The position numbers and the translations under genes were made by a program. Shown piece by piece: positions 1 to 64,000 of a stretch of DNA of 64,000 bases. Numbering within the stretch: position 1 is the first letter of the stretch; each line of letters begins with the position of its first letter. The notes below the pieces were generated by a model that was given only the letters and a program-made list of their open reading frames with translations, was not told the origin of the DNA and made no database searches. Source of the DNA: Gardnerella piotii (GTDB taxonomy: Bacteria; Actinomycetota; Actinomycetes; Actinomycetales; Bifidobacteriaceae); contig NZ_QJUV01000001.1 of the NCBI RefSeq assembly GCF_003397585.1, forward strand, positions 186,001-250,000. The letters are read 5' to 3'.

Positions 1-38
1 GTCGCGCACATCCCTTACAGCGCATACAATTACGGAGT

Positions 39-2276
39 ATGGTACAAATTTTTGACGCTCCCTCAAAGGCGATTCTGCGCGGCCAGATTGCAGAGCACAT
101 CGCCGAAGACGAAAAGGCAGAAAAGCGTGAAGCTCGTGAGGGCGAGCTACCGTTGCCAAAAGATCGCTTCTTTGACCGCGAGCTTAGCTGGTTAAAGTTC
201 AATCGTCGCGTGCTTGAGTTAGCGCAAAATACCGATTTACCACTTCTTGAACGCGCTAACTTTGCAGCCATCTTTGCCTCCAACCTAGACGAGTTCTTTA
301 TGGTTCGAGTTGCAGGCTTAAAGCGCCGAATCGACTCAGGAATCGCAGTAACCGCTGCAAGTGGGCTTAGTCCACGTCAACAATTGCGCGCAATTAGTGA
401 GGTTACGCATCGTCGTCAAGATGAGCATGCTCATTATGTTATTGACCACATTTTGCCAGAGCTTGCTAAGCAGCGCATTGTTATGCTCAGTTGGGATAAG
501 CTCACTCAATCCGAAAAAGATAGGCTTTCAGACTATTATCGCAAGCAGGTTTTCCCAGTATTAACGCCACTTGCGGTAGATCCTGCACACCCGTTCCCAT
601 ATATTTCTGGCAAGTCAATCAACTTGGCTGTTATTGTAGAAAATCCAAATTCTGGAAAGTCGCATTTTGCTCGCGTAAAGATTCCAGATAATTTGAATCG
701 TCTTGTTCCAGTTGATGATTTAACAGACGAAGAGGGTCGCGAAGAGCGCTACGGATTTATTACTATGGAAAAGTTGATTGCAGCGCATTTGGAATCGCTT
801 TTCCCAGGCATGATTATTAAGGAAGCTCGCTCATTCCGCGTTACGCGTAACGAAGATATTGACGTTGAGGAAGACGATGCAGAAAACTTGCTTAACGCTA
901 TGGAAAAGGAGCTTTTGCGTCGTCGTTTTGGACCGCCTATTCGTCTTGAGATTTCCGACGAAGCTAGCCCATTCTTATCGCAGCTGCTGGCTAATCAATT
1001 GCGCGTAAGCCCAGAGGAAGTCTATCGTTTGCCTTCGCCGCTAGATATGACGGTTCTTTTTGAATTGCAAGCGCTGGATCGACCAGATTTGAAGTATCGT
1101 CCGTTTATTCCTACTACAAATCGTCAGATTGCAGAAGTGGAAACCAGCCATGCGCAAGATATTTTTGCTTCGATTCGCGAGCACGATATTTTGCTGCATC
1201 ATCCATATGATTCGTTCTCTACTTCTGTTCAGGCGTTCTTGGCGCAAGCGGCAGCAGATCCAAAGGTGCTTGCAATTAAGCAAACGCTGTACCGCACGTC
1301 TAGTAATTCGCCGATTATCGACGCTCTTGTAGACGCGGCTCACGCTGGCAAGCAGGTGCTTGCGCTTGTTGAGATTAAAGCGCGATTCGACGAAGATGCC
1401 AACATTGCTTGGGCACGTAAGCTTGAGCGCGCAGGCGTTCACGTTGTTTACGGCATTGTTGGATTGAAGACGCATTGCAAGCTTTCGCTTGTGGTTCGCC
1501 AAGAAGCCGAAGGATTACGCCGCTATTGCCACGTTGGAACTGGCAACTACAACCCTAAGACGGCTCGCCTTTACACAGATTTGGGCTTGCTTACTTGCGA
1601 TCCTGTAGTTGGTCAAGATTTGACTCGCTTGTTTAATCAGCTTTCGGGTTATGCTCCAAAGTCTAGCTTCCATCGTTTGCTTGTAGCTCCTCGCACAGTT
1701 CGGACTGGCATTATTGAGCGAATTCGCAGGGAAGAGGCGGCGGCTCTTGCTGGTAAAGAAGCCTGGATTAAGATTAAAGTCAATTCTGTTGTTGACGAAA
1801 AGACGATTGACGCTTTGTATCGTGCAGCTCAAGCTGGCGTAAAGATTGACATTGTGGAGCGTGGAATTTGCTCGCTAAAGCCTGGCATTGAAGGCTTGAG
1901 CGAGAATATTCGCGTTCGCTCTATTCTTGGCAGATTCCTTGAGCACAGCCGAATCTACGCTTTTGCTAATTCTTGCGGTCCGCAAATTGGCGATGGTCCT
2001 GCAAGTGGCCCAGAAGTGTGGATTGGCTCGGCAGATCTAATGCACCGCAACCTTGATAGGCGAGTTGAAACGCTGGTTCGCATAAGCGCTCCAGACCAGG
2101 TGGAAGCGTTGATTCAATACATTGATTTGCAAATGGCGGATTCAACGGTTTCTTGGTGGATGGATGGCGACGGCACTTACACGTTGCATTCTCGCGATGC
2201 AGAAGGCAGGCCATTGGTAGATAGCCAGGAATACTTGATTCGCACGCATACGCGTAAGCCGCGCGGCGTTAATTAA
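39..2276 (+). CDS. ppk: polyphosphate kinase 1
   Basis: This protein is recognised as PPK1, which reversibly transfers the terminal phosphate of ATP to inorganic polyphosphate in the cytoplasm. The N-terminal block reads [20 protein letters not shown], typical of the family. The C-terminal half carries the phospholipase-D-like catalytic part: the segment with [13 protein letters not shown] holds the histidine that is autophosphorylated in the family, followed by [20 protein letters not shown]. Its 745 aa is slightly above the usual ~690-740. The start is uncertain. The ATG at 39 has GGAG only one base upstream (34-37), which is too close, and the frame stays open to the left edge of the window, so the true start may lie outside. 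A strong terminator follows at once. Shadow frames inside it were ignored. Function call is confident; the 5' end is not. Confidence 0.95.
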
Positions 2277-2289
2277 CTTACTATTAGCA

Positions 2290-2320
2290 AAAAGCCAGGG
2301 CGTTTAGCTCTGGCTTTTTT
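2290..2320 (+). terminator. intrinsic terminator of ppk
   Basis: The stem GCCAGGGC/GCTCTGGC is closed by a short loop, preceded by an A run and followed by six T. It lies 13 bases after the ppk stop and probably works on both strands because of the flanking A and T runs. Confidence 0.85.
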
Positions 2321-2764
2321 GCGCTCCGAATTCGTTACATTTGTCTCGCTCGCGAGACGTTTGTAACGCTGGCGGTTTCCCGACTTTGTACCAAATTTGG
2401 CAAATAGTTCGCGCGTTACAGCGCGCTATTCCTCGCGGCTATTAGTAGCCGCTCGGCTGATTTGGCATGTAAAGTCCACTGGACTTTACATTTGAGCCAA
2501 ATCACGCTTTGAAGGAGCTTGAAATGCGTTATGCAATTTCAAGCTCAGTCAAAGCGCTTTACTTGCGTTGAAAGCACACCGTGCTTTCAACTTTGAGCAA
2601 GCTCAGCGCTCCGAATTGGAAAATCGTTAGCGCGGCCTAAGCGCGCTAACGTCTTCGCCGCACAGAAGCAGTGCTTCTGTTTTGAGCGGATCAGCGAATC
2701 GAAGTGCATTCGCGCGCTACGCTTTAAGCGCTCATGCAAGTCGATTCGCGCTACGCTCTAAGCG
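2321..2764. repeat. non-coding block of eight to nine consecutive nested palindromes
   Basis: The ppk-FKBP gap (2277-2863) has no gene and is filled with back-to-back inverted repeats. Hairpins seen: 2333-2368 (CGTTACA...TGTAACG, inner GTCTCG/CGAGAC); 2403-2430; 2435-2452 (GCGGCTA/TAGCCGC); 2458-2504 (outer TGATTTGGC/GCCAAATCA, inner 12-bp arms ATGTAAAGTCCA/TGGACTTTACAT with one base between); 2506-2555 (outer GCTTTGA/TCAAAGC, inner GAGCTTGAAAT/ATTTCAAGCTC); 2554-2609 (inner GTTGAAAGCAC/GTGCTTTCAAC); 2625-2651 (CGTTAGCGCG/CGCGCTAACG); 2658-2689 (ACAGAAGCA/TGCTTCTGT); 2694-2749 (GCGAATCGA/TCGATTCGC). Direct repeats also occur: GCGCTCCGAATT at 2321 and 2606, and a 17-bp unit at 2714 and 2748 with one mismatch. 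No open reading frame fits. It could be a structured RNA, a palindromic repeat element, or a DNA-structure site; function unknown. Confidence 0.9.
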
Positions 2765-2793
2765 AAAAGGCAGGTCGGAGCGCGTACAAAAAT

Positions 2794-2820
2794 GCCGCGC
2801 AAGATTTATTCAAGCGCGGC
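2794..2820 (-). terminator. intrinsic terminator of the FKBP lipoprotein gene
   Basis: Read on the minus strand, a GCCGCGC/GCGCGGC stem with a 13-base A/T-rich loop is followed by ATTTTTGT. It lies 44 bases beyond the stop codon of the minus-strand gene. Confidence 0.8.
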
Positions 2821-2863
2821 ATAACATTAATCGCAGTTTAATCGCGAGTTAAATCGCTACTAA

Positions 2864-3859
2864 TCATGAAGCGTAGAGAATATCTACAACAAAGTAAAGC
2901 GTTGAATTTGCAGGAATCGTTACGTTTCCTTTTGCGTCCTTCTTGTCTTCTTTGCCATATCCATCTTCTGGCGGAATTACCAAAAGAACTTGTGATCCAA
3001 CTTTCTTTCCAGCTAAGCCTTTAGTCCATCCTGGAATAACTTGACCAGCCAGCGAGAAGTCTGCAGGAGTACCGCGCTTCCATGATGAATCAAATTGATA
3101 CAATTTTCCGTCTTTATCAGTAGTCCATCCAGTGTAGTGAGCAGTTACTGTGCTTTTTTCGCTCACCACTTTGCCGTTGCCCTCAATCAAAGTTTGAGAA
3201 ATTAGCTTTCCATTTGGCACGTAGTTATTCTTATCTAATGACGGTGCGCCAGACTTATCAAGAGTTACCTTTGGCAGATTTTCAGGAATATCCTTAACTT
3301 TGTTGCCTGTTGCGCGATCAAGAGTTTTCATTGCAGAAACAAGAGTTAACACCATTACGTACGCGTCTTGCTTAGTTTGTGGATTTGCAGGAATTCCAAA
3401 CGCAATCGTTGAATTAATCTTCCTGCCCTTAAGCAGCGTGTAGTAAGACTTGCTAGTAACACCCTTTTTAACAACAATTGAGCAGTCTGGCTTTCCTTGC
3501 TTCCATGTGTTCATAAGCTCTTTGCCGCTTTTAGCGTTGTATACAATGCCATTAGCGCATACGCGACTATTTTCTGGGATTTTAGCGCCATTTCCGTCTT
3601 GCAAAATGGCGTAAGAATTTGGCTTAACATCTATAGGCGCTGTTAATTCAACCTTTGGCTGCTTTCCTAAAGCTCCGCTAGCCTTAACGCCGCTTAAAAC
3701 GCTCATTCCAGCAGCGTTTGCTTCACTGCTTGCTGCACCATTGCTTGACTCGCTGTTTGCGCTACAAGATGCTAATCCAAAGCACATGGCAATTGCGCTC
3801 GCAGCACAAATTACTCGAGTTATAACTGATTTAGTCAAATTTAATTTGGTTTTTGTCAT
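2864..3859 (-). CDS. FKBP-type peptidyl-prolyl isomerase lipoprotein
   Basis: The first ~32 residues form a lipoprotein signal ending in the lipobox LASC, so the mature protein should be lipid-anchored on the outer face of the membrane. A Ser/Ala-rich linker follows. The last ~100 residues are an FKBP domain: VTAHYTGW near its start, the pocket-like FDSSWKRG, the GQVIPGWTKGL core that defines the family, and GYG plus IPANSTLYFVVDIL at the end. The middle section (about residues 60-220) has no fold I recognise. Expected role: prolyl isomerisation or chaperoning of secreted proteins. It is transcribed alone from a promoter region it shares with the gene at 4121. The ATG start is supported by the signal peptide directly behind it. 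Confidence 0.88.
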   Translation of the reverse strand: MTKTKLNLTKSVITRVICAASAIAMCFGLASCSANSESSNGAASSEANAAGMSVLSGVKASGALGKQPKVELTAPIDVKPNSYAILQDGNGAKIPENSRVCANGIVYNAKSGKELMNTWKQGKPDCSIVVKKGVTSKSYYTLLKGRKINSTIAFGIPANPQTKQDAYVMVLTLVSAMKTLDRATGNKVKDIPENLPKVTLDKSGAPSLDKNNYVPNGKLISQTLIEGNGKVVSEKSTVTAHYTGWTTDKDGKLYQFDSSWKRGTPADFSLAGQVIPGWTKGLAGKKVGSQVLLVIPPEDGYGKEDKKDAKGNVTIPANSTLYFVVDILYAS

Positions 3860-4120
3860 AAGTTTAAGACTATAACTTGCATGTGATTTTGGTGTGATTT
3901 ACTAGCGATTTAACTAGCGATTTTAGCGTGCTTTAAGAGCAATTTAGTCGCGATTTCAGTGTGATTTATTGCGCAAAACAGCAAACCTTATAAAAGATTA
4001 GTAAAGATTGTAGAATAGATAGCAGTGGATACAATATAACGAATTTAGAATTACGTTAATAAGTTTGTGCGCGTGCGGGGTGCCTAATTGGCGGCGTGCC
4101 AAGCTTAAGAAAGAGGTTTG

Positions 4121-6040
4121 ATGCAACGTCCTACAAAACGAGCTAGGTTTATGCGAGGAGTAGTGGCCCCAATTTTTGGCCTTCTTGCTGCTCTTAGTAT
4201 TGTTCTTGGTGTGCTTAATGCAACTGTTTGGAAGCCAAGCTCTATTGTTTCGGCGCATGCAAACGTGTATGGGTCTAGATACATTGTTACAGATCCAGGC
4301 GTTTTGAATCTTGTTGACTATAGGGTAAAAATTAGCGTTGCGGCACTAAATAGTCGCAAGCCGATTTGCGTTGCAGTTGGCTTAGCTAAAGATGTTCGTG
4401 GATGGACTAAGGGTTATTCCGTTCAGCGAATAACGGGTCTTAATAATTGGAATAGTCTTTCTACCGATGTTATGAATGCAGACGATAACGCGCGCGTAGA
4501 TAGTGCAAAAACGGACGATTCTAAGGTTTCTAAAAACGTTTCTAAAGATGCTTCTAAAGACGTTGATTTTAAGGATTCCGATTTATGGACTAACGCCACT
4601 TGCCAAATGGGTTTGGCAAAGTTGTTTGTAAATGCTGCCGACTTTGAGCAAGTGGGGAATGCGGCGGATTTAGCGTTAAAGCAGGAGTCGCAAGAGGGAT
4701 TGCAAGCGAAAAATAACGTGCAAAGTGATGCTCAAAATGGCGCGCAATCGCAGACTTCTCATCAAAAATTGTCGTCGGAGTTGCAATCAAAAATTGCGCG
4801 TAGGGTTCTTATAATCGATCTTGGCAAGAATTCTCCCGAAGCTTTCGTTGAATTGCGTTGGCGCAGGCATAATCTTCCTGATTTTGCTACTCCTATGTAT
4901 TTTGTAGGAGCGCTGTTTATTTTGCTATGCGGCCTTTCGGCTTCTGTGTTTGCAATGGCTCCGCATCGCAGACGAAACAAGCGACTTGTTGCAAGCAGAA
5001 CGGGCTTGATTAGTGTTGAAAACAATAGTCAAGAAGAAGTTAAGTTCTCGGAGGCTTTGGCTGGAACAATAGCTGGCATTTTTGGTAGCAACAAAGACAA
5101 AAAGTCTAAGCACAAAGTGGGTTCTGGTGCGCATGCGCGTCATGGAGTTCACGCAAGAACGCGTACAACAAAGTCGCAAGCCGCTGTAGATTCTTCTATA
5201 AGCGTAAAGTCTGGTCTAAATTCTTCTAAGACTGCCGCTTTAGACGAAACAACTGTTATTTCTAAAGATGACTTGCAAGCTTATTTTGCAAGGCTTGCGA
5301 GCGAGTCGAGTTCTGATTTTAAGGGCGATTTTGCGGCGGAGAATAATGCGGCAAGGAATAATGCGTCGGAGAATAATGCAGCGGAGTCTTTCGACTTGTC
5401 TAGCGCGAATCAGTCGGAGCAATCGAAGGATTTGCATGAATCTGCGGAATCTAGCGAATCTAGAAATTCGGGAATTGCAGGGAAGTCTGGAAAATCTCAA
5501 AAATCACAAGGCGCATCTAAATCAGAAGATGGATTTGCAAAAAAGCGCTACAAGAAGGAATCGTATAAAGATCGCAAAGATCGCAACGATCGCAAAGAAA
5601 ATTCTGCTGGAGGCTCCAAGAAAGCCAATCGCGGTGAGCGTAAAAATCGAGATGGCATAATGGACGCAGAGTTTCGTAAAGACGACGATAATCGTAAGCG
5701 CGATAATCGCATTGGCGAAAATCTTGGCAAATCGTTGGAGGCTGGCGATTCGAGTAGCGCGAAGCCTGGTGAAGCAAGGCGCAAGTCGCGCAACCAGTTT
5801 AACCAGCGTGACTACAGAAGCCAAAATCGTGGCAAAAGTCGCAAGTATAAAGGCTCAGAGAATCGCACGAGTGGCTATGCAAGTGGCGGAAATACCAACG
5901 GCAACAAGGACGGAAATAAGGCCAGTAATAACGCCAATCATGATGCAAATGGCTTTAATAATGCTGGCCATCAAAATGCCAGCCGCCAAAATGGTTCCCA
6001 AAATGGCTCCTCAAAACCTTCAAAAAACCGCAAAAAGTAA
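4121..6040 (+). CDS. membrane protein with long low-complexity basic tail
   Basis: The start is taken at ATG 4121, with AAGAAAGAGG at 4107-4116; a TTG one codon earlier lies too near the ribosome site. The N-terminus has a short basic stretch and one membrane segment (about residues 12-36). A putative extracytoplasmic part of ~200 residues follows, then a second membrane segment around FVGALFILLCGLSASVFAMA. The last ~350 residues are disordered, rich in Ser, Lys, Asn, Arg and Gly with many short repeats, probably cytoplasmic. No catalytic motif is visible and I do not recognise the family. It is followed after 21 bases by a lipoprotein gene and then a thioredoxin-like gene, so the three probably form one unit concerned with the envelope or secreted proteins (inference). 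Confidence 0.75.
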   Translation: MQRPTKRARFMRGVVAPIFGLLAALSIVLGVLNATVWKPSSIVSAHANVYGSRYIVTDPGVLNLVDYRVKISVAALNSRKPICVAVGLAKDVRGWTKGYSVQRITGLNNWNSLSTDVMNADDNARVDSAKTDDSKVSKNVSKDASKDVDFKDSDLWTNATCQMGLAKLFVNAADFEQVGNAADLALKQESQEGLQAKNNVQSDAQNGAQSQTSHQKLSSELQSKIARRVLIIDLGKNSPEAFVELRWRRHNLPDFATPMYFVGALFILLCGLSASVFAMAPHRRRNKRLVASRTGLISVENNSQEEVKFSEALAGTIAGIFGSNKDKKSKHKVGSGAHARHGVHARTRTTKSQAAVDSSISVKSGLNSSKTAALDETTVISKDDLQAYFARLASESSSDFKGDFAAENNAARNNASENNAAESFDLSSANQSEQSKDLHESAESSESRNSGIAGKSGKSQKSQGASKSEDGFAKKRYKKESYKDRKDRNDRKENSAGGSKKANRGERKNRDGIMDAEFRKDDDNRKRDNRIGENLGKSLEAGDSSSAKPGEARRKSRNQFNQRDYRSQNRGKSRKYKGSENRTSGYASGGNTNGNKDGNKASNNANHDANGFNNAGHQNASRQNGSQNGSSKPSKNRKK

Positions 6041-6061
6041 CGTATTTTGGAAAGTGTGACT

Positions 6062-7081
6062 ATGTTTTATGCGCATAAAATTAAGCACTACGCGCGTTTT
6101 GCGTGTGCTTCGGTAATTGCTTCGGCAATGTGCCTTACGCTTTGCGCTTGCGAAGGCCAAGTTCCTAAGGCTGCAGAAGGCTCTAGCGTTAAAGAGCTTC
6201 CAGATGTAACGCCAATCAAAGAAAAAGATATACGTTTAAGAGTTTTGCGCTCTTTAGAAAAAGCTAACGAAGAGAAAAACGCAAGTAATCTTGCAGAATA
6301 CATGAGCGGACCTTCGGCTCTTGTGCGCGCAAGCGAGCTGGCGATTGCTGCAAAAATGGGCAAGCTAGATGCAAAAACCACTATTCCGCGTGAAGTTGCT
6401 CAAACAATTGTTCCAACAAACGCAAGTTGGCCGCGCGATTTAATGACAATTACCACAACAACAAAAGACCAGCAGTCTAAACGATTGTTGGTTATTCGCC
6501 AAGATAGTGCGCGCTCAAACTACAAGCTTTGGGCTGTTGCAAGGCTTTTCCCTGGCGTGCATTTGCCAAAATTCCCAGTTCCTTCAATAGGAGCTTCTAT
6601 GGGTAAAGCTAATGATTCGGGACTTGTTATGTCTCCACACGCGGCTGCTGCAGCGTATGCGGATGTTTTGCAAAGAGGAGAATCGAGCAAGTTTGCAAAG
6701 TATTTTGCTAATGATTACTTGCGATCAAAACTAAGCGAGCTTTCTAAAACAGTTCAAGCTGGAATGGAGCGAAATAAGGGATCTCAAGAACAAGTTTTTA
6801 CTCCTGTAACAAACCAGATTAGCGTTATGCGCGCAAGCGATGGGAGTGATTTGGTTATTGCTCGCATTGATTCAGTTTGGACTAGAAAAGCGGGAGAAGG
6901 CCGCGAATCTAGGCCAGCTTCCGACGAAGAAAAAGCGTTATTTGGGGATTCTAAGGCCACTTCTACAATGCGCGTAACTTATGTGAACGTTATTGCGATG
7001 GTTGTGCCTCCTGCTGGCTCGGACGCAAAGATTATTCCAGTTGGAGCAGAACGTCAGCCTATAAAGGTAGAAGCGTTGTAG
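6062..7081 (+). CDS. putative lipoprotein of unknown function
   Basis: The start is placed at ATG 6062, with GGAAAG at 6049-6054, giving 339 aa; a TTG at 6047 in the same frame is less likely. The first ~30 residues form a signal sequence that ends in a lipobox (LCAC, giving an N-terminal lipidated Cys followed by EGQVP). The rest is soluble, with no transmembrane segment and no enzyme motif I recognise. Two halves of roughly equal size can be seen, each starting near an alanine-rich helix (around residues 75 and 195), which may be a duplicated NTF2-like fold; that is a guess. It is co-directional with the membrane protein upstream and the YbbN-like gene downstream. Confidence 0.75.
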   Translation: MFYAHKIKHYARFACASVIASAMCLTLCACEGQVPKAAEGSSVKELPDVTPIKEKDIRLRVLRSLEKANEEKNASNLAEYMSGPSALVRASELAIAAKMGKLDAKTTIPREVAQTIVPTNASWPRDLMTITTTTKDQQSKRLLVIRQDSARSNYKLWAVARLFPGVHLPKFPVPSIGASMGKANDSGLVMSPHAAAAAYADVLQRGESSKFAKYFANDYLRSKLSELSKTVQAGMERNKGSQEQVFTPVTNQISVMRASDGSDLVIARIDSVWTRKAGEGRESRPASDEEKALFGDSKATSTMRVTYVNVIAMVVPPAGSDAKIIPVGAERQPIKVEAL

Positions 7082-7156
7082 AAGCGCCTTAGGCTTTCTG
7101 TAATGCGTTTAGCGCTTTATAGATATTTGTAAAGCAATACAAGCAAAAGAGGAAAT

Positions 7157-8176
7157 ATGGTTGATTCACAATCTATGGGTATGAACCCAGGCGGATTTTC
7201 GCTTGCTGGTGCAGTAGACCTAGAAGGCGTAAAGCGCAAGGCGGAGGCTCTTGCAAAGCGCGAAGCTGCCGAAAAATCTGGCAAACCGCAGTCTAAAATT
7301 CCACTTGCAGGCGGATACGTGATTGATGTTAACGATCAAACTTTCCAAGCAATGGTTCAAACTTCCGTAAGTTTTCCAATTATTTTGCTTGTTTGGCAAA
7401 AAAGTGACGAAACTTCTTACGACTTAGCGCAAAAACTTGCGGATTCCGTTAGTGCCTTAGATGGCAGAATGCAACTTGCGCGAATTGATGCGGATGAAAG
7501 CCCATCGATTGCTCAAGCTTTGCGCGCGCAGCAGCTTCCAGCTGTATATGGATTGGTTGGGGGCAGGCCAATGCCTATTTGCCAAGGATTGCCTAGCGAA
7601 GATGAGTTGAATCAGATTTGTAGTGCCATTTTGCCGCAATTAGTTAAGGTTGCAGAAAAGTCTGGTGTTGCTGGAACGGCTCCTTATATTGATTCGGCAG
7701 ATTCTGGCGTAGATGATAATGCGGCGGATTCTGGCGATTCTGCGGATTCTGGCGATTCATCCAGCATTCCCCCTGAACACAAAATTGCACACGATGCAGC
7801 TATGAATGGCGATTATGCTCTTGCTGCGCGCGAGTATGAAAAAGTATTGCAAGATAATCCGAATGATTCTTTGGCGTCTCGTGAGCGTGCAAAGGCTTTG
7901 CTTCTTAGCAGAAATACGAATACAAATGTGGAGGCTGTGCGCAAGGCTGCTGGCGATAATCCTGGCGATGTTTCCGCTCAGCTTGCTGTAGCAGATGTAG
8001 ATATGATTGATGGCCACATTGATGATGCTTTTGGCAGGCTTCTTGATTTTCTTGCTTCTCACAAAGATTGCGCAGAGGTGATTAAAGACCGCATGCTTGA
8101 GTATTTTGCAATGCTTCCTGCTGGCGATGAGCGCTTGAATCGCGCTCGCCGCCGCCTAGCGATTCTTCTCTATTGA
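7157..8176 (+). CDS. YbbN/CnoX-like thioredoxin-fold and TPR co-chaperone
   Basis: The protein has a thioredoxin-like domain (about residues 55-165) recognisable from the FPIILLVWQ strand, the LARIDADESPSIAQAL segment and the cis-Pro region LPAVYGLVGG. The CxxC active site is absent (WQKSDE at that place), so it should not be a redox enzyme. A Ser/Asp/Ala-rich linker (residues ~175-200) leads to a C-terminal helical region with tetratricopeptide-like repeats (HDAAMNGDYALAAREYEKVL). This architecture matches YbbN/CnoX, a holdase that works with chaperonins. The start ATG 7157 follows AAGAGGAAAT. It is the last of three co-directional genes. No terminator of its own was found; the tRNA on the opposite strand ends just beyond. 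Confidence 0.85.
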   Translation: MVDSQSMGMNPGGFSLAGAVDLEGVKRKAEALAKREAAEKSGKPQSKIPLAGGYVIDVNDQTFQAMVQTSVSFPIILLVWQKSDETSYDLAQKLADSVSALDGRMQLARIDADESPSIAQALRAQQLPAVYGLVGGRPMPICQGLPSEDELNQICSAILPQLVKVAEKSGVAGTAPYIDSADSGVDDNAADSGDSADSGDSSSIPPEHKIAHDAAMNGDYALAAREYEKVLQDNPNDSLASRERAKALLLSRNTNTNVEAVRKAAGDNPGDVSAQLAVADVDMIDGHIDDAFGRLLDFLASHKDCAEVIKDRMLEYFAMLPAGDERLNRARRRLAILLY

Positions 8177-8230
8177 TATATCAGATATACCACGCTAAAG
8201 ACTGCGCCAAATAAAAAGATTAAAAGAAAA

Positions 8231-8270
8231 GCCAAGAGCGCATTCGTGAGAAATATGCGATTCTTGGCTT
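8231..8270 (-). terminator. terminator after tRNA-fMet
   Basis: On the minus strand, a stem with outer arms AAGCCAAGAA and TCTTGGCTT plus inner GCGCAT/ATGCG is followed by TTTTCTTTTAATC. It lies just past the 3' end of the tRNA and may also stop transcription arriving from the YbbN-like gene. Confidence 0.75.
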
Positions 8271-8273
8271 AAG

Positions 8274-8347
8274 TAGCGGGGCATGGATTTGAACCATGGA
8301 CCTCTGGGTTATGAGCCCAGCGAGCTACCGAGCTGCTCCACCCCGCG
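8274..8347 (-). tRNA. initiator tRNA-Met (CAT anticodon)
   Basis: The minus strand folds as a full cloverleaf: acceptor CGCGGGG/CCCCGC, D arm GAGC...GCTC, anticodon stem CTGGG/CCCAG around loop CTCATAA (anticodon CAT), and T arm with GGTTCAAAT. Position 1 (C) cannot pair with position 72 (T), and the anticodon stem ends in three G-C pairs. Both are hallmarks of initiator rather than elongator tRNA. CCA is not encoded (TAC TT follows). The usual actinobacterial mismatch is C1-A72; here it is C1-T72. Confidence 0.95.
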
Positions 8348-8716
8348 TCGGCTGCTTTTAGCAGCTCTATCTACGATAGGTGTAAATTTGGATTTGTCAA
8401 GTCTTCGGCGTGTTTCTAGCGTAAGTTTATCGCGTAACTAGTTTAATTCTAAACAAATGTGGAGTATAATAAACAAGTGACTAAAGCGAGTTATTAATAA
8501 TTTGCGTACTTGCTATAATCGCAACACTCGTTAATAATCAGCAATATAACTCAAATGTACAAACTAAGAGTAGAATCAGCTTTTTAGAGATATATTTTCG
8601 TTTCGCACATATGTCAACGAATGAATTTACAGGATTTACGGTTTTACAAACTAGCTTGTGAATAACTTTATACTTAACGCAACTGTATTGTAAAAGAGTC
8701 CTACAAGGAGGCACGA
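8348..8716 (+). promoter_or_regulatory. ATP synthase operon upstream region
   Basis: This gene-free gap of 369 bases separates the tRNA from atpB. It is AT-rich and contains candidate -10 boxes TATAAT at 8465-8470 and TATACT at 8669-8674; neither has a convincing -35 at the ideal distance. AAGGAGG at 8704-8711 is the atpB ribosome site. No open frame, hairpin or riboswitch was seen. Promoter placement is tentative. Confidence 0.4.
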
Positions 8717-9577
8717 ATGAGTGGAGCTATCGAAGTTTTAGCGAAAGCTGCGCATATAAATGTTGCGGCGTTGCTAGCTTCAGCAAAGCCAGAGATGCCA
8801 AGCATTAATGACTTTTTGCCGCCAGAGATTTTATTCCAAGGCACACCTTTTGCCATGAATCGAATTGTTATGGTGCGTCTTATTATGGCCGTAATCGTTA
8901 TGATTATTTTTGGCATTGGTGCAGCTCGTGCAAAAGTGGTTCCAGGAAGATTCCAAAGCGTGCTAGAAATCCTAATGGACTTTGTGCGATTCAACATTGT
9001 GTACGAAATGATTGGCGAAGAGCGCGGAAAGCGTTATGTGCCAATGATGACAACTCTTTTTATAACAATATTCTTCTTTAATCTTTGCTCAGTTATTCCA
9101 GGCTTAAACATGGCTGCAACAGCAACTATTACAGGGCCATTAGTGTTTGCTCTTTGGGTTGTATGCCAATACTTAATCACTGGAATTAGAGAAAAAGGAT
9201 TCCTAACGTTCTTCCGCGAATCATTGTTCCCAGCTGGCGTGCCATGGCCGATTTACTTTATTCTTACGCCATTGCAGCTGCTGGAATTGTTGATTGTGCG
9301 ACCACTTTCGCTTACAATCCGTTTGTTTGCGAATATGATTGCTGGCCATTTGCTGGTGGCCACTTGCCTAGTATTCACCAACTTCTTTGTGGTGGATTCC
9401 AGCAATAAACTCCTTGCCTTAGGCGGTGCATTATGGCTGCTTGGTGGCATTCTGTTTACAGTATTCGAAGTAATAGTTGCAGGCTTACAGGCATTTATTT
9501 TTACCGTTCTTGCATCTGTGTATATTTCGGAAAGTTACCCCGAGAAAGAAGAAAAATCTGCTGTTGCTATTGCATAA
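8717..9577 (+). CDS. atpB: ATP synthase Fo subunit a
   Basis: This is the membrane subunit that forms the proton half-channels against the c ring. It has at least five hydrophobic segments. The conserved helix PLSLTIRLFANMIAGHLL carries the essential Arg (in IRLFAN) that faces the c-ring carboxylate. It is the first gene of the operon atpBEFHAGDC, with an excellent ribosome site AAGGAGG, spaced properly from ATG 8717. No atpI gene precedes it, and the N-terminal ~35 residues are soluble. Length (286 aa) is normal. Confidence 0.97.
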   Translation: MSGAIEVLAKAAHINVAALLASAKPEMPSINDFLPPEILFQGTPFAMNRIVMVRLIMAVIVMIIFGIGAARAKVVPGRFQSVLEILMDFVRFNIVYEMIGEERGKRYVPMMTTLFITIFFFNLCSVIPGLNMAATATITGPLVFALWVVCQYLITGIREKGFLTFFRESLFPAGVPWPIYFILTPLQLLELLIVRPLSLTIRLFANMIAGHLLVATCLVFTNFFVVDSSNKLLALGGALWLLGGILFTVFEVIVAGLQAFIFTVLASVYISESYPEKEEKSAVAIA

Positions 9578-9677
9578 ATAGTTAAATCTAGTTAAATCTA
9601 GTTAAAATAAACAGATAAATCAGGTTTAATAATCTTAGGGTTTATAACTGGTTACTGTTCCTAAAGAAAGGAAACCA

Positions 9678-9911
9678 ATGAATAGTATCATCGCTCTCGC
9701 AGGATTGACGGGCAACCTTAGCATTCTCGGCTTTGCCGTTGCTACTCTTTCCCCTGCTATCGGAATGGCAATGGTTGTATCCAAGGCTATGGAATCCACT
9801 GCACGTCAGCCAGAAGTCGGCAACCGTATTCAGTTGTTCATGTTTATTGGCTTGGCATTCATCGAGGTTCTGGGCTTGCTCGGATTCGTTGCCTACATTA
9901 TGGGAAGCTGA
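9678..9911 (+). CDS. atpE: ATP synthase Fo subunit c
   Basis: This small two-helix proteolipid forms the rotating ring of Fo. Helix 1 contains FAVATLSPAIGMAMV; the polar loop reads ARQPEVGNR (family R-Q-P). Helix 2 contains the ion-binding carboxylate Glu63 in FIEVLGL. Hydrophobic residues follow the Glu and no Gln lies at the sodium-ligand position, so a proton-type ring is expected. GAAAGG lies upstream of ATG 9678. The 77 aa length is typical. Confidence 0.97.
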   Translation: MNSIIALAGLTGNLSILGFAVATLSPAIGMAMVVSKAMESTARQPEVGNRIQLFMFIGLAFIEVLGLLGFVAYIMGS

Positions 9912-9971
9912 ACCGAACGAAACAACTCGTTCCAACGCATACAAGTGTTGAAAGAATAGAAAGGACAAGCC

Positions 9972-10514
9972 ATGGCATATGCAGCCGAAACTAATAAACT
10001 GGCGTTGTTCTTGCCGGAGCCTTACGACGTTATATGGTCGCTGGTTATTTTAGTTGTTCTTGCAGCGTTTTTCTACAAGTTCGTTATGCCTAAATTCCAG
10101 GCAATTCTTGATGAGCGCGCAGAAAAAATCGAAGGCGGAATGGCCAAAGCAGCAAACGTGCAGCGTGAAGCTGATGAGTTAAAGAGCCAGATGGAAGAAG
10201 AACTCTCTAATGCTCAAGCAGATGCTGCAAAGACTCGCGAACAGGCTCGAGCACAAGCTTCCAAGATTGTTGATGAAGCAAGACAGCGTGCAGAAAAAGA
10301 TGCTGCGAAGATTATTAGTGAAGCTCAGCATTCCATTGAAGCTCAGCATAAGCACGCTATGACTAGCCTCCAAGGAGAAGTCTCGGTACTCGCTGCGGCG
10401 TTAGCCGGAAAGATTCTTGCTTCTAAGCTAGATGACGATACCGTAGGCTCCAAAATCATTGATCATGTGATTGATGAAGTAGGAGACGTTAAGGATTCGG
10501 CGCAAAACAAGTAG
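9972..10514 (+). CDS. atpF: ATP synthase Fo subunit b
   Basis: This is the peripheral-stalk subunit. A single N-terminal membrane helix (about residues 18-40, VIWSLVILVVLAAFFYKFV) is followed by a long charged coiled coil rich in Ala, Glu, Lys and Arg (residues ~50-150), as expected for a b dimer that connects subunit a to delta and alpha. The family landmark PKFQAILDERAEKIEGG sits at the start of the coil. GAAAGGA precedes the ATG. Length 180 aa is normal. Confidence 0.96.
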   Translation: MAYAAETNKLALFLPEPYDVIWSLVILVVLAAFFYKFVMPKFQAILDERAEKIEGGMAKAANVQREADELKSQMEEELSNAQADAAKTREQARAQASKIVDEARQRAEKDAAKIISEAQHSIEAQHKHAMTSLQGEVSVLAAALAGKILASKLDDDTVGSKIIDHVIDEVGDVKDSAQNK

Positions 10515-10592
10515 TTAACGCAAGCTTTCACTAAGTTTTATGTCTTAGTGTTGCTAATCGCTACTTAGTTTTGCATAAATGAGGAGGTACGG

Positions 10593-11174
10593 ATGCCAGA
10601 AAAGGCATCGCGAGTAAGCGAAAACTTATCGCGTTCTTCGCTTGCGCAAGCCATTTCAGATGCTCATGACGAAGCTCAGCGCATATCTGATGAGCTTTCA
10701 ACAATGATGGATACGCTAGAAAAGTATCCAGAGCTTTCTGACGCCATTACCGATCCAAATAGGTCTTCGGAAGATAAATCTCGCTTAATAGACGAGCTTA
10801 TTGGAGGTAAGGCGCATCCCGTTGTTTTGCGCATTATGCACTACCTGGTAGGAACTTGGCATGGTGGCGCAGAAAGTGGCAAGACGGGCAGCTTTGGCGG
10901 CGCATGGTCTGGTTTTGAGCGCGAAGCAGGCGAAACTTTGGTTACTGTTACAACCGCTCAGCCTCTTACGGATAAGCAAATCAAGCGTTTGATTGAGATT
11001 TACAGCAATAAGTTGGGTCATCGTGCGTACATAAACCCAATCGTAGATCCAAACGTGCTTGGTGGAATGCGTATACGTATTGGCGATCAAGTAACAGACC
11101 GCACAATGTTAATGCAGCTTAAGCAGCTGCAGCGTTCTGCGCGCAATGGCGCTTGGACACAGGCAGTGAAGTAA
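10593..11174 (+). CDS. atpH: ATP synthase F1 subunit delta
   Basis: Delta links the b stalk to the top of the alpha3-beta3 head. The N-terminal ~110 residues are helical (the alpha-binding part), and the C-terminal part contains the family signature [24 protein letters not shown]. At 193 aa it is slightly longer than the common ~180. Ribosome site GAGGAGG precedes ATG 10593. It lies between atpF and atpA, the standard place. Confidence 0.95.
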
Positions 11175-11190
11175 TAAATTAAGGAGAATT

Positions 11191-12867
11191 ATGGCGGAAC
11201 TATCTATTGATCCCGCCCTTATACGCAAGGCACTTGACGGGTTTGTTGACTCGTACAAGCCAGCAGACATGCCAACGCAAGAAGTTGGCTATGTTGTTAC
11301 GGCTGGTGACGGCATTGCGCACGTAGCTGGATTGACTGGCTGCATGGCAAACGAGCTGCTCACCTTTGAGAACGACACCCTGGGCCTAGCGTTTAACCTT
11401 GATGCTCACGAAATCGGCGTGGTTATTCTAGGCGATTTTACGGGCATTGAGGAAGGGCAGGAAGTTTACCGCACTGGCGAAGTGTTATCTGTGCCAGTGG
11501 GAGACGCCTATCTTGGTCGTACAGTAGACCCATTGGGTAATCCGATTGATGGTCTTGGTGCGATTGAGTGCAAGGAGCGTCGTATTCTTGAAGCCCAGGC
11601 TCCAGACGTGATTCATCGTCACCCTGTGGATGAGCCTTTGTCTACTGGCTTAAAGGCCATTGACGCAATGACGCCAATCGGTCGCGGTCAGCGTCAGCTG
11701 ATTATTGGCGATCGTCAAACTGGTAAAACCGCAATCGCAATCGATACGATTATTAACCAGCGCACAAACTGGGAAAGTGGAGATCCAAAGAAGCAAGTTC
11801 GTTGCATTTACGTAGCAATCGGACAAAAGGGTTCAACAATCGCTGCTGTACGTCAAAGCCTCGAAGAAGCAGGCGCTATGAAGTACACAACAATCGTTGC
11901 CAGCCCAGCTTCGGATTCTGCAGGTTTTAAGTACATTGCTCCATACACTGGTTCTGCAATTGGACAGCATTGGATGTACAACGGCAAGCATGTTTTGATT
12001 GTTTTCGACGACTTGTCTAAGCAAGCAGAAGCATATCGTTCGATTTCTTTGCTTCTTCGTCGCCCACCTGGGCGTGAAGCTTACCCAGGCGACGTGTTCT
12101 ATCTTCACTCTCGTCTGCTAGAAAGATGCGCAAAGCTTTCCGACGATATGGGCGGCGGCTCAATGACTGGCTTACCAATTATTGAGACCAAGGCAAACGA
12201 CGTTTCTGCATACATTCCAACCAACGTGATTTCTATTACAGATGGCCAGATCTTCTTGCAGTCCGATTTGTTCAACGCAGGTCAGCGCCCAGCAGTTGAT
12301 GTTGGTATTTCTGTGTCTCGTGTTGGTGGCGCAGCTCAGGCCAAGGCTTTGAAGAAGGTCTCTGGCATGCTTAAGATTTCGTTGGCTCGTTACAAGTCTT
12401 TGGAATCCTTTGCAATGTTTGCTTCCGATTTGGATGCAGCTTCCAAGGCTCAGCTCACTCGTGGCGCTCGCTTAACCGAGTTGCTTAAGCAGAAGCAGTT
12501 CTCGCCTCGTTCCATGGAGCAAGAGGTTGTTTCCGTGTGGGCTGGTACTCATGGAAAGTTAGACGACATTCCTGTAAAAGACGTGCTTCGCTTTGAAAGC
12601 GAAATGTTGGATTATCTAGATAAGGGAACCGACATTTTGCAAGTGATTCGCGATACCGAGGACTTTACAAAAGAGACAGAAGCAAAGCTTGATGCCGCAA
12701 TCGAAGATTTCCGTAAGTCGTTTAAGACTTCTGCAGGAAAGCCTTTGATTGTTAAGGATTCTTTGCCTCCTGCCGAGAATCCTGCTCCTGTTGAGAAGGA
12801 AAAGCTTGTTGCAAAGCCAAAGTCGGATGGTCGCGATTCAAGCAATAACGAGTCTGAGGGGAAGTAG
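11191..12867 (+). CDS. atpA: ATP synthase F1 subunit alpha
   Basis: This is the non-catalytic nucleotide-binding subunit of the F1 head. Residues ~25-95 are the beta-barrel and GDRQTGKT (about residue 172) is the Walker A loop. The family signature region with [14 protein letters not shown] (arginine-finger area) is present around residue 370. The C-terminal helical domain is followed by an unusual extra tail of ~35 residues rich in Pro, Lys, Glu, Ser (up to NNESEGK), making 558 aa against a usual ~505-545. Ribosome site AAGGAG precedes the ATG; 16 bases separate it from atpH. Confidence 0.98.
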
Positions 12868-12870
12868 CGT

Positions 12871-13875
12871 ATGTCTTCCCAACTTGCATTGAAATCGAGA
12901 ATTATTTCCACACAGTCTTTGGGTAAAATCTTTAAGGCTCAGGAAATGATTGCGTCTTCGCATATTGCAAAAGCGCGAGATATTGCGCTTAACGCTAAGC
13001 CATACAGCGACGCAATTTTCGATGCCGTGCAGGCGTTGGTAGCTCATCACGAAGCAAACATTAAGCATCCAATCTTTGGAAAAGAGCGTGCGGGTAATCG
13101 CGTAGCCGTTCTGGCGTTGACTTCCGACCGCGGAATGGCGGGCGCGTTTACGTCTTCGATTATTCGAGAAACCGAGGCGCTGCTTACAAAGCTAGACGCC
13201 GAAGGAAAGCACGCAGAGTTGTATGTGTATGGTCGCCGAGGTGCAACCTATTACAAGTATCGTAATCGCGACGTTGCAGGCACTTGGGAAGGGTCTACGG
13301 ATCATCCTGATGTAACAATCGCAGAGCGAATCTCCGATACTTTAATGGACGCCTACATGACTCCCGAAGAAGATGGCGGTGTTAGCGAGCTTTACATTGT
13401 GTTCACTGAGTTTATAAACATGGTGAGGCAAAAGGTTCGTACGCTACGCATGCTTCCAGTTGAGCTGGTTCCGTTAAAAGACGGCGAAGAGTTTGCTATG
13501 CATAGGCCTGACTACGAGGCGGCTTCTGGCCCTTCTGCTTCGCTTTCGTCTACGGGTGCGGTTTCGGCGCGTGAAGAAGCTGTTAGTCGCAGCAATCCAG
13601 ATGCTGTGGAATATTGCTTTGAGCCTAGCCCAGACGAAGTTTTGGATGCAGTTTTGCCAAAGTATATTCAGTCGCGTATTCACGAATGCTTGCTTACATC
13701 TGCAGCTTCCGAAACAGCTAGTAGGCAAAATGCTATGCACACGGCTACAGACAACGCCCGCAATTTGGTGGATGATTTAACGAGAAAGCTTAATGCTTCT
13801 CGCCAGGCTTCCATTACACAAGAACTTACCGAGATTATCGGCAGCGCTGATGCGCTGAATAATGAGGAGGAATAG
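12871..13875 (+). CDS. atpG: ATP synthase F1 subunit gamma
   Basis: Gamma is the central rotor shaft. The N-terminal coiled coil begins with LKSRIISTQSLGKIFKAQEMI (family pattern R-I-S-T..I..A..M), the Rossmann-like middle contains LTSDRGMAGAF, and the C-terminal helix includes ASRQNAMHTATDNA. It is longer than usual (334 aa against ~290-310) because of an insertion of roughly 40 residues, rich in Ser, Ala and Glu, around residues 208-250, between the ELVPL strand and the EYCFEPS strand. The start ATG 12871 follows the atpA stop by only three bases, so the two are probably coupled. Confidence 0.96.
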   Translation: MSSQLALKSRIISTQSLGKIFKAQEMIASSHIAKARDIALNAKPYSDAIFDAVQALVAHHEANIKHPIFGKERAGNRVAVLALTSDRGMAGAFTSSIIRETEALLTKLDAEGKHAELYVYGRRGATYYKYRNRDVAGTWEGSTDHPDVTIAERISDTLMDAYMTPEEDGGVSELYIVFTEFINMVRQKVRTLRMLPVELVPLKDGEEFAMHRPDYEAASGPSASLSSTGAVSAREEAVSRSNPDAVEYCFEPSPDEVLDAVLPKYIQSRIHECLLTSAASETASRQNAMHTATDNARNLVDDLTRKLNASRQASITQELTEIIGSADALNNEEE

Positions 13876-15369
<1,494 letters not shown>

Positions 15370-15371
15370 TT

Positions 15372-15686
15372 ATGGCAGAAAAGCAAGTGAAAACGCTGCA
15401 CGTTAGTGTGGTTGCAGCCAGGCATCCTGTTTGGGAAGGCGATGCTAAGTTTGTTGTTATTCCTTCTGTGAATGGCACAATGGGTGTTCTTCCTGGGCAT
15501 GAGGCTGTGCTTGCGTTGATTGATCACGGATTTGTAAAGGTTGACGATTTGCAAGGCGTTCGTCACGTTTTTAAGGTGACTGACGGCTTTTATTCCGTTG
15601 ACAACGATCACATTACGATTGCTGTTGAGCATAGTTGCAATGTTGATAAAGACGGCAACGTTTTGCCCAATGCAAAAGTGATTTAA
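15372..15686 (+). CDS. atpC: ATP synthase F1 subunit epsilon
   Basis: Epsilon couples the rotor to the c ring and modulates ATPase activity. The start is set at ATG 15372, two bases after the atpD stop; an upstream in-frame start at 15336 lies inside atpD and is rejected. The protein (104 aa) consists almost entirely of the N-terminal beta-sandwich (LHVSVVAARHPVWEGDAKFV, LPGHEAVLALI). The C-terminal helical hairpin found in longer homologues is missing, as in several actinobacteria. A terminator follows. Confidence 0.94.
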   Translation: MAEKQVKTLHVSVVAARHPVWEGDAKFVVIPSVNGTMGVLPGHEAVLALIDHGFVKVDDLQGVRHVFKVTDGFYSVDNDHITIAVEHSCNVDKDGNVLPNAKVI

Positions 15687-15728
15687 GCCTAACTCTTACG
15701 GTTTTATAAGACCTAAGTTTCATATATT

Positions 15729-15770
15729 GCAGGAGTTTGCGATTATTTATCGCGACTCCTGCTTTTGTTT
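15729..15770 (+). terminator. atp operon terminator
   Basis: The outer arms GCAGGAGT/ACTCCTGC enclose an inner GCGAT/ATCGC, followed by TTTTGTTTTAT. It lies 43 bases after the atpC stop. Confidence 0.85.
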
Positions 15771-15861
15771 TATTTGTGTTTTATCTGTTTTAGCGTTTGA
15801 TCTGTTTTATTTCTGTTTTATCCCTGTTTATCTGTTATGGAAAGGTTATAACAATACATTA

Positions 15862-15884
15862 GGGGGGTAGGGTATCTGTATACT
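15862..15884 (+). promoter_or_regulatory. short poly-G tract and candidate promoter of surface protein gene
   Basis: A run of six G (15862-15867) is followed by TAG GG and a good -10 hexamer TATACT at 15879-15884, about 100 bases before the start codon at 15985. The G run falls in the -35/-10 spacer. A similar but longer G run sits before the second surface protein gene. The rest of the 298-base gap holds only the atp terminator. Confidence 0.45.
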
Positions 15885-15984
15885 TTGTAATGATTTAATT
15901 TAAGCCTAAGTTGAATCACTTATTGTGCTGTTTTAGCAAATAGGCTCTTCGCACGATGATTCGTGATGAGAGGAAAGGAAAAGT

Positions 15985-17862
15985 ATGTTAAGTAAAAAAG
16001 CGATTGCCGCATTTGCAGCGGTAGCGACTTTTGTTTCGGGAATTGCGTTTGCAATGCCAGCGTTGGCTAGTAATGCGACTCCAGTTCAAACGAATAGCAC
16101 TGGAGAATCTGCTGAACTCTCTCCTCTAGAGACACTTAAAAAACGCGTTAACGGTTCTCGTCTTCTAAAAAGTGAAATTGATGAGATTTTAGATTATGTA
16201 AACAAAAACAAGTCGAAGGTTACCGGTCGTAATAACGATAGTGAGAATGCTGCTGTTCTTAAATACGTAAACGACAAGATTGTTAAATATCGTGCTATGC
16301 ATCTTGACGTTATTGGTTTGCATGATCTTGCTAATAAGATGCGTGAAGCTACTACTTTCCAGTCGGCTAGTCAAATTTTCTACGGTAGTAAAGATGAGCG
16401 TAATAAGGCTCAAAGCGCATACGTTAATGGCAAAGCTGCTTTAGTTAAAAAAGCTAAAGATGAGGGTCTTACTTTAGTTGCTAACAAAATTAAAGAGTCT
16501 AATTACAGTTCTTTAGATTCTTTGGAAAATTTGCTTAATGAATCAGAGAAGTATGCAAAGGAAGATTTAATTAAGCAGGCAAATGCTAAAGGTTTCCACT
16601 TTACTGCTACGCTGATTAGCAAATCTGCGACTTTTAGTGGCGCTCGTGCTTTGTTTAATGAAGCTCAAAAAACAATTAGAGATACTCTGGTTAAAAGTAT
16701 GGCAGATCTTGGCATATCAGAGGAAGATTTTCTGAAGGCATTAAAGGAAAACGGCAAAAGTGCAACTCCTTCTCAGCTTGAATTATTTAGAAAAGAAGCG
16801 CAGGAACATCGCAATGTTCAAGAAAAGCCTTATGCTAACGCTGTTGAATCAGCGCAGCTAGCTAACACAGGAATGTTTACTGTTACTGAAGAAGAGAAAG
16901 CTGCTATTGCAAAGTTCCTTGGAGTTGTAGAGAGTTTTGACAATAAGCCTTTTAGTGAATTGACTACTGCTGAAGCAAATAAAGCAGGCGCTGCCGCCGT
17001 GGAATTTAATAATAAGATTTCTGCAAATCTTAAGAAAGCTATTAAAAACTACAAGGACGAAAAGGAAGATCTAGCTAAGCAAGCAGAGAACCAAGGCTTC
17101 CGCTTTATTGCTAATTTGATTCGCAACTCTAAGAAGTCTAGATTGGTTTCTTTAGAGAATCTTCTTGCAGAAGCTAAGAAGAGCAAGAATAGTGAGCGTG
17201 AAAAGAATCCAGGAGCTTCTGGTGATGTTCTCCCAGATAAGTCTGGTGATAAGCCTGCAGATAACCCTGCAGAAAAAGCCCCATCTGCTCCTTCTGCTTC
17301 CGATTCTAATGCTGCTCAAGATTCTTCTGCTGAGACTGATTCTTCTGCAAAGCCAGATCAAACTAAAGCTGTAGTTCCTTCTGCTCCTAAGAGCGTTAAT
17401 GATCTTAAGCCAGAGGTTAAGGGCAAGATTACTGTTGGCAATAATAATGTTGCTAAGGCTGGTGCATCTAACAGGGTTACTGTTCATGTTGATAACGCTA
17501 AGTTTAATGAGGAGTTAAAAAATAAGGGTTCTGTGCGTGCTTACGCGTTCATTTATTCTACTCCTAAGCTTTTGCGTGGCGTGGATGGTAGTGATTTTGT
17601 GACTGTTAAGCTTGGTGCTGATGGTGTTCCTTATTTTGATGCTCAGTTCCCTGCTGGTTATTCTGGTAAGCATACTGTTGTTCTTGTGGATGAGCAGGGC
17701 AATCAGCTTGCTTGGACGGATATTACTGTTGCGAATAGTACGTCTGGCCAGGGTGATGGTAAGGGTGTTTTGCCTGTTACTGGTGTTGCTGGCGTTTTAG
17801 TGGCGTTTGCTGCTTTAATGTTTGCGGCTTCTGGTGCAGTGTTGCGTAAGGTGCGTAGCTAA
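15985..17862 (+). CDS. LPxTG-anchored surface protein with GA-like three-helix repeats
   Basis: A signal peptide (residues 1-28, cleaved after ALA) leads to a helical ectodomain. Three segments, about residues 150-185, 193-232 and 362-399, follow one pattern: K..L...A...GF.F....I..S...S...L.NL/FNEA.K. This resembles the GA module of albumin-binding proteins (helix-G-helix-LI.KA.T..G...L..E), though similarity is weak and the call is inference. A Pro/Ser/Ala/Asp linker (about residues 405-465) is followed by a ~120-residue module starting VNDLKPEVKGKITVGNNNVA, then LPVTG (residues 596-600), a hydrophobic helix and the tail RKVRS: a sortase sorting signal. The last 480 bases are nearly identical to the 3' end of the LRR protein gene at 21012. 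AAAGGAAAAG precedes the ATG. Confidence 0.85.
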   Translation: MLSKKAIAAFAAVATFVSGIAFAMPALASNATPVQTNSTGESAELSPLETLKKRVNGSRLLKSEIDEILDYVNKNKSKVTGRNNDSENAAVLKYVNDKIVKYRAMHLDVIGLHDLANKMREATTFQSASQIFYGSKDERNKAQSAYVNGKAALVKKAKDEGLTLVANKIKESNYSSLDSLENLLNESEKYAKEDLIKQANAKGFHFTATLISKSATFSGARALFNEAQKTIRDTLVKSMADLGISEEDFLKALKENGKSATPSQLELFRKEAQEHRNVQEKPYANAVESAQLANTGMFTVTEEEKAAIAKFLGVVESFDNKPFSELTTAEANKAGAAAVEFNNKISANLKKAIKNYKDEKEDLAKQAENQGFRFIANLIRNSKKSRLVSLENLLAEAKKSKNSEREKNPGASGDVLPDKSGDKPADNPAEKAPSAPSASDSNAAQDSSAETDSSAKPDQTKAVVPSAPKSVNDLKPEVKGKITVGNNNVAKAGASNRVTVHVDNAKFNEELKNKGSVRAYAFIYSTPKLLRGVDGSDFVTVKLGADGVPYFDAQFPAGYSGKHTVVLVDEQGNQLAWTDITVANSTSGQGDGKGVLPVTGVAGVLVAFAALMFAASGAVLRKVRS

Positions 17863-17897
17863 TTAATATTACTGCTGCGTGTTAGCGCTAGTGTTTT

Positions 17898-17970
17898 AGG
17901 GCTTTCGCGTGTGTTCGCTTGCTTGTTTTCTTTCTTGCTTGCTTGCGTTCACACTCGAAGGCCCTTTTAT
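17898..17970 (+). terminator. long-stem terminator of the surface protein gene
   Basis: The arms AGGGC-TTTCG-GTGTG and CACAC-TCGAA-GGCCC, each about 17 bases long, enclose a loop of repeated CTTG and are followed by TTTTAT. The same sequence recurs almost unchanged at 23625-23693. Confidence 0.8.
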
Positions 17971-17990
17971 ATTGCATGCTGTTGTTTTGC

Positions 17991-19274
17991 TTAGTTTGCG
18001 TTAAGTAGCCACTGTGCTATGTCTATTACGCGTATTCCTTCAATGTCGTAAGAATCATGGCGAGTGTTTGCAAGCAGGATTTTAGTGTAAGAGTCTTTTA
18101 TTGCTTTTAGCGGCGAAAGTTCGCGCTCCAACGTTGCATTGTCACTAATGTTGTCTGAAACTTGAATATAAAACTTTTCGCTCGCTTTTATTGCCACAAA
18201 ATCTACTTCTTTTTGGTAAAGTTTACCAACATAAATCGCGTATCCTCTTCGCATAAGCTCAAGTGCCACAATATTCTCGTACGCTCTACCGTAATCCATG
18301 TTGCGTGTTCCTAGAATTGCGTAGCGTAGCGCGGTGTCTGCTAAATAGTATTTTTCGTTTGTTTCTAAATATTTTTTACCACGAATATCGTAACGTTTTA
18401 CTTTATAAAACATGAATGCATTGCATAAATATTTTAGATAATTGCCAACTGTTATGTGCGTTGTTTCAATATGATTCTTCTTAAGTATTGAGCTTACATT
18501 ATTTGCGGTTGTAAGATTTGCAATATTATCCATTAAAAATTCGCATATTGAGTCAAGAAGTGACACTTCCGATATTGCGTATTTGTCTACTAAATCGCGT
18601 TTAACAAGAGTTGTATACACGTTTTTTATGTACGCTTGCGCATCGTCTTGGTTAGCGTAAACGTATGATCCTGCAAGTCCGCCGTGTTGTAAATACTTTT
18701 GCAATGCATTGTTAAAGTTGTTTTTTACTTCAAAGTATTCGCAATATTCTGCAAAACTAAACGGGAATACTGGTATTTCAATGAATCTTCCACTAAACAG
18801 TGTTGCAAGGTCCGAGCTAAGTAAGAATGCGTTAGATCCCGTTAAATAAATATCGTATTTATTACTATTGTGAAGGCTGTTAATCGCAAGCTCAAATTTT
18901 GGGCATAATTGCACTTCGTCAATCATAAGAACGTTGTACGCTTCGGGTATGTAACGGCTTTCAACGTATGCAAAAAGGCTTTTGTAATTTTTCAAATTTT
19001 CATAATTTAGGTTATTGAAGTCAATGCTGATTATGTTAAGTTCTTGATTGTTTGAGTTGTTTTGCTGTTGTAGCTTGTTTGGCTGCTGTGCGTGTTTGGC
19101 TGATGCGTAAAGTTTGCTATTTTGATTGCTATAAGTGTTTTCTAAATATTTGCTATAAGCTCGCAACAACTCCGATTTTCCACTGCGTCGAATACCAGTA
19201 ATGATTTTTATATCTGGAGTGCCTTTAAGTCGCTTTAGGCGATTTAAGTAATCTGTTCTCTCAATGAGTTTCAT
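17991..19274 (-). CDS. AAA+ ATPase of the DUF4143 family
   Basis: ATG 19274 is chosen (427 aa) because AAAAGG lies nine bases upstream; a GTG three codons earlier overlaps that site. The N-terminal ATPase has Walker A GIRRSGKS (about residues 28-35) and Walker B-like VLMIDEVQLCP, then the sensor-like LTGSNAFLLS. The C-terminal half matches DUF4143, with a winged-helix-like middle and an end resembling a PD-(D/E)xK fold (GKLYQKEVDFVAI...FYIQVS, the last motif degenerate). Members are common in anaerobes; their role is not established, and some sit in variable loci. Here it lies between two surface protein genes, on the opposite strand, behind an array of alternating repeats. It was probably inserted into the surface protein cluster. 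Confidence 0.88.
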   Translation of the reverse strand: MKLIERTDYLNRLKRLKGTPDIKIITGIRRSGKSELLRAYSKYLENTYSNQNSKLYASAKHAQQPNKLQQQNNSNNQELNIISIDFNNLNYENLKNYKSLFAYVESRYIPEAYNVLMIDEVQLCPKFELAINSLHNSNKYDIYLTGSNAFLLSSDLATLFSGRFIEIPVFPFSFAEYCEYFEVKNNFNNALQKYLQHGGLAGSYVYANQDDAQAYIKNVYTTLVKRDLVDKYAISEVSLLDSICEFLMDNIANLTTANNVSSILKKNHIETTHITVGNYLKYLCNAFMFYKVKRYDIRGKKYLETNEKYYLADTALRYAILGTRNMDYGRAYENIVALELMRRGYAIYVGKLYQKEVDFVAIKASEKFYIQVSDNISDNATLERELSPLKAIKDSYTKILLANTRHDSYDIEGIRVIDIAQWLLNAN

Positions 19275-19291
19275 TGCAATCACCTTTTGTA

Positions 19292-19426
19292 TTCAAAATC
19301 GTAGTATTTTTCACTTTTGAAAGCAAACATGTATTTCTACTTTCAAAACTTTAATTTTATTTTACTTTTGAAAGTATTATATCATTTTCACTTTCAAAAC
19401 TGTAATATTTTTTAAGTTTTGAAAGT
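19292..19426. repeat. array of six alternating-orientation TTTTGAAAGT repeats upstream of the ATPase
   Basis: Copies of a 10-12-bp motif alternate in strand: TTCAAAAT 19292-19299 (degenerate), ACTTTTGAAAG 19313-19323, ACTTTCAAAACT 19339-19350, ACTTTTGAAAGT 19364-19375, ACTTTCAAAACT 19390-19401, AGTTTTGAAAGT 19415-19426. Centres are 24, 26, 25, 26 and 25 bases apart, so same-orientation copies recur every ~51 bases (about five helical turns). The array covers the leader and probable promoter of the minus-strand ATPase gene. Likely a binding array for a regulator, perhaps the ATPase itself. Confidence 0.85.
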
Positions 19427-19508
19427 GGTGTTTGTTATAGCGCACAACTTAAACTTACGAAAAATAAAAGTTTAGGTTATTGATGACTTAAACTTGTAAA
19501 AAGTGGAT

Positions 19509-19556
19509 TTTGCGGCTTATGGTGCAGTGTTGCGTAAGGTGCGTAGCTAAGTTTTG
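19509..19556 (+). pseudogene. relic of a third surface-protein 3' end
   Basis: These 48 bases match the last codons (FAASGAVLRKVRS), stop and downstream bases of the LRR protein gene at 23550-23597 with a single mismatch. No matching coding sequence lies upstream, because the segment before it belongs to the ATPase leader. It is a truncated remnant of a deleted or replaced copy. Confidence 0.85.
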
Positions 19557-19601
19557 CGGAGGTGCATTTATGCGTCGCCTGATTTTTTGCTTATCATAAG
19601 T

Positions 19602-19628
19602 TACGCCGAAACGAGTGGTGTTATGTTG
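19602..19628. repeat. 27-bp flank shared with the region after the LRR protein gene
   Basis: TACGCCGAAACGAGTGG followed by TGTTATGTTG recurs at 23847-23873 with one mismatch (C in place of the first T of that segment). In both places it lies downstream of a surface-protein 3' end, so the third copy carried the same flank. Confidence 0.8.
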
Positions 19629-19653
19629 CCGATGCTGGATTCGTCAAATCGAA

Positions 19654-19717
19654 AAATGTGCCGTAAGTAAAATGTGCCGTAACTAAAGTGTGCCGTAACA
19701 AAAATATGCGGTAATTA
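19654..19717. repeat. 16-bp tandem repeats upstream of the VbhA/Fic operon
   Basis: Four units in exact 16-base register, AAATGTGCCGTAAGTA, AAATGTGCCGTAACTA, AAGTGTGCCGTAACAA and AAATATGCGGTAATTA, are followed by a degenerate fifth (19718-19733). They end about 70 bases before the antitoxin start, where a promoter or operator would be expected. Confidence 0.85.
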
Positions 19718-19789
19718 AAATGCATTGCGAATAGTAAAATAGTGCGTAGTTGTTTTTGATTTTAGCGCGGGTGCTGGCAGGGAGTAGAA

Positions 19790-19972
19790 ATGATTGATAA
19801 AGAAACGCAAAAGTTACGACTAGAAAATGTTGCAATAGCATTATCTTCGGCAAAATTAGAAGGTGGTACTGTCTCTTCTGCATGCTTGGCTGATACAAGA
19901 AAATATATTAGAGGTTCTATAAGTGCGGATGAGCTTATATCTCTAACTCGTAAGCGTTATGGTCTGGAATAA
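19790..19972 (+). CDS. VbhA-like antitoxin of a Fic toxin
   Basis: This 60-aa protein is almost all helical. It contains SAKLEG (Ser20...Glu24-Gly25), the (S/T)xxxE(G/N) inhibition motif of class I Fic antitoxins, in which the Glu blocks ATP binding in the toxin. The C-terminal part (LADTRKYIRGSISADELISL) matches the VbhA-type helix. Ribosome site AGGGAG lies five bases before ATG 19790. The Fic gene follows after 28 bases, so the two are an operon with antitoxin first. Tandem repeats upstream may mediate autoregulation (inference). Confidence 0.88.
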   Translation: MIDKETQKLRLENVAIALSSAKLEGGTVSSACLADTRKYIRGSISADELISLTRKRYGLE

Positions 19973-20000
19973 TTAATCTTAACTTGTTTAAGGATTAATG

Positions 20001-20723
20001 ATGGTTGATGAAGTTTTTGACCCATATCTTATTCCTCATACGCGAGTGCTGAAGAACAAACTTAATGTACAAACTCAGGAAGATCTTGATTTCTTTGAAA
20101 ACGATTTAGTTTCAGTTCGCAGCTATAAGTTGTACGAAAACTTGCCGCATGCTGAAGGAACTGTTAAGCAATTGCAGTGGATCCATCATTATCTTTTTCA
20201 AGATGTTTACGATTGGGCTGGTCAGATTCGCACTATAGACATGACTAAAGGTGGTGGCGAGCCGTTTCATCCGCTTGAATACATGGGCGTTGGGATTCGT
20301 TACTGTGAGCAAACGCTTAAAAATGATAATTTATTGCAAGGTTTATCTATTGATGATTTTATTAGCAAGCTAAGCGTAAATTACAATAATTTTAATGTTT
20401 TGCACCCATTTCGTGAGGGCAATGGTAGAACGCAGCGCGTTTTTTGGGATATTGTTGCGCGAGATGCTGGGTATCATTTTGATTGGGGATTAATAACTCA
20501 GCGCGTTAACGACAAGGCTTCAATCCAGGCTAAAGATGCTAACGATACGAAGCTTCTTGAAGACATGTTCCACATTATTACAAAGCCTCTGCAGGTTGAT
20601 CTTTTAGCTCAGCAGCAGTTTACGCATCTTGTTGAAGAAGAATACGAATATGCGCCGAATGTTGCTAGTGTTTTGCAAGATAAGGATTACGCTGCATATA
20701 AAACGCGTTACGGCATAGTTTGA
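20001..20723 (+). CDS. Fic-domain AMP transferase toxin
   Basis: The catalytic motif HPFREGNGRTQR begins at His135 and is complete (HPFxxGNGR), so the enzyme should be active in transferring AMP to a target hydroxyl. The flap region reads FHPLEYM, preceded by VYDWAGQIRTIDMTKGG, typical of VbhT/Fic toxins. Two consecutive ATGs occur (19998, 20001). The second is preferred because AAGGA at 19990-19994 is then six bases away. At 240 aa it is a lone Fic domain, without the secretion domain of Bartonella VbhT. Known targets of this class include DNA gyrase and topoisomerase IV; the target here is unknown. It is inhibited by the small protein just upstream. Confidence 0.92.
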   Translation: MVDEVFDPYLIPHTRVLKNKLNVQTQEDLDFFENDLVSVRSYKLYENLPHAEGTVKQLQWIHHYLFQDVYDWAGQIRTIDMTKGGGEPFHPLEYMGVGIRYCEQTLKNDNLLQGLSIDDFISKLSVNYNNFNVLHPFREGNGRTQRVFWDIVARDAGYHFDWGLITQRVNDKASIQAKDANDTKLLEDMFHIITKPLQVDLLAQQQFTHLVEEEYEYAPNVASVLQDKDYAAYKTRYGIV

Positions 20724-20847
20724 ATTTAGCGCTTGCATATTTCTAACGCTGGTGTCTTGGTTATTTCTTTTTGATGCATATTTTCTTTTGCGCAAAATCA
20801 CAAATCTTTACTTTTGCGTGTACTCGAAACGTTGTGGTTTTGATGGA

Positions 20848-20900
20848 TTTTTGCAAGGTTTTTGCAAGGTTTTTGTTGATTTTTGCCGTGGGGGGGGGGG
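20848..20900 (+). promoter_or_regulatory. TTTTTGCAAGG repeats and 11-G homopolymer upstream of the LRR surface gene
   Basis: Two copies of TTTTTGCAAGG (20848-20870) and then TTTTTG are followed by a run of eleven G at 20890-20900 and TAG. A possible -35 TTGCCG (20883-20888) lies directly before the run, and TGTAAA 20911-20916 could be a -10; the G run lies between them. The gene starts at 21012. Nothing else was seen in the 288-base gap. Confidence 0.6.
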
Positions 20901-21011
20901 TAGATTTGTTTGTAAATGCTTTGTATAGCTGCGCTTTTGTTTAAGTTGCAGCTGTTTTACAATTTGTTGTTTCACGCGCAGATGCGTGTGAGAGAAGAAG
21001 AAAGGATAAGC

Positions 21012-23591
21012 ATGCTAAACAAAAAGACTATAGGTGCTTTTGTAGCTGCTGCCACTTTGCTTAGTGGCTTTGCTTTTGCGTCGCTTCCACCAGTTGCGCT
21101 CGCAAGTACTGGTGGTAATACGTCTGGTCAAACTGGGCATAATGATAATGATGCTATTCAGTTTGCTGATAAAGAGTTTGGACTTTGGGCTATACATTCG
21201 TCGCAAGAAGCGCATGTTATTGGGCCAGACGATACAAAAATTACTTATGGTCAGGCTAAAAGCTTTACTGGTAAGTTAGAGTTTTTCTATCATAGACTTG
21301 GATATACTGACGTTTCAAAATCTGTGTCTAATATTTCTGATCTTCAGTACTTCCCAAATGCGACTGGTGTAGAACTTGGCGAATTTAATAATGTTTCTGA
21401 TTTTTCACCATTAAGTCATTTAACAAAATTGACTATCTTGAAAATTTCTTTATATAACGGAAAGAAAGACTTATCCAGCCTTCCGCAAATGGATTCAGTT
21501 AAGAACTTTACTCTTAATGCGTCTACATACTTCCCAAGAGTAAGTAATAGGATTAGTGATTTGAGTTTTATATCAAAAATGCCTAATCTGGAGACCTTGG
21601 AATTAGAAGGTGACATTGCAGTAAAAGATTTTAATTTTCTTTCCAGTCTTACAAAACTCAAAAAAATAATAGTGAAGAATGTCTCTCCTGAACTTTCTGA
21701 TTTAACTCCTCTTAAAAATATGAGAGATCTTGAAGAGTTAAGTATTGAAAGTACTAGTAAGATTTCCGATCTTTCCCCTTTGAGTGAACTAACTGGTTTG
21801 AAAAAATTAAATCTGTATAATGCTAATATTTCCAACATTTCGGCATTGAAGAATCTTACTAATTTAACAAAGTTAGAACTTGATGGTAATAATATCAATA
21901 ATATCAGTGATATTGATGCTATTAAAAATTTTGTGAATTTACAAGAATTATCTTTGGTAAATAATAGGGTTATGGTTCCTGACCTTTCGATTTTTAGTAA
22001 GCTTACTAAGCTTACTGATTTGAGTATTCGTGCTACGGATAAGGTTACGAGTCTTGATGCTATTAGTAATCTTACGAGTCTAAAATATCTGACAATGTAT
22101 GGTTCTAAGATTTCTGATCTTTCTGGTTTACGTAAGCTTACTAATCTTATTTCGTTGAATATTACTGCTATGGATAAGGTTACGAGTCTTGATGCTATCA
22201 AAGGTCTTAGTGGTTTAAAAATTTTGAAAATAGGTGGTTCTAGGATTTCTGATTTTTCGCCTTTGAGCGGACTTTCTAAACTCGGTGATTTAGATATTGG
22301 TGTTGCTGATGGTGTAGATGTTAGTAAACTTACAACAATGTCAGGCCTAGGAAGCGTATCTTTAGAAGGTGGCAAGATTTCCGATCTTTCCCCTCTAAAT
22401 AGTATTAGTAGACTTCAACGCTTGTATGTTAAAGCTGCTGATAATGTGACTGATCTTAGTTCTATTAGTAACTTGACGCATTTAATGGAATTGCATATCT
22501 CTGGTAGTAACATTTACGATATCTCTGCTTTAAAAAACTTTACATCTCTTTATGATCTTAAGTTGGCTTCGCCTAAGTTGACGGATATAACTCCACTAAG
22601 AAGGGGAAGTGACCAATCATCAATTCGTTATATAGATCTTCAATGTTGTGAGAATATTAGTGACTATACTCCGCTGGAAAGTCAGTATGTTGACTCTCTG
22701 TGGGTTAATAAAAAAGCAGAAAATAATGAATCGATAAAAAAGATAAAGCAACATCCTAATCATCCAGATGTTCAAGCTTATAAATGTTATGAATTCTGCA
22801 ATCCAGGTGAAAGGCCAACGCCTCCAGCACCTGCACCAGGTGGTAATCAGAATCCTGATTCAGGTAATAAGCCTGATAATGACCAGAAGTCTGGCCAGAC
22901 TCCTGAGGGTAATAAGAATCCTGATGGTAATAAGAATCCTGAGGGTGATAAGAATCCTGATGGTAATAAGAATCCTGATGGTAACAAGAAGCCTGAGGAT
23001 AACGAGAAGCCAACTTCAATGCCTGCTGATAACAAGGGGGCGGGTCAGAAGCCTGCTCCTGCTGTAAAGCATGGTGATGATTCTAAGAAAGATTCGCCTA
23101 AGGTTCCTGCGGCTCCTAAGACTGTTAATGATCTTAATCCAGAGGTTAAGGGCGGGATTACTGTTGGTAATAATAATGTTGCTAAGGCTGGTGCGTCTAA
23201 TAAGGTTACTGTTCATTCTGATAACGCTAAGTTTAATAAGGAGTTGAAGGAAAAGGGTTCTGCAAAGGCTTATGCGTTCATGTATTCTACTCCTAAGCTT
23301 TTGCGTGGCGTGGATGGTAGTGATTACGTGACTGTTAAGCTTGGCGCTGATGGTGTTCCTTATTTTGATGCGCAATTCCCTGCTGGCTATTCTGGTAAGC
23401 ATACGGTTGTGCTCGTGGATGAGCAGGGCAATCAGCTTGCTTGGACGGATATTACTGTTGCGAATAGTACGTCTGGCCAGGGTGATGGTAAGGGTGTTTT
23501 GCCTGTTACTGGTGTTGCTGGCGTTTTAGTGGCTTTTGCTGCTTTGATGTTTGCGGCTTCTGGTGCAGTGTTGCGTAAGGTGCGTAGCTAA
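21012..23591 (+). CDS. LPxTG-anchored leucine-rich-repeat surface protein (internalin-like)
   Basis: The start is set at ATG 21012 (859 aa), because AGAAAGGA precedes it and the signal peptide (LNKKTIGAFVAAATLLSGFA...ALAS) begins there; the frame opens earlier, at 20916, without a ribosome site. Residues ~110-560 hold about 18 leucine-rich repeats of ~22 residues of the internalin type (for example ISDLSPLSELTGLKKLNLYN). A Pro-rich linker contains five 6-residue repeats GNKNPD/E (18-bp units, 22908-22997). A module almost identical to that of the GA-like protein follows, then LPVTG (830-834), a membrane helix and RKVRS. Expected role: wall-anchored adhesion or host-protein binding (inference). 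A poly-G tract upstream suggests on/off switching. Confidence 0.9.
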   Translation: MLNKKTIGAFVAAATLLSGFAFASLPPVALASTGGNTSGQTGHNDNDAIQFADKEFGLWAIHSSQEAHVIGPDDTKITYGQAKSFTGKLEFFYHRLGYTDVSKSVSNISDLQYFPNATGVELGEFNNVSDFSPLSHLTKLTILKISLYNGKKDLSSLPQMDSVKNFTLNASTYFPRVSNRISDLSFISKMPNLETLELEGDIAVKDFNFLSSLTKLKKIIVKNVSPELSDLTPLKNMRDLEELSIESTSKISDLSPLSELTGLKKLNLYNANISNISALKNLTNLTKLELDGNNINNISDIDAIKNFVNLQELSLVNNRVMVPDLSIFSKLTKLTDLSIRATDKVTSLDAISNLTSLKYLTMYGSKISDLSGLRKLTNLISLNITAMDKVTSLDAIKGLSGLKILKIGGSRISDFSPLSGLSKLGDLDIGVADGVDVSKLTTMSGLGSVSLEGGKISDLSPLNSISRLQRLYVKAADNVTDLSSISNLTHLMELHISGSNIYDISALKNFTSLYDLKLASPKLTDITPLRRGSDQSSIRYIDLQCCENISDYTPLESQYVDSLWVNKKAENNESIKKIKQHPNHPDVQAYKCYEFCNPGERPTPPAPAPGGNQNPDSGNKPDNDQKSGQTPEGNKNPDGNKNPEGDKNPDGNKNPDGNKKPEDNEKPTSMPADNKGAGQKPAPAVKHGDDSKKDSPKVPAAPKTVNDLNPEVKGGITVGNNNVAKAGASNKVTVHSDNAKFNKELKEKGSAKAYAFMYSTPKLLRGVDGSDYVTVKLGADGVPYFDAQFPAGYSGKHTVVLVDEQGNQLAWTDITVANSTSGQGDGKGVLPVTGVAGVLVAFAALMFAASGAVLRKVRS

Positions 23592-23624
23592 GTTTTGTTT
23601 GCTACGTGTTAGCGCTAGTGTTTT

Positions 23625-23693
23625 AGGGCTTTCGCGTGTGTTCGCTTGCTTGTTTTCTTGCTTGCTTGCGTTCACACTCGAAGGCCCTTTTTG
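23625..23693 (+). terminator. terminator of the LRR protein gene, copy of the one at 17898
   Basis: The same long stem (AGGGCTTTCG...CGAAGGCCC), CTTG-repeat loop and T tail as after the first surface protein gene; one CTT repeat shorter. Confidence 0.8.
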
Positions 23694-23748
23694 TATTCTG
23701 CTTATTGTGTTCTGTTTATTATGTTTTGCGGCTTATGTGAATATTGTT

Positions 23749-23813
23749 TCACTTCGCAAAATTAAAAAATTGTCAAATTTGCGAAGTGAGGTTTGGCTGG
23801 TTTTGCGAAGTGA
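23749..23813. repeat. three TTTGCGAAGTGA repeats without an adjacent gene
   Basis: TCACTTCGCAAA at 23749-23760 is inverted relative to TTTGCGAAGTGA at 23778-23789 and 23802-23813. The motif resembles that of the array before the DUF4143 ATPase (ACTTTCAAAA against ACTTCGCAAAA). No gene starts next to it. Confidence 0.7.
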
Positions 23814-23915
23814 GGTTTGCTTGGCATTAAAGCGCGTAAATCATGCTACGCCGAAACGAGTGGCGTTATGTTGATGTTGTCGATGCTACCTATGTTTCTA
23901 TAGTGCGTTTTTGCG

Positions 23916-24014
23916 AAAATGTCGGTATAGACGAATGTTTTTTACTCGCTATGCCTTCATTTTGGCAAAATGTAGGTATAGAATGCGACTTTTTGTAAAC
24001 TATGACGACATTTT
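23916..24014. repeat. two 51-bp tandem units with internal inverted repeats before apbE
   Basis: Unit 1 is AAAATGTCGGTATAG, 18 bases, CTATGCCTTCATTTT. Unit 2 is AAAATGTAGGTATAG, 18 bases, CTATGACGACATTTT. Starts at 23916 and 23967 are exactly 51 bases apart, and each unit has inverted 15-base ends. The array ends 80 bases before apbE. Between the terminator and apbE nothing else was identified. Confidence 0.8.
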
Positions 24015-24094
24015 GCTATTTTGTGGCTTTTGGGGGATATTGTTGTGGTTTTTGATGATTGATAGAGTGTTTGATATTGGGAGTGAGGCAAGCG

Positions 24095-25144
24095 ATGTTT
24101 AGGAACGTTGTGGCGATTGAGCGTGCGCTTGGAACGGGGATTATTATCTCTAGCAGCGTGCCGATTTCGCAGCGCGTGCAGAAGCGGATTCGCGCTTTTG
24201 TTGAAGAGTATGAGCAGACTCTTTCGCGCTTTCGTGAAGATTCGCTAGTTTCGCGTATGGCTCGTGCGGAGCATGGCGGTGAGTTTGAGTTTCCAGCATG
24301 GGCTGGGCCACTTTTTGCACTTTATGGCGAGTTTTACGCTGCTGCTCGCGGAGCTTTCGACGCGTGCATCGGCGCGGATCTGCTTGCGCTTGGCTACAAC
24401 AATTCTGTGCAGTTCGTTCCAGAGTCGGCAGCTAGCGCGAGTTCTAATATAGGCAGTTGGGCTAATTATCGTCGAGCTCTTCCAGTTACGTGGTCGGATA
24501 TTTCGCAAGATAGCGGCAGTGCAACGCTTCGCACAAATCAGCCAGTGCAGCTTGATTTTGGTGCAGCTGGAAAGGGATATTTTGTAGATCTTGTAACACA
24601 GATTATTAAAGAGGAGCTTGGTGGCGAGATGCCTTCGAATAGTGATTCGCCTGCCGATTTTGATTTTTTGGTAAACGCTGGCGGAGATATGCGCGCTTGT
24701 TTTAGCGAAGAGAATGATCAAATAAAAGTTGCTCTGGAAAATCCGTTTGACACAACTCAAGCAGTTGGAGTTGCATCAATCGCAAGCGGAGCGTTGTGTG
24801 CGTCGTCTAGCGCAAGAAGGCGTTGGAAAGTAAAAGAAGCAAGTTACTTAGGCAAAGATGCAAGTGGCTTTGAGTCTAATTTAATTGCGACTCACTTGAT
24901 TAATGCGCTTGATGGCATTCCTGCTTGCGATTTGTGCGCAAGCTGGGCGTATGTGCCTAGCAAAACTTGCGATTTTCCAACAGCTTATGCCGATGCGCTC
25001 GCAACTGCGTTGTTTGTATCGCAAGAAAGCGATTTGCAAAAAATCGTGCAAACTACTGGCGCTGAGTTTGCTGTAATGCTGCCTAATAAAACGCTTAGCA
25101 AAACGCGTGCATTCCCAGCGCACTTTTTTGCTGAATCAATTTAA
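24095..25144 (+). CDS. apbE: ApbE-type FAD:protein FMN transferase
   Basis: This enzyme links FMN covalently to Ser/Thr of extracytoplasmic flavoproteins. ATG 24095 is chosen (349 aa), with GTGAGG six bases upstream; an in-frame codon at 24059 lacks a site. Family landmarks: an early LGTG strand, the E.TLSRFREDS region, FDACIGADLLALGY, VQLDFGAAGKGYFVD (Asp/Gly/Lys core), NAGGDMRA, and THLINALDG in the place of the usual H-x-x-DP-x-T-G. The last part (ADALATALFV, then a FAVML strand) fits the fold. No signal peptide is visible, so it may be cytoplasmic or use a non-classical route. Its likely substrate is the FMN-binding lipoprotein at 33051, at the far end of the iron locus. Confidence 0.9.
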   Translation: MFRNVVAIERALGTGIIISSSVPISQRVQKRIRAFVEEYEQTLSRFREDSLVSRMARAEHGGEFEFPAWAGPLFALYGEFYAAARGAFDACIGADLLALGYNNSVQFVPESAASASSNIGSWANYRRALPVTWSDISQDSGSATLRTNQPVQLDFGAAGKGYFVDLVTQIIKEELGGEMPSNSDSPADFDFLVNAGGDMRACFSEENDQIKVALENPFDTTQAVGVASIASGALCASSSARRRWKVKEASYLGKDASGFESNLIATHLINALDGIPACDLCASWAYVPSKTCDFPTAYADALATALFVSQESDLQKIVQTTGAEFAVMLPNKTLSKTRAFPAHFFAESI

Positions 25145-25149
25145 AAAGA

Positions 25150-25169
25150 TTGATAATTATCGTTATCAA
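25150..25169. promoter_or_regulatory. Fur-like inverted repeat before the iron uptake operon
   Basis: TTGATAATTATCGTTATCAA has 7-bp arms (TTGATAA/TTATCAA) and resembles the GATAAT-based Fur box. It lies six bases after the apbE stop and ~300 bases before the FTR1 gene. Assignment to Fur, rather than another regulator, is inference. Confidence 0.6.
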
Positions 25170-25208
25170 TATCATTTTTGTAATATTTGCGAGTTTTTTG
25201 CTCTGAAC

Positions 25209-25229
25209 TATATCAATCTACTTGATATA
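25209..25229. promoter_or_regulatory. second inverted repeat before the iron uptake operon
   Basis: TATATCAA-TCTAC-TTGATATA: 8-bp perfect arms around five bases, 40 bases after the Fur-like site. The TATCAA core is shared with it, so both may be bound by the same protein. The remainder of the gap to 25472 is A-rich, with a direct repeat of CAAAAC(G/A)GAACAA near 25280 and no gene. Confidence 0.5.
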
Positions 25230-25472
25230 TCGATATTATGTTGATGGGGTTACTTGCGAGGCGACTTCAAATATAACAAAACGGAACAAGTTCTAGCAAA
25301 ACAGAACAACCGCGTAGAAATCGCCAAAAAATTTGAACGATTAAAACTGAAGACTAAAACTGAAGCTAAAACTTAAAGATAAAAGCTCCAGCAAAACTAA
25401 AAAATAGAACGAAAATAAAAGAAGTTGGGTGCGCTCGATGGGGATTAGAGCCAAAGGAGATATGGAGACATT

Positions 25473-27239
25473 ATGCACGCGTGTGCAAAAGCGCGCCAAA
25501 AAGCACGGCAAGTGTATGCATTTTTACTTGCTATATGCGTTTTTGTAAGTTGCGCAATAGGGTTTGCTGGAATTGCTGGGTTTGCTGGAATTGCTGGGTT
25601 TGCTGGACTAATCGCAGCTCCAACGCCTGCTTATGCTACGGATGCCAATAAAACATACAACACTTGGTCGGAAGTTTCTTTAGCTATTAAAAGTCAGCTA
25701 GAACAAGGCAAAAGCGAGTATGCAAACGCAAATATGGCAGGAGCGGCAACCAGGTTTCAAGCTGCATACAACTCTGTTTATGTAGCTTCAAACATGATTA
25801 CAGTTGTGCGAGATACGATTAGTCAGAATAAAGTTCAATCGCAAAGTGATCAATTCCAACAGTTACAAACGTTGGTGTATCAACAAAATCAGTCCGCGCA
25901 AATTAGTGAAGTCGTATCTGCTCTAGAAGCAGACGTTGCGCAAACAGCATCTCAATTAGACTCAAACACAAATCTAGATAAGCCGAATGTTTATGCATCC
26001 AAATTGCGCGCGCAGATCGCAAAAGAACGCAAAAAGCTCGATGCTGCAAAAAAGAAGAATCTTGGACGAAACGGCAGAACTTGGAGTCAAGTAGCGCAAG
26101 AAATGAACGTTATACTCGACAAATCTGCATCAACGTATAAAGCAGCAAAAGCAAATAAGCAAGAAGTTGCCAAAGCTGTTGATTTAGTGAACGAAGCCTA
26201 TTACCAATATTATGAAAAGCTCGGTTTCGAGAAGAATGTTATGAACGCAATAAGCGGAAGCCGAGTAAGCACTGTTGAATATCAATTCAAAGAGTGCAGG
26301 CAGGCTATGAACAGTGGCAAATCATTTGCGCAAACAAAAAAGCTGTTTACAGATCTTAAGTCAATGCTTATTGAAGATGCATCCAAGCTAGACGGCGGAG
26401 CGGCGGCTAATGCCAATGTGTTTATGCAATTTATAACAAGCTCCTTTGGTCAGGCTTTTATAATTTTGCTTCGCGAAGGGTTGGAAGCTATGCTGGTTGT
26501 GGCTGCAATAATCGCGTATCTTATTAAATCTGGGCACAAGCACATGGTTAAGTACATTTACATGGGTCTTGTTGCTGGAATTGCGGCGTCGCTTGTTGTT
26601 GCTGCGCTATTTGGATTGTTGTTCAATGGCTCTGGACCGCAGCAAGAGATTACGGAAGGCGTTGTGGCGCTGTTTGCAATGCTTATGCTGCTGTACACAA
26701 GCAATTGGATGATTTCAAGATCTTCTGTGCAAGCTTGGAACGAGTATATTCGCAACCAAACAACGGCAGCTGTTTCTAAAGGCAGCTTGATTTCTCTAGC
26801 GTTGCTAAGCTTCCTAGCAGTGTTTCGCGAAGGCGCAGAAACTGTGATTTTCTACCAAGCGATTTTTGCTGTATCAAGCGGAGCTGACTCCATGATTTGG
26901 GGCGGATTCGTGGCTGCAGCTGCTGTTCTAGTTGTAATTTTCTTACTGATTCGCTTTGCGTCTGTGCGCATACCGATTCGCCCGTTCTTTGCAGGAACAA
27001 GCGCGCTTATGTGCATTTTAGTGGTGATTTTTGCTGGCGGAGGTGTGCATGCGCTTATAGAGGGCGATGCGCTCGCTGGCGCGTATATTCAAGGCTTGCC
27101 AACTAACGATTGGCTTGGATTCTATCCGTACGTTGAAACGATTTCGGCGCAAGTCGTAGCTGCAATCGTAGTTGTTGCGCTGTTGTGTGTGAGTTTTGTG
27201 CGCGCGCGCAAATCGCAAGCAACCGTTGGCAACAGTTAA
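25473..27239 (+). CDS. FTR1-family iron permease (EfeU-like) with extracytoplasmic domain
   Basis: This is a high-affinity iron permease of the FTR1/EfeU class. A signal peptide contains an 18-bp DNA repeat (GFAGIA units, 25560-25607). Residues ~55-310 are an extracytoplasmic helical domain rich in Gln, Ala and Lys. The C-terminal ~280 residues form about seven membrane helices with two REGxE motifs, REGLE at 334-338 and REGAE at 452-456, which carry the iron in this family. ATG 25473 is preceded by GGAGA at the right distance. It heads a run of seven genes on the plus strand that ends with the FMN-binding protein. A similar order (permease, P19, DUF2318, ABC genes) is known from the Campylobacter p19 iron cluster. 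Confidence 0.93.
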   Translation: MHACAKARQKARQVYAFLLAICVFVSCAIGFAGIAGFAGIAGFAGLIAAPTPAYATDANKTYNTWSEVSLAIKSQLEQGKSEYANANMAGAATRFQAAYNSVYVASNMITVVRDTISQNKVQSQSDQFQQLQTLVYQQNQSAQISEVVSALEADVAQTASQLDSNTNLDKPNVYASKLRAQIAKERKKLDAAKKKNLGRNGRTWSQVAQEMNVILDKSASTYKAAKANKQEVAKAVDLVNEAYYQYYEKLGFEKNVMNAISGSRVSTVEYQFKECRQAMNSGKSFAQTKKLFTDLKSMLIEDASKLDGGAAANANVFMQFITSSFGQAFIILLREGLEAMLVVAAIIAYLIKSGHKHMVKYIYMGLVAGIAASLVVAALFGLLFNGSGPQQEITEGVVALFAMLMLLYTSNWMISRSSVQAWNEYIRNQTTAAVSKGSLISLALLSFLAVFREGAETVIFYQAIFAVSSGADSMIWGGFVAAAAVLVVIFLLIRFASVRIPIRPFFAGTSALMCILVVIFAGGGVHALIEGDALAGAYIQGLPTNDWLGFYPYVETISAQVVAAIVVVALLCVSFVRARKSQATVGNS

Positions 27240-27313
27240 CGGATAAGTCAAAACTAAAAATCAAAACTAAAAATCAAGCAATAATAAACAATAACTAATA
27301 GAAAAGGTTAGAT

Positions 27314-27946
27314 ATGAAGAATAAAAAGATGATGGCAATTGCAGCCTTAGCGCTTGCAGGAATGCTAACACTCACTGGCTGTGGCGCAAACGGAAATGCA
27401 GCAAAGTCTGCATCAAAGCCACAATCATCTGAGCAGAAGGCCGACGACAAGGGCGGAGACAAGGGCTTTGAAGAGGTTCCAGTTGGACCTCACCAAGACC
27501 AGAACATTGGCCCGCTTACGATTGGCGCTGTGTACTTCCAGCCAGTCGACATGGTTCCAGCAGGCATGGGCTTAAAGGCAAGCGAGGCAAGCTTCCACCT
27601 TGAGGCAGATATTCACGCAAACAAGAAAGGTACACAGCTTGGCTACGGCAAGGGCGAGTTTATTCCAGATTTGACTGTGAATTATCAAATTATTGATAAG
27701 GCGAGCGGTGACGCTGTTGTAAAGGGCACGTTTATGCAAATGAACGCTTCCGACGGTCCACACTACGGCGCAAATGTTAAGCTCGATAAGGCTGGAAACT
27801 ACAAGTTAGTGCTTTCTGTTGAATCGCCAGAAAAGAAGGGTTGGATGCTTCACGTAGATCCTGCTACGGGCGTGACTGGTCGATTCTGGACTGAGCCAAT
27901 TACCGCTACATTCGACGATTGGAAGTACACTCCACGTCAGTGGTAG
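27314..27946 (+). CDS. P19/Tp34-family iron-transport lipoprotein
   Basis: The signal ends in the lipobox LTGC, giving an anchored lipoprotein of ~190 mature residues. After a Ser/Lys/Asp linker, the body matches the P19/Tp34 family of copper- and iron-binding periplasmic proteins: HLEADIHA, GYGKGEFIPDLTVNY, FMQMNASDGPHYGANV. The conserved His, Met and Asp ligands of the family appear in these blocks. It is expected to bind or oxidise Fe(II) and hand it to the permease upstream. AAAGG lies before the ATG. It ends QW, followed by a tandem duplication of the stop region. Confidence 0.92.
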   Translation: MKNKKMMAIAALALAGMLTLTGCGANGNAAKSASKPQSSEQKADDKGGDKGFEEVPVGPHQDQNIGPLTIGAVYFQPVDMVPAGMGLKASEASFHLEADIHANKKGTQLGYGKGEFIPDLTVNYQIIDKASGDAVVKGTFMQMNASDGPHYGANVKLDKAGNYKLVLSVESPEKKGWMLHVDPATGVTGRFWTEPITATFDDWKYTPRQW

Positions 27947-27982
27947 TTTTGCCAGTGGTAGTTTTGCCAGTGGTAGTTTTTA
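27938..27982 (+). repeat. 15-bp tandem repeat over the stop codon of the P19-like gene
   Basis: CAGTGGTAGTTTTGC occurs at 27938 and 27953 and as a partial copy at 27968; the first copy encodes the last codons and stop. The rest of the gap to 28077 has two copies of a TAATGCATAATG(T/C)ATAAA unit and a ribosome site AAAGGAGGG before the next gene. Confidence 0.85.
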
Positions 27983-28077
27983 AGAATAAAAACAACAAAT
28001 AAATAATGCATAATGTATAAATAATGCATAATGCATAAATAAAAAACAAAAATCATGTAAACAGCAAAGGAGGGAAC

Positions 28078-29349
28078 ATGCTCAGGATGTTCGTTACAGT
28101 ACTTCCAGGGCTGCTCCCTCTTGCGCTGCTTACAATGGGATTAAGCGCAACGCTAAGTGTTGGTGAGGGACGAGATAAGCCAATCAGCTGCCGCTGGCGA
28201 CTTTTTGGTTTGATTTTTGGAACAGTTGCGGCTCTTGTTTTTGCATTTTTGCGCGCAAGCGTGGTGATTAATCAGCGCAATTTTGTGAATCTTCCAGCGC
28301 TTTGCATTGCAGTTCCGCTAGATGTTGCAACAATCGCCTGTGTTGGCGCATCTGGCAAAATGGTTGCAAAATGGCGCAAAAATCCGCTGCCCTTGCACAT
28401 AAGTAATGCAATTGGCGCGCTTTGCCTAGCGTTTACAGTGTTTTACGCGCTCCCAGACGTTATTTTGCAGCTTACGATTTTCGTTGACTCCAGCACGCCT
28501 CCGTTTACTTCCGATATGCTTCTTCGCGCGCTAGGATTTATTCTTGGCGCGGCTGCTGCGATTTGCATAAGTCTTATGGTGCGATCTTTGCGCACAACTG
28601 CGAGTATTGGCGCCTTTAAAATCGCAATTATTCTAAGCTTAATAATTTTGCTAATTCAGCATTTAACATCCCTGCTGCAAATTATGCAAGGAAGTATTTT
28701 GCTGTATATAGACGATTTTTCGTTTAGCATTCTTGTTTGGCTTATAAACAACGCTCCGCTTATGATTATGGCGCAAATTTGCGTGTTTTTGATTCCTGCA
28801 TTTGCGTCTATTGTAATTGGTTTTAAGACGCCTGTAGATGGAGAAAATCCTGCACAAATCCGCGCAAAGCGAGCGTTTAAGCGCAAGTCTAGAAGGTCTG
28901 CGCTTGCGGCGCTAATGGCTGCAATCGTAGTAATACTTACGCTTACAGTTGGCGTGTCTATTATGAATATTAAGCCAACGCTTACGCCGCCAGAACCGTA
29001 CGAGTTGCATGATGGCGTAGCAACAATCAACTTTGTTCAAATTAGCGATGGCCACTTGCATAGATTCCAATACAAAGCTAAAGATGGCACTGTTATGCGC
29101 TTTATAATCATCAAGAAAAATGGTGGAGCGTATGGAGTGGGCTTGGATGCTTGCGAAAATTGCGGAGACGCAGGCTACTACGAAAAAGACGGCAAGATAA
29201 TATGCCGAAAATGCGATGTTGCAATAAATTTGGCGACTATTGGTTTTAAGGGCGGATGCAACCCGATTCCATTCCCATACAAGGCTGGTGGCGGTAAAAT
29301 TACCATTCACACAGCCGATTTAGACGTGCTTAGCTCGCACTTTAAGTAG
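28078..29349 (+). CDS. DUF2318 membrane protein with cysteine-rich C-terminal domain
   Basis: The first ~270 residues contain about eight hydrophobic helices. The C-terminal ~130 residues form a DUF2318-type extracytoplasmic domain: after one more helix, ACENCGDAGYYEKDGKIICRKC supplies two CxxC pairs, followed by GGCNPIPFPY. The cysteines suggest binding of iron, copper or an Fe-S or similar centre (family knowledge is limited). Ribosome site AAAGGAGGG precedes ATG 28078. In the known p19-type clusters a DUF2318 protein accompanies the permease, so a role in iron redox chemistry at the membrane is likely (inference). Confidence 0.88.
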   Translation: MLRMFVTVLPGLLPLALLTMGLSATLSVGEGRDKPISCRWRLFGLIFGTVAALVFAFLRASVVINQRNFVNLPALCIAVPLDVATIACVGASGKMVAKWRKNPLPLHISNAIGALCLAFTVFYALPDVILQLTIFVDSSTPPFTSDMLLRALGFILGAAAAICISLMVRSLRTTASIGAFKIAIILSLIILLIQHLTSLLQIMQGSILLYIDDFSFSILVWLINNAPLMIMAQICVFLIPAFASIVIGFKTPVDGENPAQIRAKRAFKRKSRRSALAALMAAIVVILTLTVGVSIMNIKPTLTPPEPYELHDGVATINFVQISDGHLHRFQYKAKDGTVMRFIIIKKNGGAYGVGLDACENCGDAGYYEKDGKIICRKCDVAINLATIGFKGGCNPIPFPYKAGGGKITIHTADLDVLSSHFK

Positions 29350-29361
29350 GAGTGCTTGCAA

Positions 29362-30786
29362 ATGTTTATGATTCGAATGGTTGCGCGATCTCTTGCAAGG
29401 CAGATTAAAAAACGAGTTCTTATAGCGATTGTTGTGTGCTTGAGTGCGTGTGTAAGCGTGGCAATGCTCAGTGTTGTTTACGACGTTGGAGACAAAATTA
29501 ACGCGGAACTTAGCTCTTACGGATCCAATATTATTGTTCAGCCTAAGTCGAATGCTGTTGTGAACGATTTGTATGCGTCTCGCACAAAGTCGGACTATAG
29601 TAATTCGCAAGCTTTGCAAACTTCTCAAACTTTGGCGGATGCTGAAAGTCAAGAATCTACCGCTTTTTTGAAGGAATCGGATGCTGCAAAAATCAAAATG
29701 ATTTTTTGGGCGTTTAACATAACGAATTTTGCGCCAAAACTAACGATTTATGCAAATCTTAAAGCAAATCTTAAAGCAAATTCTTCTGCTGAATCTGCTA
29801 ATTCTGCTAATTCTTCTTCTGCTAAATCCACTAATTCCGCTAAATCTGCTAATTCAGTAGTTCCGATTGTTGGCACGTGGTTTAATCGCAAGCTTGCGCT
29901 CGCTTCTGGAGAGACAACAGTTGTTGGAGTGCAAGGAATGCGGTCTTGGTGGAAGATGCTTGAAGGTAGATTCCCGCGCGATTTTAAGCACGAGGCCGCT
30001 GTTGGCACAAATCTTGCTAAAAGTCATAATCTAAAAGTTGGTCAGCTAATAAAACTAACTCGTTCTGGCAGGCAAATCTCACTTAAAATTGTTGGCATCT
30101 ACGATTCTGGAGATAGCGACAATAACGCGATTTACGTGGATTCCAGCCAGGCGCAACGCCTTTCAAACAAGCCAAATATGGTTGAGGCGATTGAAGTTAA
30201 AGCATTGACTACGCCAGAAAACGATTTAGCGCGTAAAGCGGCGAAGAATCCAGCGGCTCTTAGCCAAGAAGAGTGGGAGACGTGGTATTGCACAGCCTAC
30301 CCAAGCTCGATTACTTACCAAATTGAAGAAGTGATTCCAGGAGCTGTTGCAAAGCAAGTGCGGCAAGTTTCGGCTATGCAAGGCAGTGTGCTTAACAAGA
30401 CGCGCGCTGTGATGGTGCTTATGACGGCGCTTAGCTTGGTTGCGGCGGCTGTTGCGGTTGCGAATCTTATGGCGGCTGCGATTTCGGAGCGCTCGGGGGA
30501 GCTTGCGCTGCTCAAGGCTCTGGGTGCGCGCGATGGCGCTGTTGCGCGGCTAATGCTTATGGAAACAGCGGTTATTGCGTGCTTTGGTGCGATTATTGGC
30601 ATGATTGCAGGCTTTGGAGTTGCGCAAGTGATTGGATTTGGCGTGTTTGGTTCTGCGATTTCGCTTCGACCAATGGTGTTTGTGCTGGTGTTTGTGCTTC
30701 TTGCGATTACTGTTCTTGCTGCTGCTGGCTCTTCTATTCGCTCTATTTTGCATGTGCGTCCTGCGGAGGTGCTTCATGGGCGTTAA
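29362..30786 (+). CDS. MacB/FtsX-type ABC transporter permease 1
   Basis: The start is ATG 29362, with GGAG (29349-29352) touching the stop of the previous gene. One N-terminal membrane helix (residues ~18-40), a large extracytoplasmic domain (~45-330), then three C-terminal helices make an FtsX-type permease. The extracytoplasmic domain has a MacB-like strand (LSSYGSNIIVQP near residue 55) and a low-complexity insert rich in Ser, Ala and Asn (around residues 133-172) encoded by short DNA repeats. The C-terminal LALLKALGARDGAVARLML is the coupling region. It overlaps the second permease gene by 11 bases. Confidence 0.9.
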   Translation: MFMIRMVARSLARQIKKRVLIAIVVCLSACVSVAMLSVVYDVGDKINAELSSYGSNIIVQPKSNAVVNDLYASRTKSDYSNSQALQTSQTLADAESQESTAFLKESDAAKIKMIFWAFNITNFAPKLTIYANLKANLKANSSAESANSANSSSAKSTNSAKSANSVVPIVGTWFNRKLALASGETTVVGVQGMRSWWKMLEGRFPRDFKHEAAVGTNLAKSHNLKVGQLIKLTRSGRQISLKIVGIYDSGDSDNNAIYVDSSQAQRLSNKPNMVEAIEVKALTTPENDLARKAAKNPAALSQEEWETWYCTAYPSSITYQIEEVIPGAVAKQVRQVSAMQGSVLNKTRAVMVLMTALSLVAAAVAVANLMAAAISERSGELALLKALGARDGAVARLMLMETAVIACFGAIIGMIAGFGVAQVIGFGVFGSAISLRPMVFVLVFVLLAITVLAAAGSSIRSILHVRPAEVLHGR

Positions 30787-32089
30787 ATCTGGTTCGGGTA
30801 TGACTTCTAATAGCGCAATGTTTGCGACTATGCTTTTTGGCGCGGTTTTTCGCCGAAAGTCGCGTGCGCTTATGGCAGTAGTTGCCACTCTTGTTGGTGC
30901 CGCTACGCTATTTTGCTTGGCTGCAATCTGCCTTGTTGTTCCTCAACAAATGAGTGACGAAATGCGCACGTACGGAGCGAATATTATTGTGACGCCGCTT
31001 GCAGGTGAGTGGAAAAATGGCATTGATCGCGCAATGGTTTTGCACACTAACGACATGGTTCTTGCAAAAGGTGCTATGCGATCTGCTACCTACCGTTACG
31101 AAAATGTGCGCATTAATGCGGCTCCGTACGTGCTTGCTGGAGTGGATGTTTCCGCTGTTAAGTCGCTTAATAAGCATTGGAACGTGGACGGCGCTTGGCC
31201 TAGCAGTGGCAACGTTATGGTTGGGCGAGATGTTGCTTCGGCTATGGGCTTGAAGATTGGTTCGCGCATTGCAATCGCGTATCGCGCTGGCGATAATTCC
31301 TCGGATTCGCACAAGCCCGCGCAAAAGTTGGAAGGTAAGTCGCAAGGTAATCAAGAAGATAGTCAAACAGATAATCAAACAGATAATCAAACAGATAAAT
31401 CTTCCTCAAAAAAGCTTGTTGAAGGCAGAGTTTCCACAGATATTATGGATACTCACGGCACAACTTTCCGCGTTTGCGGCATTTTAGATACGGGAGACGC
31501 CGAAGATTCCATGCTTTACGCAACTAACGCTGATTTGCGTGTGCTTACAGGCGTTAAGCGCGGTGCGGACGTGATTGCTTACTCGTCTTCTGCGCCGAAC
31601 GTAGATGCTGTTGTGCGCAGCATTAACGATATGACTTCTATGCGTGTTCGTGCGCAACAAGTTACTAAAGTTACAGCGGCAGATACTGGCATTATTGCTA
31701 TGCTTCGCAGCCTATTTTGGATTGTTTCGCTGGTTGTTCTTGCGTTGATGATGGTTGGTGTAAGCACTACGATTTCTTCGATTGTGCAACAGCGCCGAAA
31801 TGAGATTGGTTTGCGCAAAGCTTTGGGTGCGAGCGCTAAGAGCATTGGTGTTGAGTTCACTGCGGAATCTGGGCTTTATGGCTTTATTGGCGGAATCGCT
31901 GGTACGGCAGTGGGGTATGGATTTGCGCGATTGCTTGCGTCAATGGTGTTTGCGCGAGATTTGAGCGTGAATTGGTGGCTGGTGGCGTTTTCTATTGTGT
32001 TTAGCGTTGCAGCGTCTTGCGTTGCTGCATTGCCGCCTGTTTTGCGCGCTTCAAAAATCGACCCTGCGATTGTGCTTCGAGAAGAATAG
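30776..32089 (+). CDS. MacB/FtsX-type ABC transporter permease 2
   Basis: ATG 30776 is chosen (437 aa), because GGAGG lies six bases upstream and the protein then begins directly before its first membrane helix; the frame is open back to 30632 inside the other permease gene. The layout mirrors permease 1: helix 1 (about 30-52), extracytoplasmic domain beginning MRTYGANIIVTPL, three C-terminal helices, coupling segment EIGLRKALGASAKSIGVEF. A 12-bp tandem repeat (31368-31397) gives repeated TDNQ in the extracytoplasmic domain. It is paired with permease 1 and the ATPase downstream. Confidence 0.9.
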   Translation: MGVKSGSGMTSNSAMFATMLFGAVFRRKSRALMAVVATLVGAATLFCLAAICLVVPQQMSDEMRTYGANIIVTPLAGEWKNGIDRAMVLHTNDMVLAKGAMRSATYRYENVRINAAPYVLAGVDVSAVKSLNKHWNVDGAWPSSGNVMVGRDVASAMGLKIGSRIAIAYRAGDNSSDSHKPAQKLEGKSQGNQEDSQTDNQTDNQTDKSSSKKLVEGRVSTDIMDTHGTTFRVCGILDTGDAEDSMLYATNADLRVLTGVKRGADVIAYSSSAPNVDAVVRSINDMTSMRVRAQQVTKVTAADTGIIAMLRSLFWIVSLVVLALMMVGVSTTISSIVQQRRNEIGLRKALGASAKSIGVEFTAESGLYGFIGGIAGTAVGYGFARLLASMVFARDLSVNWWLVAFSIVFSVAASCVAALPPVLRASKIDPAIVLREE

Positions 32090-32164
32090 CTTTTATAGTG
32101 ATTTTAGAATGATTTTAGAATGTTTTTAGAGTGTTTAGTTAAGGATTTTAGTTAAGGATTTGAT

Positions 32165-33010
32165 ATGGCAGAGAATGTAGAAAATAGGCAGGAAAATACA
32201 GATTCCAAGCCAGAAATGCTGTTGACTTTGGACCATGTTTCCAAGATTTACGGCTCTCTTCGCGCTGTTGACGATTTGTCGCTTACTGTGCCGCAAGGCG
32301 AGTGGCTTTCGATTGTTGGCTCGAGCGGCTCTGGCAAAACTACGCTAATGAACATTATTGGGTGCATGGACTCGCCGTCTAAAGGCTCCGTTGCTTTGCA
32401 AGGCCGAAAGCTCGAGGATTTGAACGCGGGCCAACTTGCAGACGTTCGCAAAAACGTAATCGGCCTTGTGTTTCAAAAGTTTTATCTTGTGCCACATTTA
32501 ACAGCAGTTGAAAACGTGATGGTTGCGCAATATTATCATTCAGTTGTAGATGAATCGCAAGCAATGGAAGCCTTGGAACGCGTGGGATTAAAGGATCGCG
32601 CTCACCATCTGCCAAGCCAGCTTTCTGGCGGTGAGCAGCAGCGCGTGTGTGTTGCGCGTGCTCTTATTAACTGCCCGAAGTTGCTTCTTGCGGATGAGCC
32701 GACTGGTAATTTGGACGAAAAGAATGAGCATATTGTACTCGACTTGTTTAAGCAGCTTCATTCCCAGGGCACTACGATTATTGTTGTAACGCACGATTCT
32801 TTGGTAGCTCAATGCGCGGATCGTGAAATTATGCTCAACCACGGTGTGCTTGTTGGGGAGCGTTGGAATAATGAGGATGCGCGCAAAGCGTACGAGGCGA
32901 TTGGTGGCAAGCCTGCGTTTACGAGTGCGCATGTTGATGAAAGCGTTGCGCAATCTTTGCAAAATCATGAGCCTACTAAGTCGCCTAAATTAGCGAATTT
33001 AGATGATTAG
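32165..33010 (+). CDS. LolD/MacB-type ABC transporter ATPase
   Basis: This is the energy subunit for the two permeases. Walker A GSSGSGKT (about residues 60-67), the Q-loop [15 protein letters not shown], signature LSGGEQQRV, Walker [14 protein letters not shown] and the H-loop VVTHD are all present. At 281 aa it has an acidic N-terminal extension and a ~45-residue C-terminal tail beyond the usual LolD size. The start ATG 32165 has a weak ribosome site (AAGGATTTGAT). Position between permease and FMN-binding lipoprotein suggests that the ABC complex serves the iron/flavin system; its substrate is not known. Confidence 0.93.
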
Positions 33011-33050
33011 TTGCGTATAGTTTTAATTTAAGATTTAAAGGCGATGATTT

Positions 33051-33674
33051 ATGATTTTAGACAATATGTTTCACAATGTTTCACGCTGCAATAATTTGCG
33101 TGATGATTTGAAGTCTAAAAAAATTGCAAAAACGGTTGCTGCGATTGCGGTTTTGGCTAGCTCAAGTGCGTTTCTTGCATCTTGCGGTGAGCCGAGCGCT
33201 GTTCCAATGAATGATGAGTTTGCAGGAAACTCTGGTCAAAGCGAAAACGATAGTGGCAATTCTTCAAAATCTTACGATTCTGGCGCTCAACAATCGCACG
33301 CTTCTGCACAAAGTGAGGATTCACAAAATCAGCAAAATCAGCAAAATTCGCCTAAAACAGACACTGGCAATTACAAAGATGGCGATTACAAAATCAAAGC
33401 TAAGTATGGGCCAGTTGCAGAAGATAGTATTGACGTGAATTTAAGCGTTGCAAATGGAAATATTAGCAGTGTGCAAATAACGTCTCATCCGTTTACGCCA
33501 ATCTCCAAAAAACACATGAGCGCTTTTAGTGAGGCTATTCCAGGAAAAATCGTTGGAAAACCGTTAAAAGATTTGCATATTTCGGTTGTTGCTGGAGCAA
33601 GTTGGACTAGTGATGCCTTCAACAAAGCGCTTGACGTTGCTCGCCAAGAGGCTTCAATCGCATCCGCAAAATAA
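33051..33674 (+). CDS. FMN-binding-domain lipoprotein
   Basis: A basic N-terminus and hydrophobic stretch end in the lipobox LASC, so the protein is anchored outside. A Ser/Gln/Asn-rich linker (~residues 55-105) precedes an FMN-binding domain (residues ~108-200): YKDGDYKIKAKYGPV, SVQITSHPFTPISKKHM, and AGASWTSDAF. The last motif stands where related proteins have SGATYTS, the site at which ApbE attaches FMN; here a Ser or Thr could be modified. AAAGG lies nine bases before ATG 33051. This is the probable substrate of the ApbE encoded at the other end of the locus (inference). Confidence 0.88.
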   Translation: MILDNMFHNVSRCNNLRDDLKSKKIAKTVAAIAVLASSSAFLASCGEPSAVPMNDEFAGNSGQSENDSGNSSKSYDSGAQQSHASAQSEDSQNQQNQQNSPKTDTGNYKDGDYKIKAKYGPVAEDSIDVNLSVANGNISSVQITSHPFTPISKKHMSAFSEAIPGKIVGKPLKDLHISVVAGASWTSDAFNKALDVARQEASIASAK

Positions 33675-33686
33675 TCTTGAACTACC

Positions 33687-33923
33687 TTAATCTTTGACTT
33701 CAAGAATAGTGCCTTCGTCGCGAATCATCGCTGCTGCCATAGCTCCAGTTGCTGCCATAAATGGAATAATCGCATTTCTGTATTCGTTCATGAACTGTAT
33801 AAAATCATGATCCCAAGAAATAAGCGCAACGTACAAAATAAGGAATTCGAATGCTGTAAATATTGCCCACTTAAGAATCCAAATAAGCGTTTCTTTAATA
33901 AGTTTTATATAGTACTTGCTCAT
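33687..33923 (-). CDS. small membrane protein of unknown function
   Basis: ATG 33923 (78 aa) is chosen over a TTG at 33941 because GGAAGGG lies nine bases before it. There is one strongly hydrophobic helix (LIWILKWAIFTAFEFLILYVALI) and a second weaker one (IIPFMAATGAMAAAMI), with an acidic C-terminal tail (RDEGTILEVKD). I do not recognise it. It lies tail to tail with the FMN-binding lipoprotein gene (12 bases apart) and starts the accessory island. Confidence 0.6.
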   Translation of the reverse strand: MSKYYIKLIKETLIWILKWAIFTAFEFLILYVALISWDHDFIQFMNEYRNAIIPFMAATGAMAAAMIRDEGTILEVKD

Positions 33924-34182
33924 GAGTTGTTTCCCTTCCAATTTGCTGTTTTGTTCGTGAGTATTGTAGCTAATTCATGTGCATTGCTTCTCGTTCGTAT
34001 GCGTTTTGCATTTCTAGTATAAATGTTGCAATCCCTCGAGCAATACGATGTACTTAGAACTCAGTACTCAAGATTGCGCGGAAAATGTTTGTAATTAGAC
34101 TTAAAGCAACGCACAAATATATTGAAAATATGTGTTGCGAATATAAGTTGTGAATATGTTACAAATACAAGGAGATACAAAC

Positions 34183-34530
34183 ATGAGTAGCGCAAATATG
34201 GGTAATGTAAGCATGAGTGATTTTGGTATAAACTCTTGGCAGCCAGAAGATAACGTAAACAAAATAGGAAACGTTAGTGAAAATGGCATTAATCAAATTC
34301 AAAAGCAGGAAGATAACCTTGCGGAAAATAGTAGCGAAGAGCTTTCACAAGATGAAATTGATGAATTAGCTAAGCAATTAGAAGAATTCTTTACAAAATA
34401 TATTGTGCTAGAAAATGGCTCTTTTGTTGTAAAAGAGGATGCTATTATTGCAGACGGTTATGGCGATCACATAGAATATTTTCGCAATGCTGCAAAAGGA
34501 TTAAATCTTTCAATGGAAGATCAGCAATAA
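34183..34530 (+). CDS. small acidic protein of unknown function
   Basis: ATG 34183 is chosen (115 aa), with a perfect AAGGAGAT six bases before it; an upstream ATG at 34150 lacks one. The N-terminal half is polar and Asn/Ser-rich, probably disordered. The second half has an amphipathic helix (LSQDEIDELAKQLEEFFTKY) and a short strand-rich part. No signal peptide or membrane segment. It shares no feature with its neighbours; the function is unknown. Confidence 0.6.
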   Translation: MSSANMGNVSMSDFGINSWQPEDNVNKIGNVSENGINQIQKQEDNLAENSSEELSQDEIDELAKQLEEFFTKYIVLENGSFVVKEDAIIADGYGDHIEYFRNAAKGLNLSMEDQQ

Positions 34531-34571
34531 GCTTAAATCCTTAAAGTCTAAATCCTTAAAGTCTTAAATCT

Positions 34572-35075
34572 TTAAAAATCGCTTTCATCAATAGGGTGAC
34601 CTTGTGGGCGCTTTATTACTCGCCACAAAATCACCAATGTTAAAACGCCATTTGCAATTCCATAGTAATAAATCCAAGGAACGTGAATAAGCCCACAAAT
34701 AAAGCATGAAATAATATTTATTAAATTATTTGAGTAATTGTTGAGTATTTGCTTATTTTGTGATTCGACTTTTTTGCGCTCTCGCTCAAGAGTCATTATG
34801 TAATCTTTGTTGTTCTCTGTATTCTCAACGTCACTACTTATGCTGTTAGCGCCCGCGCCGCTAAGCTTAGATATATTATTTTCTATATACGCATTTTTTG
34901 CTTTAATAACGCTTTTGAGCAAGAAAAAATATGCACAAGAATACATTGCAACAGAAAGAAGTCCTGGAACAAGCCACAAAACGAAAAAGCCAAAACTACG
35001 CATAAAAGCAGCTGTTGAGGCAAGCGCCATCGCAGCTACTTCTGCGGAGTGCAATACTACTAGTCGTTTTGTCAT
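34572..35075 (-). CDS. four-helix membrane protein of unknown function
   Basis: ATG 35075 (167 aa) is chosen because it follows CAGCAGGATT; a TTG at 35090 is also in frame. Two N-terminal membrane helices (about residues 14-32 and 36-58) are followed by a polar central stretch predicted to be coiled (TLERERKKVESQNKQILNN), then two C-terminal helices (HVPWIYYYGIANGVLTLVIL). Not recognised. It lies back to back with the response regulator at 35268, so the two could share a control region of ~190 bases. Confidence 0.6.
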   Translation of the reverse strand: MTKRLVVLHSAEVAAMALASTAAFMRSFGFFVLWLVPGLLSVAMYSCAYFFLLKSVIKAKNAYIENNISKLSGAGANSISSDVENTENNKDYIMTLERERKKVESQNKQILNNYSNNLINIISCFICGLIHVPWIYYYGIANGVLTLVILWRVIKRPQGHPIDESDF

Positions 35076-35267
35076 ATAATCCTGCTGCAATCATTATTAA
35101 AGATGAATTTCAACGCAACCAAAAGTCACATATTGTTACTTATTATAACCAAATTTGACTTACATGCATTACTTGTAATCATTTATTACTACACAATTTG
35201 CCCTACTTTGCGCGCGTTTATAAAGTAGAATATAAGAAAAGTAGCGTGTGATTGCAAGAAAGCCATT

Positions 35268-36008
35268 ATGCCAAAAACGTATGCAATAGTAGATAACGAC
35301 CCACTAGTTTTAGCGGTTATGCGAAACGTGCTCAGCAAGCTTTTGTCGAGTGAGTACGTGTGCAAATGGTGCGTAAAATCTGGAGCGCAAGCTTTGAAAT
35401 ACTGCCAAGTAGCAAAAACAACTCCGGATTATATTTTGATAGATATGTCAATGAAAGACATGTCTGGAGTAGAGGTAATACGTGCAATTCGTGAGCAAAA
35501 CAATAATATTGTTTTAATTGGCATGACTTCGTACGATTGTAGATCCTATGCTTCTATGGTTTCGCAAGTTGGTGGGCAAGCAATGGTTGCTAAAGACAAC
35601 TTCAAAGGACTAGCAGAAGCTTTGCAATATTGCGATAATCAGCACGTGTATGGCTGCCGTTGTGTTAAAGATGTTGCTTACGATTTTGCTACTCCGCAAG
35701 AATCTTTTATTAGGCTTTCTAAATCAAGGTCGCGTAGCGTTTTGCCTCCTCAAGAACTAAAAATCATGGATTTGCTCGCTAAAGGCTACACAACAAATCA
35801 GATTGCGGCTCAACTTGGTCTTATGCCAAACACTATTAACACGCATATTCATAGGATTTACAAAAAGTTGCATGTTTCTAACCGAGTGCAAGCAATATCC
35901 GCGTTTGCTGCAATGCAAAATCGTGAGCAAAATAGCAATATGCAATATTTTAATGATTCGCCGCAGAATCATCCGAATTTTTTGCAAGAAACGGATAATG
36001 CATGTTAA
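35268..36008 (+). CDS. LuxR-family response regulator (two-component system A)
   Basis: The receiver domain (residues 1-125) has the acidic pair DND near residue 8-10, the phospho-acceptor Asp59 in ILIDMSMKDMSG, Thr/Ser around GMTSY, and Lys in MVAKDN. The C-terminal helix-turn-helix of LuxR type reads LPPQELKIMDLLAKGYTTNQIAAQLG...NTINTHIHRIYKKLHV. Its closest relative in the window is the regulator at 39364, with shared stretches such as TPQESF before the HTH. It overlaps the kinase gene by seven bases, so the two are co-translated. A C-terminal extension of ~20 residues after the HTH is rich in Asn and Gln. Target genes unknown. Confidence 0.92.
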   Translation: MPKTYAIVDNDPLVLAVMRNVLSKLLSSEYVCKWCVKSGAQALKYCQVAKTTPDYILIDMSMKDMSGVEVIRAIREQNNNIVLIGMTSYDCRSYASMVSQVGGQAMVAKDNFKGLAEALQYCDNQHVYGCRCVKDVAYDFATPQESFIRLSKSRSRSVLPPQELKIMDLLAKGYTTNQIAAQLGLMPNTINTHIHRIYKKLHVSNRVQAISAFAAMQNREQNSNMQYFNDSPQNHPNFLQETDNAC

Positions 36009-37234
36009 TGAAAACATTTTCGCGCGTTATTGAGTTGGTTAAAAGCTGGAAAATTCAGCGAACTTTATTCATAATATTGGCGATTCTTGTAGTGTCAATG
36101 GATGTGCAATCTTGTAATACGGCTGGTCTGTGGCATAATCCGCAGCAATCTGTGTGCCAATACGTTTGGATGTTTGCAATATTTCTTTTGATTGCTTTTT
36201 CGCGTCAAATATCCCTCGTAACTCCGATTTTGTATTGCGTAACGCTGGCAGTACCAGGCGTAAATGCAACTTGCTTTCTTTTTTCATTGATCGCTAGTAT
36301 GTTTGTTGCAGGCTTTTACGATTCGTGGAAGTATTTGCTTTGTGCGTACATAGTTTCGCTGAATATTATGTACTTTGCAAAAATGGCGTACATTCCGCTT
36401 ACTTTTCCTTGTTTTATTCTTATTTCCATGATTTGCGGTTACGTTTTGCGCAAGTATTTGAACATGTTGGAAGAAAATAATCGCGCAAAAATGGATATTG
36501 TGCGCAGTGAGTTCCATTCTTATATTGCTTCTGTTGCATTGCAATTGCACGACGATGTGAACAATGAGATTACGGATATTACATTGCTTGCGACTGATGC
36601 TTTGTATGCCGAGAAAAGTGATCATACAAAAGAGTCGCTAGAGCAGATTGTTGAGCATTCTCGTAATGCGCTTTCTAAAACGCGACTTGTTATTAATCTA
36701 CTTGAGCAAGCTGAGCATAAGTATGATGATTCTTTAGATTCAAATATTGCTAGTATTGCTGGCACGCAGTTTATTTATGGTTCTAATGGTAATAATTGCA
36801 TGACTTTGGCTGATTTTCTATGCAATATTCGCGCACGATTGCAATCTGAGCGTAAGATTTGTGAGCAGCTTGGGTATTATGGCTCTATAACAGTAAATGA
36901 TGAAAGTTCGGGGAGTGGCAATCTTGCTGTATCTGCAATAGTTGATGCCGAAAAAGCTCAATGTGCTATTCGCATGTGCAGCGAGCTGCTTACTAATATT
37001 CGCAAGCATTGCAATACTAGCGTTGATTTTTCTATGAATGTTACGGTTGATGAGCGCGAATGCAAAATAATGTGTATGAATTCGATTTCGACGTTGAATA
37101 AGTTTGGCGAAAGACTTGTTTTTGGCAAAGGGCTACTATTCCACAAAAAATCTGTGGAACGTTTAGGTGGATCTTTAAGCGCGCAAAAAGATGACGACAC
37201 TTGGCTGGTCAATGTTGTTATTCCGCTAAACTAG
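36002..37234 (+). CDS. sensor histidine kinase (two-component system A)
   Basis: The N-terminal ~150 residues form five or six membrane helices without a clear extracellular sensor domain. His183 in LQLHDDVNNEITDI is the likely phosphorylation site, of the HisKA_3 type that pairs with LuxR regulators. The ATPase domain is recognisable by its N-box (ELLTNIRKH) and by GKGLLFHKKSVERLGGSL, but the usual D-x-G-x-G motif is replaced by MNSIS, so ATP binding may differ. Either ATG 36002 or 36008 could be the start; both overlap the regulator stop. It resembles the kinase of system B. Confidence 0.9.
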   Translation: MLMKTFSRVIELVKSWKIQRTLFIILAILVVSMDVQSCNTAGLWHNPQQSVCQYVWMFAIFLLIAFSRQISLVTPILYCVTLAVPGVNATCFLFSLIASMFVAGFYDSWKYLLCAYIVSLNIMYFAKMAYIPLTFPCFILISMICGYVLRKYLNMLEENNRAKMDIVRSEFHSYIASVALQLHDDVNNEITDITLLATDALYAEKSDHTKESLEQIVEHSRNALSKTRLVINLLEQAEHKYDDSLDSNIASIAGTQFIYGSNGNNCMTLADFLCNIRARLQSERKICEQLGYYGSITVNDESSGSGNLAVSAIVDAEKAQCAIRMCSELLTNIRKHCNTSVDFSMNVTVDERECKIMCMNSISTLNKFGERLVFGKGLLFHKKSVERLGGSLSAQKDDDTWLVNVVIPLN

Positions 37235-37251
37235 CATCACTCAAATCATGC

Positions 37252-37298
37252 GTTATCGTGGCAAAAATCGCAAAATTAGCAAAAACTGCCACGATAAC
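37252..37298. repeat. 47-bp palindromic repeat, left flank of the HigBA-like module
   Basis: Perfect 12-bp arms GTTATCGTGGCA/TGCCACGATAAC enclose AAAAATCGCAAAATTAGCAAAAAC-like spacing. The copy at 37956-38002 has the same orientation and 45 of 47 identical bases. No T run follows, so it is not a typical terminator. Confidence 0.9.
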
Positions 37299-37306
37299 TA
37301 GGTATG

Positions 37307-37594
37307 TCACGCATTTGCTGGTTCTATTGCAATACGTCCACCCAACGCTTGAACAACCTTTACAATAGTTTGAAAGCTAGGATTGCCGTCTCGTCTTAGG
37401 CTTTTGTAAAGGCTTTCTCTTCCAACCTCGGCTTTTTGAGCAATCTCTTTCATGCCTCGAGCTTTTGCAATATCACCTATAGCAGCTTGCAGCAAGCGAG
37501 GATCGTTAAGTTCTGCTGCAGCATTTAGATACGCAATAACATCATCATCGTCCTCAAGATACTCACTCGCATCCCATTTACTTATATTTACCAT
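37307..37594 (-). CDS. HigA-like antitoxin (addiction module antidote)
   Basis: This 95-aa protein carries a helix-turn-helix of the Cro/C1 type (MKEIAQKAEVGRESLYKSLRRDGNPSFQTIVKVVQALG), the layout of HigA-like antidotes that pair with RelE-type toxins. The acidic N-terminus (EYLEDDDDVIAYL) is typical of this subfamily. GAGGAG lies six bases before ATG 37594. The start overlaps the toxin's 3' end by seven bases, so both are translated from one message, toxin first. It should neutralise the toxin and repress the operon. Confidence 0.9.
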   Translation of the reverse strand: MVNISKWDASEYLEDDDDVIAYLNAAAELNDPRLLQAAIGDIAKARGMKEIAQKAEVGRESLYKSLRRDGNPSFQTIVKVVQALGGRIAIEPANA

Positions 37595-37899
37595 TTTTTC
37601 TCCTCAATTAATTGTGCGAGAAGTATCTTCGCTTGCTTAATATCTTTACTTTGACTACTTTTATCTCCACCAGCAAGTAATAGCATTAGTTTTGAGCCTT
37701 TTTGTGCAAAATACACACGATACCCTGGTCCAAAAGTGAAACGCAGTTCACTAATACCATTGCAAACTGGATGTAAATCACCTACTGGTTTGCCTGCAAT
37801 CTCACATAATCTCAGCCTCGCGTTAATTCGAGCTTTAGATTGCGTATCGCGAAGTTTTTTCATCCAATTGCGATACTCAACTGTTTGAAGTATCTCCAT
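37588..37899 (-). CDS. RelE/HigB-like toxin
   Basis: This 103-aa basic protein matches the RelE-superfamily addiction-module killer subfamily: EYRNWMKKLRD near the N-terminus, ISELRFTFGPGYRVYFAQKG in the middle (the conserved Arg/Tyr core), and LLAGGDKSSQSKDIKQAKIL at the end. Members cleave mRNA on the ribosome. The gene has a poor ribosome site, while the antitoxin has a strong one, which would favour excess antitoxin. A palindrome 11 bases upstream is a candidate operator. The whole module sits between two 47-bp repeats and between the convergent kinases. Confidence 0.9.
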   Translation of the reverse strand: MEILQTVEYRNWMKKLRDTQSKARINARLRLCEIAGKPVGDLHPVCNGISELRFTFGPGYRVYFAQKGSKLMLLLAGGDKSSQSKDIKQAKILLAQLIEEKKW

Positions 37900-37909
37900 A
37901 AAAGTATTT

Positions 37910-37923
37910 TATCCTGTAGGATA
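37910..37923. promoter_or_regulatory. palindromic operator candidate of the HigBA-like operon
   Basis: TATCCTGTAGGATA has 6-bp arms and ends 11 bases before the toxin start on the minus strand. Its position over the probable -10 fits repression by the antitoxin; inferred only. Confidence 0.5.
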
Positions 37924-37955
37924 CAGTTTTGCAATATAAGTAAGCAATCATATCA

Positions 37956-38002
37956 GTTATCGTGGCAAAAATCGTAAAATTAGCAAAAACTGCCACAATA
38001 AC
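37956..38002. repeat. 47-bp palindromic repeat, right flank of the HigBA-like module
   Basis: GTTATCGTGGCA...TGCCACAATAAC: same sequence and orientation as 37252-37298 apart from two bases; one arm has a mismatch. Confidence 0.9.
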
Positions 38003-38156
38003 GTGTATAACATAGCAACGAAACAGCATTCTGCATCACAGATTAACCGCTTACTTGCATCTGCTGTGCAAAGGTTCGTCCAAATACTCGATTGAAAAGC
38101 GTCCAAGCACTCGATTAAAGCGCAAGAAAGCACAATAATTTATTCTTGCACAATGG

Positions 38157-39329
38157 CTATTTCTCTGCATGAATAGGAACGTGTACATTAATAATCCACG
38201 AATCGTCATCTTCAATAACTTTAAAAGTTCCGCCAACTCGTTCCGCAAGCATCTTATGAAAACGCAGTCCATATCCTAATTGCAAGTTAGCAAGAATACC
38301 GCGTTGCGCACTATTTATACACGTAATATGACATTCATTGTCATTAAGCATTACATTCATAGCGTATTCTTTAGGCTTTGCAGCATGCTTTTTTACGTTT
38401 GCAAGTAGTTCTCTGCAAATATATTCAATTTGAGCACATTCTTCAAAAGGCAAACGCATTGATTGAGAATCTTCAGCAGTTAAATCACTACTCAAGTCAA
38501 TGGAACCAATATAGCCAAGCTTTTCAAATGACTTTTGTTCACAGTCAAATAGAGCGCGTAAGCCTGTGCAAAAATCTTTATAACATGTAGTCGATTGCAT
38601 AACATCGCTAGTGCTTGCAGTTGTAGCATTGTCAAGAAGAGAAATGATATTGCGTGCTTTATGAATAGTTGTAGTAGCACATTGAAGAATCTCTCGCGAA
38701 TTTTCATGCTCTTGGTCATGAGTTGTTTGAGGTTCAATAGATTGTTGGGCCATCATCATAATGCTGGAAAGCTCATTAGTTACTTCATCGTGCATGCGAA
38801 TTGCCGCAATAGTGGCATATTTTTGAAAAACGTTGTAACGTTGCGCAAATAACTGTTCCTGTTGCTGGTGAATAGTAGAAATATAGTATTTTAAGATTGC
38901 GCTAGAGATAAGAGTTATAAGAAGCCACCACGCCAACACATAAGCGTTTTGAAAATCGCAGATAATAAAAAACCATGAAGATACTCCGCAAGAAGAAAGC
39001 ACGGTGTACCAAGGTTGAGTAATTACAGCAATTGCCAAACAAATCAATATGGTAAGCATCATAGATGAATAGTTGATATTGGGTGCAACAATTACCAACG
39101 GCATCCAAATGAGCACAATAAAAGATGCCTTACGCGGCCATATTGCAATGCATAAGCAGATTACGATCCATACTATTTCAACTGTAATTGCATGCCAATT
39201 AGAGTAGTAATGAAGATTATTATAGGAACAAATTTCAAGAATCAAAGTACAACTTATGATTGCACCAATTCCAATTTTCCGCCAAGCATCATGCGGCAAA
39301 AAATTGATCATACGCGTTAATAATTTCAT
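38157..39329 (-). CDS. sensor histidine kinase (two-component system B)
   Basis: The arrangement is like that of the kinase at 36002. About six membrane helices fill the first ~145 residues. His180 in IRMHDEVTNELSSI is the HisKA_3-type phosphorylation site. The ATPase domain has the N-box ELLANVKKH and the G2-like LGYGLRFHKMLAERVGGTF; the D-x-G-x-G motif is again replaced (CINSAQ). ATG 39329 is preceded by AGTAGGTAG. The gene follows its regulator by 34 bases and runs towards the toxin-antitoxin module. A duplication of system A with inversion is likely. Confidence 0.9.
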   Translation of the reverse strand: MKLLTRMINFLPHDAWRKIGIGAIISCTLILEICSYNNLHYYSNWHAITVEIVWIVICLCIAIWPRKASFIVLIWMPLVIVAPNINYSSMMLTILICLAIAVITQPWYTVLSSCGVSSWFFIICDFQNAYVLAWWLLITLISSAILKYYISTIHQQQEQLFAQRYNVFQKYATIAAIRMHDEVTNELSSIMMMAQQSIEPQTTHDQEHENSREILQCATTTIHKARNIISLLDNATTASTSDVMQSTTCYKDFCTGLRALFDCEQKSFEKLGYIGSIDLSSDLTAEDSQSMRLPFEECAQIEYICRELLANVKKHAAKPKEYAMNVMLNDNECHITCINSAQRGILANLQLGYGLRFHKMLAERVGGTFKVIEDDDSWIINVHVPIHAEK

Positions 39330-39363
39330 AACTACCTACTTTTACACGTTAATTTCTTACACG

Positions 39364-40017
39364 TTATATGTCATGCGAGTATTTTGCGAGCGCAGCGAGC
39401 GCCTGCATGCGACTTTTAACTTGAAGTTTTCCATAAATACGCCGTAAATGCGTGTTGACTGTTGAAACTTTCACATTAAGCTGATCTGCAATCTCTTTCG
39501 TAGAATACCCCTGTTTGCACAATCGCATAATTTCCGATTCTTGAGGAGACAAAACTGAAGTCTTCGGAAGTTGAGAAATCATATTGAATGATTCTTGCGG
39601 AGTGTGAAAATAGTCAATATATTGTGGCAATTCTGGGCAACCGTAGCTTGTTGTGCTCGATTGGATAGCTGCAACTACGTCTGCTAAATTATCTTTATGC
39701 ACTAGCGCTTGACCACCCGACTTAGCGACTGGCAATACGTATTCATCCATCATGTAGGAAGTAATGCCAATTAAAACAATATTGCTATTGCGCTCGCGAA
39801 TTGCTTTAATTACATCAACACCACTCATTTCTCTCATTGACATATCTACTAAAAGTACGTCAGGAGTATTTTCTGTAACGCAACGATGAATAGCCTGTTT
39901 TGCAGAAGAACACATCCATGCACAAACAAAGTTTTCAGGCAAACGACTTTTCAGAAGAAGTTGCATATATCGCAATACAAGCGTGTCATTATCAACAATT
40001 GCGTAAGTAGTGTTCAT
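39364..40017 (-). CDS. LuxR-family response regulator (two-component system B)
   Basis: The receiver begins TYAIVDNDTLVL, with acidic residues at 9 and 11, phospho-acceptor Asp58 in LLVDMSMREMSG, and Lys in LVHKDN. The LuxR-type helix-turn-helix reads LSPQESEIMRLCKQGYSTKEIADQLNVKVSTVNTH split over two helices. It is about 29 residues shorter than regulator A, lacking the Asn/Gln-rich tail. The ATG 40017 has no strong ribosome site. It lies upstream of its kinase, the same gene order as system A. Confidence 0.92.
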   Translation of the reverse strand: MNTTYAIVDNDTLVLRYMQLLLKSRLPENFVCAWMCSSAKQAIHRCVTENTPDVLLVDMSMREMSGVDVIKAIRERNSNIVLIGITSYMMDEYVLPVAKSGGQALVHKDNLADVVAAIQSSTTSYGCPELPQYIDYFHTPQESFNMISQLPKTSVLSPQESEIMRLCKQGYSTKEIADQLNVKVSTVNTHLRRIYGKLQVKSRMQALAALAKYSHDI

Positions 40018-40051
40018 ACAATATATGGTATCTTGTTTTGGAATCCACTTA

Positions 40052-40513
40052 TCAAGAGATGTGCGATTGTATTGTTTTTCTCAAATTATCAAGATTGTAC
40101 ACATTAAAGTGCCATACGCTAGCACTTTCCGTTGGCACACTCCATTCTTCGGTTTTACCATTCGCAGTAAAACGAATTATTTGAGTTGTTGGCTTATTTA
40201 TAACTTCAAAATTAGTGAGTTGATTCCACGGAATGCGACGAAGATGCTTATCGTCTAATTTAGCTAGATTACCCGAGCCTAAAATGACATTCGGATTAAT
40301 AACAATAAACTCATTATTAGTGGCAGCAACAATACGCGCATCAACGCCTTGCTCTACATAGAATAATTTAGGTAACAAAAATAGTTTGATTAAATCTTTC
40401 CACCAAGGGTCGTATTTCATTGTAAATACATACGTCTTACCAACTGAAAGATTATGCGCTTTAAAGTACTTAACAATATCATCTTCTCTTATACCGCGCA
40501 AAGGATTAGTCAT
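40052..40513 (-). CDS. putative PH-like domain protein
   Basis: ATG 40513 (153 aa) is chosen, with AGGAGGT seven bases upstream; a GTG at 40522 lies closer to that site. The protein is soluble, mainly beta-strands, ending in a helix (NVYNLDNLRKTIQSHI), a pattern seen in bacterial PH-like domains: VDARIVAATNNEFIVINPN, RRIPWNQLTNFEVINKPTTQIIRFTANG. The similarity is by eye only and the function unknown. It could be transcribed with the regulator of system B, 34 bases downstream. Confidence 0.55.
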   Translation of the reverse strand: MTNPLRGIREDDIVKYFKAHNLSVGKTYVFTMKYDPWWKDLIKLFLLPKLFYVEQGVDARIVAATNNEFIVINPNVILGSGNLAKLDDKHLRRIPWNQLTNFEVINKPTTQIIRFTANGKTEEWSVPTESASVWHFNVYNLDNLRKTIQSHIS

Positions 40514-40699
40514 AATAAGCACCTCCTTGTGATTCTTGTTTTGTAAATTACCAACATACTAACGTGCAGATTTTATCTACACAAATAGGCGTACCTATTT
40601 TTAACGATAGTGCTTTTAGAAAACTTTTACTATTAGCAGTTTGCATGTTCTCAACAATCAACATTTAAGAATAGTTACAAAACGGAAATATTCTTAAAT

Positions 40700-40742
40700 A
40701 ATTAAATAAAAAAGGTTGCTTATGAAAGTGCATAAGCAACCT
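40700..40742 (-). terminator. nrd operon terminator
   Basis: On the minus strand the 12-bp arms AGGTTGCTTATG/CATAAGCAACCT with a six-base loop are followed by TTTTTTATTTAATT, 46 bases past the nrdF stop. Confidence 0.9.
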
Positions 40743-40788
40743 AATTAATTAGTAAAGCGGCTAGCGATTAGTGGTTAGCGACTAGCGA

Positions 40789-41868
40789 TTAGAAGTCCCA
40801 ATCGTCGTCATCGGTTTCAACAGACTTGCCCATAATGTAGCTGGAACCAGAGCCGGAGAAGAAGTCATGATTTTCGTCGGCTGCAGGAGAAAGAGCTGCG
40901 AGAATTTCTGGGCTTACGTGAGTTTCTTCTTCGCTGTACTTAGCAGGATAGCCAAGGTTCATCAAAGCCTTGTTAGCGTTGTAACGCACGAAGTCAAAAA
41001 CGTCATCGTGGAAGTCAAATCCTTCATAAATCTGACCAGAATACTCAACTTCCAAATCATACAAAGTATCAAGCAAGTTCATAGTGAACTTTTCAAGATT
41101 CTTCTTATCGTTCTCGCTTCTAAGCTCCAATCCGCGCTGGAACTTGTAGCCAGAATAGTAGCCGTGAATAGCTTTATCGCGCAAAATCAAGCGAATCATA
41201 TCTGCAGTGTTCATCATCTTGCCGCGAGAAGCAAAGTAAAGTGGCAAATAGAAACCCGCGTAAAGAAGCAACGAAGAAAGCATAGTCGCTGCAATCTTGC
41301 GCTTAAGCGGATCTTCACTCTCGTACTCGCAAAGCACGGTGGTAACACGCTGCTGCAAAACGTCGTTGCCAACAGCCCAACGATAAGCTTCGTCAATCTC
41401 TTCGCTAGAGCAAAGAGTAGAGAAAATAGAGGAGTAGGAGCGAGCGTGAATCGACTGCATAAAAGCAATATTCGTGTAAATAGCTTGCTCGTGCTCAGTG
41501 CGAGCGTGCTCAATCTGGCAAAGCTCACCAATAGTTGCCTGGCTGGTATCAAGCAAAGTCAAGCCAGTAAAAACGCGAGTAGTGGTCTTGCGTTCAAGAT
41601 CGGTGAGGGAACGCCAAGAAGGAATATCATTGCTCAGCGGAACCTTTTCTGGAAGCCAGAAGTTAGCAATAAGACGATTCCAAACGTCCAAATCCTTGTC
41701 GTCAACAATATTATTCCAATTAACTGGGCGCACGCGAGATCCGTGATGGTAGCGATACTGAGCTGGTGTGATAGAAGCTGCCATCATAGCGTCGTCTGCG
41801 ATTACGCGATTTGTGCCGAAAGGCTTATCGAGGCTACTTCTAAGCTCGGTTGGGCTGAGTTCTGTCAT
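40789..41868 (-). CDS. nrdF: class Ib ribonucleotide reductase small subunit
   Basis: NrdF carries the dimetal (Mn or Fe) tyrosyl-radical cofactor that starts the reduction of ribonucleotides by NrdE. Expected metal-ligand regions are visible: the first helix with RVFTGLTLLDTSQATIGELCQIEHARTEHEQ (split in two here), then the WAVGNDVL area, and RDKAIHGYYSGYKFQ. The protein ends in the DDDDWDF type acidic tail that docks into NrdE. AGGAGTAATT precedes ATG 41868. It is the last gene of nrdHIEF, after a gap of 82 bases from nrdE. 359 aa is slightly longer than the common ~325. Confidence 0.97.
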   Translation of the reverse strand: MTELSPTELRSSLDKPFGTNRVIADDAMMAASITPAQYRYHHGSRVRPVNWNNIVDDKDLDVWNRLIANFWLPEKVPLSNDIPSWRSLTDLERKTTTRVFTGLTLLDTSQATIGELCQIEHARTEHEQAIYTNIAFMQSIHARSYSSIFSTLCSSEEIDEAYRWAVGNDVLQQRVTTVLCEYESEDPLKRKIAATMLSSLLLYAGFYLPLYFASRGKMMNTADMIRLILRDKAIHGYYSGYKFQRGLELRSENDKKNLEKFTMNLLDTLYDLEVEYSGQIYEGFDFHDDVFDFVRYNANKALMNLGYPAKYSEEETHVSPEILAALSPAADENHDFFSGSGSSYIMGKSVETDDDDWDF

Positions 41869-41950
41869 AATTACTCCTGATTTTGTGTTTACGTTTTATA
41901 AAATTTTTAAGTTTTTGATTTAATTTTCGAAAGATTTTCAGCGTTACGAC

Positions 41951-44173
41951 TTACAGCGTGCAGCTTACGCAACCCTCGATTTCTGTACCTTCCAAAGCCT
42001 TCTGGCGAATACGAATGTAGTAAAGAGTCTTAATGCCCTTACGCCACGCGTAAATCTGAGCCTTGTTCAAATCGCGAGTAGTTGTAGTGTCTGGGAAGAA
42101 CAAAGTAAGCGACAATCCTTGATCCACATGCTGAGTTGCCTCTGCGTAAGTGTCAATAATTGCCTTCCAACCAATCTCGTAAGCATCCTTAAAGTACTGC
42201 ATATTGTCGTTCGTCATGTATGCAGCAGGGTAGTAGACGCGACCAACTTTGCCCTCTTTGCGAATCTCAATGCGAGAAGCAATCGGGTGAATCGAACTCG
42301 TGGAATGGTTGATGTACGAGATTGAGCCAGTTGGAGGAACAGCTTGCAAATACTCGTTGTAAATTCCGTCGCGCAAAATCTCATCGCGCAAAGTCGCCCA
42401 GTCGTTTGCGGTTGGAATTGCAACGTTAAAACGGGCAAACAAATCGCGAACTTTTTGAGTTTTAGGCTCAAGCGAGCGGCTGCCATCTGTGTACTTATCG
42501 AAGTAGTTGCCTTTGCCTGCAGGCTTAGCGTAAGCGCTAGTCTTAAAGCTTGCAAAAGCGTGGCCGCGCTCCACAGCTAAAGCGTGAGAAGCCTTATAAG
42601 CGTGGTAAGCAACAGTCATAAAGTACATGTCTGTAAAGTCAAGAGCTTCCTCGCTTCCGTACTGCATGTGTTCACGAGCAAGGAAACCGTGCAAATTCAT
42701 TTGACCCAAGCCAATAGCGTGGCCTTCCGCGTTACCGCGACGAATCGAAGGCACAGAATCAATCGAAGTGTGCTCGGAGACAGAAGTGAGCGCACGCACA
42801 GCCAAATCAACGCTTGCGCCCAAATCGCCGTCCATTGCCTTAGCGATATTAAGAGAGCCAAGATTGCAAGAAATATCGCGACCAACGTGACTATAAGACA
42901 AGTCGGCGTTATAAGTGCTTGCTTCTTGAGTTTGCAAAATCTCGGAGCACAAGTTGCTCATAGTAATGCGACCCTCAATAGGATTTGTGCGATTTACAGT
43001 ATCTTCAAACAAAATGTAAGGGTAACCAGACTCAAACTGAATCTCCGCAAGCGTCATAAAGAATTCGCGAGCATCAATGTACTTCTTGTGAATACGAGGA
43101 TTTGCAACCATCTCATCGTAATGCTCGGTAACGGAGATGTCTGCAAAAGGCTTTCCGTATTCGCGCTCAACGTCGTAAGGGCTAAACAAAGCCATCTTTT
43201 CCTTGCGCTTAGCAAGCTCAAAAGTAATATCTGGAATCACAACACCCAAAGAAAGCGACTTAATGCGAATCTTTTCGTCTGCGTTCTCTCGCTTAGTATC
43301 GAGGAAACGCATAATATCTGGGTGATGCGCGCTAATATACACGGCACCAGCACCCTGACGAGCGCCAAGCTGATTAGCGTAAGAGAACGAATCTTCCAAA
43401 AGCTTCATAACGGGCACAACGCCGCTCGACTGATTCTCAATGCGCTTAATAGGAGCGCCAAGCTCACGCAAGTTTGTAAGGAGCAGAGCCACGCCGCCGC
43501 CGCGCTTAGAAAGTTGCAAAGCAGAGTTGATTCCGCGCGCAATTGATTCCATGTTGTCTTCCAAGCGCACGAGGAAGCAGCTCACAGCCTCTCCGCGCTG
43601 AGCTTTACCAAGATTCAAGAACGTTGGGGTAGCTGGCTGGAAGCGGCCTGCGAGCATCTCGTCCAAGTAGTTGAGTGCTGCTTTTTCATCGCCATCTGCG
43701 AGTTCCAAAGCTACGGCTGCCGCGCGCTGAGCGAAGTTTTCCAAATACTGCTTGCCATCAAAAGTCTTCAAAGCGTAAGAAGTGTAGAACTTAAAAGCTC
43801 CCAAGAACGTGCCAAAAGTGTGGTGAGCGGACTCAGCGTGCTCATAGAACTTATCTAAAAACTCGTCGCTATATTTGTGGAAAACGTTGCCGTTGTAGTA
43901 ATAGTTGTCAATTAAATAATTCAAGCGCTCGCGAGTGGAAGCAAACTTCATGCTGTGTTCTTGCACGTAACCCGAAACGTAAAGCTTTTCTGCTTCCTGA
44001 TCTTTATCAAACTGAATGCCCTTTTCTGGGTCAAAAAGGCCGAGCATAGCGTTAAGAACATGGTAGTCGCGGCTGTTGCGAATGCGCTCTGCTGTGCTGC
44101 TAGCAGTGCTGGCATCGTCAGTGTGATCAAGATTAAGCGAAGTGGATTCGCTCATCGGATCCGTGCTATTCAT
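41951..44173 (-). CDS. nrdE: class Ib ribonucleotide reductase large subunit
   Basis: NrdE reduces ribonucleoside diphosphates to deoxy forms. Seen: [14 protein letters not shown] and [22 protein letters not shown] in the catalytic barrel, the active-site loop [18 protein letters not shown], and [20 protein letters not shown] near the C-terminus. The redox-active C-terminus ends CVSCTL, reduced by NrdH. Like other class Ib enzymes it lacks the long N-terminal ATP cone. GAAAGGA precedes ATG 44173. 740 aa is in the family range. Confidence 0.97.
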
Positions 44174-44263
44174 TTGATTAATTCCTTTCCTCGTGCGTTA
44201 GTTTTGCTTTTCAAACGCTGTTTTTTGTTGTTTTTCTGTATTTGTTGTTTTTGTTTATTTCGT

Positions 44264-44755
44264 TTATTCTGCTTCTTTTAATTGCCTTAAAAATCTTGGT
44301 ATTCCCTGCGCTACTTTTTCTATGTCTTCTGCAGTTCCCGTGAGCTCAAACGAATACATGTTTGGAATTGCGCATTTTCCAGCGATTTGACCGCCTGCAG
44401 CGCAATATGCGTCTCCAAAATTCGTATTTCCAGAAGATATTACGCCGCGAATAAACGAACGATTTTCGCGATTGTTTAGGAATTTGCGCACTTGCATTGG
44501 TATTGCTTTCTTAATATTTCCGCCGCCGTAAGTTGGCACAATCAAAACGTATGGTTCGCGAACGTGCAATTCTGGCTCTTTTGGTCGAAGCGGTATGCGA
44601 TATACGTTCACATTGTTGCTTGGAAAATCGCAATTTTTTACGAATCGTAGTGTATTTTCGGAGACGGAAGAAAAATAAACTACAGCTCCGATTGATTCGC
44701 CTTGTGCGCGCGCTTCTGGCTCGCTTGGTTGTGACATATTTTCTTGATCACACAT
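44264..44755 (-). CDS. nrdI: NrdI flavodoxin-like protein
   Basis: NrdI delivers an oxidant to NrdF for assembly of its Mn cofactor. It has the short flavodoxin fold: VVYFSSVSENTLRFV (FMN phosphate loop), VPTYGGGNIKKAIPMQVRKFL and ISSGNTNFGDAYCAAGG. 163 aa with an N-terminal extension of ~20 polar residues; ATG 44755 or 44737 could be used, neither with a strong ribosome site. It lies between nrdH and nrdE as usual in actinobacteria. Confidence 0.94.
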   Translation of the reverse strand: MCDQENMSQPSEPEARAQGESIGAVVYFSSVSENTLRFVKNCDFPSNNVNVYRIPLRPKEPELHVREPYVLIVPTYGGGNIKKAIPMQVRKFLNNRENRSFIRGVISSGNTNFGDAYCAAGGQIAGKCAIPNMYSFELTGTAEDIEKVAQGIPRFLRQLKEAE

Positions 44756-44825
44756 TTTTATGCTTCTTAATTGCTTTGATTATTTTGACTGCTTTGCATA
44801 TTTTGATTGTTGATTTTTGACTGCT

Positions 44826-45077
44826 TTAATCGTTTTGATTGTTGTCTTCTAATTGACTTGCGATTTGTGCAATCAAATCTGGACGATATCCGCTCCAAGA
44901 CGAGTTTGGAGTAATCACCACTGGCGCTTGGCGATATCCTGCAGCGCGCAACTGGTCTAAAGTAGAAGGGCTTTGAGTTAAGTCTACTGTTTCAAAATTC
45001 ACGCCTAGCTTAGTGAATTGACGCTTTGTGGCATCGCACTGTGGGCAATGTGGCTTGGTGAAAACTGTAATAGTCAC
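44826..45077 (-). CDS. nrdH: NrdH glutaredoxin-like protein
   Basis: NrdH is the electron donor for NrdE. The redox site CPQC lies at residues 11-14 in the pattern VFTKPHCPQCDATKR, and the family's C-terminal SGYRPDLI is present. The start is GTG 45077, with GGGAG seven bases upstream, giving 83 aa. It is the first gene of nrdHIEF, directly behind the paired NrdR boxes. Confidence 0.95.
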   Translation of the reverse strand: MTITVFTKPHCPQCDATKRQFTKLGVNFETVDLTQSPSTLDQLRAAGYRQAPVVITPNSSWSGYRPDLIAQIASQLEDNNQND

Positions 45078-45173
45078 GGTTCGTCTCCCTTCGTTATGTG
45101 GTGTTTAAGTTTTTTGCTTTATGATTATTTAATTTCGTGCTTTTGGCACGATTTAACAGTCTACTACCACTTA

Positions 45174-45221
45174 ACACTATTTGTAGTGGCGTGTTGTATA
45201 GCTAATCCCTATATCTAGTGT
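45174..45221 (-). promoter_or_regulatory. pair of NrdR boxes controlling nrdHIEF
   Basis: ACACTATTTGTAGTGG (45174-45189) and TCCCTATATCTAGTGT (45206-45221) both fit the NrdR box (acaCwAtATaTwGtgt). Their starts are 32 bases apart, three helical turns, the usual spacing. They lie ~100-145 bases before the nrdH start. The rest of this gap of 426 bases (45078-45503) holds a small hairpin at 45136-45150 and the AT-rich promoter side of gnd; no gene. Confidence 0.8.
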
Positions 45222-45503
45222 CTCCAAATTTGAGCCAGAACGCGTGTCTATAAGATTTAAGCGGTATTTATGCTTTCTAAATAGCGATGAATAAAAGTAA
45301 AAATGTAATCTTTATCACAAAATTGCCACTATTGCGATAGTGCAAAATTTACGTGTGAGCGCAACAAAAACGCTTGTGCATATAAAACGATAAACTTAAG
45401 AAAGTGTGTTTTGATTGGTTAAGTGTTAAAGATAAAACAATCATAAAATAATAAAACGGTTATAAATATTACTGTTATAAATATTAAAAGATAGAGGTGC
45501 AAA

Positions 45504-46964
45504 ATGGCGGAAACTCAAGCTAGAGCAAATATTGGTGTTGTTGGCTTGGCTGCAATGGGATCGAATTTGGCGCGAAATCTTGCGCATCACGGAAATACAG
45601 TTGCTGTTTATAATCGTCATTATTCGCGCACAGAAACTTTGATGAATCAGCATGGCAGCGAAGGCGATTTTGTGCCAGCTAAAACTGTTGAAGAGTTTGT
45701 GGCTTCGCTTAAGCGCCCACGCACAGCAATCATTATGGTAAAAGCTGGTGCTCCTACAGACGCTGTTATTGAAGAGCTTGCAAATGCTATGGAGCCAGGA
45801 GATATTATCGTTGACGGCGGAAACTCCTACTTTGAAGACACGATTCGCCGAGAGCGTAATATTCGCGCGCGCGGCCTTCATTACGTTGGTTGCGGTGTTT
45901 CTGGCGGAGAAGAAGGCGCGCTTCGCGGCCCTTCGATGATGCCTGGTGGCACGGAGGAATCTTGGAAGACGCTCGGCCCTATCTTAAAGTCGATTGCGGC
46001 TGTTGCAGAAGGCGAGCCTTGCGTAACGCATATTGGCACTGATGGCGCTGGTCACTTTGTGAAGATGGTTCACAATGGCATTGAGTACTCAGATATGCAA
46101 CTTATTGCCGAAAGCTACGATTTAATGCTTCGCGGTTTGGGCATGAAGTCCGAAGACATTGCAGATGTGTTTAGCGAGTGGAACAAGGGCGATCTTGATT
46201 CTTATTTGATTGAGATTACTGCGGATGTTTTGCGCCAGAAGGATGCTAAGACTGGTAAGCCTTTAGTAGAGATGATGGTGGACCACGCTGGAATGAAGGG
46301 CACGGGTACTTGGACTGTGCAATCTGCGCTTTCGCTTGGAATCCCTGTAACGGGTATTGCGGAAGCTGTGTTTGCTCGCGGACTTTCTAGCCAAGTTGCT
46401 TTGCGTGAAGCTGCAGAAAACCAGGGATTGACTGGCCCAGATATGCATTTTGATTTGAATGATTCTGAGCGTAAGGCATTTATTGAGGATATTCGCCAAG
46501 CTTTGTACGCTTCTAAGATTGTTTCTTATGCGCAAGGATTTGACGAGATTGCTGCTGCTGCAATTGAGCATGATTGGAAGATTGACCAGGCTGCTGTTGC
46601 TCGCATTTGGCGCGGCGGGTGCATTATTCGTGCTCAGTTCTTGAACCGCGTTTCTGAGGCTTTTGAATCTGGGCAGGCAAGCGTTTCTTTGCTTTTTGCA
46701 CCGTACTTTAAGGATGCTATTGAAAAGTCGCAAGCTGCTTGGCGCCGTGTTATTGCGCGCGCGGTGGAGCATGGTGTGCCTGTTCCAGCATTCTCCAGTT
46801 TGCTTGCATATTATGATGGCTTGCGTTCTAAGCGTTTGCCAGCATCGCTTATTCAAGCTCAGCGCGATTTCTTTGGAGCGCACACTTACGGTCGCATTGA
46901 CGAGCCAGGCGTCTTCCACACTTTGTGGGCAGAGCCTAATCGCCCAGAAGTAAAGCAAGATTAA
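45504..46964 (+). CDS. gnd: 6-phosphogluconate dehydrogenase, decarboxylating
   Basis: This enzyme oxidises 6-phosphogluconate to ribulose 5-phosphate with release of CO2 and NADPH in the oxidative pentose-phosphate pathway. The Rossmann loop GLAAMGSNLARNLAHHG (residues ~12-28), the NR after the second strand (NADP type), the signature GAGHFVKMVHNGIEYSDMQ, and the C-terminal HTYGRID are all present. 486 aa is the length of the long, dimeric type. AGAGGTG precedes ATG 45504. It converges with pgl, separated by a two-way terminator. Confidence 0.97.
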   Translation: MAETQARANIGVVGLAAMGSNLARNLAHHGNTVAVYNRHYSRTETLMNQHGSEGDFVPAKTVEEFVASLKRPRTAIIMVKAGAPTDAVIEELANAMEPGDIIVDGGNSYFEDTIRRERNIRARGLHYVGCGVSGGEEGALRGPSMMPGGTEESWKTLGPILKSIAAVAEGEPCVTHIGTDGAGHFVKMVHNGIEYSDMQLIAESYDLMLRGLGMKSEDIADVFSEWNKGDLDSYLIEITADVLRQKDAKTGKPLVEMMVDHAGMKGTGTWTVQSALSLGIPVTGIAEAVFARGLSSQVALREAAENQGLTGPDMHFDLNDSERKAFIEDIRQALYASKIVSYAQGFDEIAAAAIEHDWKIDQAAVARIWRGGCIIRAQFLNRVSEAFESGQASVSLLFAPYFKDAIEKSQAAWRRVIARAVEHGVPVPAFSSLLAYYDGLRSKRLPASLIQAQRDFFGAHTYGRIDEPGVFHTLWAEPNRPEVKQD

Positions 46965-46985
46965 ATCAAATAATCTTTAGAAATA

Positions 46986-47017
46986 ACAGGCCTTTGCGTT
47001 ATTATGCATAGGCCTGT
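46986..47017. terminator. bidirectional terminator between gnd and pgl
   Basis: ACAGGCCT/AGGCCTGT arms, with inner GCG...GC pairing, followed by ATTTTATT on the plus strand and by TTATTT on the minus strand. Confidence 0.75.
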
Positions 47018-47064
47018 ATTTTATTGTTCTAAATATTATGCACGATGTTAGAAGGCTATGCAGA

Positions 47065-47886
47065 TTACTGGATTGCAGCTTGCAAAGTTTCGGCGGTGGT
47101 TAGCCAAGCGATTTCTTCTGTGCCGTTAGCAAAAGACGCAGGATAATCTGGGTTATTGTTGCCAGAAAGCGCGTTCATTAAAGCTTTTCCTTTTTGCTCG
47201 CCAGCAGTTAAGAACCAAGTGCGGCGGCTATGAGCCAGCACGGGAACGCTAAGCGTTAATCGCATTGGCGGCTGCTTAGGGGAGTGGTTCACGCCTAAAA
47301 CTATGCGATCGCGATTATGAATTTGCGGCAATCCTGGGAAAAGTGAAGCCATATGCGCGTCTGGTCCCATGCCAAGAATCGCCAAATCGAACACTGGCTC
47401 TTTGCCAAGTAATCCTATAATTTCTTCTTCGTATTCGCGTGCAGCAGCGTCTAAAATAGCGTCATTTTCAGCGTCGCTGGCTTTTGCAATTTCCTCCGCA
47501 TTACGCTCATCTGCAGGCATTTCGTGAATATGAGACTCCTGCAAAACTTTGTGATCGCTAAGCATGTTAAGAAGCAACTCGCGAGCCTTGCGCGCATTAC
47601 GATCTTCGCTGTTATAAGTTACAAAACGCTCATCTGCCCACCAAATATGCACATTGGACCAATTGATTGCTGGAAGCAATGGGTTGCTAGCTAACATTTG
47701 AAACATGCGAATCGAATCTGTTCCACCTGTTAGCAAAAGATGGAATGGCTTATTAAGATTTTCAACATTGTTTTGCCATTGCATAATCAAAGTCACAAGT
47801 TTTTGTGCAGCAACAGCAGCTATAATATCTTGATTATCGTAGCCGTACACTGTTGCGTTATGCGCAAATCTAAAATCTTTAGCCAT
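47065..47886 (-). CDS. pgl: 6-phosphogluconolactonase
   Basis: It hydrolyses 6-phosphogluconolactone, the product of Zwf. Family blocks: LLTGGTDSIRMF near residue 50, the strand VHIWWADERFV, LAILGMGPDAHMASLFPG (phosphate-binding loop), and VLAHSRRTWFLTAGEQKG. 273 aa is typical for the actinobacterial DevB type. It follows opcA by 42 bases, so zwf-opcA-pgl form an operon. Start ATG 47886 has the weak site AAAAGGATTC. Confidence 0.95.
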   Translation of the reverse strand: MAKDFRFAHNATVYGYDNQDIIAAVAAQKLVTLIMQWQNNVENLNKPFHLLLTGGTDSIRMFQMLASNPLLPAINWSNVHIWWADERFVTYNSEDRNARKARELLLNMLSDHKVLQESHIHEMPADERNAEEIAKASDAENDAILDAAAREYEEEIIGLLGKEPVFDLAILGMGPDAHMASLFPGLPQIHNRDRIVLGVNHSPKQPPMRLTLSVPVLAHSRRTWFLTAGEQKGKALMNALSGNNNPDYPASFANGTEEIAWLTTAETLQAAIQ

Positions 47887-47928
47887 AATGAATCCTTTTA
47901 TTATTTTTACTTGTTGTATTAGAGTTCG

Positions 47929-48921
47929 TTACATTGCAAGTTCGTTATTTTGCATTGTGCAACAATTTTCGTGAATAAGCTGTGCATAAATCTCATCTGG
48001 GTCAATTCTGCGTAATTCTTCACTTAAGCAGTCTTGCAAAGAACGAATAGGCATAGAAATAGGCTGAGAAGCTTGCCCTGGAAGACTTATTATTGCTTGG
48101 CTGCTGCCAGAAGGTCGCGTTAAAGAAAGCTCGCCATCTTGCCTCTTAAGGCTTACTTCTGTAATTGCATGTGCGCTTGAATCTTCAACAATTTCTACAG
48201 GAACATTAAGTGAGATTTTTAGCCATTGCGCGAGCAAATGCAACGGAACGTAATGCTTAGGGCCGCTAACTTTAACACTAAGAATTGGTAAGTGCGGCGG
48301 CTGATCAAGCATAGAAGCCAGCATTGCGCGCCAAGACGTAATGCGCGTCCAAGAAAGATCAACGTCTTTAGAAGACCAATTTTTGCGCAGATTTTGTACA
48401 GTTTCAAGAGTGTTGCTGGCCCGTTGAGCGTCTGTGATTCTGCTGCTTGCCATAGCTCCAAGCAAGTCTTTAGCAGGATTTTCGGGCGCGTTTGTAGGCC
48501 ACCATGCAACAATCGGCGCGTCTGGAACAAGCAGAGGAATAACAAGCGTATCTTGGTGGCGAACAAGGTCATTATGTGGATAGAGAATAATGATTTCGCC
48601 TGCGCCAGCATCTGCTCCAAATCGCACTTGAGCGTCTAAGTTTGGCGTTTCTTCTTCTTGATTTTGATTTTCTTGATTTTGATTTTGATTATGTAAACTT
48701 GCATTAGCGCTTTGCCAATCGCGAACAATCGCAATAACTCTGCAAGGATGCTCGCGACTAGCCGCGTTTGCTGCGCCCAGTGCGTTTTCAAGCTCTTTAA
48801 GAGTGGTGTCAATAAGAAGAGTGAGCACGCGTCCAGTAGCTGATTCGCCTCGTTCTTCGTGAAGCTCGTCGATTTTTGCAGAGATTTTAGACGTGTTTGT
48901 GTTAGGAAGATTAATAATCAT
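47929..48921 (-). CDS. opcA: glucose-6-phosphate dehydrogenase assembly protein OpcA
   Basis: ATG 48921 (330 aa) is chosen, overlapping the zwf stop by four bases (ATGA), with GGAGG five bases upstream; a TTG at 48933 is also in frame. The OpcA pattern is visible: RVLTLLIDTT near residue 40, PCRVIAIVRD, VPLLVPDAPIVAWWP, then LTRPSGSSQAIISLPGQ. OpcA is needed for full activity of G6PD in actinobacteria and cyanobacteria. An Asn/Gln/Glu-rich insert (residues ~85-98) is encoded by short TTGATTTT-type repeats. Confidence 0.93.
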   Translation of the reverse strand: MIINLPNTNTSKISAKIDELHEERGESATGRVLTLLIDTTLKELENALGAANAASREHPCRVIAIVRDWQSANASLHNQNQNQENQNQEEETPNLDAQVRFGADAGAGEIIILYPHNDLVRHQDTLVIPLLVPDAPIVAWWPTNAPENPAKDLLGAMASSRITDAQRASNTLETVQNLRKNWSSKDVDLSWTRITSWRAMLASMLDQPPHLPILSVKVSGPKHYVPLHLLAQWLKISLNVPVEIVEDSSAHAITEVSLKRQDGELSLTRPSGSSQAIISLPGQASQPISMPIRSLQDCLSEELRRIDPDEIYAQLIHENCCTMQNNELAM

Positions 48922-50507
48922 GGCAGCCTCCAATGGCGATTATTACGAGCAAGCATAGCGTCAGCTTCCGCTGGCCCCCAAGTTCCAGCGCGGTATGGTT
49001 GCGGACGCGTGTTAAGCGAAGCCCAAAAATCTTCAATCGGATCCAAAATCTTCCAACTTAAATCAACCTCTTGCGTTGTTGGGAAAAGTGGCGGCTCGCC
49101 AAGTAAAACGTCTAAAATAAGGCGTTCGTATGCTTCTGGAGAGTTTTCTGTAAAAGACCTTCCATAGCTAAAGTCCATAGAAACATCGCGAACTTCCATA
49201 GACGTTCCGCCTGGCACTTTTGCGCCAAATCGCATTGTTACGCCTTCGTCTGGCTGAACGCGAATCACAATAGCATTGTTTCCAAGTTCGCGCACAGCAG
49301 TAGTCTCAAAAGGCAAGTGTGGAGCGCGCTTAAAAATCACAGCAATCTCTGTAACTCGCTTGCCTAAGCGCTTGCCAGTTCGCAAATAGAATGGCACTCC
49401 AGCCCATCGGCGAGTGTCTACGTCTAATCGCACAGCAGCGTATGTTTCTGTAGTGCTATCTGGGCTAATTCCTTGCTCTTGCAAATATCCAATAGCCTTA
49501 TACGACCCTTGCCAGCCTTCTGCGTATTGGCCTCTTGCAGTGTTTGCAGCTAAATCTTTAGGCAATCGTATAGCCGACAAGACCTTAGTTTTTTCCGCTG
49601 TTAAATCGCTAGCACTAAAGCTTACAGGCTCTTCCATAGCAGTAAGCGCCATTAGTTGCAACAAGTGGTTTTGAATAACGTCTCGAGCAGCGCCAATGCC
49701 ATCGTAATATCCAGCTCTGCCACCTATGCCAATATCTTCTGCCATAGTGATTTGCACGTGGTCAACATAATTAGCGTTCCAAATTGGCTCGTACATTGCG
49801 TTTGCAAAGCGTAATGCAAGCAGATTTTGCACAGTTTCTTTGCCTAAATAGTGGTCTATGCGGAACACGGAATTAGGGTCAAAAACCTCGGAAACTACGC
49901 GATCTAACTCTTGCGCGCTTGCTAAATCGTGGCCAAAAGGTTTTTCGATTATTACTCGTCTCCATGCGTTTTCGGAGGAGTGCGAAAGCCCAGATGCAGC
50001 CAATTGTTGTGCTACAACAGGGAAGCTGGATGGTGGAACAGACATGTAGAACGCGTGATTTCCGCGAGTTCCGCGATCTCTGTCTAACTCGCCTACGGTT
50101 TTGCTTAATCGCTCGAACGCGCTTGCGTCGTCGAATGTGCCTCGAACAAAACGTATGCCTTTTGCAAGATTAATCCAAGTGGATTCGCAAAATGGCGTAC
50201 GGCAATGTTGTTGAATATTTTCTCTAACAAAGTTTACAAAATGCTCATCTGTCCAGTCGCGTCTGGCGAATCCCGTAAGGCCAAAGCCAGGAGGCAAAAG
50301 TCCTCGATTTGCTAAATCGTATACGGCTGGCATTAGTTTTTTTCTCGCTAAATCGCCCGTGATTCCAAATATAACAAGGCTGCACGGGCCTGCGATTTTG
50401 GCTAGTCGCAAGTCGCGCGGGTCTCGCAGAGGATTCTTCCAATCTGCAATCGAATCGCCCTTATTGCTTTGGGAAAATGGGGTTATTAACTCACTCATAT
50501 GTACCAT
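48918..50507 (-). CDS. zwf: glucose-6-phosphate 1-dehydrogenase
   Basis: This is the first enzyme of the oxidative pentose-phosphate pathway, oxidising glucose 6-phosphate with NADP. The cofactor loop FGITGDLARKKL lies near residue 50, the active site RIDHYLGKE (catalytic His) near residue 225, and GKRLGKRVTEIAVIFK in the second domain. 529 aa is normal. ATG 50507 and ATG 50498 are both possible starts; neither has a strong ribosome site. Operon zwf-opcA-pgl on the minus strand. Confidence 0.96.
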   Translation of the reverse strand: MVHMSELITPFSQSNKGDSIADWKNPLRDPRDLRLAKIAGPCSLVIFGITGDLARKKLMPAVYDLANRGLLPPGFGLTGFARRDWTDEHFVNFVRENIQQHCRTPFCESTWINLAKGIRFVRGTFDDASAFERLSKTVGELDRDRGTRGNHAFYMSVPPSSFPVVAQQLAASGLSHSSENAWRRVIIEKPFGHDLASAQELDRVVSEVFDPNSVFRIDHYLGKETVQNLLALRFANAMYEPIWNANYVDHVQITMAEDIGIGGRAGYYDGIGAARDVIQNHLLQLMALTAMEEPVSFSASDLTAEKTKVLSAIRLPKDLAANTARGQYAEGWQGSYKAIGYLQEQGISPDSTTETYAAVRLDVDTRRWAGVPFYLRTGKRLGKRVTEIAVIFKRAPHLPFETTAVRELGNNAIVIRVQPDEGVTMRFGAKVPGGTSMEVRDVSMDFSYGRSFTENSPEAYERLILDVLLGEPPLFPTTQEVDLSWKILDPIEDFWASLNTRPQPYRAGTWGPAEADAMLARNNRHWRLP

Positions 50508-50554
50508 CGTAATATTTTGACGTGATTTGGGCGGTTTGTTTTGCTATGCGCAAG

Positions 50555-52834
50555 TCATCCGCCGCACACTGCTAGTCGTATCATTCGTGCGTATTGTGGC
50601 CCGCCAATAGGCGTTAAGTGTATTCCGTCATCTGTTAGAAATTCGCTATGACCTGCACTCGTGCCATTCCAGTCAATAATTCCAACGTTTTTACGCTTTG
50701 ATGCAAATGTGCGCAATTTTGCGTTCGTCTCGTCTTGCCAAGGTTGCGGCACGCGAGTTGTTACAAAGTACACGGGCTTTCCGCCAGTAATATTCACCAT
50801 GTTTTGTAAAACTGACTCGTCTCTAGGCGGCCCGTTGGTTCCAAGTTCGTAGATTACAACACTTCCAGGGTGTTTTTCGGCTATGTCTTTTTGGTAGTCT
50901 TCGGCTCCGTGGAAAATCTGCCTGCTAACTTTTCCGTCAATCCAAGCGTTTGGTAGAGCTTTTATAAGGTACGGCTTTGCGCCTTCGGTTACGGAGTCTC
51001 CAACCATTGTTATGTCTGCTGTGCAAACGTCTTGTTTTGAGTCAATTTTCCAAGGTTTTGTGTTTATGTTTGCTGGCACTTTTTCTGCGATTGGGTTTAG
51101 AACTCTATGCGCGCTTGGCTTTGTTGGAAGCATTTGTTTTGTTATATTTTGGCGCTTTCCGCCCACTCTTCTTTTTTGATTTTGCTTTGACTTTGTGTTT
51201 CTCTTATTGTTTGAGTTATTGTTTGACTTTGAGCTTTGGCCTGACTCTGGCTTTTGATTGCCATTTTGCGAATGAGTTTTATTGTTTTGTTCTTGACTTG
51301 TTAGTTCTGGCCTCAATTGTATTGCTCGCGCTTGCGCAATGCTGTTCCAGTTTAATGGCGCAGCAATTAGCACTATGCACGCTATTGCGCACACAGTAGT
51401 TGCAACTCTTCGTAGAACAAATGGAAGCTTAATGTTTTTGCTTTTAACGCTTAAAGTATCGCTAGAAAGATCAAGGTTTTTATTTTTATCTTTCGAGTCA
51501 TCTATAGAATCATCTTTTGAGTCATCTTTTGAATTATCTTTCGCATCTTCTGATTTTGCGCTAACACTGCTGACGCTAAAAGTCATATATTTACTTGCAA
51601 ATGGCATTTCAAAAATTCTGTAAAATACTTCACCTGCAGCAACAACAATCACGCATTGCAAAATCTGCTCAAACAGCGTTATATGCGTTGTTCTAGTTGC
51701 AGGATTTAAGATTTCGAGTATAGGAAAATGAACAAGATAAATCGCAAAAGATCTCTTGCCTAAGTAGCTTAACACGCTAGTGCCAAGTATCTTTGCGCAA
51801 ATGTTGTTTTTTATCATGCAAGCGTGCATTAAAATCGCGCAAACTATTGCAAAAAGTGCATAACCGCCGTACACAATCCACGTTTTTAGTCCGTCTTGTT
51901 TAATAAAGCAGAACAAAATAAACGCTAGTGCAGCAAATCCTACAATGGATTCTAAAATTGGCTGTCTGCCTTTATTTTTGCCATTTTGCGAATCGTTTTC
52001 TTGATTTTCAATTTGCTCTTTTTCGCTTTTGCTTCCAACAATGTAGCGGCACGCGTCCGAAATGATTTTTATAGCAGATTTTCCACTAAACCATGTGCAA
52101 TACATTGCTAGAAGTGCGCCGATTAAGAATTCACATGCGCGCGTATCTAAAGAGTAGTACACGCGTGCAATAGTTTGCCCTTCTCCATAAAGAATTGTTA
52201 TTGCAATGTTTGTAAGCGCAGAAACAATCGCAAGCGTTGCAGTAACAAGCATTCGCACAAACTTTGATTTAACTATTTTAAGAATTGCGCATAGAATAAT
52301 TGGCCAGCAAATAAACATTTGCATAATAAGACCTAAGTACCATAAATGCTTAATAGGAGAAGGCAGCCCCGATTGCTCAAAATACGAGACTTTTCGCAAA
52401 ATATACGCCATGTTGCTGCTAAATGTTGCTCCAGTTAGAGCATCTGATTGCAACTTTGTTAAAAGGCTTGGCGAAAACAGCCACATAAGTGGTGCGCTTA
52501 GTGCAATAATGCCCAGCGTAGAAGGCCATATTCGTTTTATGCGTTTAAGCAGGTACTTAAAGTAGGCAATAAGTTTTGATTTTTTCTTCTGGCTTTCTTG
52601 GTTGCCATCTAAATGCGAATTTTTATCGTTTTTCTCGCTGAACATTTTTAGCAAAGATACGGTGCTAAAGTATCCTGCCATAACAAGAAACATTGTTACG
52701 CCTAAAAAGCCGCCGTTGAATACAATTGGACGCAAGTGGAACGCTACAATTCCAATAATTGCGATCGCGCGCATGCCGTCTATTGCAGCGTTGCGTTTGT
52801 TTGCAGCGTTTGTTGCGTTGTTCAATTCTTTCAT
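50555..52834 (-). CDS. OatA-like membrane acyltransferase with SGNH domain
   Basis: The N-terminal ~420 residues form about ten membrane helices of the acyltransferase-3 type: RNAAIDGMRAIAIIGIVAFHL has the catalytic His, followed by FLGVTMFLVMAGYF. A charged, repeat-like stretch (KDDSKDDSIDDSK, ~430-455) and an eleventh helix lead to a Gln/Asn/Ser/Lys-rich linker. The C-terminal ~170 residues are an SGNH-type esterase: GDSVTEG (nucleophile Ser), LGTNGP, and DGIHLTPIG (catalytic Asp/His). This layout is that of OatA, which O-acetylates peptidoglycan and gives lysozyme resistance; another cell-wall glycan is possible. AGGCAAG precedes the ATG. Monocistronic. Confidence 0.92.
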   Translation of the reverse strand: MKELNNATNAANKRNAAIDGMRAIAIIGIVAFHLRPIVFNGGFLGVTMFLVMAGYFSTVSLLKMFSEKNDKNSHLDGNQESQKKKSKLIAYFKYLLKRIKRIWPSTLGIIALSAPLMWLFSPSLLTKLQSDALTGATFSSNMAYILRKVSYFEQSGLPSPIKHLWYLGLIMQMFICWPIILCAILKIVKSKFVRMLVTATLAIVSALTNIAITILYGEGQTIARVYYSLDTRACEFLIGALLAMYCTWFSGKSAIKIISDACRYIVGSKSEKEQIENQENDSQNGKNKGRQPILESIVGFAALAFILFCFIKQDGLKTWIVYGGYALFAIVCAILMHACMIKNNICAKILGTSVLSYLGKRSFAIYLVHFPILEILNPATRTTHITLFEQILQCVIVVAAGEVFYRIFEMPFASKYMTFSVSSVSAKSEDAKDNSKDDSKDDSIDDSKDKNKNLDLSSDTLSVKSKNIKLPFVLRRVATTVCAIACIVLIAAPLNWNSIAQARAIQLRPELTSQEQNNKTHSQNGNQKPESGQSSKSNNNSNNKRNTKSKQNQKRRVGGKRQNITKQMLPTKPSAHRVLNPIAEKVPANINTKPWKIDSKQDVCTADITMVGDSVTEGAKPYLIKALPNAWIDGKVSRQIFHGAEDYQKDIAEKHPGSVVIYELGTNGPPRDESVLQNMVNITGGKPVYFVTTRVPQPWQDETNAKLRTFASKRKNVGIIDWNGTSAGHSEFLTDDGIHLTPIGGPQYARMIRLAVCGG

Positions 52835-53447
52835 CTTGCCTACAACTTAATACGTGTTTGTTGTGTTTTTGTATTCAGTTTTTTGTTCAGTTTTACAAGT
52901 GTTTATGTTCGATTTTTTCCATTAGTATCGCTCCAAAACGTAGTCATATTATCTATGTATTAAGACACTAAAGACGCCTATAGCGTGTCTTAGTTTTTCC
53001 TTGATTTTTCGCGTATTTTTGCCTGATTCACGAGAGTTTTTTTAATGTGAGCTAAAATATTTTTCAAATGTTTTACTGTTTTTATTAATATTTTTTATTA
53101 ATATTTTTCTTTGTGTTTTTTCGCATCGGTTAGTTGACACTTTCTGTGTCTTATCTAAATCGTGCATTATTGCGCTTTGCTTCGATTTACTTGCGCGTAT
53201 ATCGCAAGCGTATTGCGCTCACATTTACCGCAGCCAGCTCATATGTCACCCACGTATATCTCGCATATATTCCACATATCGAACTTGTTCTAAATCGCTA
53301 TCGTGCGCATAGTGTTTTTATATACTCTTTGCTGCGCGCTAAAGTTAGATTGAACAGTCTAAGTTAGATGTACAAACGTTAGATTGATAAACAAATGCTT
53401 AAATGACTAATGTGCTTAAGCATTAAGTTTTACGTTAAGGAGTAAAA
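52835..53447. other. gene-free AT-rich gap between the acyltransferase and ppa
   Basis: These 613 bases hold no convincing gene. TAAGACAC/GTGTCTTA arms at 52961-52992 followed by TTTTT look like a plus-strand terminator, though no plus-strand gene precedes it. Around 53085-53110 the block TTTTTATTAATA is repeated. An open frame at 53134-53367 lacks a ribosome site and coding pattern. AAGGAG before 53448 serves ppa. Confidence 0.6.
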
Positions 53448-53942
53448 ATGGCAGAAACATTTAACGTTGTGGTAGAGATTCCACGCGGCTCTAAGAATAA
53501 GTACGAAGTTGATCACGAAACTGGTCGCGTATTTTTGGATCGTACTCTATTCACTGCAATGGGCTATCCAGATGATTATGGCTACATTGATGGCACTTTG
53601 GGCGAAGATGGCGATCCACTTGACGCTCTTGTTATGATTCCAAATTCCGTATTCCCTGGTTGCGTTGTTGAATGCCGCGCTGTTGGTTTGTATCACATGG
53701 TTGACGAAGCTGGCGGAGATGACAAGGTTTTGTGCGTGCCAGCAGATGTTCGCTTTGACGATATTAAAGATATTGATGACGTTAACGAGTATCACAAGGC
53801 AGAAATCAAGCACTTCTTTGAGCAATACAAGGCTTTGGAGCCAGGCAAGGAAGTTCTTCCTGGAGACTTCTGGGCTGGTGTAGAGCAGGCCGAAAAGGAA
53901 ATCGTTGCAGCTCGCAAGCGTTTGGAAGAAAGCGAAAAGTAG
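53448..53942 (+). CDS. ppa: inorganic pyrophosphatase
   Basis: It hydrolyses pyrophosphate to two phosphates, driving biosynthetic reactions. The family I soluble enzyme is clear: VEIPRGSKNKYEVD at the N-terminus, then YGYIDGTLGEDGDPLDALVM (metal-binding Asp residues) and KAEIKHFFEQYKALEPGK. 164 aa is typical for a bacterial enzyme. Ribosome site AAGGAG six bases before ATG 53448. Two hairpins follow the stop; the second is a terminator. Confidence 0.97.
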   Translation: MAETFNVVVEIPRGSKNKYEVDHETGRVFLDRTLFTAMGYPDDYGYIDGTLGEDGDPLDALVMIPNSVFPGCVVECRAVGLYHMVDEAGGDDKVLCVPADVRFDDIKDIDDVNEYHKAEIKHFFEQYKALEPGKEVLPGDFWAGVEQAEKEIVAARKRLEESEK

Positions 53943-53992
53943 TTCTTGCGATTAGTCGCAAGCTTCCAAGCGTTTTAACAACGTATTTATTA

Positions 53993-54028
53993 GTGTCTAA
54001 CGCATTTTTATGTGTTAGACACTTTTTA
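53993..54028 (+). terminator. ppa terminator
   Basis: Perfect 10-bp arms GTGTCTAACG... with GTTAGACAC, followed by TTTTT. A smaller hairpin, CTTGCGATTAGTCGCAAG at 53945-53962, lies just after the stop and may assist. Confidence 0.85.
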
Positions 54029-54129
54029 ATATCTTTAATATCTTAATAAGTAATTGCTATCTATAAAACATATTGCGTGAAACAGTGTGTGAAACAACGC
54101 GTGAAACAACTAGCATTAACTTTAATCGC

Positions 54130-54855
54130 TTATGCTACAAGCAACATTGCCAATCCAGCTCCGTAAACAACCATTCCGCACATCATAATTGGAATCAAAG
54201 CTGTTCCAATTTGCGGAAAAACTGTTCCAGCATTGTATTGCGCGTCTTTAATCCAAAGGTGAGAAAGACCAGCCAAAACAATCACAACAAACAATCCAAG
54301 AATTGCCACTAATACGCCAAGTTCTAATACGCGCACAGAAAAAGTGAATTTAATAATTGACGGCAAGAAAAGCCATCCAGGCAAAGCTGCGCATGCAATG
54401 CTTGCAGTAAGGCAATGAGATAGGTTTCGTACAAGATTAGACCTATCTTCTCTAAACATTTGTCTAGCAAAGCTAACAAATGTTGCTGCAACAAGAATTA
54501 GCGCAAAGTTTACTGCCCATCGCTCGTATGGTCTAATAGCAGCAACAAATTTGTGAATACTAACTTCTGATTCGCCATCAATCACGCTGCTTGGCAGCCA
54601 TCCTTTTAAGGCCAACGTTGCGCACCACATAGACGCTACTGATGCAAGAAAAGGAATAGCTTTATCTGCTGTAGAGCCTTTGAGTGGCCAAAAAGTTATT
54701 AGAGCAAGAAGAATAAGAATGCAAACCGTTAAAACTGCTTTTGTTGTTGCAAATGGAAGCATTGCAGCAGATGCTAAAAGAACTATAGCAACAAATTGAG
54801 TTACAACAATCGTAATGTGATCATACATTTTGTTGCGCTGAATAGTGTTGCTCAT
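54130..54855 (-). CDS. seven-helix membrane protein of unknown function
   Basis: The 241-aa protein contains about seven hydrophobic helices with short loops, the longest (around residues 72-90, WLPSSVIDGESEVSIHK) probably outside. No transporter or enzyme motif is recognised. AGGAG lies six bases before ATG 54855. It is transcribed away from the GlnR-like regulator, sharing a 200-base upstream region, and converges with ppa. Confidence 0.7.
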   Translation of the reverse strand: MSNTIQRNKMYDHITIVVTQFVAIVLLASAAMLPFATTKAVLTVCILILLALITFWPLKGSTADKAIPFLASVASMWCATLALKGWLPSSVIDGESEVSIHKFVAAIRPYERWAVNFALILVAATFVSFARQMFREDRSNLVRNLSHCLTASIACAALPGWLFLPSIIKFTFSVRVLELGVLVAILGLFVVIVLAGLSHLWIKDAQYNAGTVFPQIGTALIPIMMCGMVVYGAGLAMLLVA

Positions 54856-55058
54856 TGTACGCTCCTATCGCGTTTACGCAGTATTCAATCTGTGTATTCA
54901 ATCCGTGTATTTAATTTGTTAATCATGTATTTACACCATTTTATATGCAAGCGTACACTTGCGCTTTTTGATTCTTCTTAAGCATGGATTACAATTCTTT
55001 TTTATAACAGCTTGATTTTGAATTTTAATTCAATTCTATGCGCTATGGAGGTGTCAAT

Positions 55059-55874
55059 ATGACGGATATTACATTGATGACCTCTTGTGCCGCGCCTGCA
55101 AAAGTTTTGCCATCGTTAACGCTTCTTTCGCATCGCGTGCGCGTAGTGCCAATGGAACCTTCTAGCATGCTTAAAATGCCAGAAGATACTATTCTTCTTG
55201 TTGATGCTAGAGAAGACTTATCTTTAGCAAAATCGCTGTGTTCTCTTGTGCGCGCGTCTAATTTAACAATGTCTATTATTCTAATTCTTACAGAGGGCGG
55301 TTTTACAGTTGTAAACCCATCTTGGGGCGTTAACGACGTTATGTTAACAACCGCTTCTCCTGCCGAAGTAGAAGGAAGATTGCGCTTAGCTGCTAAAAAA
55401 GTTGTATCTGCAGATTCTGCTGATGGCTCTACTGTTGCCGATTCTACTAGCGTTGATGTTAACAGCAATGGTCAAATGTGCTCTGGAGACTTAGTTGTAG
55501 ACACGCAAAGCTATACAGTTAGCTTGCACGGAAAGCCTATTGATTTAGCGTATAAAGAATTTGAGCTGCTTAAGTATTTTGTTCAGCATCCTCGTAGAGT
55601 TTTTACGCGTGCGCATTTGCTTCAAGAGGTTTGGGGCTACGATTATTACGGCGGAACGCGAACTGTAGACGTTCATATTCGTAGGCTTCGCGCAAAGTTG
55701 GGCGTTGAATATGAGCATGTTATTGGAACAGTTAGAAACGTTGGATATCGTTTCGACCCATTAGAAGCTCAAGTTGACGAAGTTGAAAATGACGATTACG
55801 CACAAAACGCTAATCGCGCGGATTCTGGCGATTCGCGTGCCGAGGATTCAAGTGTTTCCAACGATTTAGACTAG
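55059..55874 (+). CDS. glnR: GlnR-like orphan winged-helix regulator
   Basis: ATG 55059 (271 aa) is chosen, with GGAGGTG five bases before it. The N-terminal ~110 residues have the outline of a receiver (ILLVDAREDL) but lack the normal acidic pair and the conserved Lys, as in GlnR, which is not phosphorylated. The C-terminal winged helix is of the OmpR type and very like GlnR: LAYKEFELLKYFVQHPRRVFTR, LLQEVWGYDYYGGTRTVDVH, IGTVRNVGYRF (each seen in the sequence). A short acidic tail follows. GlnR controls nitrogen metabolism in actinobacteria; no nitrogen genes lie nearby. No kinase gene accompanies it. Symbol given by similarity only. Confidence 0.8.
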   Translation: MTDITLMTSCAAPAKVLPSLTLLSHRVRVVPMEPSSMLKMPEDTILLVDAREDLSLAKSLCSLVRASNLTMSIILILTEGGFTVVNPSWGVNDVMLTTASPAEVEGRLRLAAKKVVSADSADGSTVADSTSVDVNSNGQMCSGDLVVDTQSYTVSLHGKPIDLAYKEFELLKYFVQHPRRVFTRAHLLQEVWGYDYYGGTRTVDVHIRRLRAKLGVEYEHVIGTVRNVGYRFDPLEAQVDEVENDDYAQNANRADSGDSRAEDSSVSNDLD

Positions 55875-55881
55875 GCTTATA

Positions 55882-56595
55882 TTGGCTACAAATAACACGA
55901 ATAAAATAAATAACACAATAGATAACACAAATAAAATCAATGCGGTAAATGTGATAAATAAAAACAAAATGCGCGAAGAATACAGGATTTTATGCGAAGA
56001 AATCCCAAATCCAAAATGTGCGCTAAATTTTACGAACCCATTTGAGCTTTTAATCGCAACTGTTCTTAGCGCGCAAACAACCGATAAGCGCGTGAATCTT
56101 GTTACAAGTAAGCTTTTTAAGGAATACCCAACGTCAGTCGATTTAGCAAAAGCGCAAATATACAACGTACAAGAAATAATTCATTCGCTTGGCTTTTATA
56201 GAGTAAAATCGCAACATATTATTGAGCTTTCGCAAAAACTTGTTAAAGATTTTAATGGCATTGTTCCAAATAATATGGCCGATCTTACAAAGCTACCAGG
56301 AGTAGGAAGAAAAACAGCAAATGTTGTTTTAGGAAACGCTTTTAAGATTCCAGGATTTCCAGTAGATACGCATGTTATGCGCGTTACGTCAAGACTTGGC
56401 TGGGTGAGTGACTCTAGCGCTAAGGCTAAAGATGCAGCGAAAATCGAGAGAGAAGTCACAGCTTGTTTTGCGCCAGAAGAATGGACGAATCTTTCGCATC
56501 GTCTTATTTTGCACGGAAGAATGTTTTGCACTGCTAGAAACCCCCGCTGCGGCGATTGCCCGCTTAGGTTTTTGTGCCCTTCTGTTAGATTGTAG
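55882..56595 (+). CDS. nth: endonuclease III
   Basis: This DNA glycosylase/AP lyase removes oxidised pyrimidines. Seen: ILSAQTTD-type LLIATVLSAQTTDKRVN, the helix-hairpin-helix LPGVGRKTANVV with the catalytic Lys, FPVDTHVMRV with the catalytic Asp, and the 4Fe-4S cluster cysteines in CTARNPRCGDCPLRFLC (spacing 6-2-5). The start is uncertain. TTG 55882 gives 237 aa with a 29-residue Asn-rich N-terminus encoded by AATAACACAAATAAAAT-like repeats; ATG 55969 (MREEYRIL) gives 208 aa, closer to the family. It follows the regulator gene by seven bases. Confidence 0.93.
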   Translation: MATNNTNKINNTIDNTNKINAVNVINKNKMREEYRILCEEIPNPKCALNFTNPFELLIATVLSAQTTDKRVNLVTSKLFKEYPTSVDLAKAQIYNVQEIIHSLGFYRVKSQHIIELSQKLVKDFNGIVPNNMADLTKLPGVGRKTANVVLGNAFKIPGFPVDTHVMRVTSRLGWVSDSSAKAKDAAKIEREVTACFAPEEWTNLSHRLILHGRMFCTARNPRCGDCPLRFLCPSVRL

Positions 56596-56728
56596 CAAGT
56601 CAATTTTCGCAAGATTACAAGATTAATGGCATCTAGGAAATTCTTTTAGAATATTTTTAGGATATTTTTAGACTATTTTGTGAATAAATTCGGCAATCAA
56701 ATTCAAACGGTGATATAAACTTTTAATC

Positions 56729-58312
56729 ATGCCTGAATTTGAAAGATACTCATCTGCTTCGCATGTGCGTAGTGCAAGATATGCGCATAGAACTAGACGA
56801 AGCGCTAAACCATGGGTTGTATTTATTGTTTTAATCGGCATTCTATCTGCAATAATTTGGGGCGGATGGCGGTTTATAGATGGAAGATCTTTAATACCTA
56901 CAAACATCTTTCCAGCGCCAAGTTCAACTTTAACAATAGGATTACGCACGGCTCCAGCTTCGCTAGATATTAGAACAGACGATAGCGATTCCTTACAACA
57001 GGCACTTTTGGAGAACGTTTACGAAACACTTGTAAAACGAGACGAAAACAATGTTTTACACCCAGGGCTTGCGCAATCTTGGAGCGTTTCGAACGATGGA
57101 TTGAATTATAAATTTAGGCTCCGCAGCGGAATTAAGTTTGCTAACGGAGACCAAATGAACTCAAGCTCTGTTCTTAAATCGCTTCAGCAAGGCATTACAA
57201 AGAATTATCCTGGCTACGAAAAGCTAACAAACATAACAAGCGTTTCTAATTCTGGGCCTAACGTTCTAGATATAACTCTTAAAACTCCAGACCCACTTTT
57301 GCCAAGGCGATTAGCTGGAAGAGCTGGAATTGTTTACAACACAAACATTTTTGTTAACTACGCTTCCGATGCTATTGGAACGGGCCCGTTTACAGTAAAG
57401 GGATATAACAAGGGTGGGGATCTCGTTCTTGTTAGAAACAACAATTATTGGGCAGGGCAAGCTGGATGCCAAAGCATAACTCTTAAGTATTTTAACGATG
57501 ACACGTCTTTAGCAAACGCTGTTAAAGATGGCAGCGTGCAAATGGCAATTCCACTAGACGGAAATGAAAACAAGCGAATGGCTGCAATGCCAAACACTAA
57601 GTTGGTAAAGGGAAAAAGCACAAGATTAAGAATGTTTGCTTTTAACACGGGAATGTCATCTATGTTCTGCGATCAGCAAATTCGTAGAGCTGCAAGACAC
57701 GTGATTGAGCCAAATGTTATTCTTGCTTCCGATCCTTTTGGAGGCCAGCTTGTTGGCGGTCCAATCGACCCTATGTCTCCAGGATATGAAGATTTTAGTA
57801 ACACGTATCCTCACGACGTTCAAAAAGCTTACGGTATGTACCACTACTTTGTTGCAGGATATTTGCGCGGAATCACAATGCTTGTTCCGACTGGGATGGC
57901 TAGTGTTTGCGATCAAATGGCAAAAAACTTAAGCTATGCAGGTGGATTCCCAGTAAAACTAGAAGAATTAGACCAAAGTGTAATCGATCAACGAATACGC
58001 GAAGGCAAATACGACTTAGCTCTTACTTGGACTAATCACACTTTGGATTCTGGAATGTATGCAGACACTAAGTCTAACTATTTGTTCCAAGATCACGCTT
58101 CGCAAAAGTATTTTGCAGACGCAATGAAGTCTACAAGTCCGCAAGAGTACGAAGAAAACATTAAAAAGTACGCTAAAGAATTGTGCGATTACGCGGTTTC
58201 GGGATGGTTGTACGCAAGGAATAGCGTTGTTGTTGCAAAGTCAAATGTGAGTGGATACCCTACTAACATGACTGATCAGCTGCTTCCTTTGCATGATGTG
58301 ACTGTTAAATAG
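56729..58312 (+). CDS. family 5 solute-binding protein (peptide/nickel ABC type)
   Basis: A basic N-terminus (RYAHRTRRSAKPW) is followed by a membrane helix (VVFIVLIGILSAIIWGGW) with no lipobox, so the protein is probably held by this helix. The body matches SBP_bac_5: APASLDIR, ENVYETLVKRDENNVLHPGLAQSWSVS, YKFRLRSGIKFANGD, the substrate pocket GPFTVKGY, and so on. 527 aa is normal. No permease or ATPase genes accompany it; it may serve a transporter encoded elsewhere. ATG 56729 lacks a clear ribosome site. Confidence 0.9.
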   Translation: MPEFERYSSASHVRSARYAHRTRRSAKPWVVFIVLIGILSAIIWGGWRFIDGRSLIPTNIFPAPSSTLTIGLRTAPASLDIRTDDSDSLQQALLENVYETLVKRDENNVLHPGLAQSWSVSNDGLNYKFRLRSGIKFANGDQMNSSSVLKSLQQGITKNYPGYEKLTNITSVSNSGPNVLDITLKTPDPLLPRRLAGRAGIVYNTNIFVNYASDAIGTGPFTVKGYNKGGDLVLVRNNNYWAGQAGCQSITLKYFNDDTSLANAVKDGSVQMAIPLDGNENKRMAAMPNTKLVKGKSTRLRMFAFNTGMSSMFCDQQIRRAARHVIEPNVILASDPFGGQLVGGPIDPMSPGYEDFSNTYPHDVQKAYGMYHYFVAGYLRGITMLVPTGMASVCDQMAKNLSYAGGFPVKLEELDQSVIDQRIREGKYDLALTWTNHTLDSGMYADTKSNYLFQDHASQKYFADAMKSTSPQEYEENIKKYAKELCDYAVSGWLYARNSVVVAKSNVSGYPTNMTDQLLPLHDVTVK

Positions 58313-58381
58313 TGCTGGCTTAGTGAGTTCTTAGTGCTCTGTTATAGTGCGATGTCTCAGTGAGTTTCTAATATTCAGTTC

Positions 58382-61144
58382 ATGAGTGAACAGGATAACA
58401 CAGTAAAACACGCACATTTAACACCATTGCCTAATAAGGTTGGTGTTGATGGTCTTGAAGACAAATGGCGTAGCAATTGGGACGAAGCTGAGACTTACGC
58501 GTTCCACAATTCTCGCGACCGTAAGGCCGTATATTCAATCGATACACCGCCTCCAACAGTTAGTGGCCACTTGCACGTTGGTCACGTATTTTCTTACACG
58601 CATACGGATGTTATCGCGCGATATAAGCGCATGCAAGGCTTTGATGTGTTCTACCCAATGGGTTGGGACGATAACGGCTTGCCAACAGAGCGCCGCGTGC
58701 AAAACTATTACGGCGTGCGCGTGGATACTTCGCTTAAGTATGACCCTGATTTTAAGCCGCCATTTGAAGGCACAGAAGGCAAGAAGATTGAGGCAAAAGA
58801 CCAGGTTCCTGTAAGCAGGCAGAACTTTATTGAGCTTTGCGAGCGCCTAACTTCCCAAGATGAGAAGCTTTTTGAAGCTTTGTGGCGCAGACTTGGTCTT
58901 TCTGTTGATTGGTCGCAAACCTACCACACTATTGGCGAGCAGCCTCGCCGAGTTGCGCAAAAAGCATTCTTGCGCAATCTTGCTCGCGGAGAAGCTTATC
59001 AAAAGGATGCTCCTGGCTTATGGGATGTAACTTTCCAAACTGCAGTTGCCCAGGCAGAGCTTGAAGCGCGCGAATATCCTGGCTTCTATCATAAGATTGC
59101 TTTCCGCTTTGAAGATGGTACGCCAATTTATATTGAAACTACGCGCCCAGAATTGCTTGCTGCTTGCACATCTTTGATTGCGCACCCAGACGATGAGCGT
59201 TACAAGAAGTACTTTGGTAAAGAAGTTTACTCGCCGCTGTTTAAGGTGAAGGTTCCGATTTTGGCGCATCCTGCAGCTCAAATGGACAAGGGTGCTGGCA
59301 TTGCAATGTGCTGCACTTTTGGCGACGTAACAGACGTTGAGTGGTGGCGCGACTTGAGTTTGCCAACTCGACCAATTATTCAGCGAAACGGCCGCATTGT
59401 TATGACCACTCCTGATTGGATTACGGATGAGTCTGGCCGCGAAATGTTTGAGAAAATTGCTGGCAAAACCACGTTCTCTGCTCGCAAGGAAGTTGTTGAA
59501 GCTTTGCAAGCAGCTGGAGATATGGAAGGCGATCCAAAGCCAACAAAGCGTATGACGAATTTCTACGAAAAGGGCGATAAGCCTTTGGAAATCGTCACTT
59601 CTCGCCAGTGGTATTTAAAGAACGGCGGTACGGACGAAAAGTTGAACGCTGAGCTTATTGAGCGCGGCAAGGAGCTTAACTTCCACCCAGACTTTATGCG
59701 CGTGCGCTACGAGAATTGGGTTCATGGCTTGAATGGCGACTGGCTTATTTCTCGCCAACGCTTCTTTGGTGTGCCATTCCCACTTTGGTACCCAGTAAAC
59801 GAAAATGGGGAAGTGGATTACGAGCATCCTTTGACTCCTAGCGAAGATCGTTTGCCAATCGACCCAACTATTGACGTTCCGCAAGGATTCGACGAATCTC
59901 AGAGAGATCAGCCAAACGGCTTTACTGCTGAGCAAGACATTATGGATACTTGGGCTACATCTTCCTTAACTCCACAAATTGTGACTCGCTGGGAAGAGCC
60001 AGGTGAGGAAAATCAAGCTTTGTTTAAGGCTACTTTCCCAATGGATTTGCGTCCACAAGGCCAGGATATTATTCGTACTTGGCTGTTTAGTACGGTTGAT
60101 CGTGCACATCTTGAAAACGGCTGCTTGCCTTGGAAGCATGCTGCGCTTTCTGGCTGGATTCTAGACCCAGACCACAAGAAGATGTCTAAATCTAAGGGCA
60201 ACGTGGTTGTGCCAAATAAGCCAATCGAAGAGTTTGGTGCGGATGCTGTGCGTTACTGGGCAACTTCTGCAAAGCTTGGCTTGGATGCAACTTACGACGA
60301 AGGCCAAATGAAGATTGGCCGCCGCCTTGCGATTAAGCTTTTGAATGCTACAAAGTTTGCGCTCGCAATCGGCCGCGAAGATGAGGAACATCAGGTTCTT
60401 GAGTCTGCCAGCGCGGATTGGGATTTTGCAAACGTTACAGAAGTTTTGGATCGTTCCGTTATGGCAAAGCTTGCATCCGTTATTCGTACCGCAACTGATG
60501 CGCTTGAATCTTACGAGCATTCCAAGGCTTTGGAAGCAATCGAAACCTTCTTCTGGGAGTTCTGTGACGATTACATTGAGCTTGCAAAGAATCGTGCTTA
60601 CGGTACTGCAGAATCTACTGGACGTACTCCAAGTGAAGCTGCTGTAAAGTCTGCTCGTACAACTCTTGGCCTTGCACTCGACGCTTTGGCTCGCCTGCTT
60701 GCTCCTTACTTGCCTTACGCTACGGAAGAAGTGTGGAGTTGGATGCACGACGGCGAAGGTTCTGTGCATCGCGCAAGCTGGCCATGCGCTAAGGCTTATG
60801 AGGCTGCTGCAAACGGAGTTTCTGCAGACACTTTGGCTTACGCGGGCGAGGCTTTGGCTACTTTGCGAAAGATTAAGTCTGAAGCAAAGGTTTCTATGAA
60901 GACTCCTATTTTGCAAGTGACTTTGAACGTTGCAGAAAATGCTTACAAGGCTGTTGAGGAGACTTTGGATGACGTTGCGGAAGCGGGACGCGTTACTGGA
61001 GAAGTAAAGCTTAACGCTGTTAAGGCTGCGGATGCTGGAGATTCTTCTGATTCTGAATCTGAATCTGCGGAATCTGATGCAGCTAACGTAAACGTTTCTG
61101 TTGCTCAAAGCGAACTCGGCGAAGCTCCTGCAAAAAAGAAGTAG
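58382..61144 (+). CDS. valS: valyl-tRNA synthetase
   Basis: It charges tRNA-Val. The class I signature is at about residue 60 (PTVSGHLHVGHVF, HIGH type) and KMSKSKGN at about residue 600. The editing domain lies between (ETTRPELLAACTSLIAHP). The C-terminal anticodon-binding domain is followed by a Ser/Glu/Asp-rich stretch and a short basic end; the long coiled-coil arm of many ValS is reduced. 920 aa. ATG 58382 has no ribosome site in front, a feature shared with argS. No T-box leader was seen in the 69-base gap upstream. Confidence 0.97.
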   Translation: MSEQDNTVKHAHLTPLPNKVGVDGLEDKWRSNWDEAETYAFHNSRDRKAVYSIDTPPPTVSGHLHVGHVFSYTHTDVIARYKRMQGFDVFYPMGWDDNGLPTERRVQNYYGVRVDTSLKYDPDFKPPFEGTEGKKIEAKDQVPVSRQNFIELCERLTSQDEKLFEALWRRLGLSVDWSQTYHTIGEQPRRVAQKAFLRNLARGEAYQKDAPGLWDVTFQTAVAQAELEAREYPGFYHKIAFRFEDGTPIYIETTRPELLAACTSLIAHPDDERYKKYFGKEVYSPLFKVKVPILAHPAAQMDKGAGIAMCCTFGDVTDVEWWRDLSLPTRPIIQRNGRIVMTTPDWITDESGREMFEKIAGKTTFSARKEVVEALQAAGDMEGDPKPTKRMTNFYEKGDKPLEIVTSRQWYLKNGGTDEKLNAELIERGKELNFHPDFMRVRYENWVHGLNGDWLISRQRFFGVPFPLWYPVNENGEVDYEHPLTPSEDRLPIDPTIDVPQGFDESQRDQPNGFTAEQDIMDTWATSSLTPQIVTRWEEPGEENQALFKATFPMDLRPQGQDIIRTWLFSTVDRAHLENGCLPWKHAALSGWILDPDHKKMSKSKGNVVVPNKPIEEFGADAVRYWATSAKLGLDATYDEGQMKIGRRLAIKLLNATKFALAIGREDEEHQVLESASADWDFANVTEVLDRSVMAKLASVIRTATDALESYEHSKALEAIETFFWEFCDDYIELAKNRAYGTAESTGRTPSEAAVKSARTTLGLALDALARLLAPYLPYATEEVWSWMHDGEGSVHRASWPCAKAYEAAANGVSADTLAYAGEALATLRKIKSEAKVSMKTPILQVTLNVAENAYKAVEETLDDVAEAGRVTGEVKLNAVKAADAGDSSDSESESAESDAANVNVSVAQSELGEAPAKKK

Positions 61145-61240
61145 TTTGCAAATAATTAAAAATGATTAGTCGCAAATGATTAATCGCAAGTAACTAAAGT
61201 AGCTAATCGTAAGCTGCTTCGCGATTAATTGCAAAACAAA

Positions 61241-61276
61241 AGCGCTGTAAGTCAATCTTCGACTTCAGCGCTTTTT
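61241..61276. terminator. terminator shared by valS and the antitoxin gene
   Basis: AGCGCTGTAAGTC/GACTTCAGCGCT arms with a seven-base loop, TTTTTGTG on the plus side and TTTTGTTTTG on the minus side. Confidence 0.85.
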
Positions 61277-61303
61277 GTGTATTTAATAACTAAGCATCGT
61301 CAC

Positions 61304-61543
61304 TTATTTCTTTTCCAAGTCAAGGCGCTTCACCACGTCGTCGAGTGGAGATGTTTCTAATTCTCCACGTTTATATGCTTCAATATCTGCCATTAGTCCA
61401 TATTCATGTTCAAGTTCATCGATTTGAGCTTCTAGCGCTTGATTCATGTAAAATGAACGAGTGCGGTGAGTGGTTTTAGCGAGCTGATCATAACGATCTA
61501 AAACGTTAGACGGTACTCTTAATCCTGTAATTGTTGCAGCCAT
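61304..61543 (-). CDS. lone ribbon-helix-helix antitoxin-like protein
   Basis: ATG 61543 (79 aa) is chosen, with GGAG nine bases before it; the frame is open further upstream without a ribosome site. The N-terminal GLRVPSNVLDRYDQLAKTTHRTRSFYMNQAL is a ribbon-helix-helix DNA-binding domain of the CopG/RelB kind. The acidic C-terminal half (LETSPLDDVVKRLDLEKK) is the toxin-binding type. In two-gene modules the toxin gene follows, but here only the terminator comes next, so it is either an orphan antitoxin or a stand-alone repressor. Confidence 0.8.
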   Translation of the reverse strand: MAATITGLRVPSNVLDRYDQLAKTTHRTRSFYMNQALEAQIDELEHEYGLMADIEAYKRGELETSPLDDVVKRLDLEKK

Positions 61544-61655
61544 TTCTAATCTCCATTGTAAAACATGTAAAACATATATTACCTTATATGCAGAATAACG
61601 CAATCCAATACGTTATAATCGCGAAGCATCGCGCGGTAACGCTAGACTGTAAACC

Positions 61656-63452
61656 ATGAATCCAGAAAGCTTAAGTGAATTAATTGAAAAAATTGCTAAA
61701 GATTTAGTAGCAAGCGGTAAAGCTGGCAATCTAACAGAAGATTTGATTCCTGCTGCCGAAAAACTTGCAGTTATGCGACCAAAAGATCGCGCACACGGCG
61801 ATTGGGCTACGAACGTTGCTATGCAGCTCGCTAAAAAAGCTGGTATGAAGCCTCACGATTTAGCTGAACTTTTTGCCGAGCGTTTGCAAGATGCGGAAGG
61901 TATTGCGCGCGTAGAAGTGGCAGGCCCTGGCTTTATTAACATAACGCTTGATTCTGCGTCTGCCGCGGCTGTTGTTGACGAAGTCTTAAATCAGGGTGCT
62001 GATTTTGGCAAGAATACGCATTTGAGTGGCAAAACTTTGAATCTTGAGTTTGTTTCCGCAAACCCAACTGGTCCAATCCATATTGGTGGAACTCGCTGGG
62101 CTGCAGTTGGCGATTCTATGGCTCGACTCTTGGAAGCGAACGGCGCAAAAGTTGTGCGCGAATACTACTTCAACGATCACGGTGAGCAAATCAACCGTTT
62201 TGCTAAGTCTTTAGTTGCTGCAGCTCATGGCGAAGAAACGCCTGCAGACGGCTACAAAGGCGCGTATATTAACGAAATCGCGGACGCTGTTATAAAAGAA
62301 GCGCAAGCAGACGGCGTTGATATTCTTTCTTTGCCTAGAGTCGATCTTGGAAAAGATGAAGAAGGCTTGCCACTTGGCGAAGGTGATTCCGAGCAGCGAG
62401 AAGAGTTCCGCAAGCGCGCAGTTCCAATGATGTTTGCGGAAATTCGCAAGTCAATGCGCGATTTTCGTGTTGGTTTTGACGTGTGGTTCCATGAAAACAG
62501 CCTGTACGAGGACGGCGAAGTTGAGCGCGCTATTGCAGACTTGCGTGAGCGTGGAGATATTTTTGAAAAAGACGGCGCAACTTGGTTTGAATCCACCAAG
62601 CATGGCGACGATAAGGATCGCGTAATTATTAAGTCCGACGGCAATTACGCCTACTTTGCTGCAGATATTGCGTATTATCGCAATAAACGTCACCGCGAAC
62701 AGAATCCTGCAGACGTAGCAATCTACATGCTTGGCGCGGATCATCATGGCTACATTGGCAGAATGATGGCAATGTGCGCGGCTTTTGGAGATAAGCCAGG
62801 CGAAAACATGCAGATTCTTATTGGTCAGATGGTAAACGTTATGAAGGACGGCAAGCCAGTGCGCATGAGCAAGCGCGCTGGAAACGTTATTACGATTGAC
62901 GATTTAGTTGATGCAATTGGCGTTGATGCTTCTCGCTACTCGCTTGCGCGCACCGACTACAACACAAGCGTTGATATTGATTTGGATTTGCTTGCTTCTC
63001 ACAGCAACGATAATCCTGTGTACTACGTGCAATACGCTCACGCACGCAGCTGCAATGTGGCTCGTAACGCTGCAGATGCTGGAATTAGTGCAGATGGAGC
63101 CGATTTAAGCTTGCTTAATACCGAGGCAGATGGAGAAGTGTTGGCTGCTTTGGCGCAATGGCCTGCAGCTCTTGCACAAGCTGGCGATTTGCGCGCTCCG
63201 CACAGAGTTGCGCATTATCTTGAGGATTTGGCTGCAAGCTACCACAAGTGGTACAACCTTGAGCGCGTAGTGCCAATGGAGTTGAGCGACCCAGAAAATC
63301 GCTTGCCAGAAGCAGAGCGCGAGGCTATTCGCATTGCAAAGTGCCCAGAGCCAGCGCGCGCGGCAGCTCGACTTAAGCTTAACGCTGCTGTGCGCACGGT
63401 AATCGCCTCTGGCCTTGATTTGCTTGGAGTTTCTGCTCCAGAAAAGATGTAG
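61656..63452 (+). CDS. argS: arginyl-tRNA synthetase
   Basis: It charges tRNA-Arg. The HIGH-type motif ANPTGPIHIGG is near residue 137, the KMSK-type loop VRMSKRAGNVITIDD near residue 410, and the C-terminal DALR anticodon-binding domain is present (YVQYAHARSCNVARN...). The N-terminal Add1 domain is present. 598 aa is normal for actinobacteria. A TATAAT at 61614-61619 lies 36 bases before the ATG, which has no ribosome site, so the message has a very short leader. Confidence 0.97.
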   Translation: MNPESLSELIEKIAKDLVASGKAGNLTEDLIPAAEKLAVMRPKDRAHGDWATNVAMQLAKKAGMKPHDLAELFAERLQDAEGIARVEVAGPGFINITLDSASAAAVVDEVLNQGADFGKNTHLSGKTLNLEFVSANPTGPIHIGGTRWAAVGDSMARLLEANGAKVVREYYFNDHGEQINRFAKSLVAAAHGEETPADGYKGAYINEIADAVIKEAQADGVDILSLPRVDLGKDEEGLPLGEGDSEQREEFRKRAVPMMFAEIRKSMRDFRVGFDVWFHENSLYEDGEVERAIADLRERGDIFEKDGATWFESTKHGDDKDRVIIKSDGNYAYFAADIAYYRNKRHREQNPADVAIYMLGADHHGYIGRMMAMCAAFGDKPGENMQILIGQMVNVMKDGKPVRMSKRAGNVITIDDLVDAIGVDASRYSLARTDYNTSVDIDLDLLASHSNDNPVYYVQYAHARSCNVARNAADAGISADGADLSLLNTEADGEVLAALAQWPAALAQAGDLRAPHRVAHYLEDLAASYHKWYNLERVVPMELSDPENRLPEAEREAIRIAKCPEPARAAARLKLNAAVRTVIASGLDLLGVSAPEKM

Positions 63453-63484
63453 TTTTACTATTATTGCGCATTTACGCTTTATTT

Positions 63485-63520
63485 AGGACGTTAGTTTTTA
63501 TGCTAGCGTCCTTTTATTTT
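63485..63520 (+). terminator. argS terminator
   Basis: AGGACGTTAG and CTAGCGTCCT arms with an eight-base loop and TTTTATTTTT, 33 bases after the stop. Confidence 0.85.
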
Positions 63521-63673
63521 TAATTAGGAGACACGCGCGGATTATAACTTTTTCCGATTAAGTACATGCGATTTATTAATATACCCCCTAATATTATTTT
63601 TCGGTTTCAGTTTTGTTATTAAATGCGTTAAATAATATGCTTAAACAATTTTTCACCATATAGGAGGTGTAGC

Positions 63674-64000
63674 ATGAGCGTCACAACACAAAGTGTCAGC
63701 ACAGACAGTGCCCCGAAAAAAAGGAACTTGACAATTATTGAGTCCGCATACGTGGCGGTCATGTTGTTTGGCATGTTCTTTGGCGCTGGAAACCTTATTT
63801 TCCCAGTATTTCTTGGTGCTAACGCAGGAAACAATTCTGCTCCTGCAACAATCGGCTTTATTGTTACTGGCGTTGGTTTGCCATTGTTAGGCGTTACAGC
63901 TCTTGCAATGAGCCGCGCAAATGGCCTTTTTGAGCTTTCAAGCAAAGCTAGCAAAAAATACGGCATGTTCTTTACGTGCGTTCTTTATTTAACAATCGGC
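63674..64000 (+). CDS. brnQ: branched-chain amino acid carrier (BrnQ family), truncated by window end
   Basis: Only the first 109 codons are in the window. ATG 63674 follows a strong AGGAGGTG (63662-63669). After a polar N-terminus, two membrane helices are seen: YVAVMLFGMFFGAGNLIFPV, which is the BrnQ/LivJ family's first-helix signature (FGAGNLIFP), and IGFIVTGVGLPLLGVTALA. Such carriers import Leu, Ile and Val with Na+ or H+. The 221-base gap upstream has the argS terminator and an AT-rich leader (63541-63660) without a riboswitch I recognise. Confidence 0.9.
   Translation, partial: MSVTTQSVSTDSAPKKRNLTIIESAYVAVMLFGMFFGAGNLIFPVFLGANAGNNSAPATIGFIVTGVGLPLLGVTALAMSRANGLFELSSKASKKYGMFFTCVLYLTIG

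Follow-up and report, generated by a model that had tools for sequence, protein, structure and literature searches.

A palindrome block downstream of ppk as a probable pile-up of Gardnerella-wide intergenic hairpin repeats

Small palindromic repeats shape mRNA 3' ends, genome rearrangement and strain typing. The CGTC-tagged REP sequences are defined by a terminal unpaired CGTC, stems of 8-9 bp that start with A/T pairs, loops of 4-5 nt and a CCA tail, and some of their families were reported inside larger palindromes (PMC3733652); the same paper, which names neither Gardnerella nor Bifidobacterium, states the spread of CGTC repeats without a dedicated transposase as an open question. The pneumococcal BOX and RUP, in the part of their description drawn on here, have inverted ends and target duplications (PMC3049150). 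Among the mitochondrial hairpin elements, some were inserted without flanking duplications, and the types differ by complementary substitutions (PMC2800124).

Here, we have analyzed a block of palindromes in a stretch of 64 kb of Gardnerella DNA; this whole stretch is called the window. Gardnerella is a small-genome vaginal bacterium with several close species, and many of its homologous sites differ in their palindromes, which allows a direct comparison of filled with unfilled states. With a probability that we place at roughly three in four, the block is an intergenic pile-up of short, non-coding, non-autonomous palindromic repeats of the BIME/BOX kind that are found throughout Gardnerella. 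A prior description of these repeats in Gardnerella was not found in the literature searched, which included few subscription papers; this is weak evidence of novelty.

Structure and parts of the block

The block (2321-2783) lies in the gap between the convergent genes for ppk and an FKBP-type peptidyl-prolyl isomerase. Its parts and neighbors are the following.

39-2276, + strand: ppk, named from its translation
2289-2319, + strand: ordinary intrinsic ppk terminator with 13-nt arms and a T run, recognized as an inverted repeat; it lies outside the repeat and adjoins the block
2321-2332, + strand: GCGCTCCGAATT, 5' arm of an H3-type hairpin, of which 2321-2329 complements 2775-2783 (direct reading)
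2333-2368, + strand: nested hairpin CGTTACA(TTT)GTCTCG...CGAGAC(GTT)TGTAACG (from the sequence)
2383-2408, + strand: partial copy of a separate short palindrome family, TTTGTACC...GTACAAA (from a repeat search; 56 forward matches in its own genome)
2409-2427, + strand: H1-type hairpin TCGCGCGTTACAGCGCGC, preceding the A-unit (from the sequence)
2427-2556, + strand: A-unit (from 24 distinct aligned copies and pair counts)
2431-2456, + strand: hairpin of the A-unit
2458-2504, + strand: nested hairpin of the A-unit with TGATTTGGC arm, GTAAAGTCC tip and TTGA bulge
2505-2556, + strand: second nested hairpin of the A-unit
2562-2602, + strand: B module, an alternative H2 hairpin with CTTGC arm, TTGAAAGCAC tip and TTTGA bulge
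2606-2617, + strand: GCGCTCCGAATT, 5' half of an H3 hairpin split by the C-unit (3' half at 2750-2783)
2624-2748, + strand: C-unit (model R1, 133.8 bits, full length)
2625-2650, + strand: H1 of the C-unit, followed by the linker GTCTTC
2657-2689, + strand: H2 of the C-unit, with ACAGAAGCA tip and TTGA bulge
2694-2749, + strand: H3 of the C-unit, with loop GCTACGCTTTAA
2750-2783, + strand: loop and 3' arm of the interrupted H3 hairpin, GCTACGCTCTAA GCGAAAAGGC AGG TCGGAGCGC, forming the right end of the block
2864-3859, - strand: FKBP-type peptidyl-prolyl isomerase gene, named from its translation

An earlier note on this DNA had placed a palindrome block here, and it is indeed present, far beyond what shuffled sequences yield, although its right end is 2783 and not 2764, the last arm (2762-2783) being included. 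Furthermore, GCGCTCCGA (2321-2329) is perfectly complementary to TCGGAGCGC (2775-2783), so that the whole block is bracketed by a palindrome. Approximately 10 hairpins are readable in 2333-2783, five or more of which show two levels of nesting, and the block is clearly more structured than an ordinary gap, as the note had claimed. When counted with the partner within 60 nt, perfect arms of at least 7 bp cover 45% of 2321-2784, against 9.4% (sd 5) expected from 300 dinucleotide shuffles, and 9-bp arms cover 31% against 1% in shuffles; per 430-nt stretch, the coverage by 7-bp arms is 49% in the block and nowhere above 25% in the rest of the window. RNA folding returned z scores of -10.5 (+ strand) and -11.8 (- strand), and none of 100 dinucleotide shuffles scored as low. 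The statement that nearly every base belongs to a hairpin is fair for the predicted fold, but the strict arms cover about half. Rfam covariance models, applied at gathering and relaxed thresholds, gave no match for the block, and a repeat search of 2250-2850 revealed no CRISPR array of identical repeats with unique spacers; tRNA, CRISPR and known RNA families are excluded for the block, as far as tested.

The C-unit, approximately 125 nt long, contains three hairpins in the order H1, GTCTTC linker, H2 and H3. H1 is of the TCGTTCGCGCGG-TCTAA-type loop; H2 has a short arm, a nested tip and a 3' TTGA bulge, and is preceded by a CGTC string in most C-units; H3 has a 9-bp outer stem, a small internal loop, a 10-bp inner stem and the loop GCTACGCTYTAA. 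The A-unit likewise has three hairpins, a simple one (GGCTATTAGTAGCC core) and two nested ones, of which the first is H2-like and the second H3-like, while the B module elsewhere stands in for H2 inside C-units. The make-up is modular, with variable order of the modules: one arm type can carry different tips, and hairpin tips are swapped between units, a single tip (GTAAAGTCC/GGACTTTAC) being found inside both GCCGC and TGATTTGGC arms. The outer arms of H2 occur in at least four complementary variants. The two kinds of direct repeat previously noticed in the block are real, and both are accounted for by this anatomy, since GCGCTCCGAATT (at 2321 and 2606) is the beginning of H3, and the 34-nt direct repeat (2713/2747) is the H3 loop plus 3' arm, in one complete and one half copy.

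Copies and their turnover across Gardnerella

A DNA search with the block found its pieces spread across its own genome (1.51 Mb) and 11 other congeners. These 12, out of 112 congeners searched, are all Gardnerella with genomes of 1.5-1.8 Mb, and the remaining 100, generally with larger genomes, produced no match in the same search. A profile of the C-unit (model R1, 125 positions) gave 47 matches in the own genome, between 11 and 52 in every one of the 12 Gardnerella genomes, and none in six congeners of other lineages; since the matches mostly span the full unit, the C-unit has definite ends. It is to be noted that a first RNAalifold consensus of the C-unit failed, as H2 variants of unequal length misalign, which left R1 an almost pure sequence profile; the covariation tests were therefore run on the A-unit and H3 alone. 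The A-unit (2427-2556) is likewise multicopy, and a 29-base core of it occurs in named records of Gardnerella vaginalis and G. swidsinskii and in two ‘Bifidobacteriaceae bacterium’ strains, whereas plasmid records, phage records and viral contigs had no match to the repeats. Overall, the units are dispersed, have discrete ends, number dozens of copies per genome, and are mosaics of hairpin modules, which supports the suggestion of a clustered palindromic element with many dispersed copies. The reading that palindromes simply built up locally in the ppk gap, with no wider meaning, has practically no chance of being correct, being refuted by the dozens of copies elsewhere in the own genome and by those in 11 further genomes. 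The earlier note had associated such an accumulation with absence from related strains and lack of covariation, and neither held, the repeats being present in 12 Gardnerella genomes and their stems changing on both sides.

The copies are intergenic, residing in 44 tandem, 16 convergent and 9 divergent gene gaps by simple ORF calls, and the prevalence of tandem and convergent gaps is as expected if insertions elsewhere get removed. An orientation bias relative to genes was considered and dropped, because the ratio in tandem gaps, 12 versus 2 in the own genome alone, weakened to 29 opposite versus 15 same when two more genomes were added (p = 0.05, with clustered copies counted separately). Along the chromosome the spread is uneven: in G117 (C1, 1,667,406 bp, with dnaA at 571), all 34 strong C-unit matches lie outside 409-1041 kb, the region around the expected terminus, and the own genome has a similar gap in C-units at 597-1023 kb. 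Such unevenness, and the occurrence of palindromes with conserved unpaired positions, would suit DNA sites that help to organise the chromosome, structurally or by binding proteins, a role proposed for REP/BIME with gyrase, Pol I and IHF. Nonetheless, such a role is very improbable, given that homologous sites hold wholly different contents from one species to the next, unlike a required site, and that orientation relative to replication, also discarded as a regularity, was inconsistent between the two genomes compared (G000, the own genome, and G117).

Two other distributions were observed. The palindrome TTTGTAC-N19-GTACAAA is represented by 56 forward matches in the own genome, against 40 in G014, 9 in G009 and 4 in G117, and by none in the remaining eight Gardnerella genomes; frequently arranged in tandem with a 54-nt period (e.g., G000 C2:382884-382970 and C2:1307469-1307609), it is a lineage-specific expansion. 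Separately, a Gardnerella-type B+A repeat is located in Arcanobacterium sp. S3PF19 (NZ_JRMX01000004.1, L094:1274-1520), just after an RNA methyltransferase-like gene, a context as in the Gardnerella loci L048, L022 and L023, and constitutes the sole R1 match in that genome. It looks like the result of horizontal transfer, with an integrative element as the carrier, or else of contamination, and the copy was not amplified; with its matching gene context, this copy illustrates that the repeats are a sensitive marker of transfer.

Homologous sites document the turnover of the units. The C-unit of the window splits another unit's H3, whereas another Gardnerella genome (L017) has that H3 intact, with GCCTTTT in place of the C-unit, and the intact sequence is also found in G. 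vaginalis GED7760B (L112). The homologous site of L017 additionally carries more copies, in tandem, of the nested hairpin of 2333-2368. Of 16 copies of an 86-89-nt palindrome (GAGATTCGAGATTTTTCG...AAAAATCGAGAATCTC), 11 are unfilled and 5 have a C-unit at one and the same loop position, and the C-units of the filled copies carry three different H2 tips. This palindrome is itself repeated across Gardnerella (L009, L053, L054, L078, L084, L086, L120 and L125, with further loci at L130, L139, L142, L143, L152, L154 and L158). At a homologous site that is filled in G117 and unfilled in G009, 16 loop bases were replaced, and no target duplication was seen in two clean comparisons of filled and unfilled states (16 and 7 target bases replaced), which are few cases. 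When four gaps of the own genome were compared with relatives, the unique flanks aligned closely and the middles were entirely different palindromes. Tips and arms are swapped as complementary pairs, and the C-unit occupies the loop of a palindrome that also exists unfilled, the change at each site being either a gain or a loss; a preference for palindromic targets is seen in only a few clean cases. One short state in the own genome (L046:3115-3120) is more readily read as the outcome of a deletion between TAAGCG microhomologies than as a virgin site. At the ppk/FKBP site of G014 (L061, L017), approximately 1.7 kb that includes one gene lies between two hairpin blocks downstream of ppk, and palindrome clusters may bracket gene gain or loss there.

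The size, intergenic position, copy number and nesting of the units are similar to those of a MITE, which would be moved in trans by the ordinary DDE transposase of an insertion sequence. This origin is unlikely, however, as target bases were replaced and not duplicated in the two clean comparisons, the ends of the C-unit (TCGYTCGCGC... and ...GGTCGTCGCGC) are, on direct reading, not inverted repeats of one another, and a partial search saw no insertion sequence with matching ends.

Stem changes and possible routes of spread

In 24 distinct copies of the A-unit, 96% of the cells are paired; where a cell differs from the commonest pair, both sides have changed in 43 and one side in 2, and slid controls, in which the partner was moved by 1-3 columns, contained 0-5 both-side cells. 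GT and AC make up only 2 and 6 cells, respectively, among 1188. For H3, 47 distinct hairpins contained 68 both-side cells, against 1-22 in slid controls, and the observed score was reached by 0 of 500 shuffles; in both sets the both-side counts come from related copies, so that the events are not independent. Since one-sided and G-U steps are nearly absent in the A-unit, its sequences suggest that the two arms change together, by hairpin-templated correction or whole-hairpin replacement, more than by slow RNA selection; both-side changes can also arise by selection for structure.

These data bear directly on a structured regulatory RNA (3'-UTR element or small RNA) that is repeated genome-wide and whose fold is kept by RNA selection. 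The suggestion of an undescribed structured RNA had been made for the block, and it keeps some plausibility insofar as the stems do change on both sides, in excess of shuffled and slid controls; the strong folding (z of about -11 on both strands) and the conserved unpaired motifs (loop GCTACGCTYTAA, TTGA bulge, GTCTTCGC linker) also agree with it. It is nevertheless quite unlikely, because the A-unit pairs are nearly all Watson-Crick, where RNA selection would leave G-U intermediates, the units occur in both orientations to genes (29 opposite and 15 same in tandem gaps), whole units are gained or lost between species at one site, and Rfam has no match. Overall, the near absence of G-U and one-sided steps, the exchange of whole tips, and presence or absence at homologous sites favor a DNA-level repeat.

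Candidate mobilising enzymes were searched for in the 12 repeat-bearing genomes. A Y1 transposase (PF01797) was absent from all 12, while 5 of 14 controls were positive, and it was rejected as the mobiliser. A reverse transcriptase (PF00078) was detected in one genome only and not in the own genome; the lone reverse-transcriptase-like gene is at G117:C1:1142897-1143295, in an open frame of 509 aa, and the other 11 genomes have none. An RNA-intermediate retroelement with an encoded reverse transcriptase was likewise set aside on this 1 in 12 occurrence. The genes between copies are ordinary (an amino-acid-kinase/PUA protein, an Obg GTPase, an ORF6N protein), with no transposase.

For a DNA-level repeat, the spread and diversification of the units would come about through template switching or gene conversion, acting on hairpins while these are single-stranded DNA, or else through a hypothetical hairpin-acting enzyme; both fit insertion in or beside palindromes, replacement of target bases and exchange of tips, the spread being read from site comparisons and not from transposition as such. 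The units would land preferentially in or beside existing palindromes and be tolerated in intergenic gaps. If transcribed, they would probably be passive 3'-end hairpins, protecting or processing mRNA. We also consider, tentatively and with some doubt, a hairpin-into-hairpin mobility in Gardnerella, whereby a putative structure-directed enzyme, or hairpin-templated replication, would put modules into the loops of other palindromes or swap them with such loops. It would operate without a Y1 transposase, target duplications or, in 11 of the 12 genomes, an encoded reverse transcriptase and, if true, would be a new route for non-coding repeats to spread. The mobilising process is the more interesting question left by the Gardnerella repeats.

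Comparison with known repeat systems

In being dispersed, non-coding, intergenic and modular, the Gardnerella repeats have the features of interspersed intergenic palindromic repeats of the BIME/BOX kind, broadly defined, whereas two features of MITEs, terminal inverted repeats and target-site duplication (the latter judged in few cases), were not found. They resemble the BIME and GTAG-type REP with RAYT (PMC3733652; PMC3116915) in being short intergenic palindromes of high copy number, clustered and mosaic. They differ from these in that the units are approximately 125-130 nt long, with three hairpins, several of them nested, and also in that no unpaired GTAG foot is present in the aligned A- or C-units and a Y1 transposase is found in 0 of 12 genomes. 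With the CGTC-tagged REP (PMC3733652) they share palindromes without a dedicated transposase and the CGTC before H2 in most C-units; nonetheless, the Gardnerella H2 combines a bulge and a nested tip with a 5-bp G+C arm that TTC sets apart, and stem, loop and tail differ from the CGTC definition.

The pneumococcal BOX, RUP and SPRITE, in the part of their description used here (PMC3049150), are likewise modular, about 100 nt long, highly folded, intergenic, clustered and mutually inserted. By the same portion of that description, BOX and RUP are set apart by inverted ends and target duplications, which were not seen in the Gardnerella repeats, and the exchange of nested tips in Gardnerella has no counterpart in it. 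The mitochondrial repetitive hairpin-forming and double-hairpin elements (PMC2800124, and works cited there) are similar in comprising single, double or multiple hairpins, but are organellar and shorter, and are not the three-hairpin unit. The features that are the Gardnerella family's own are the three-hairpin unit, the nested tips exchanged between arms, and the C-units residing in the loops of other palindromes.
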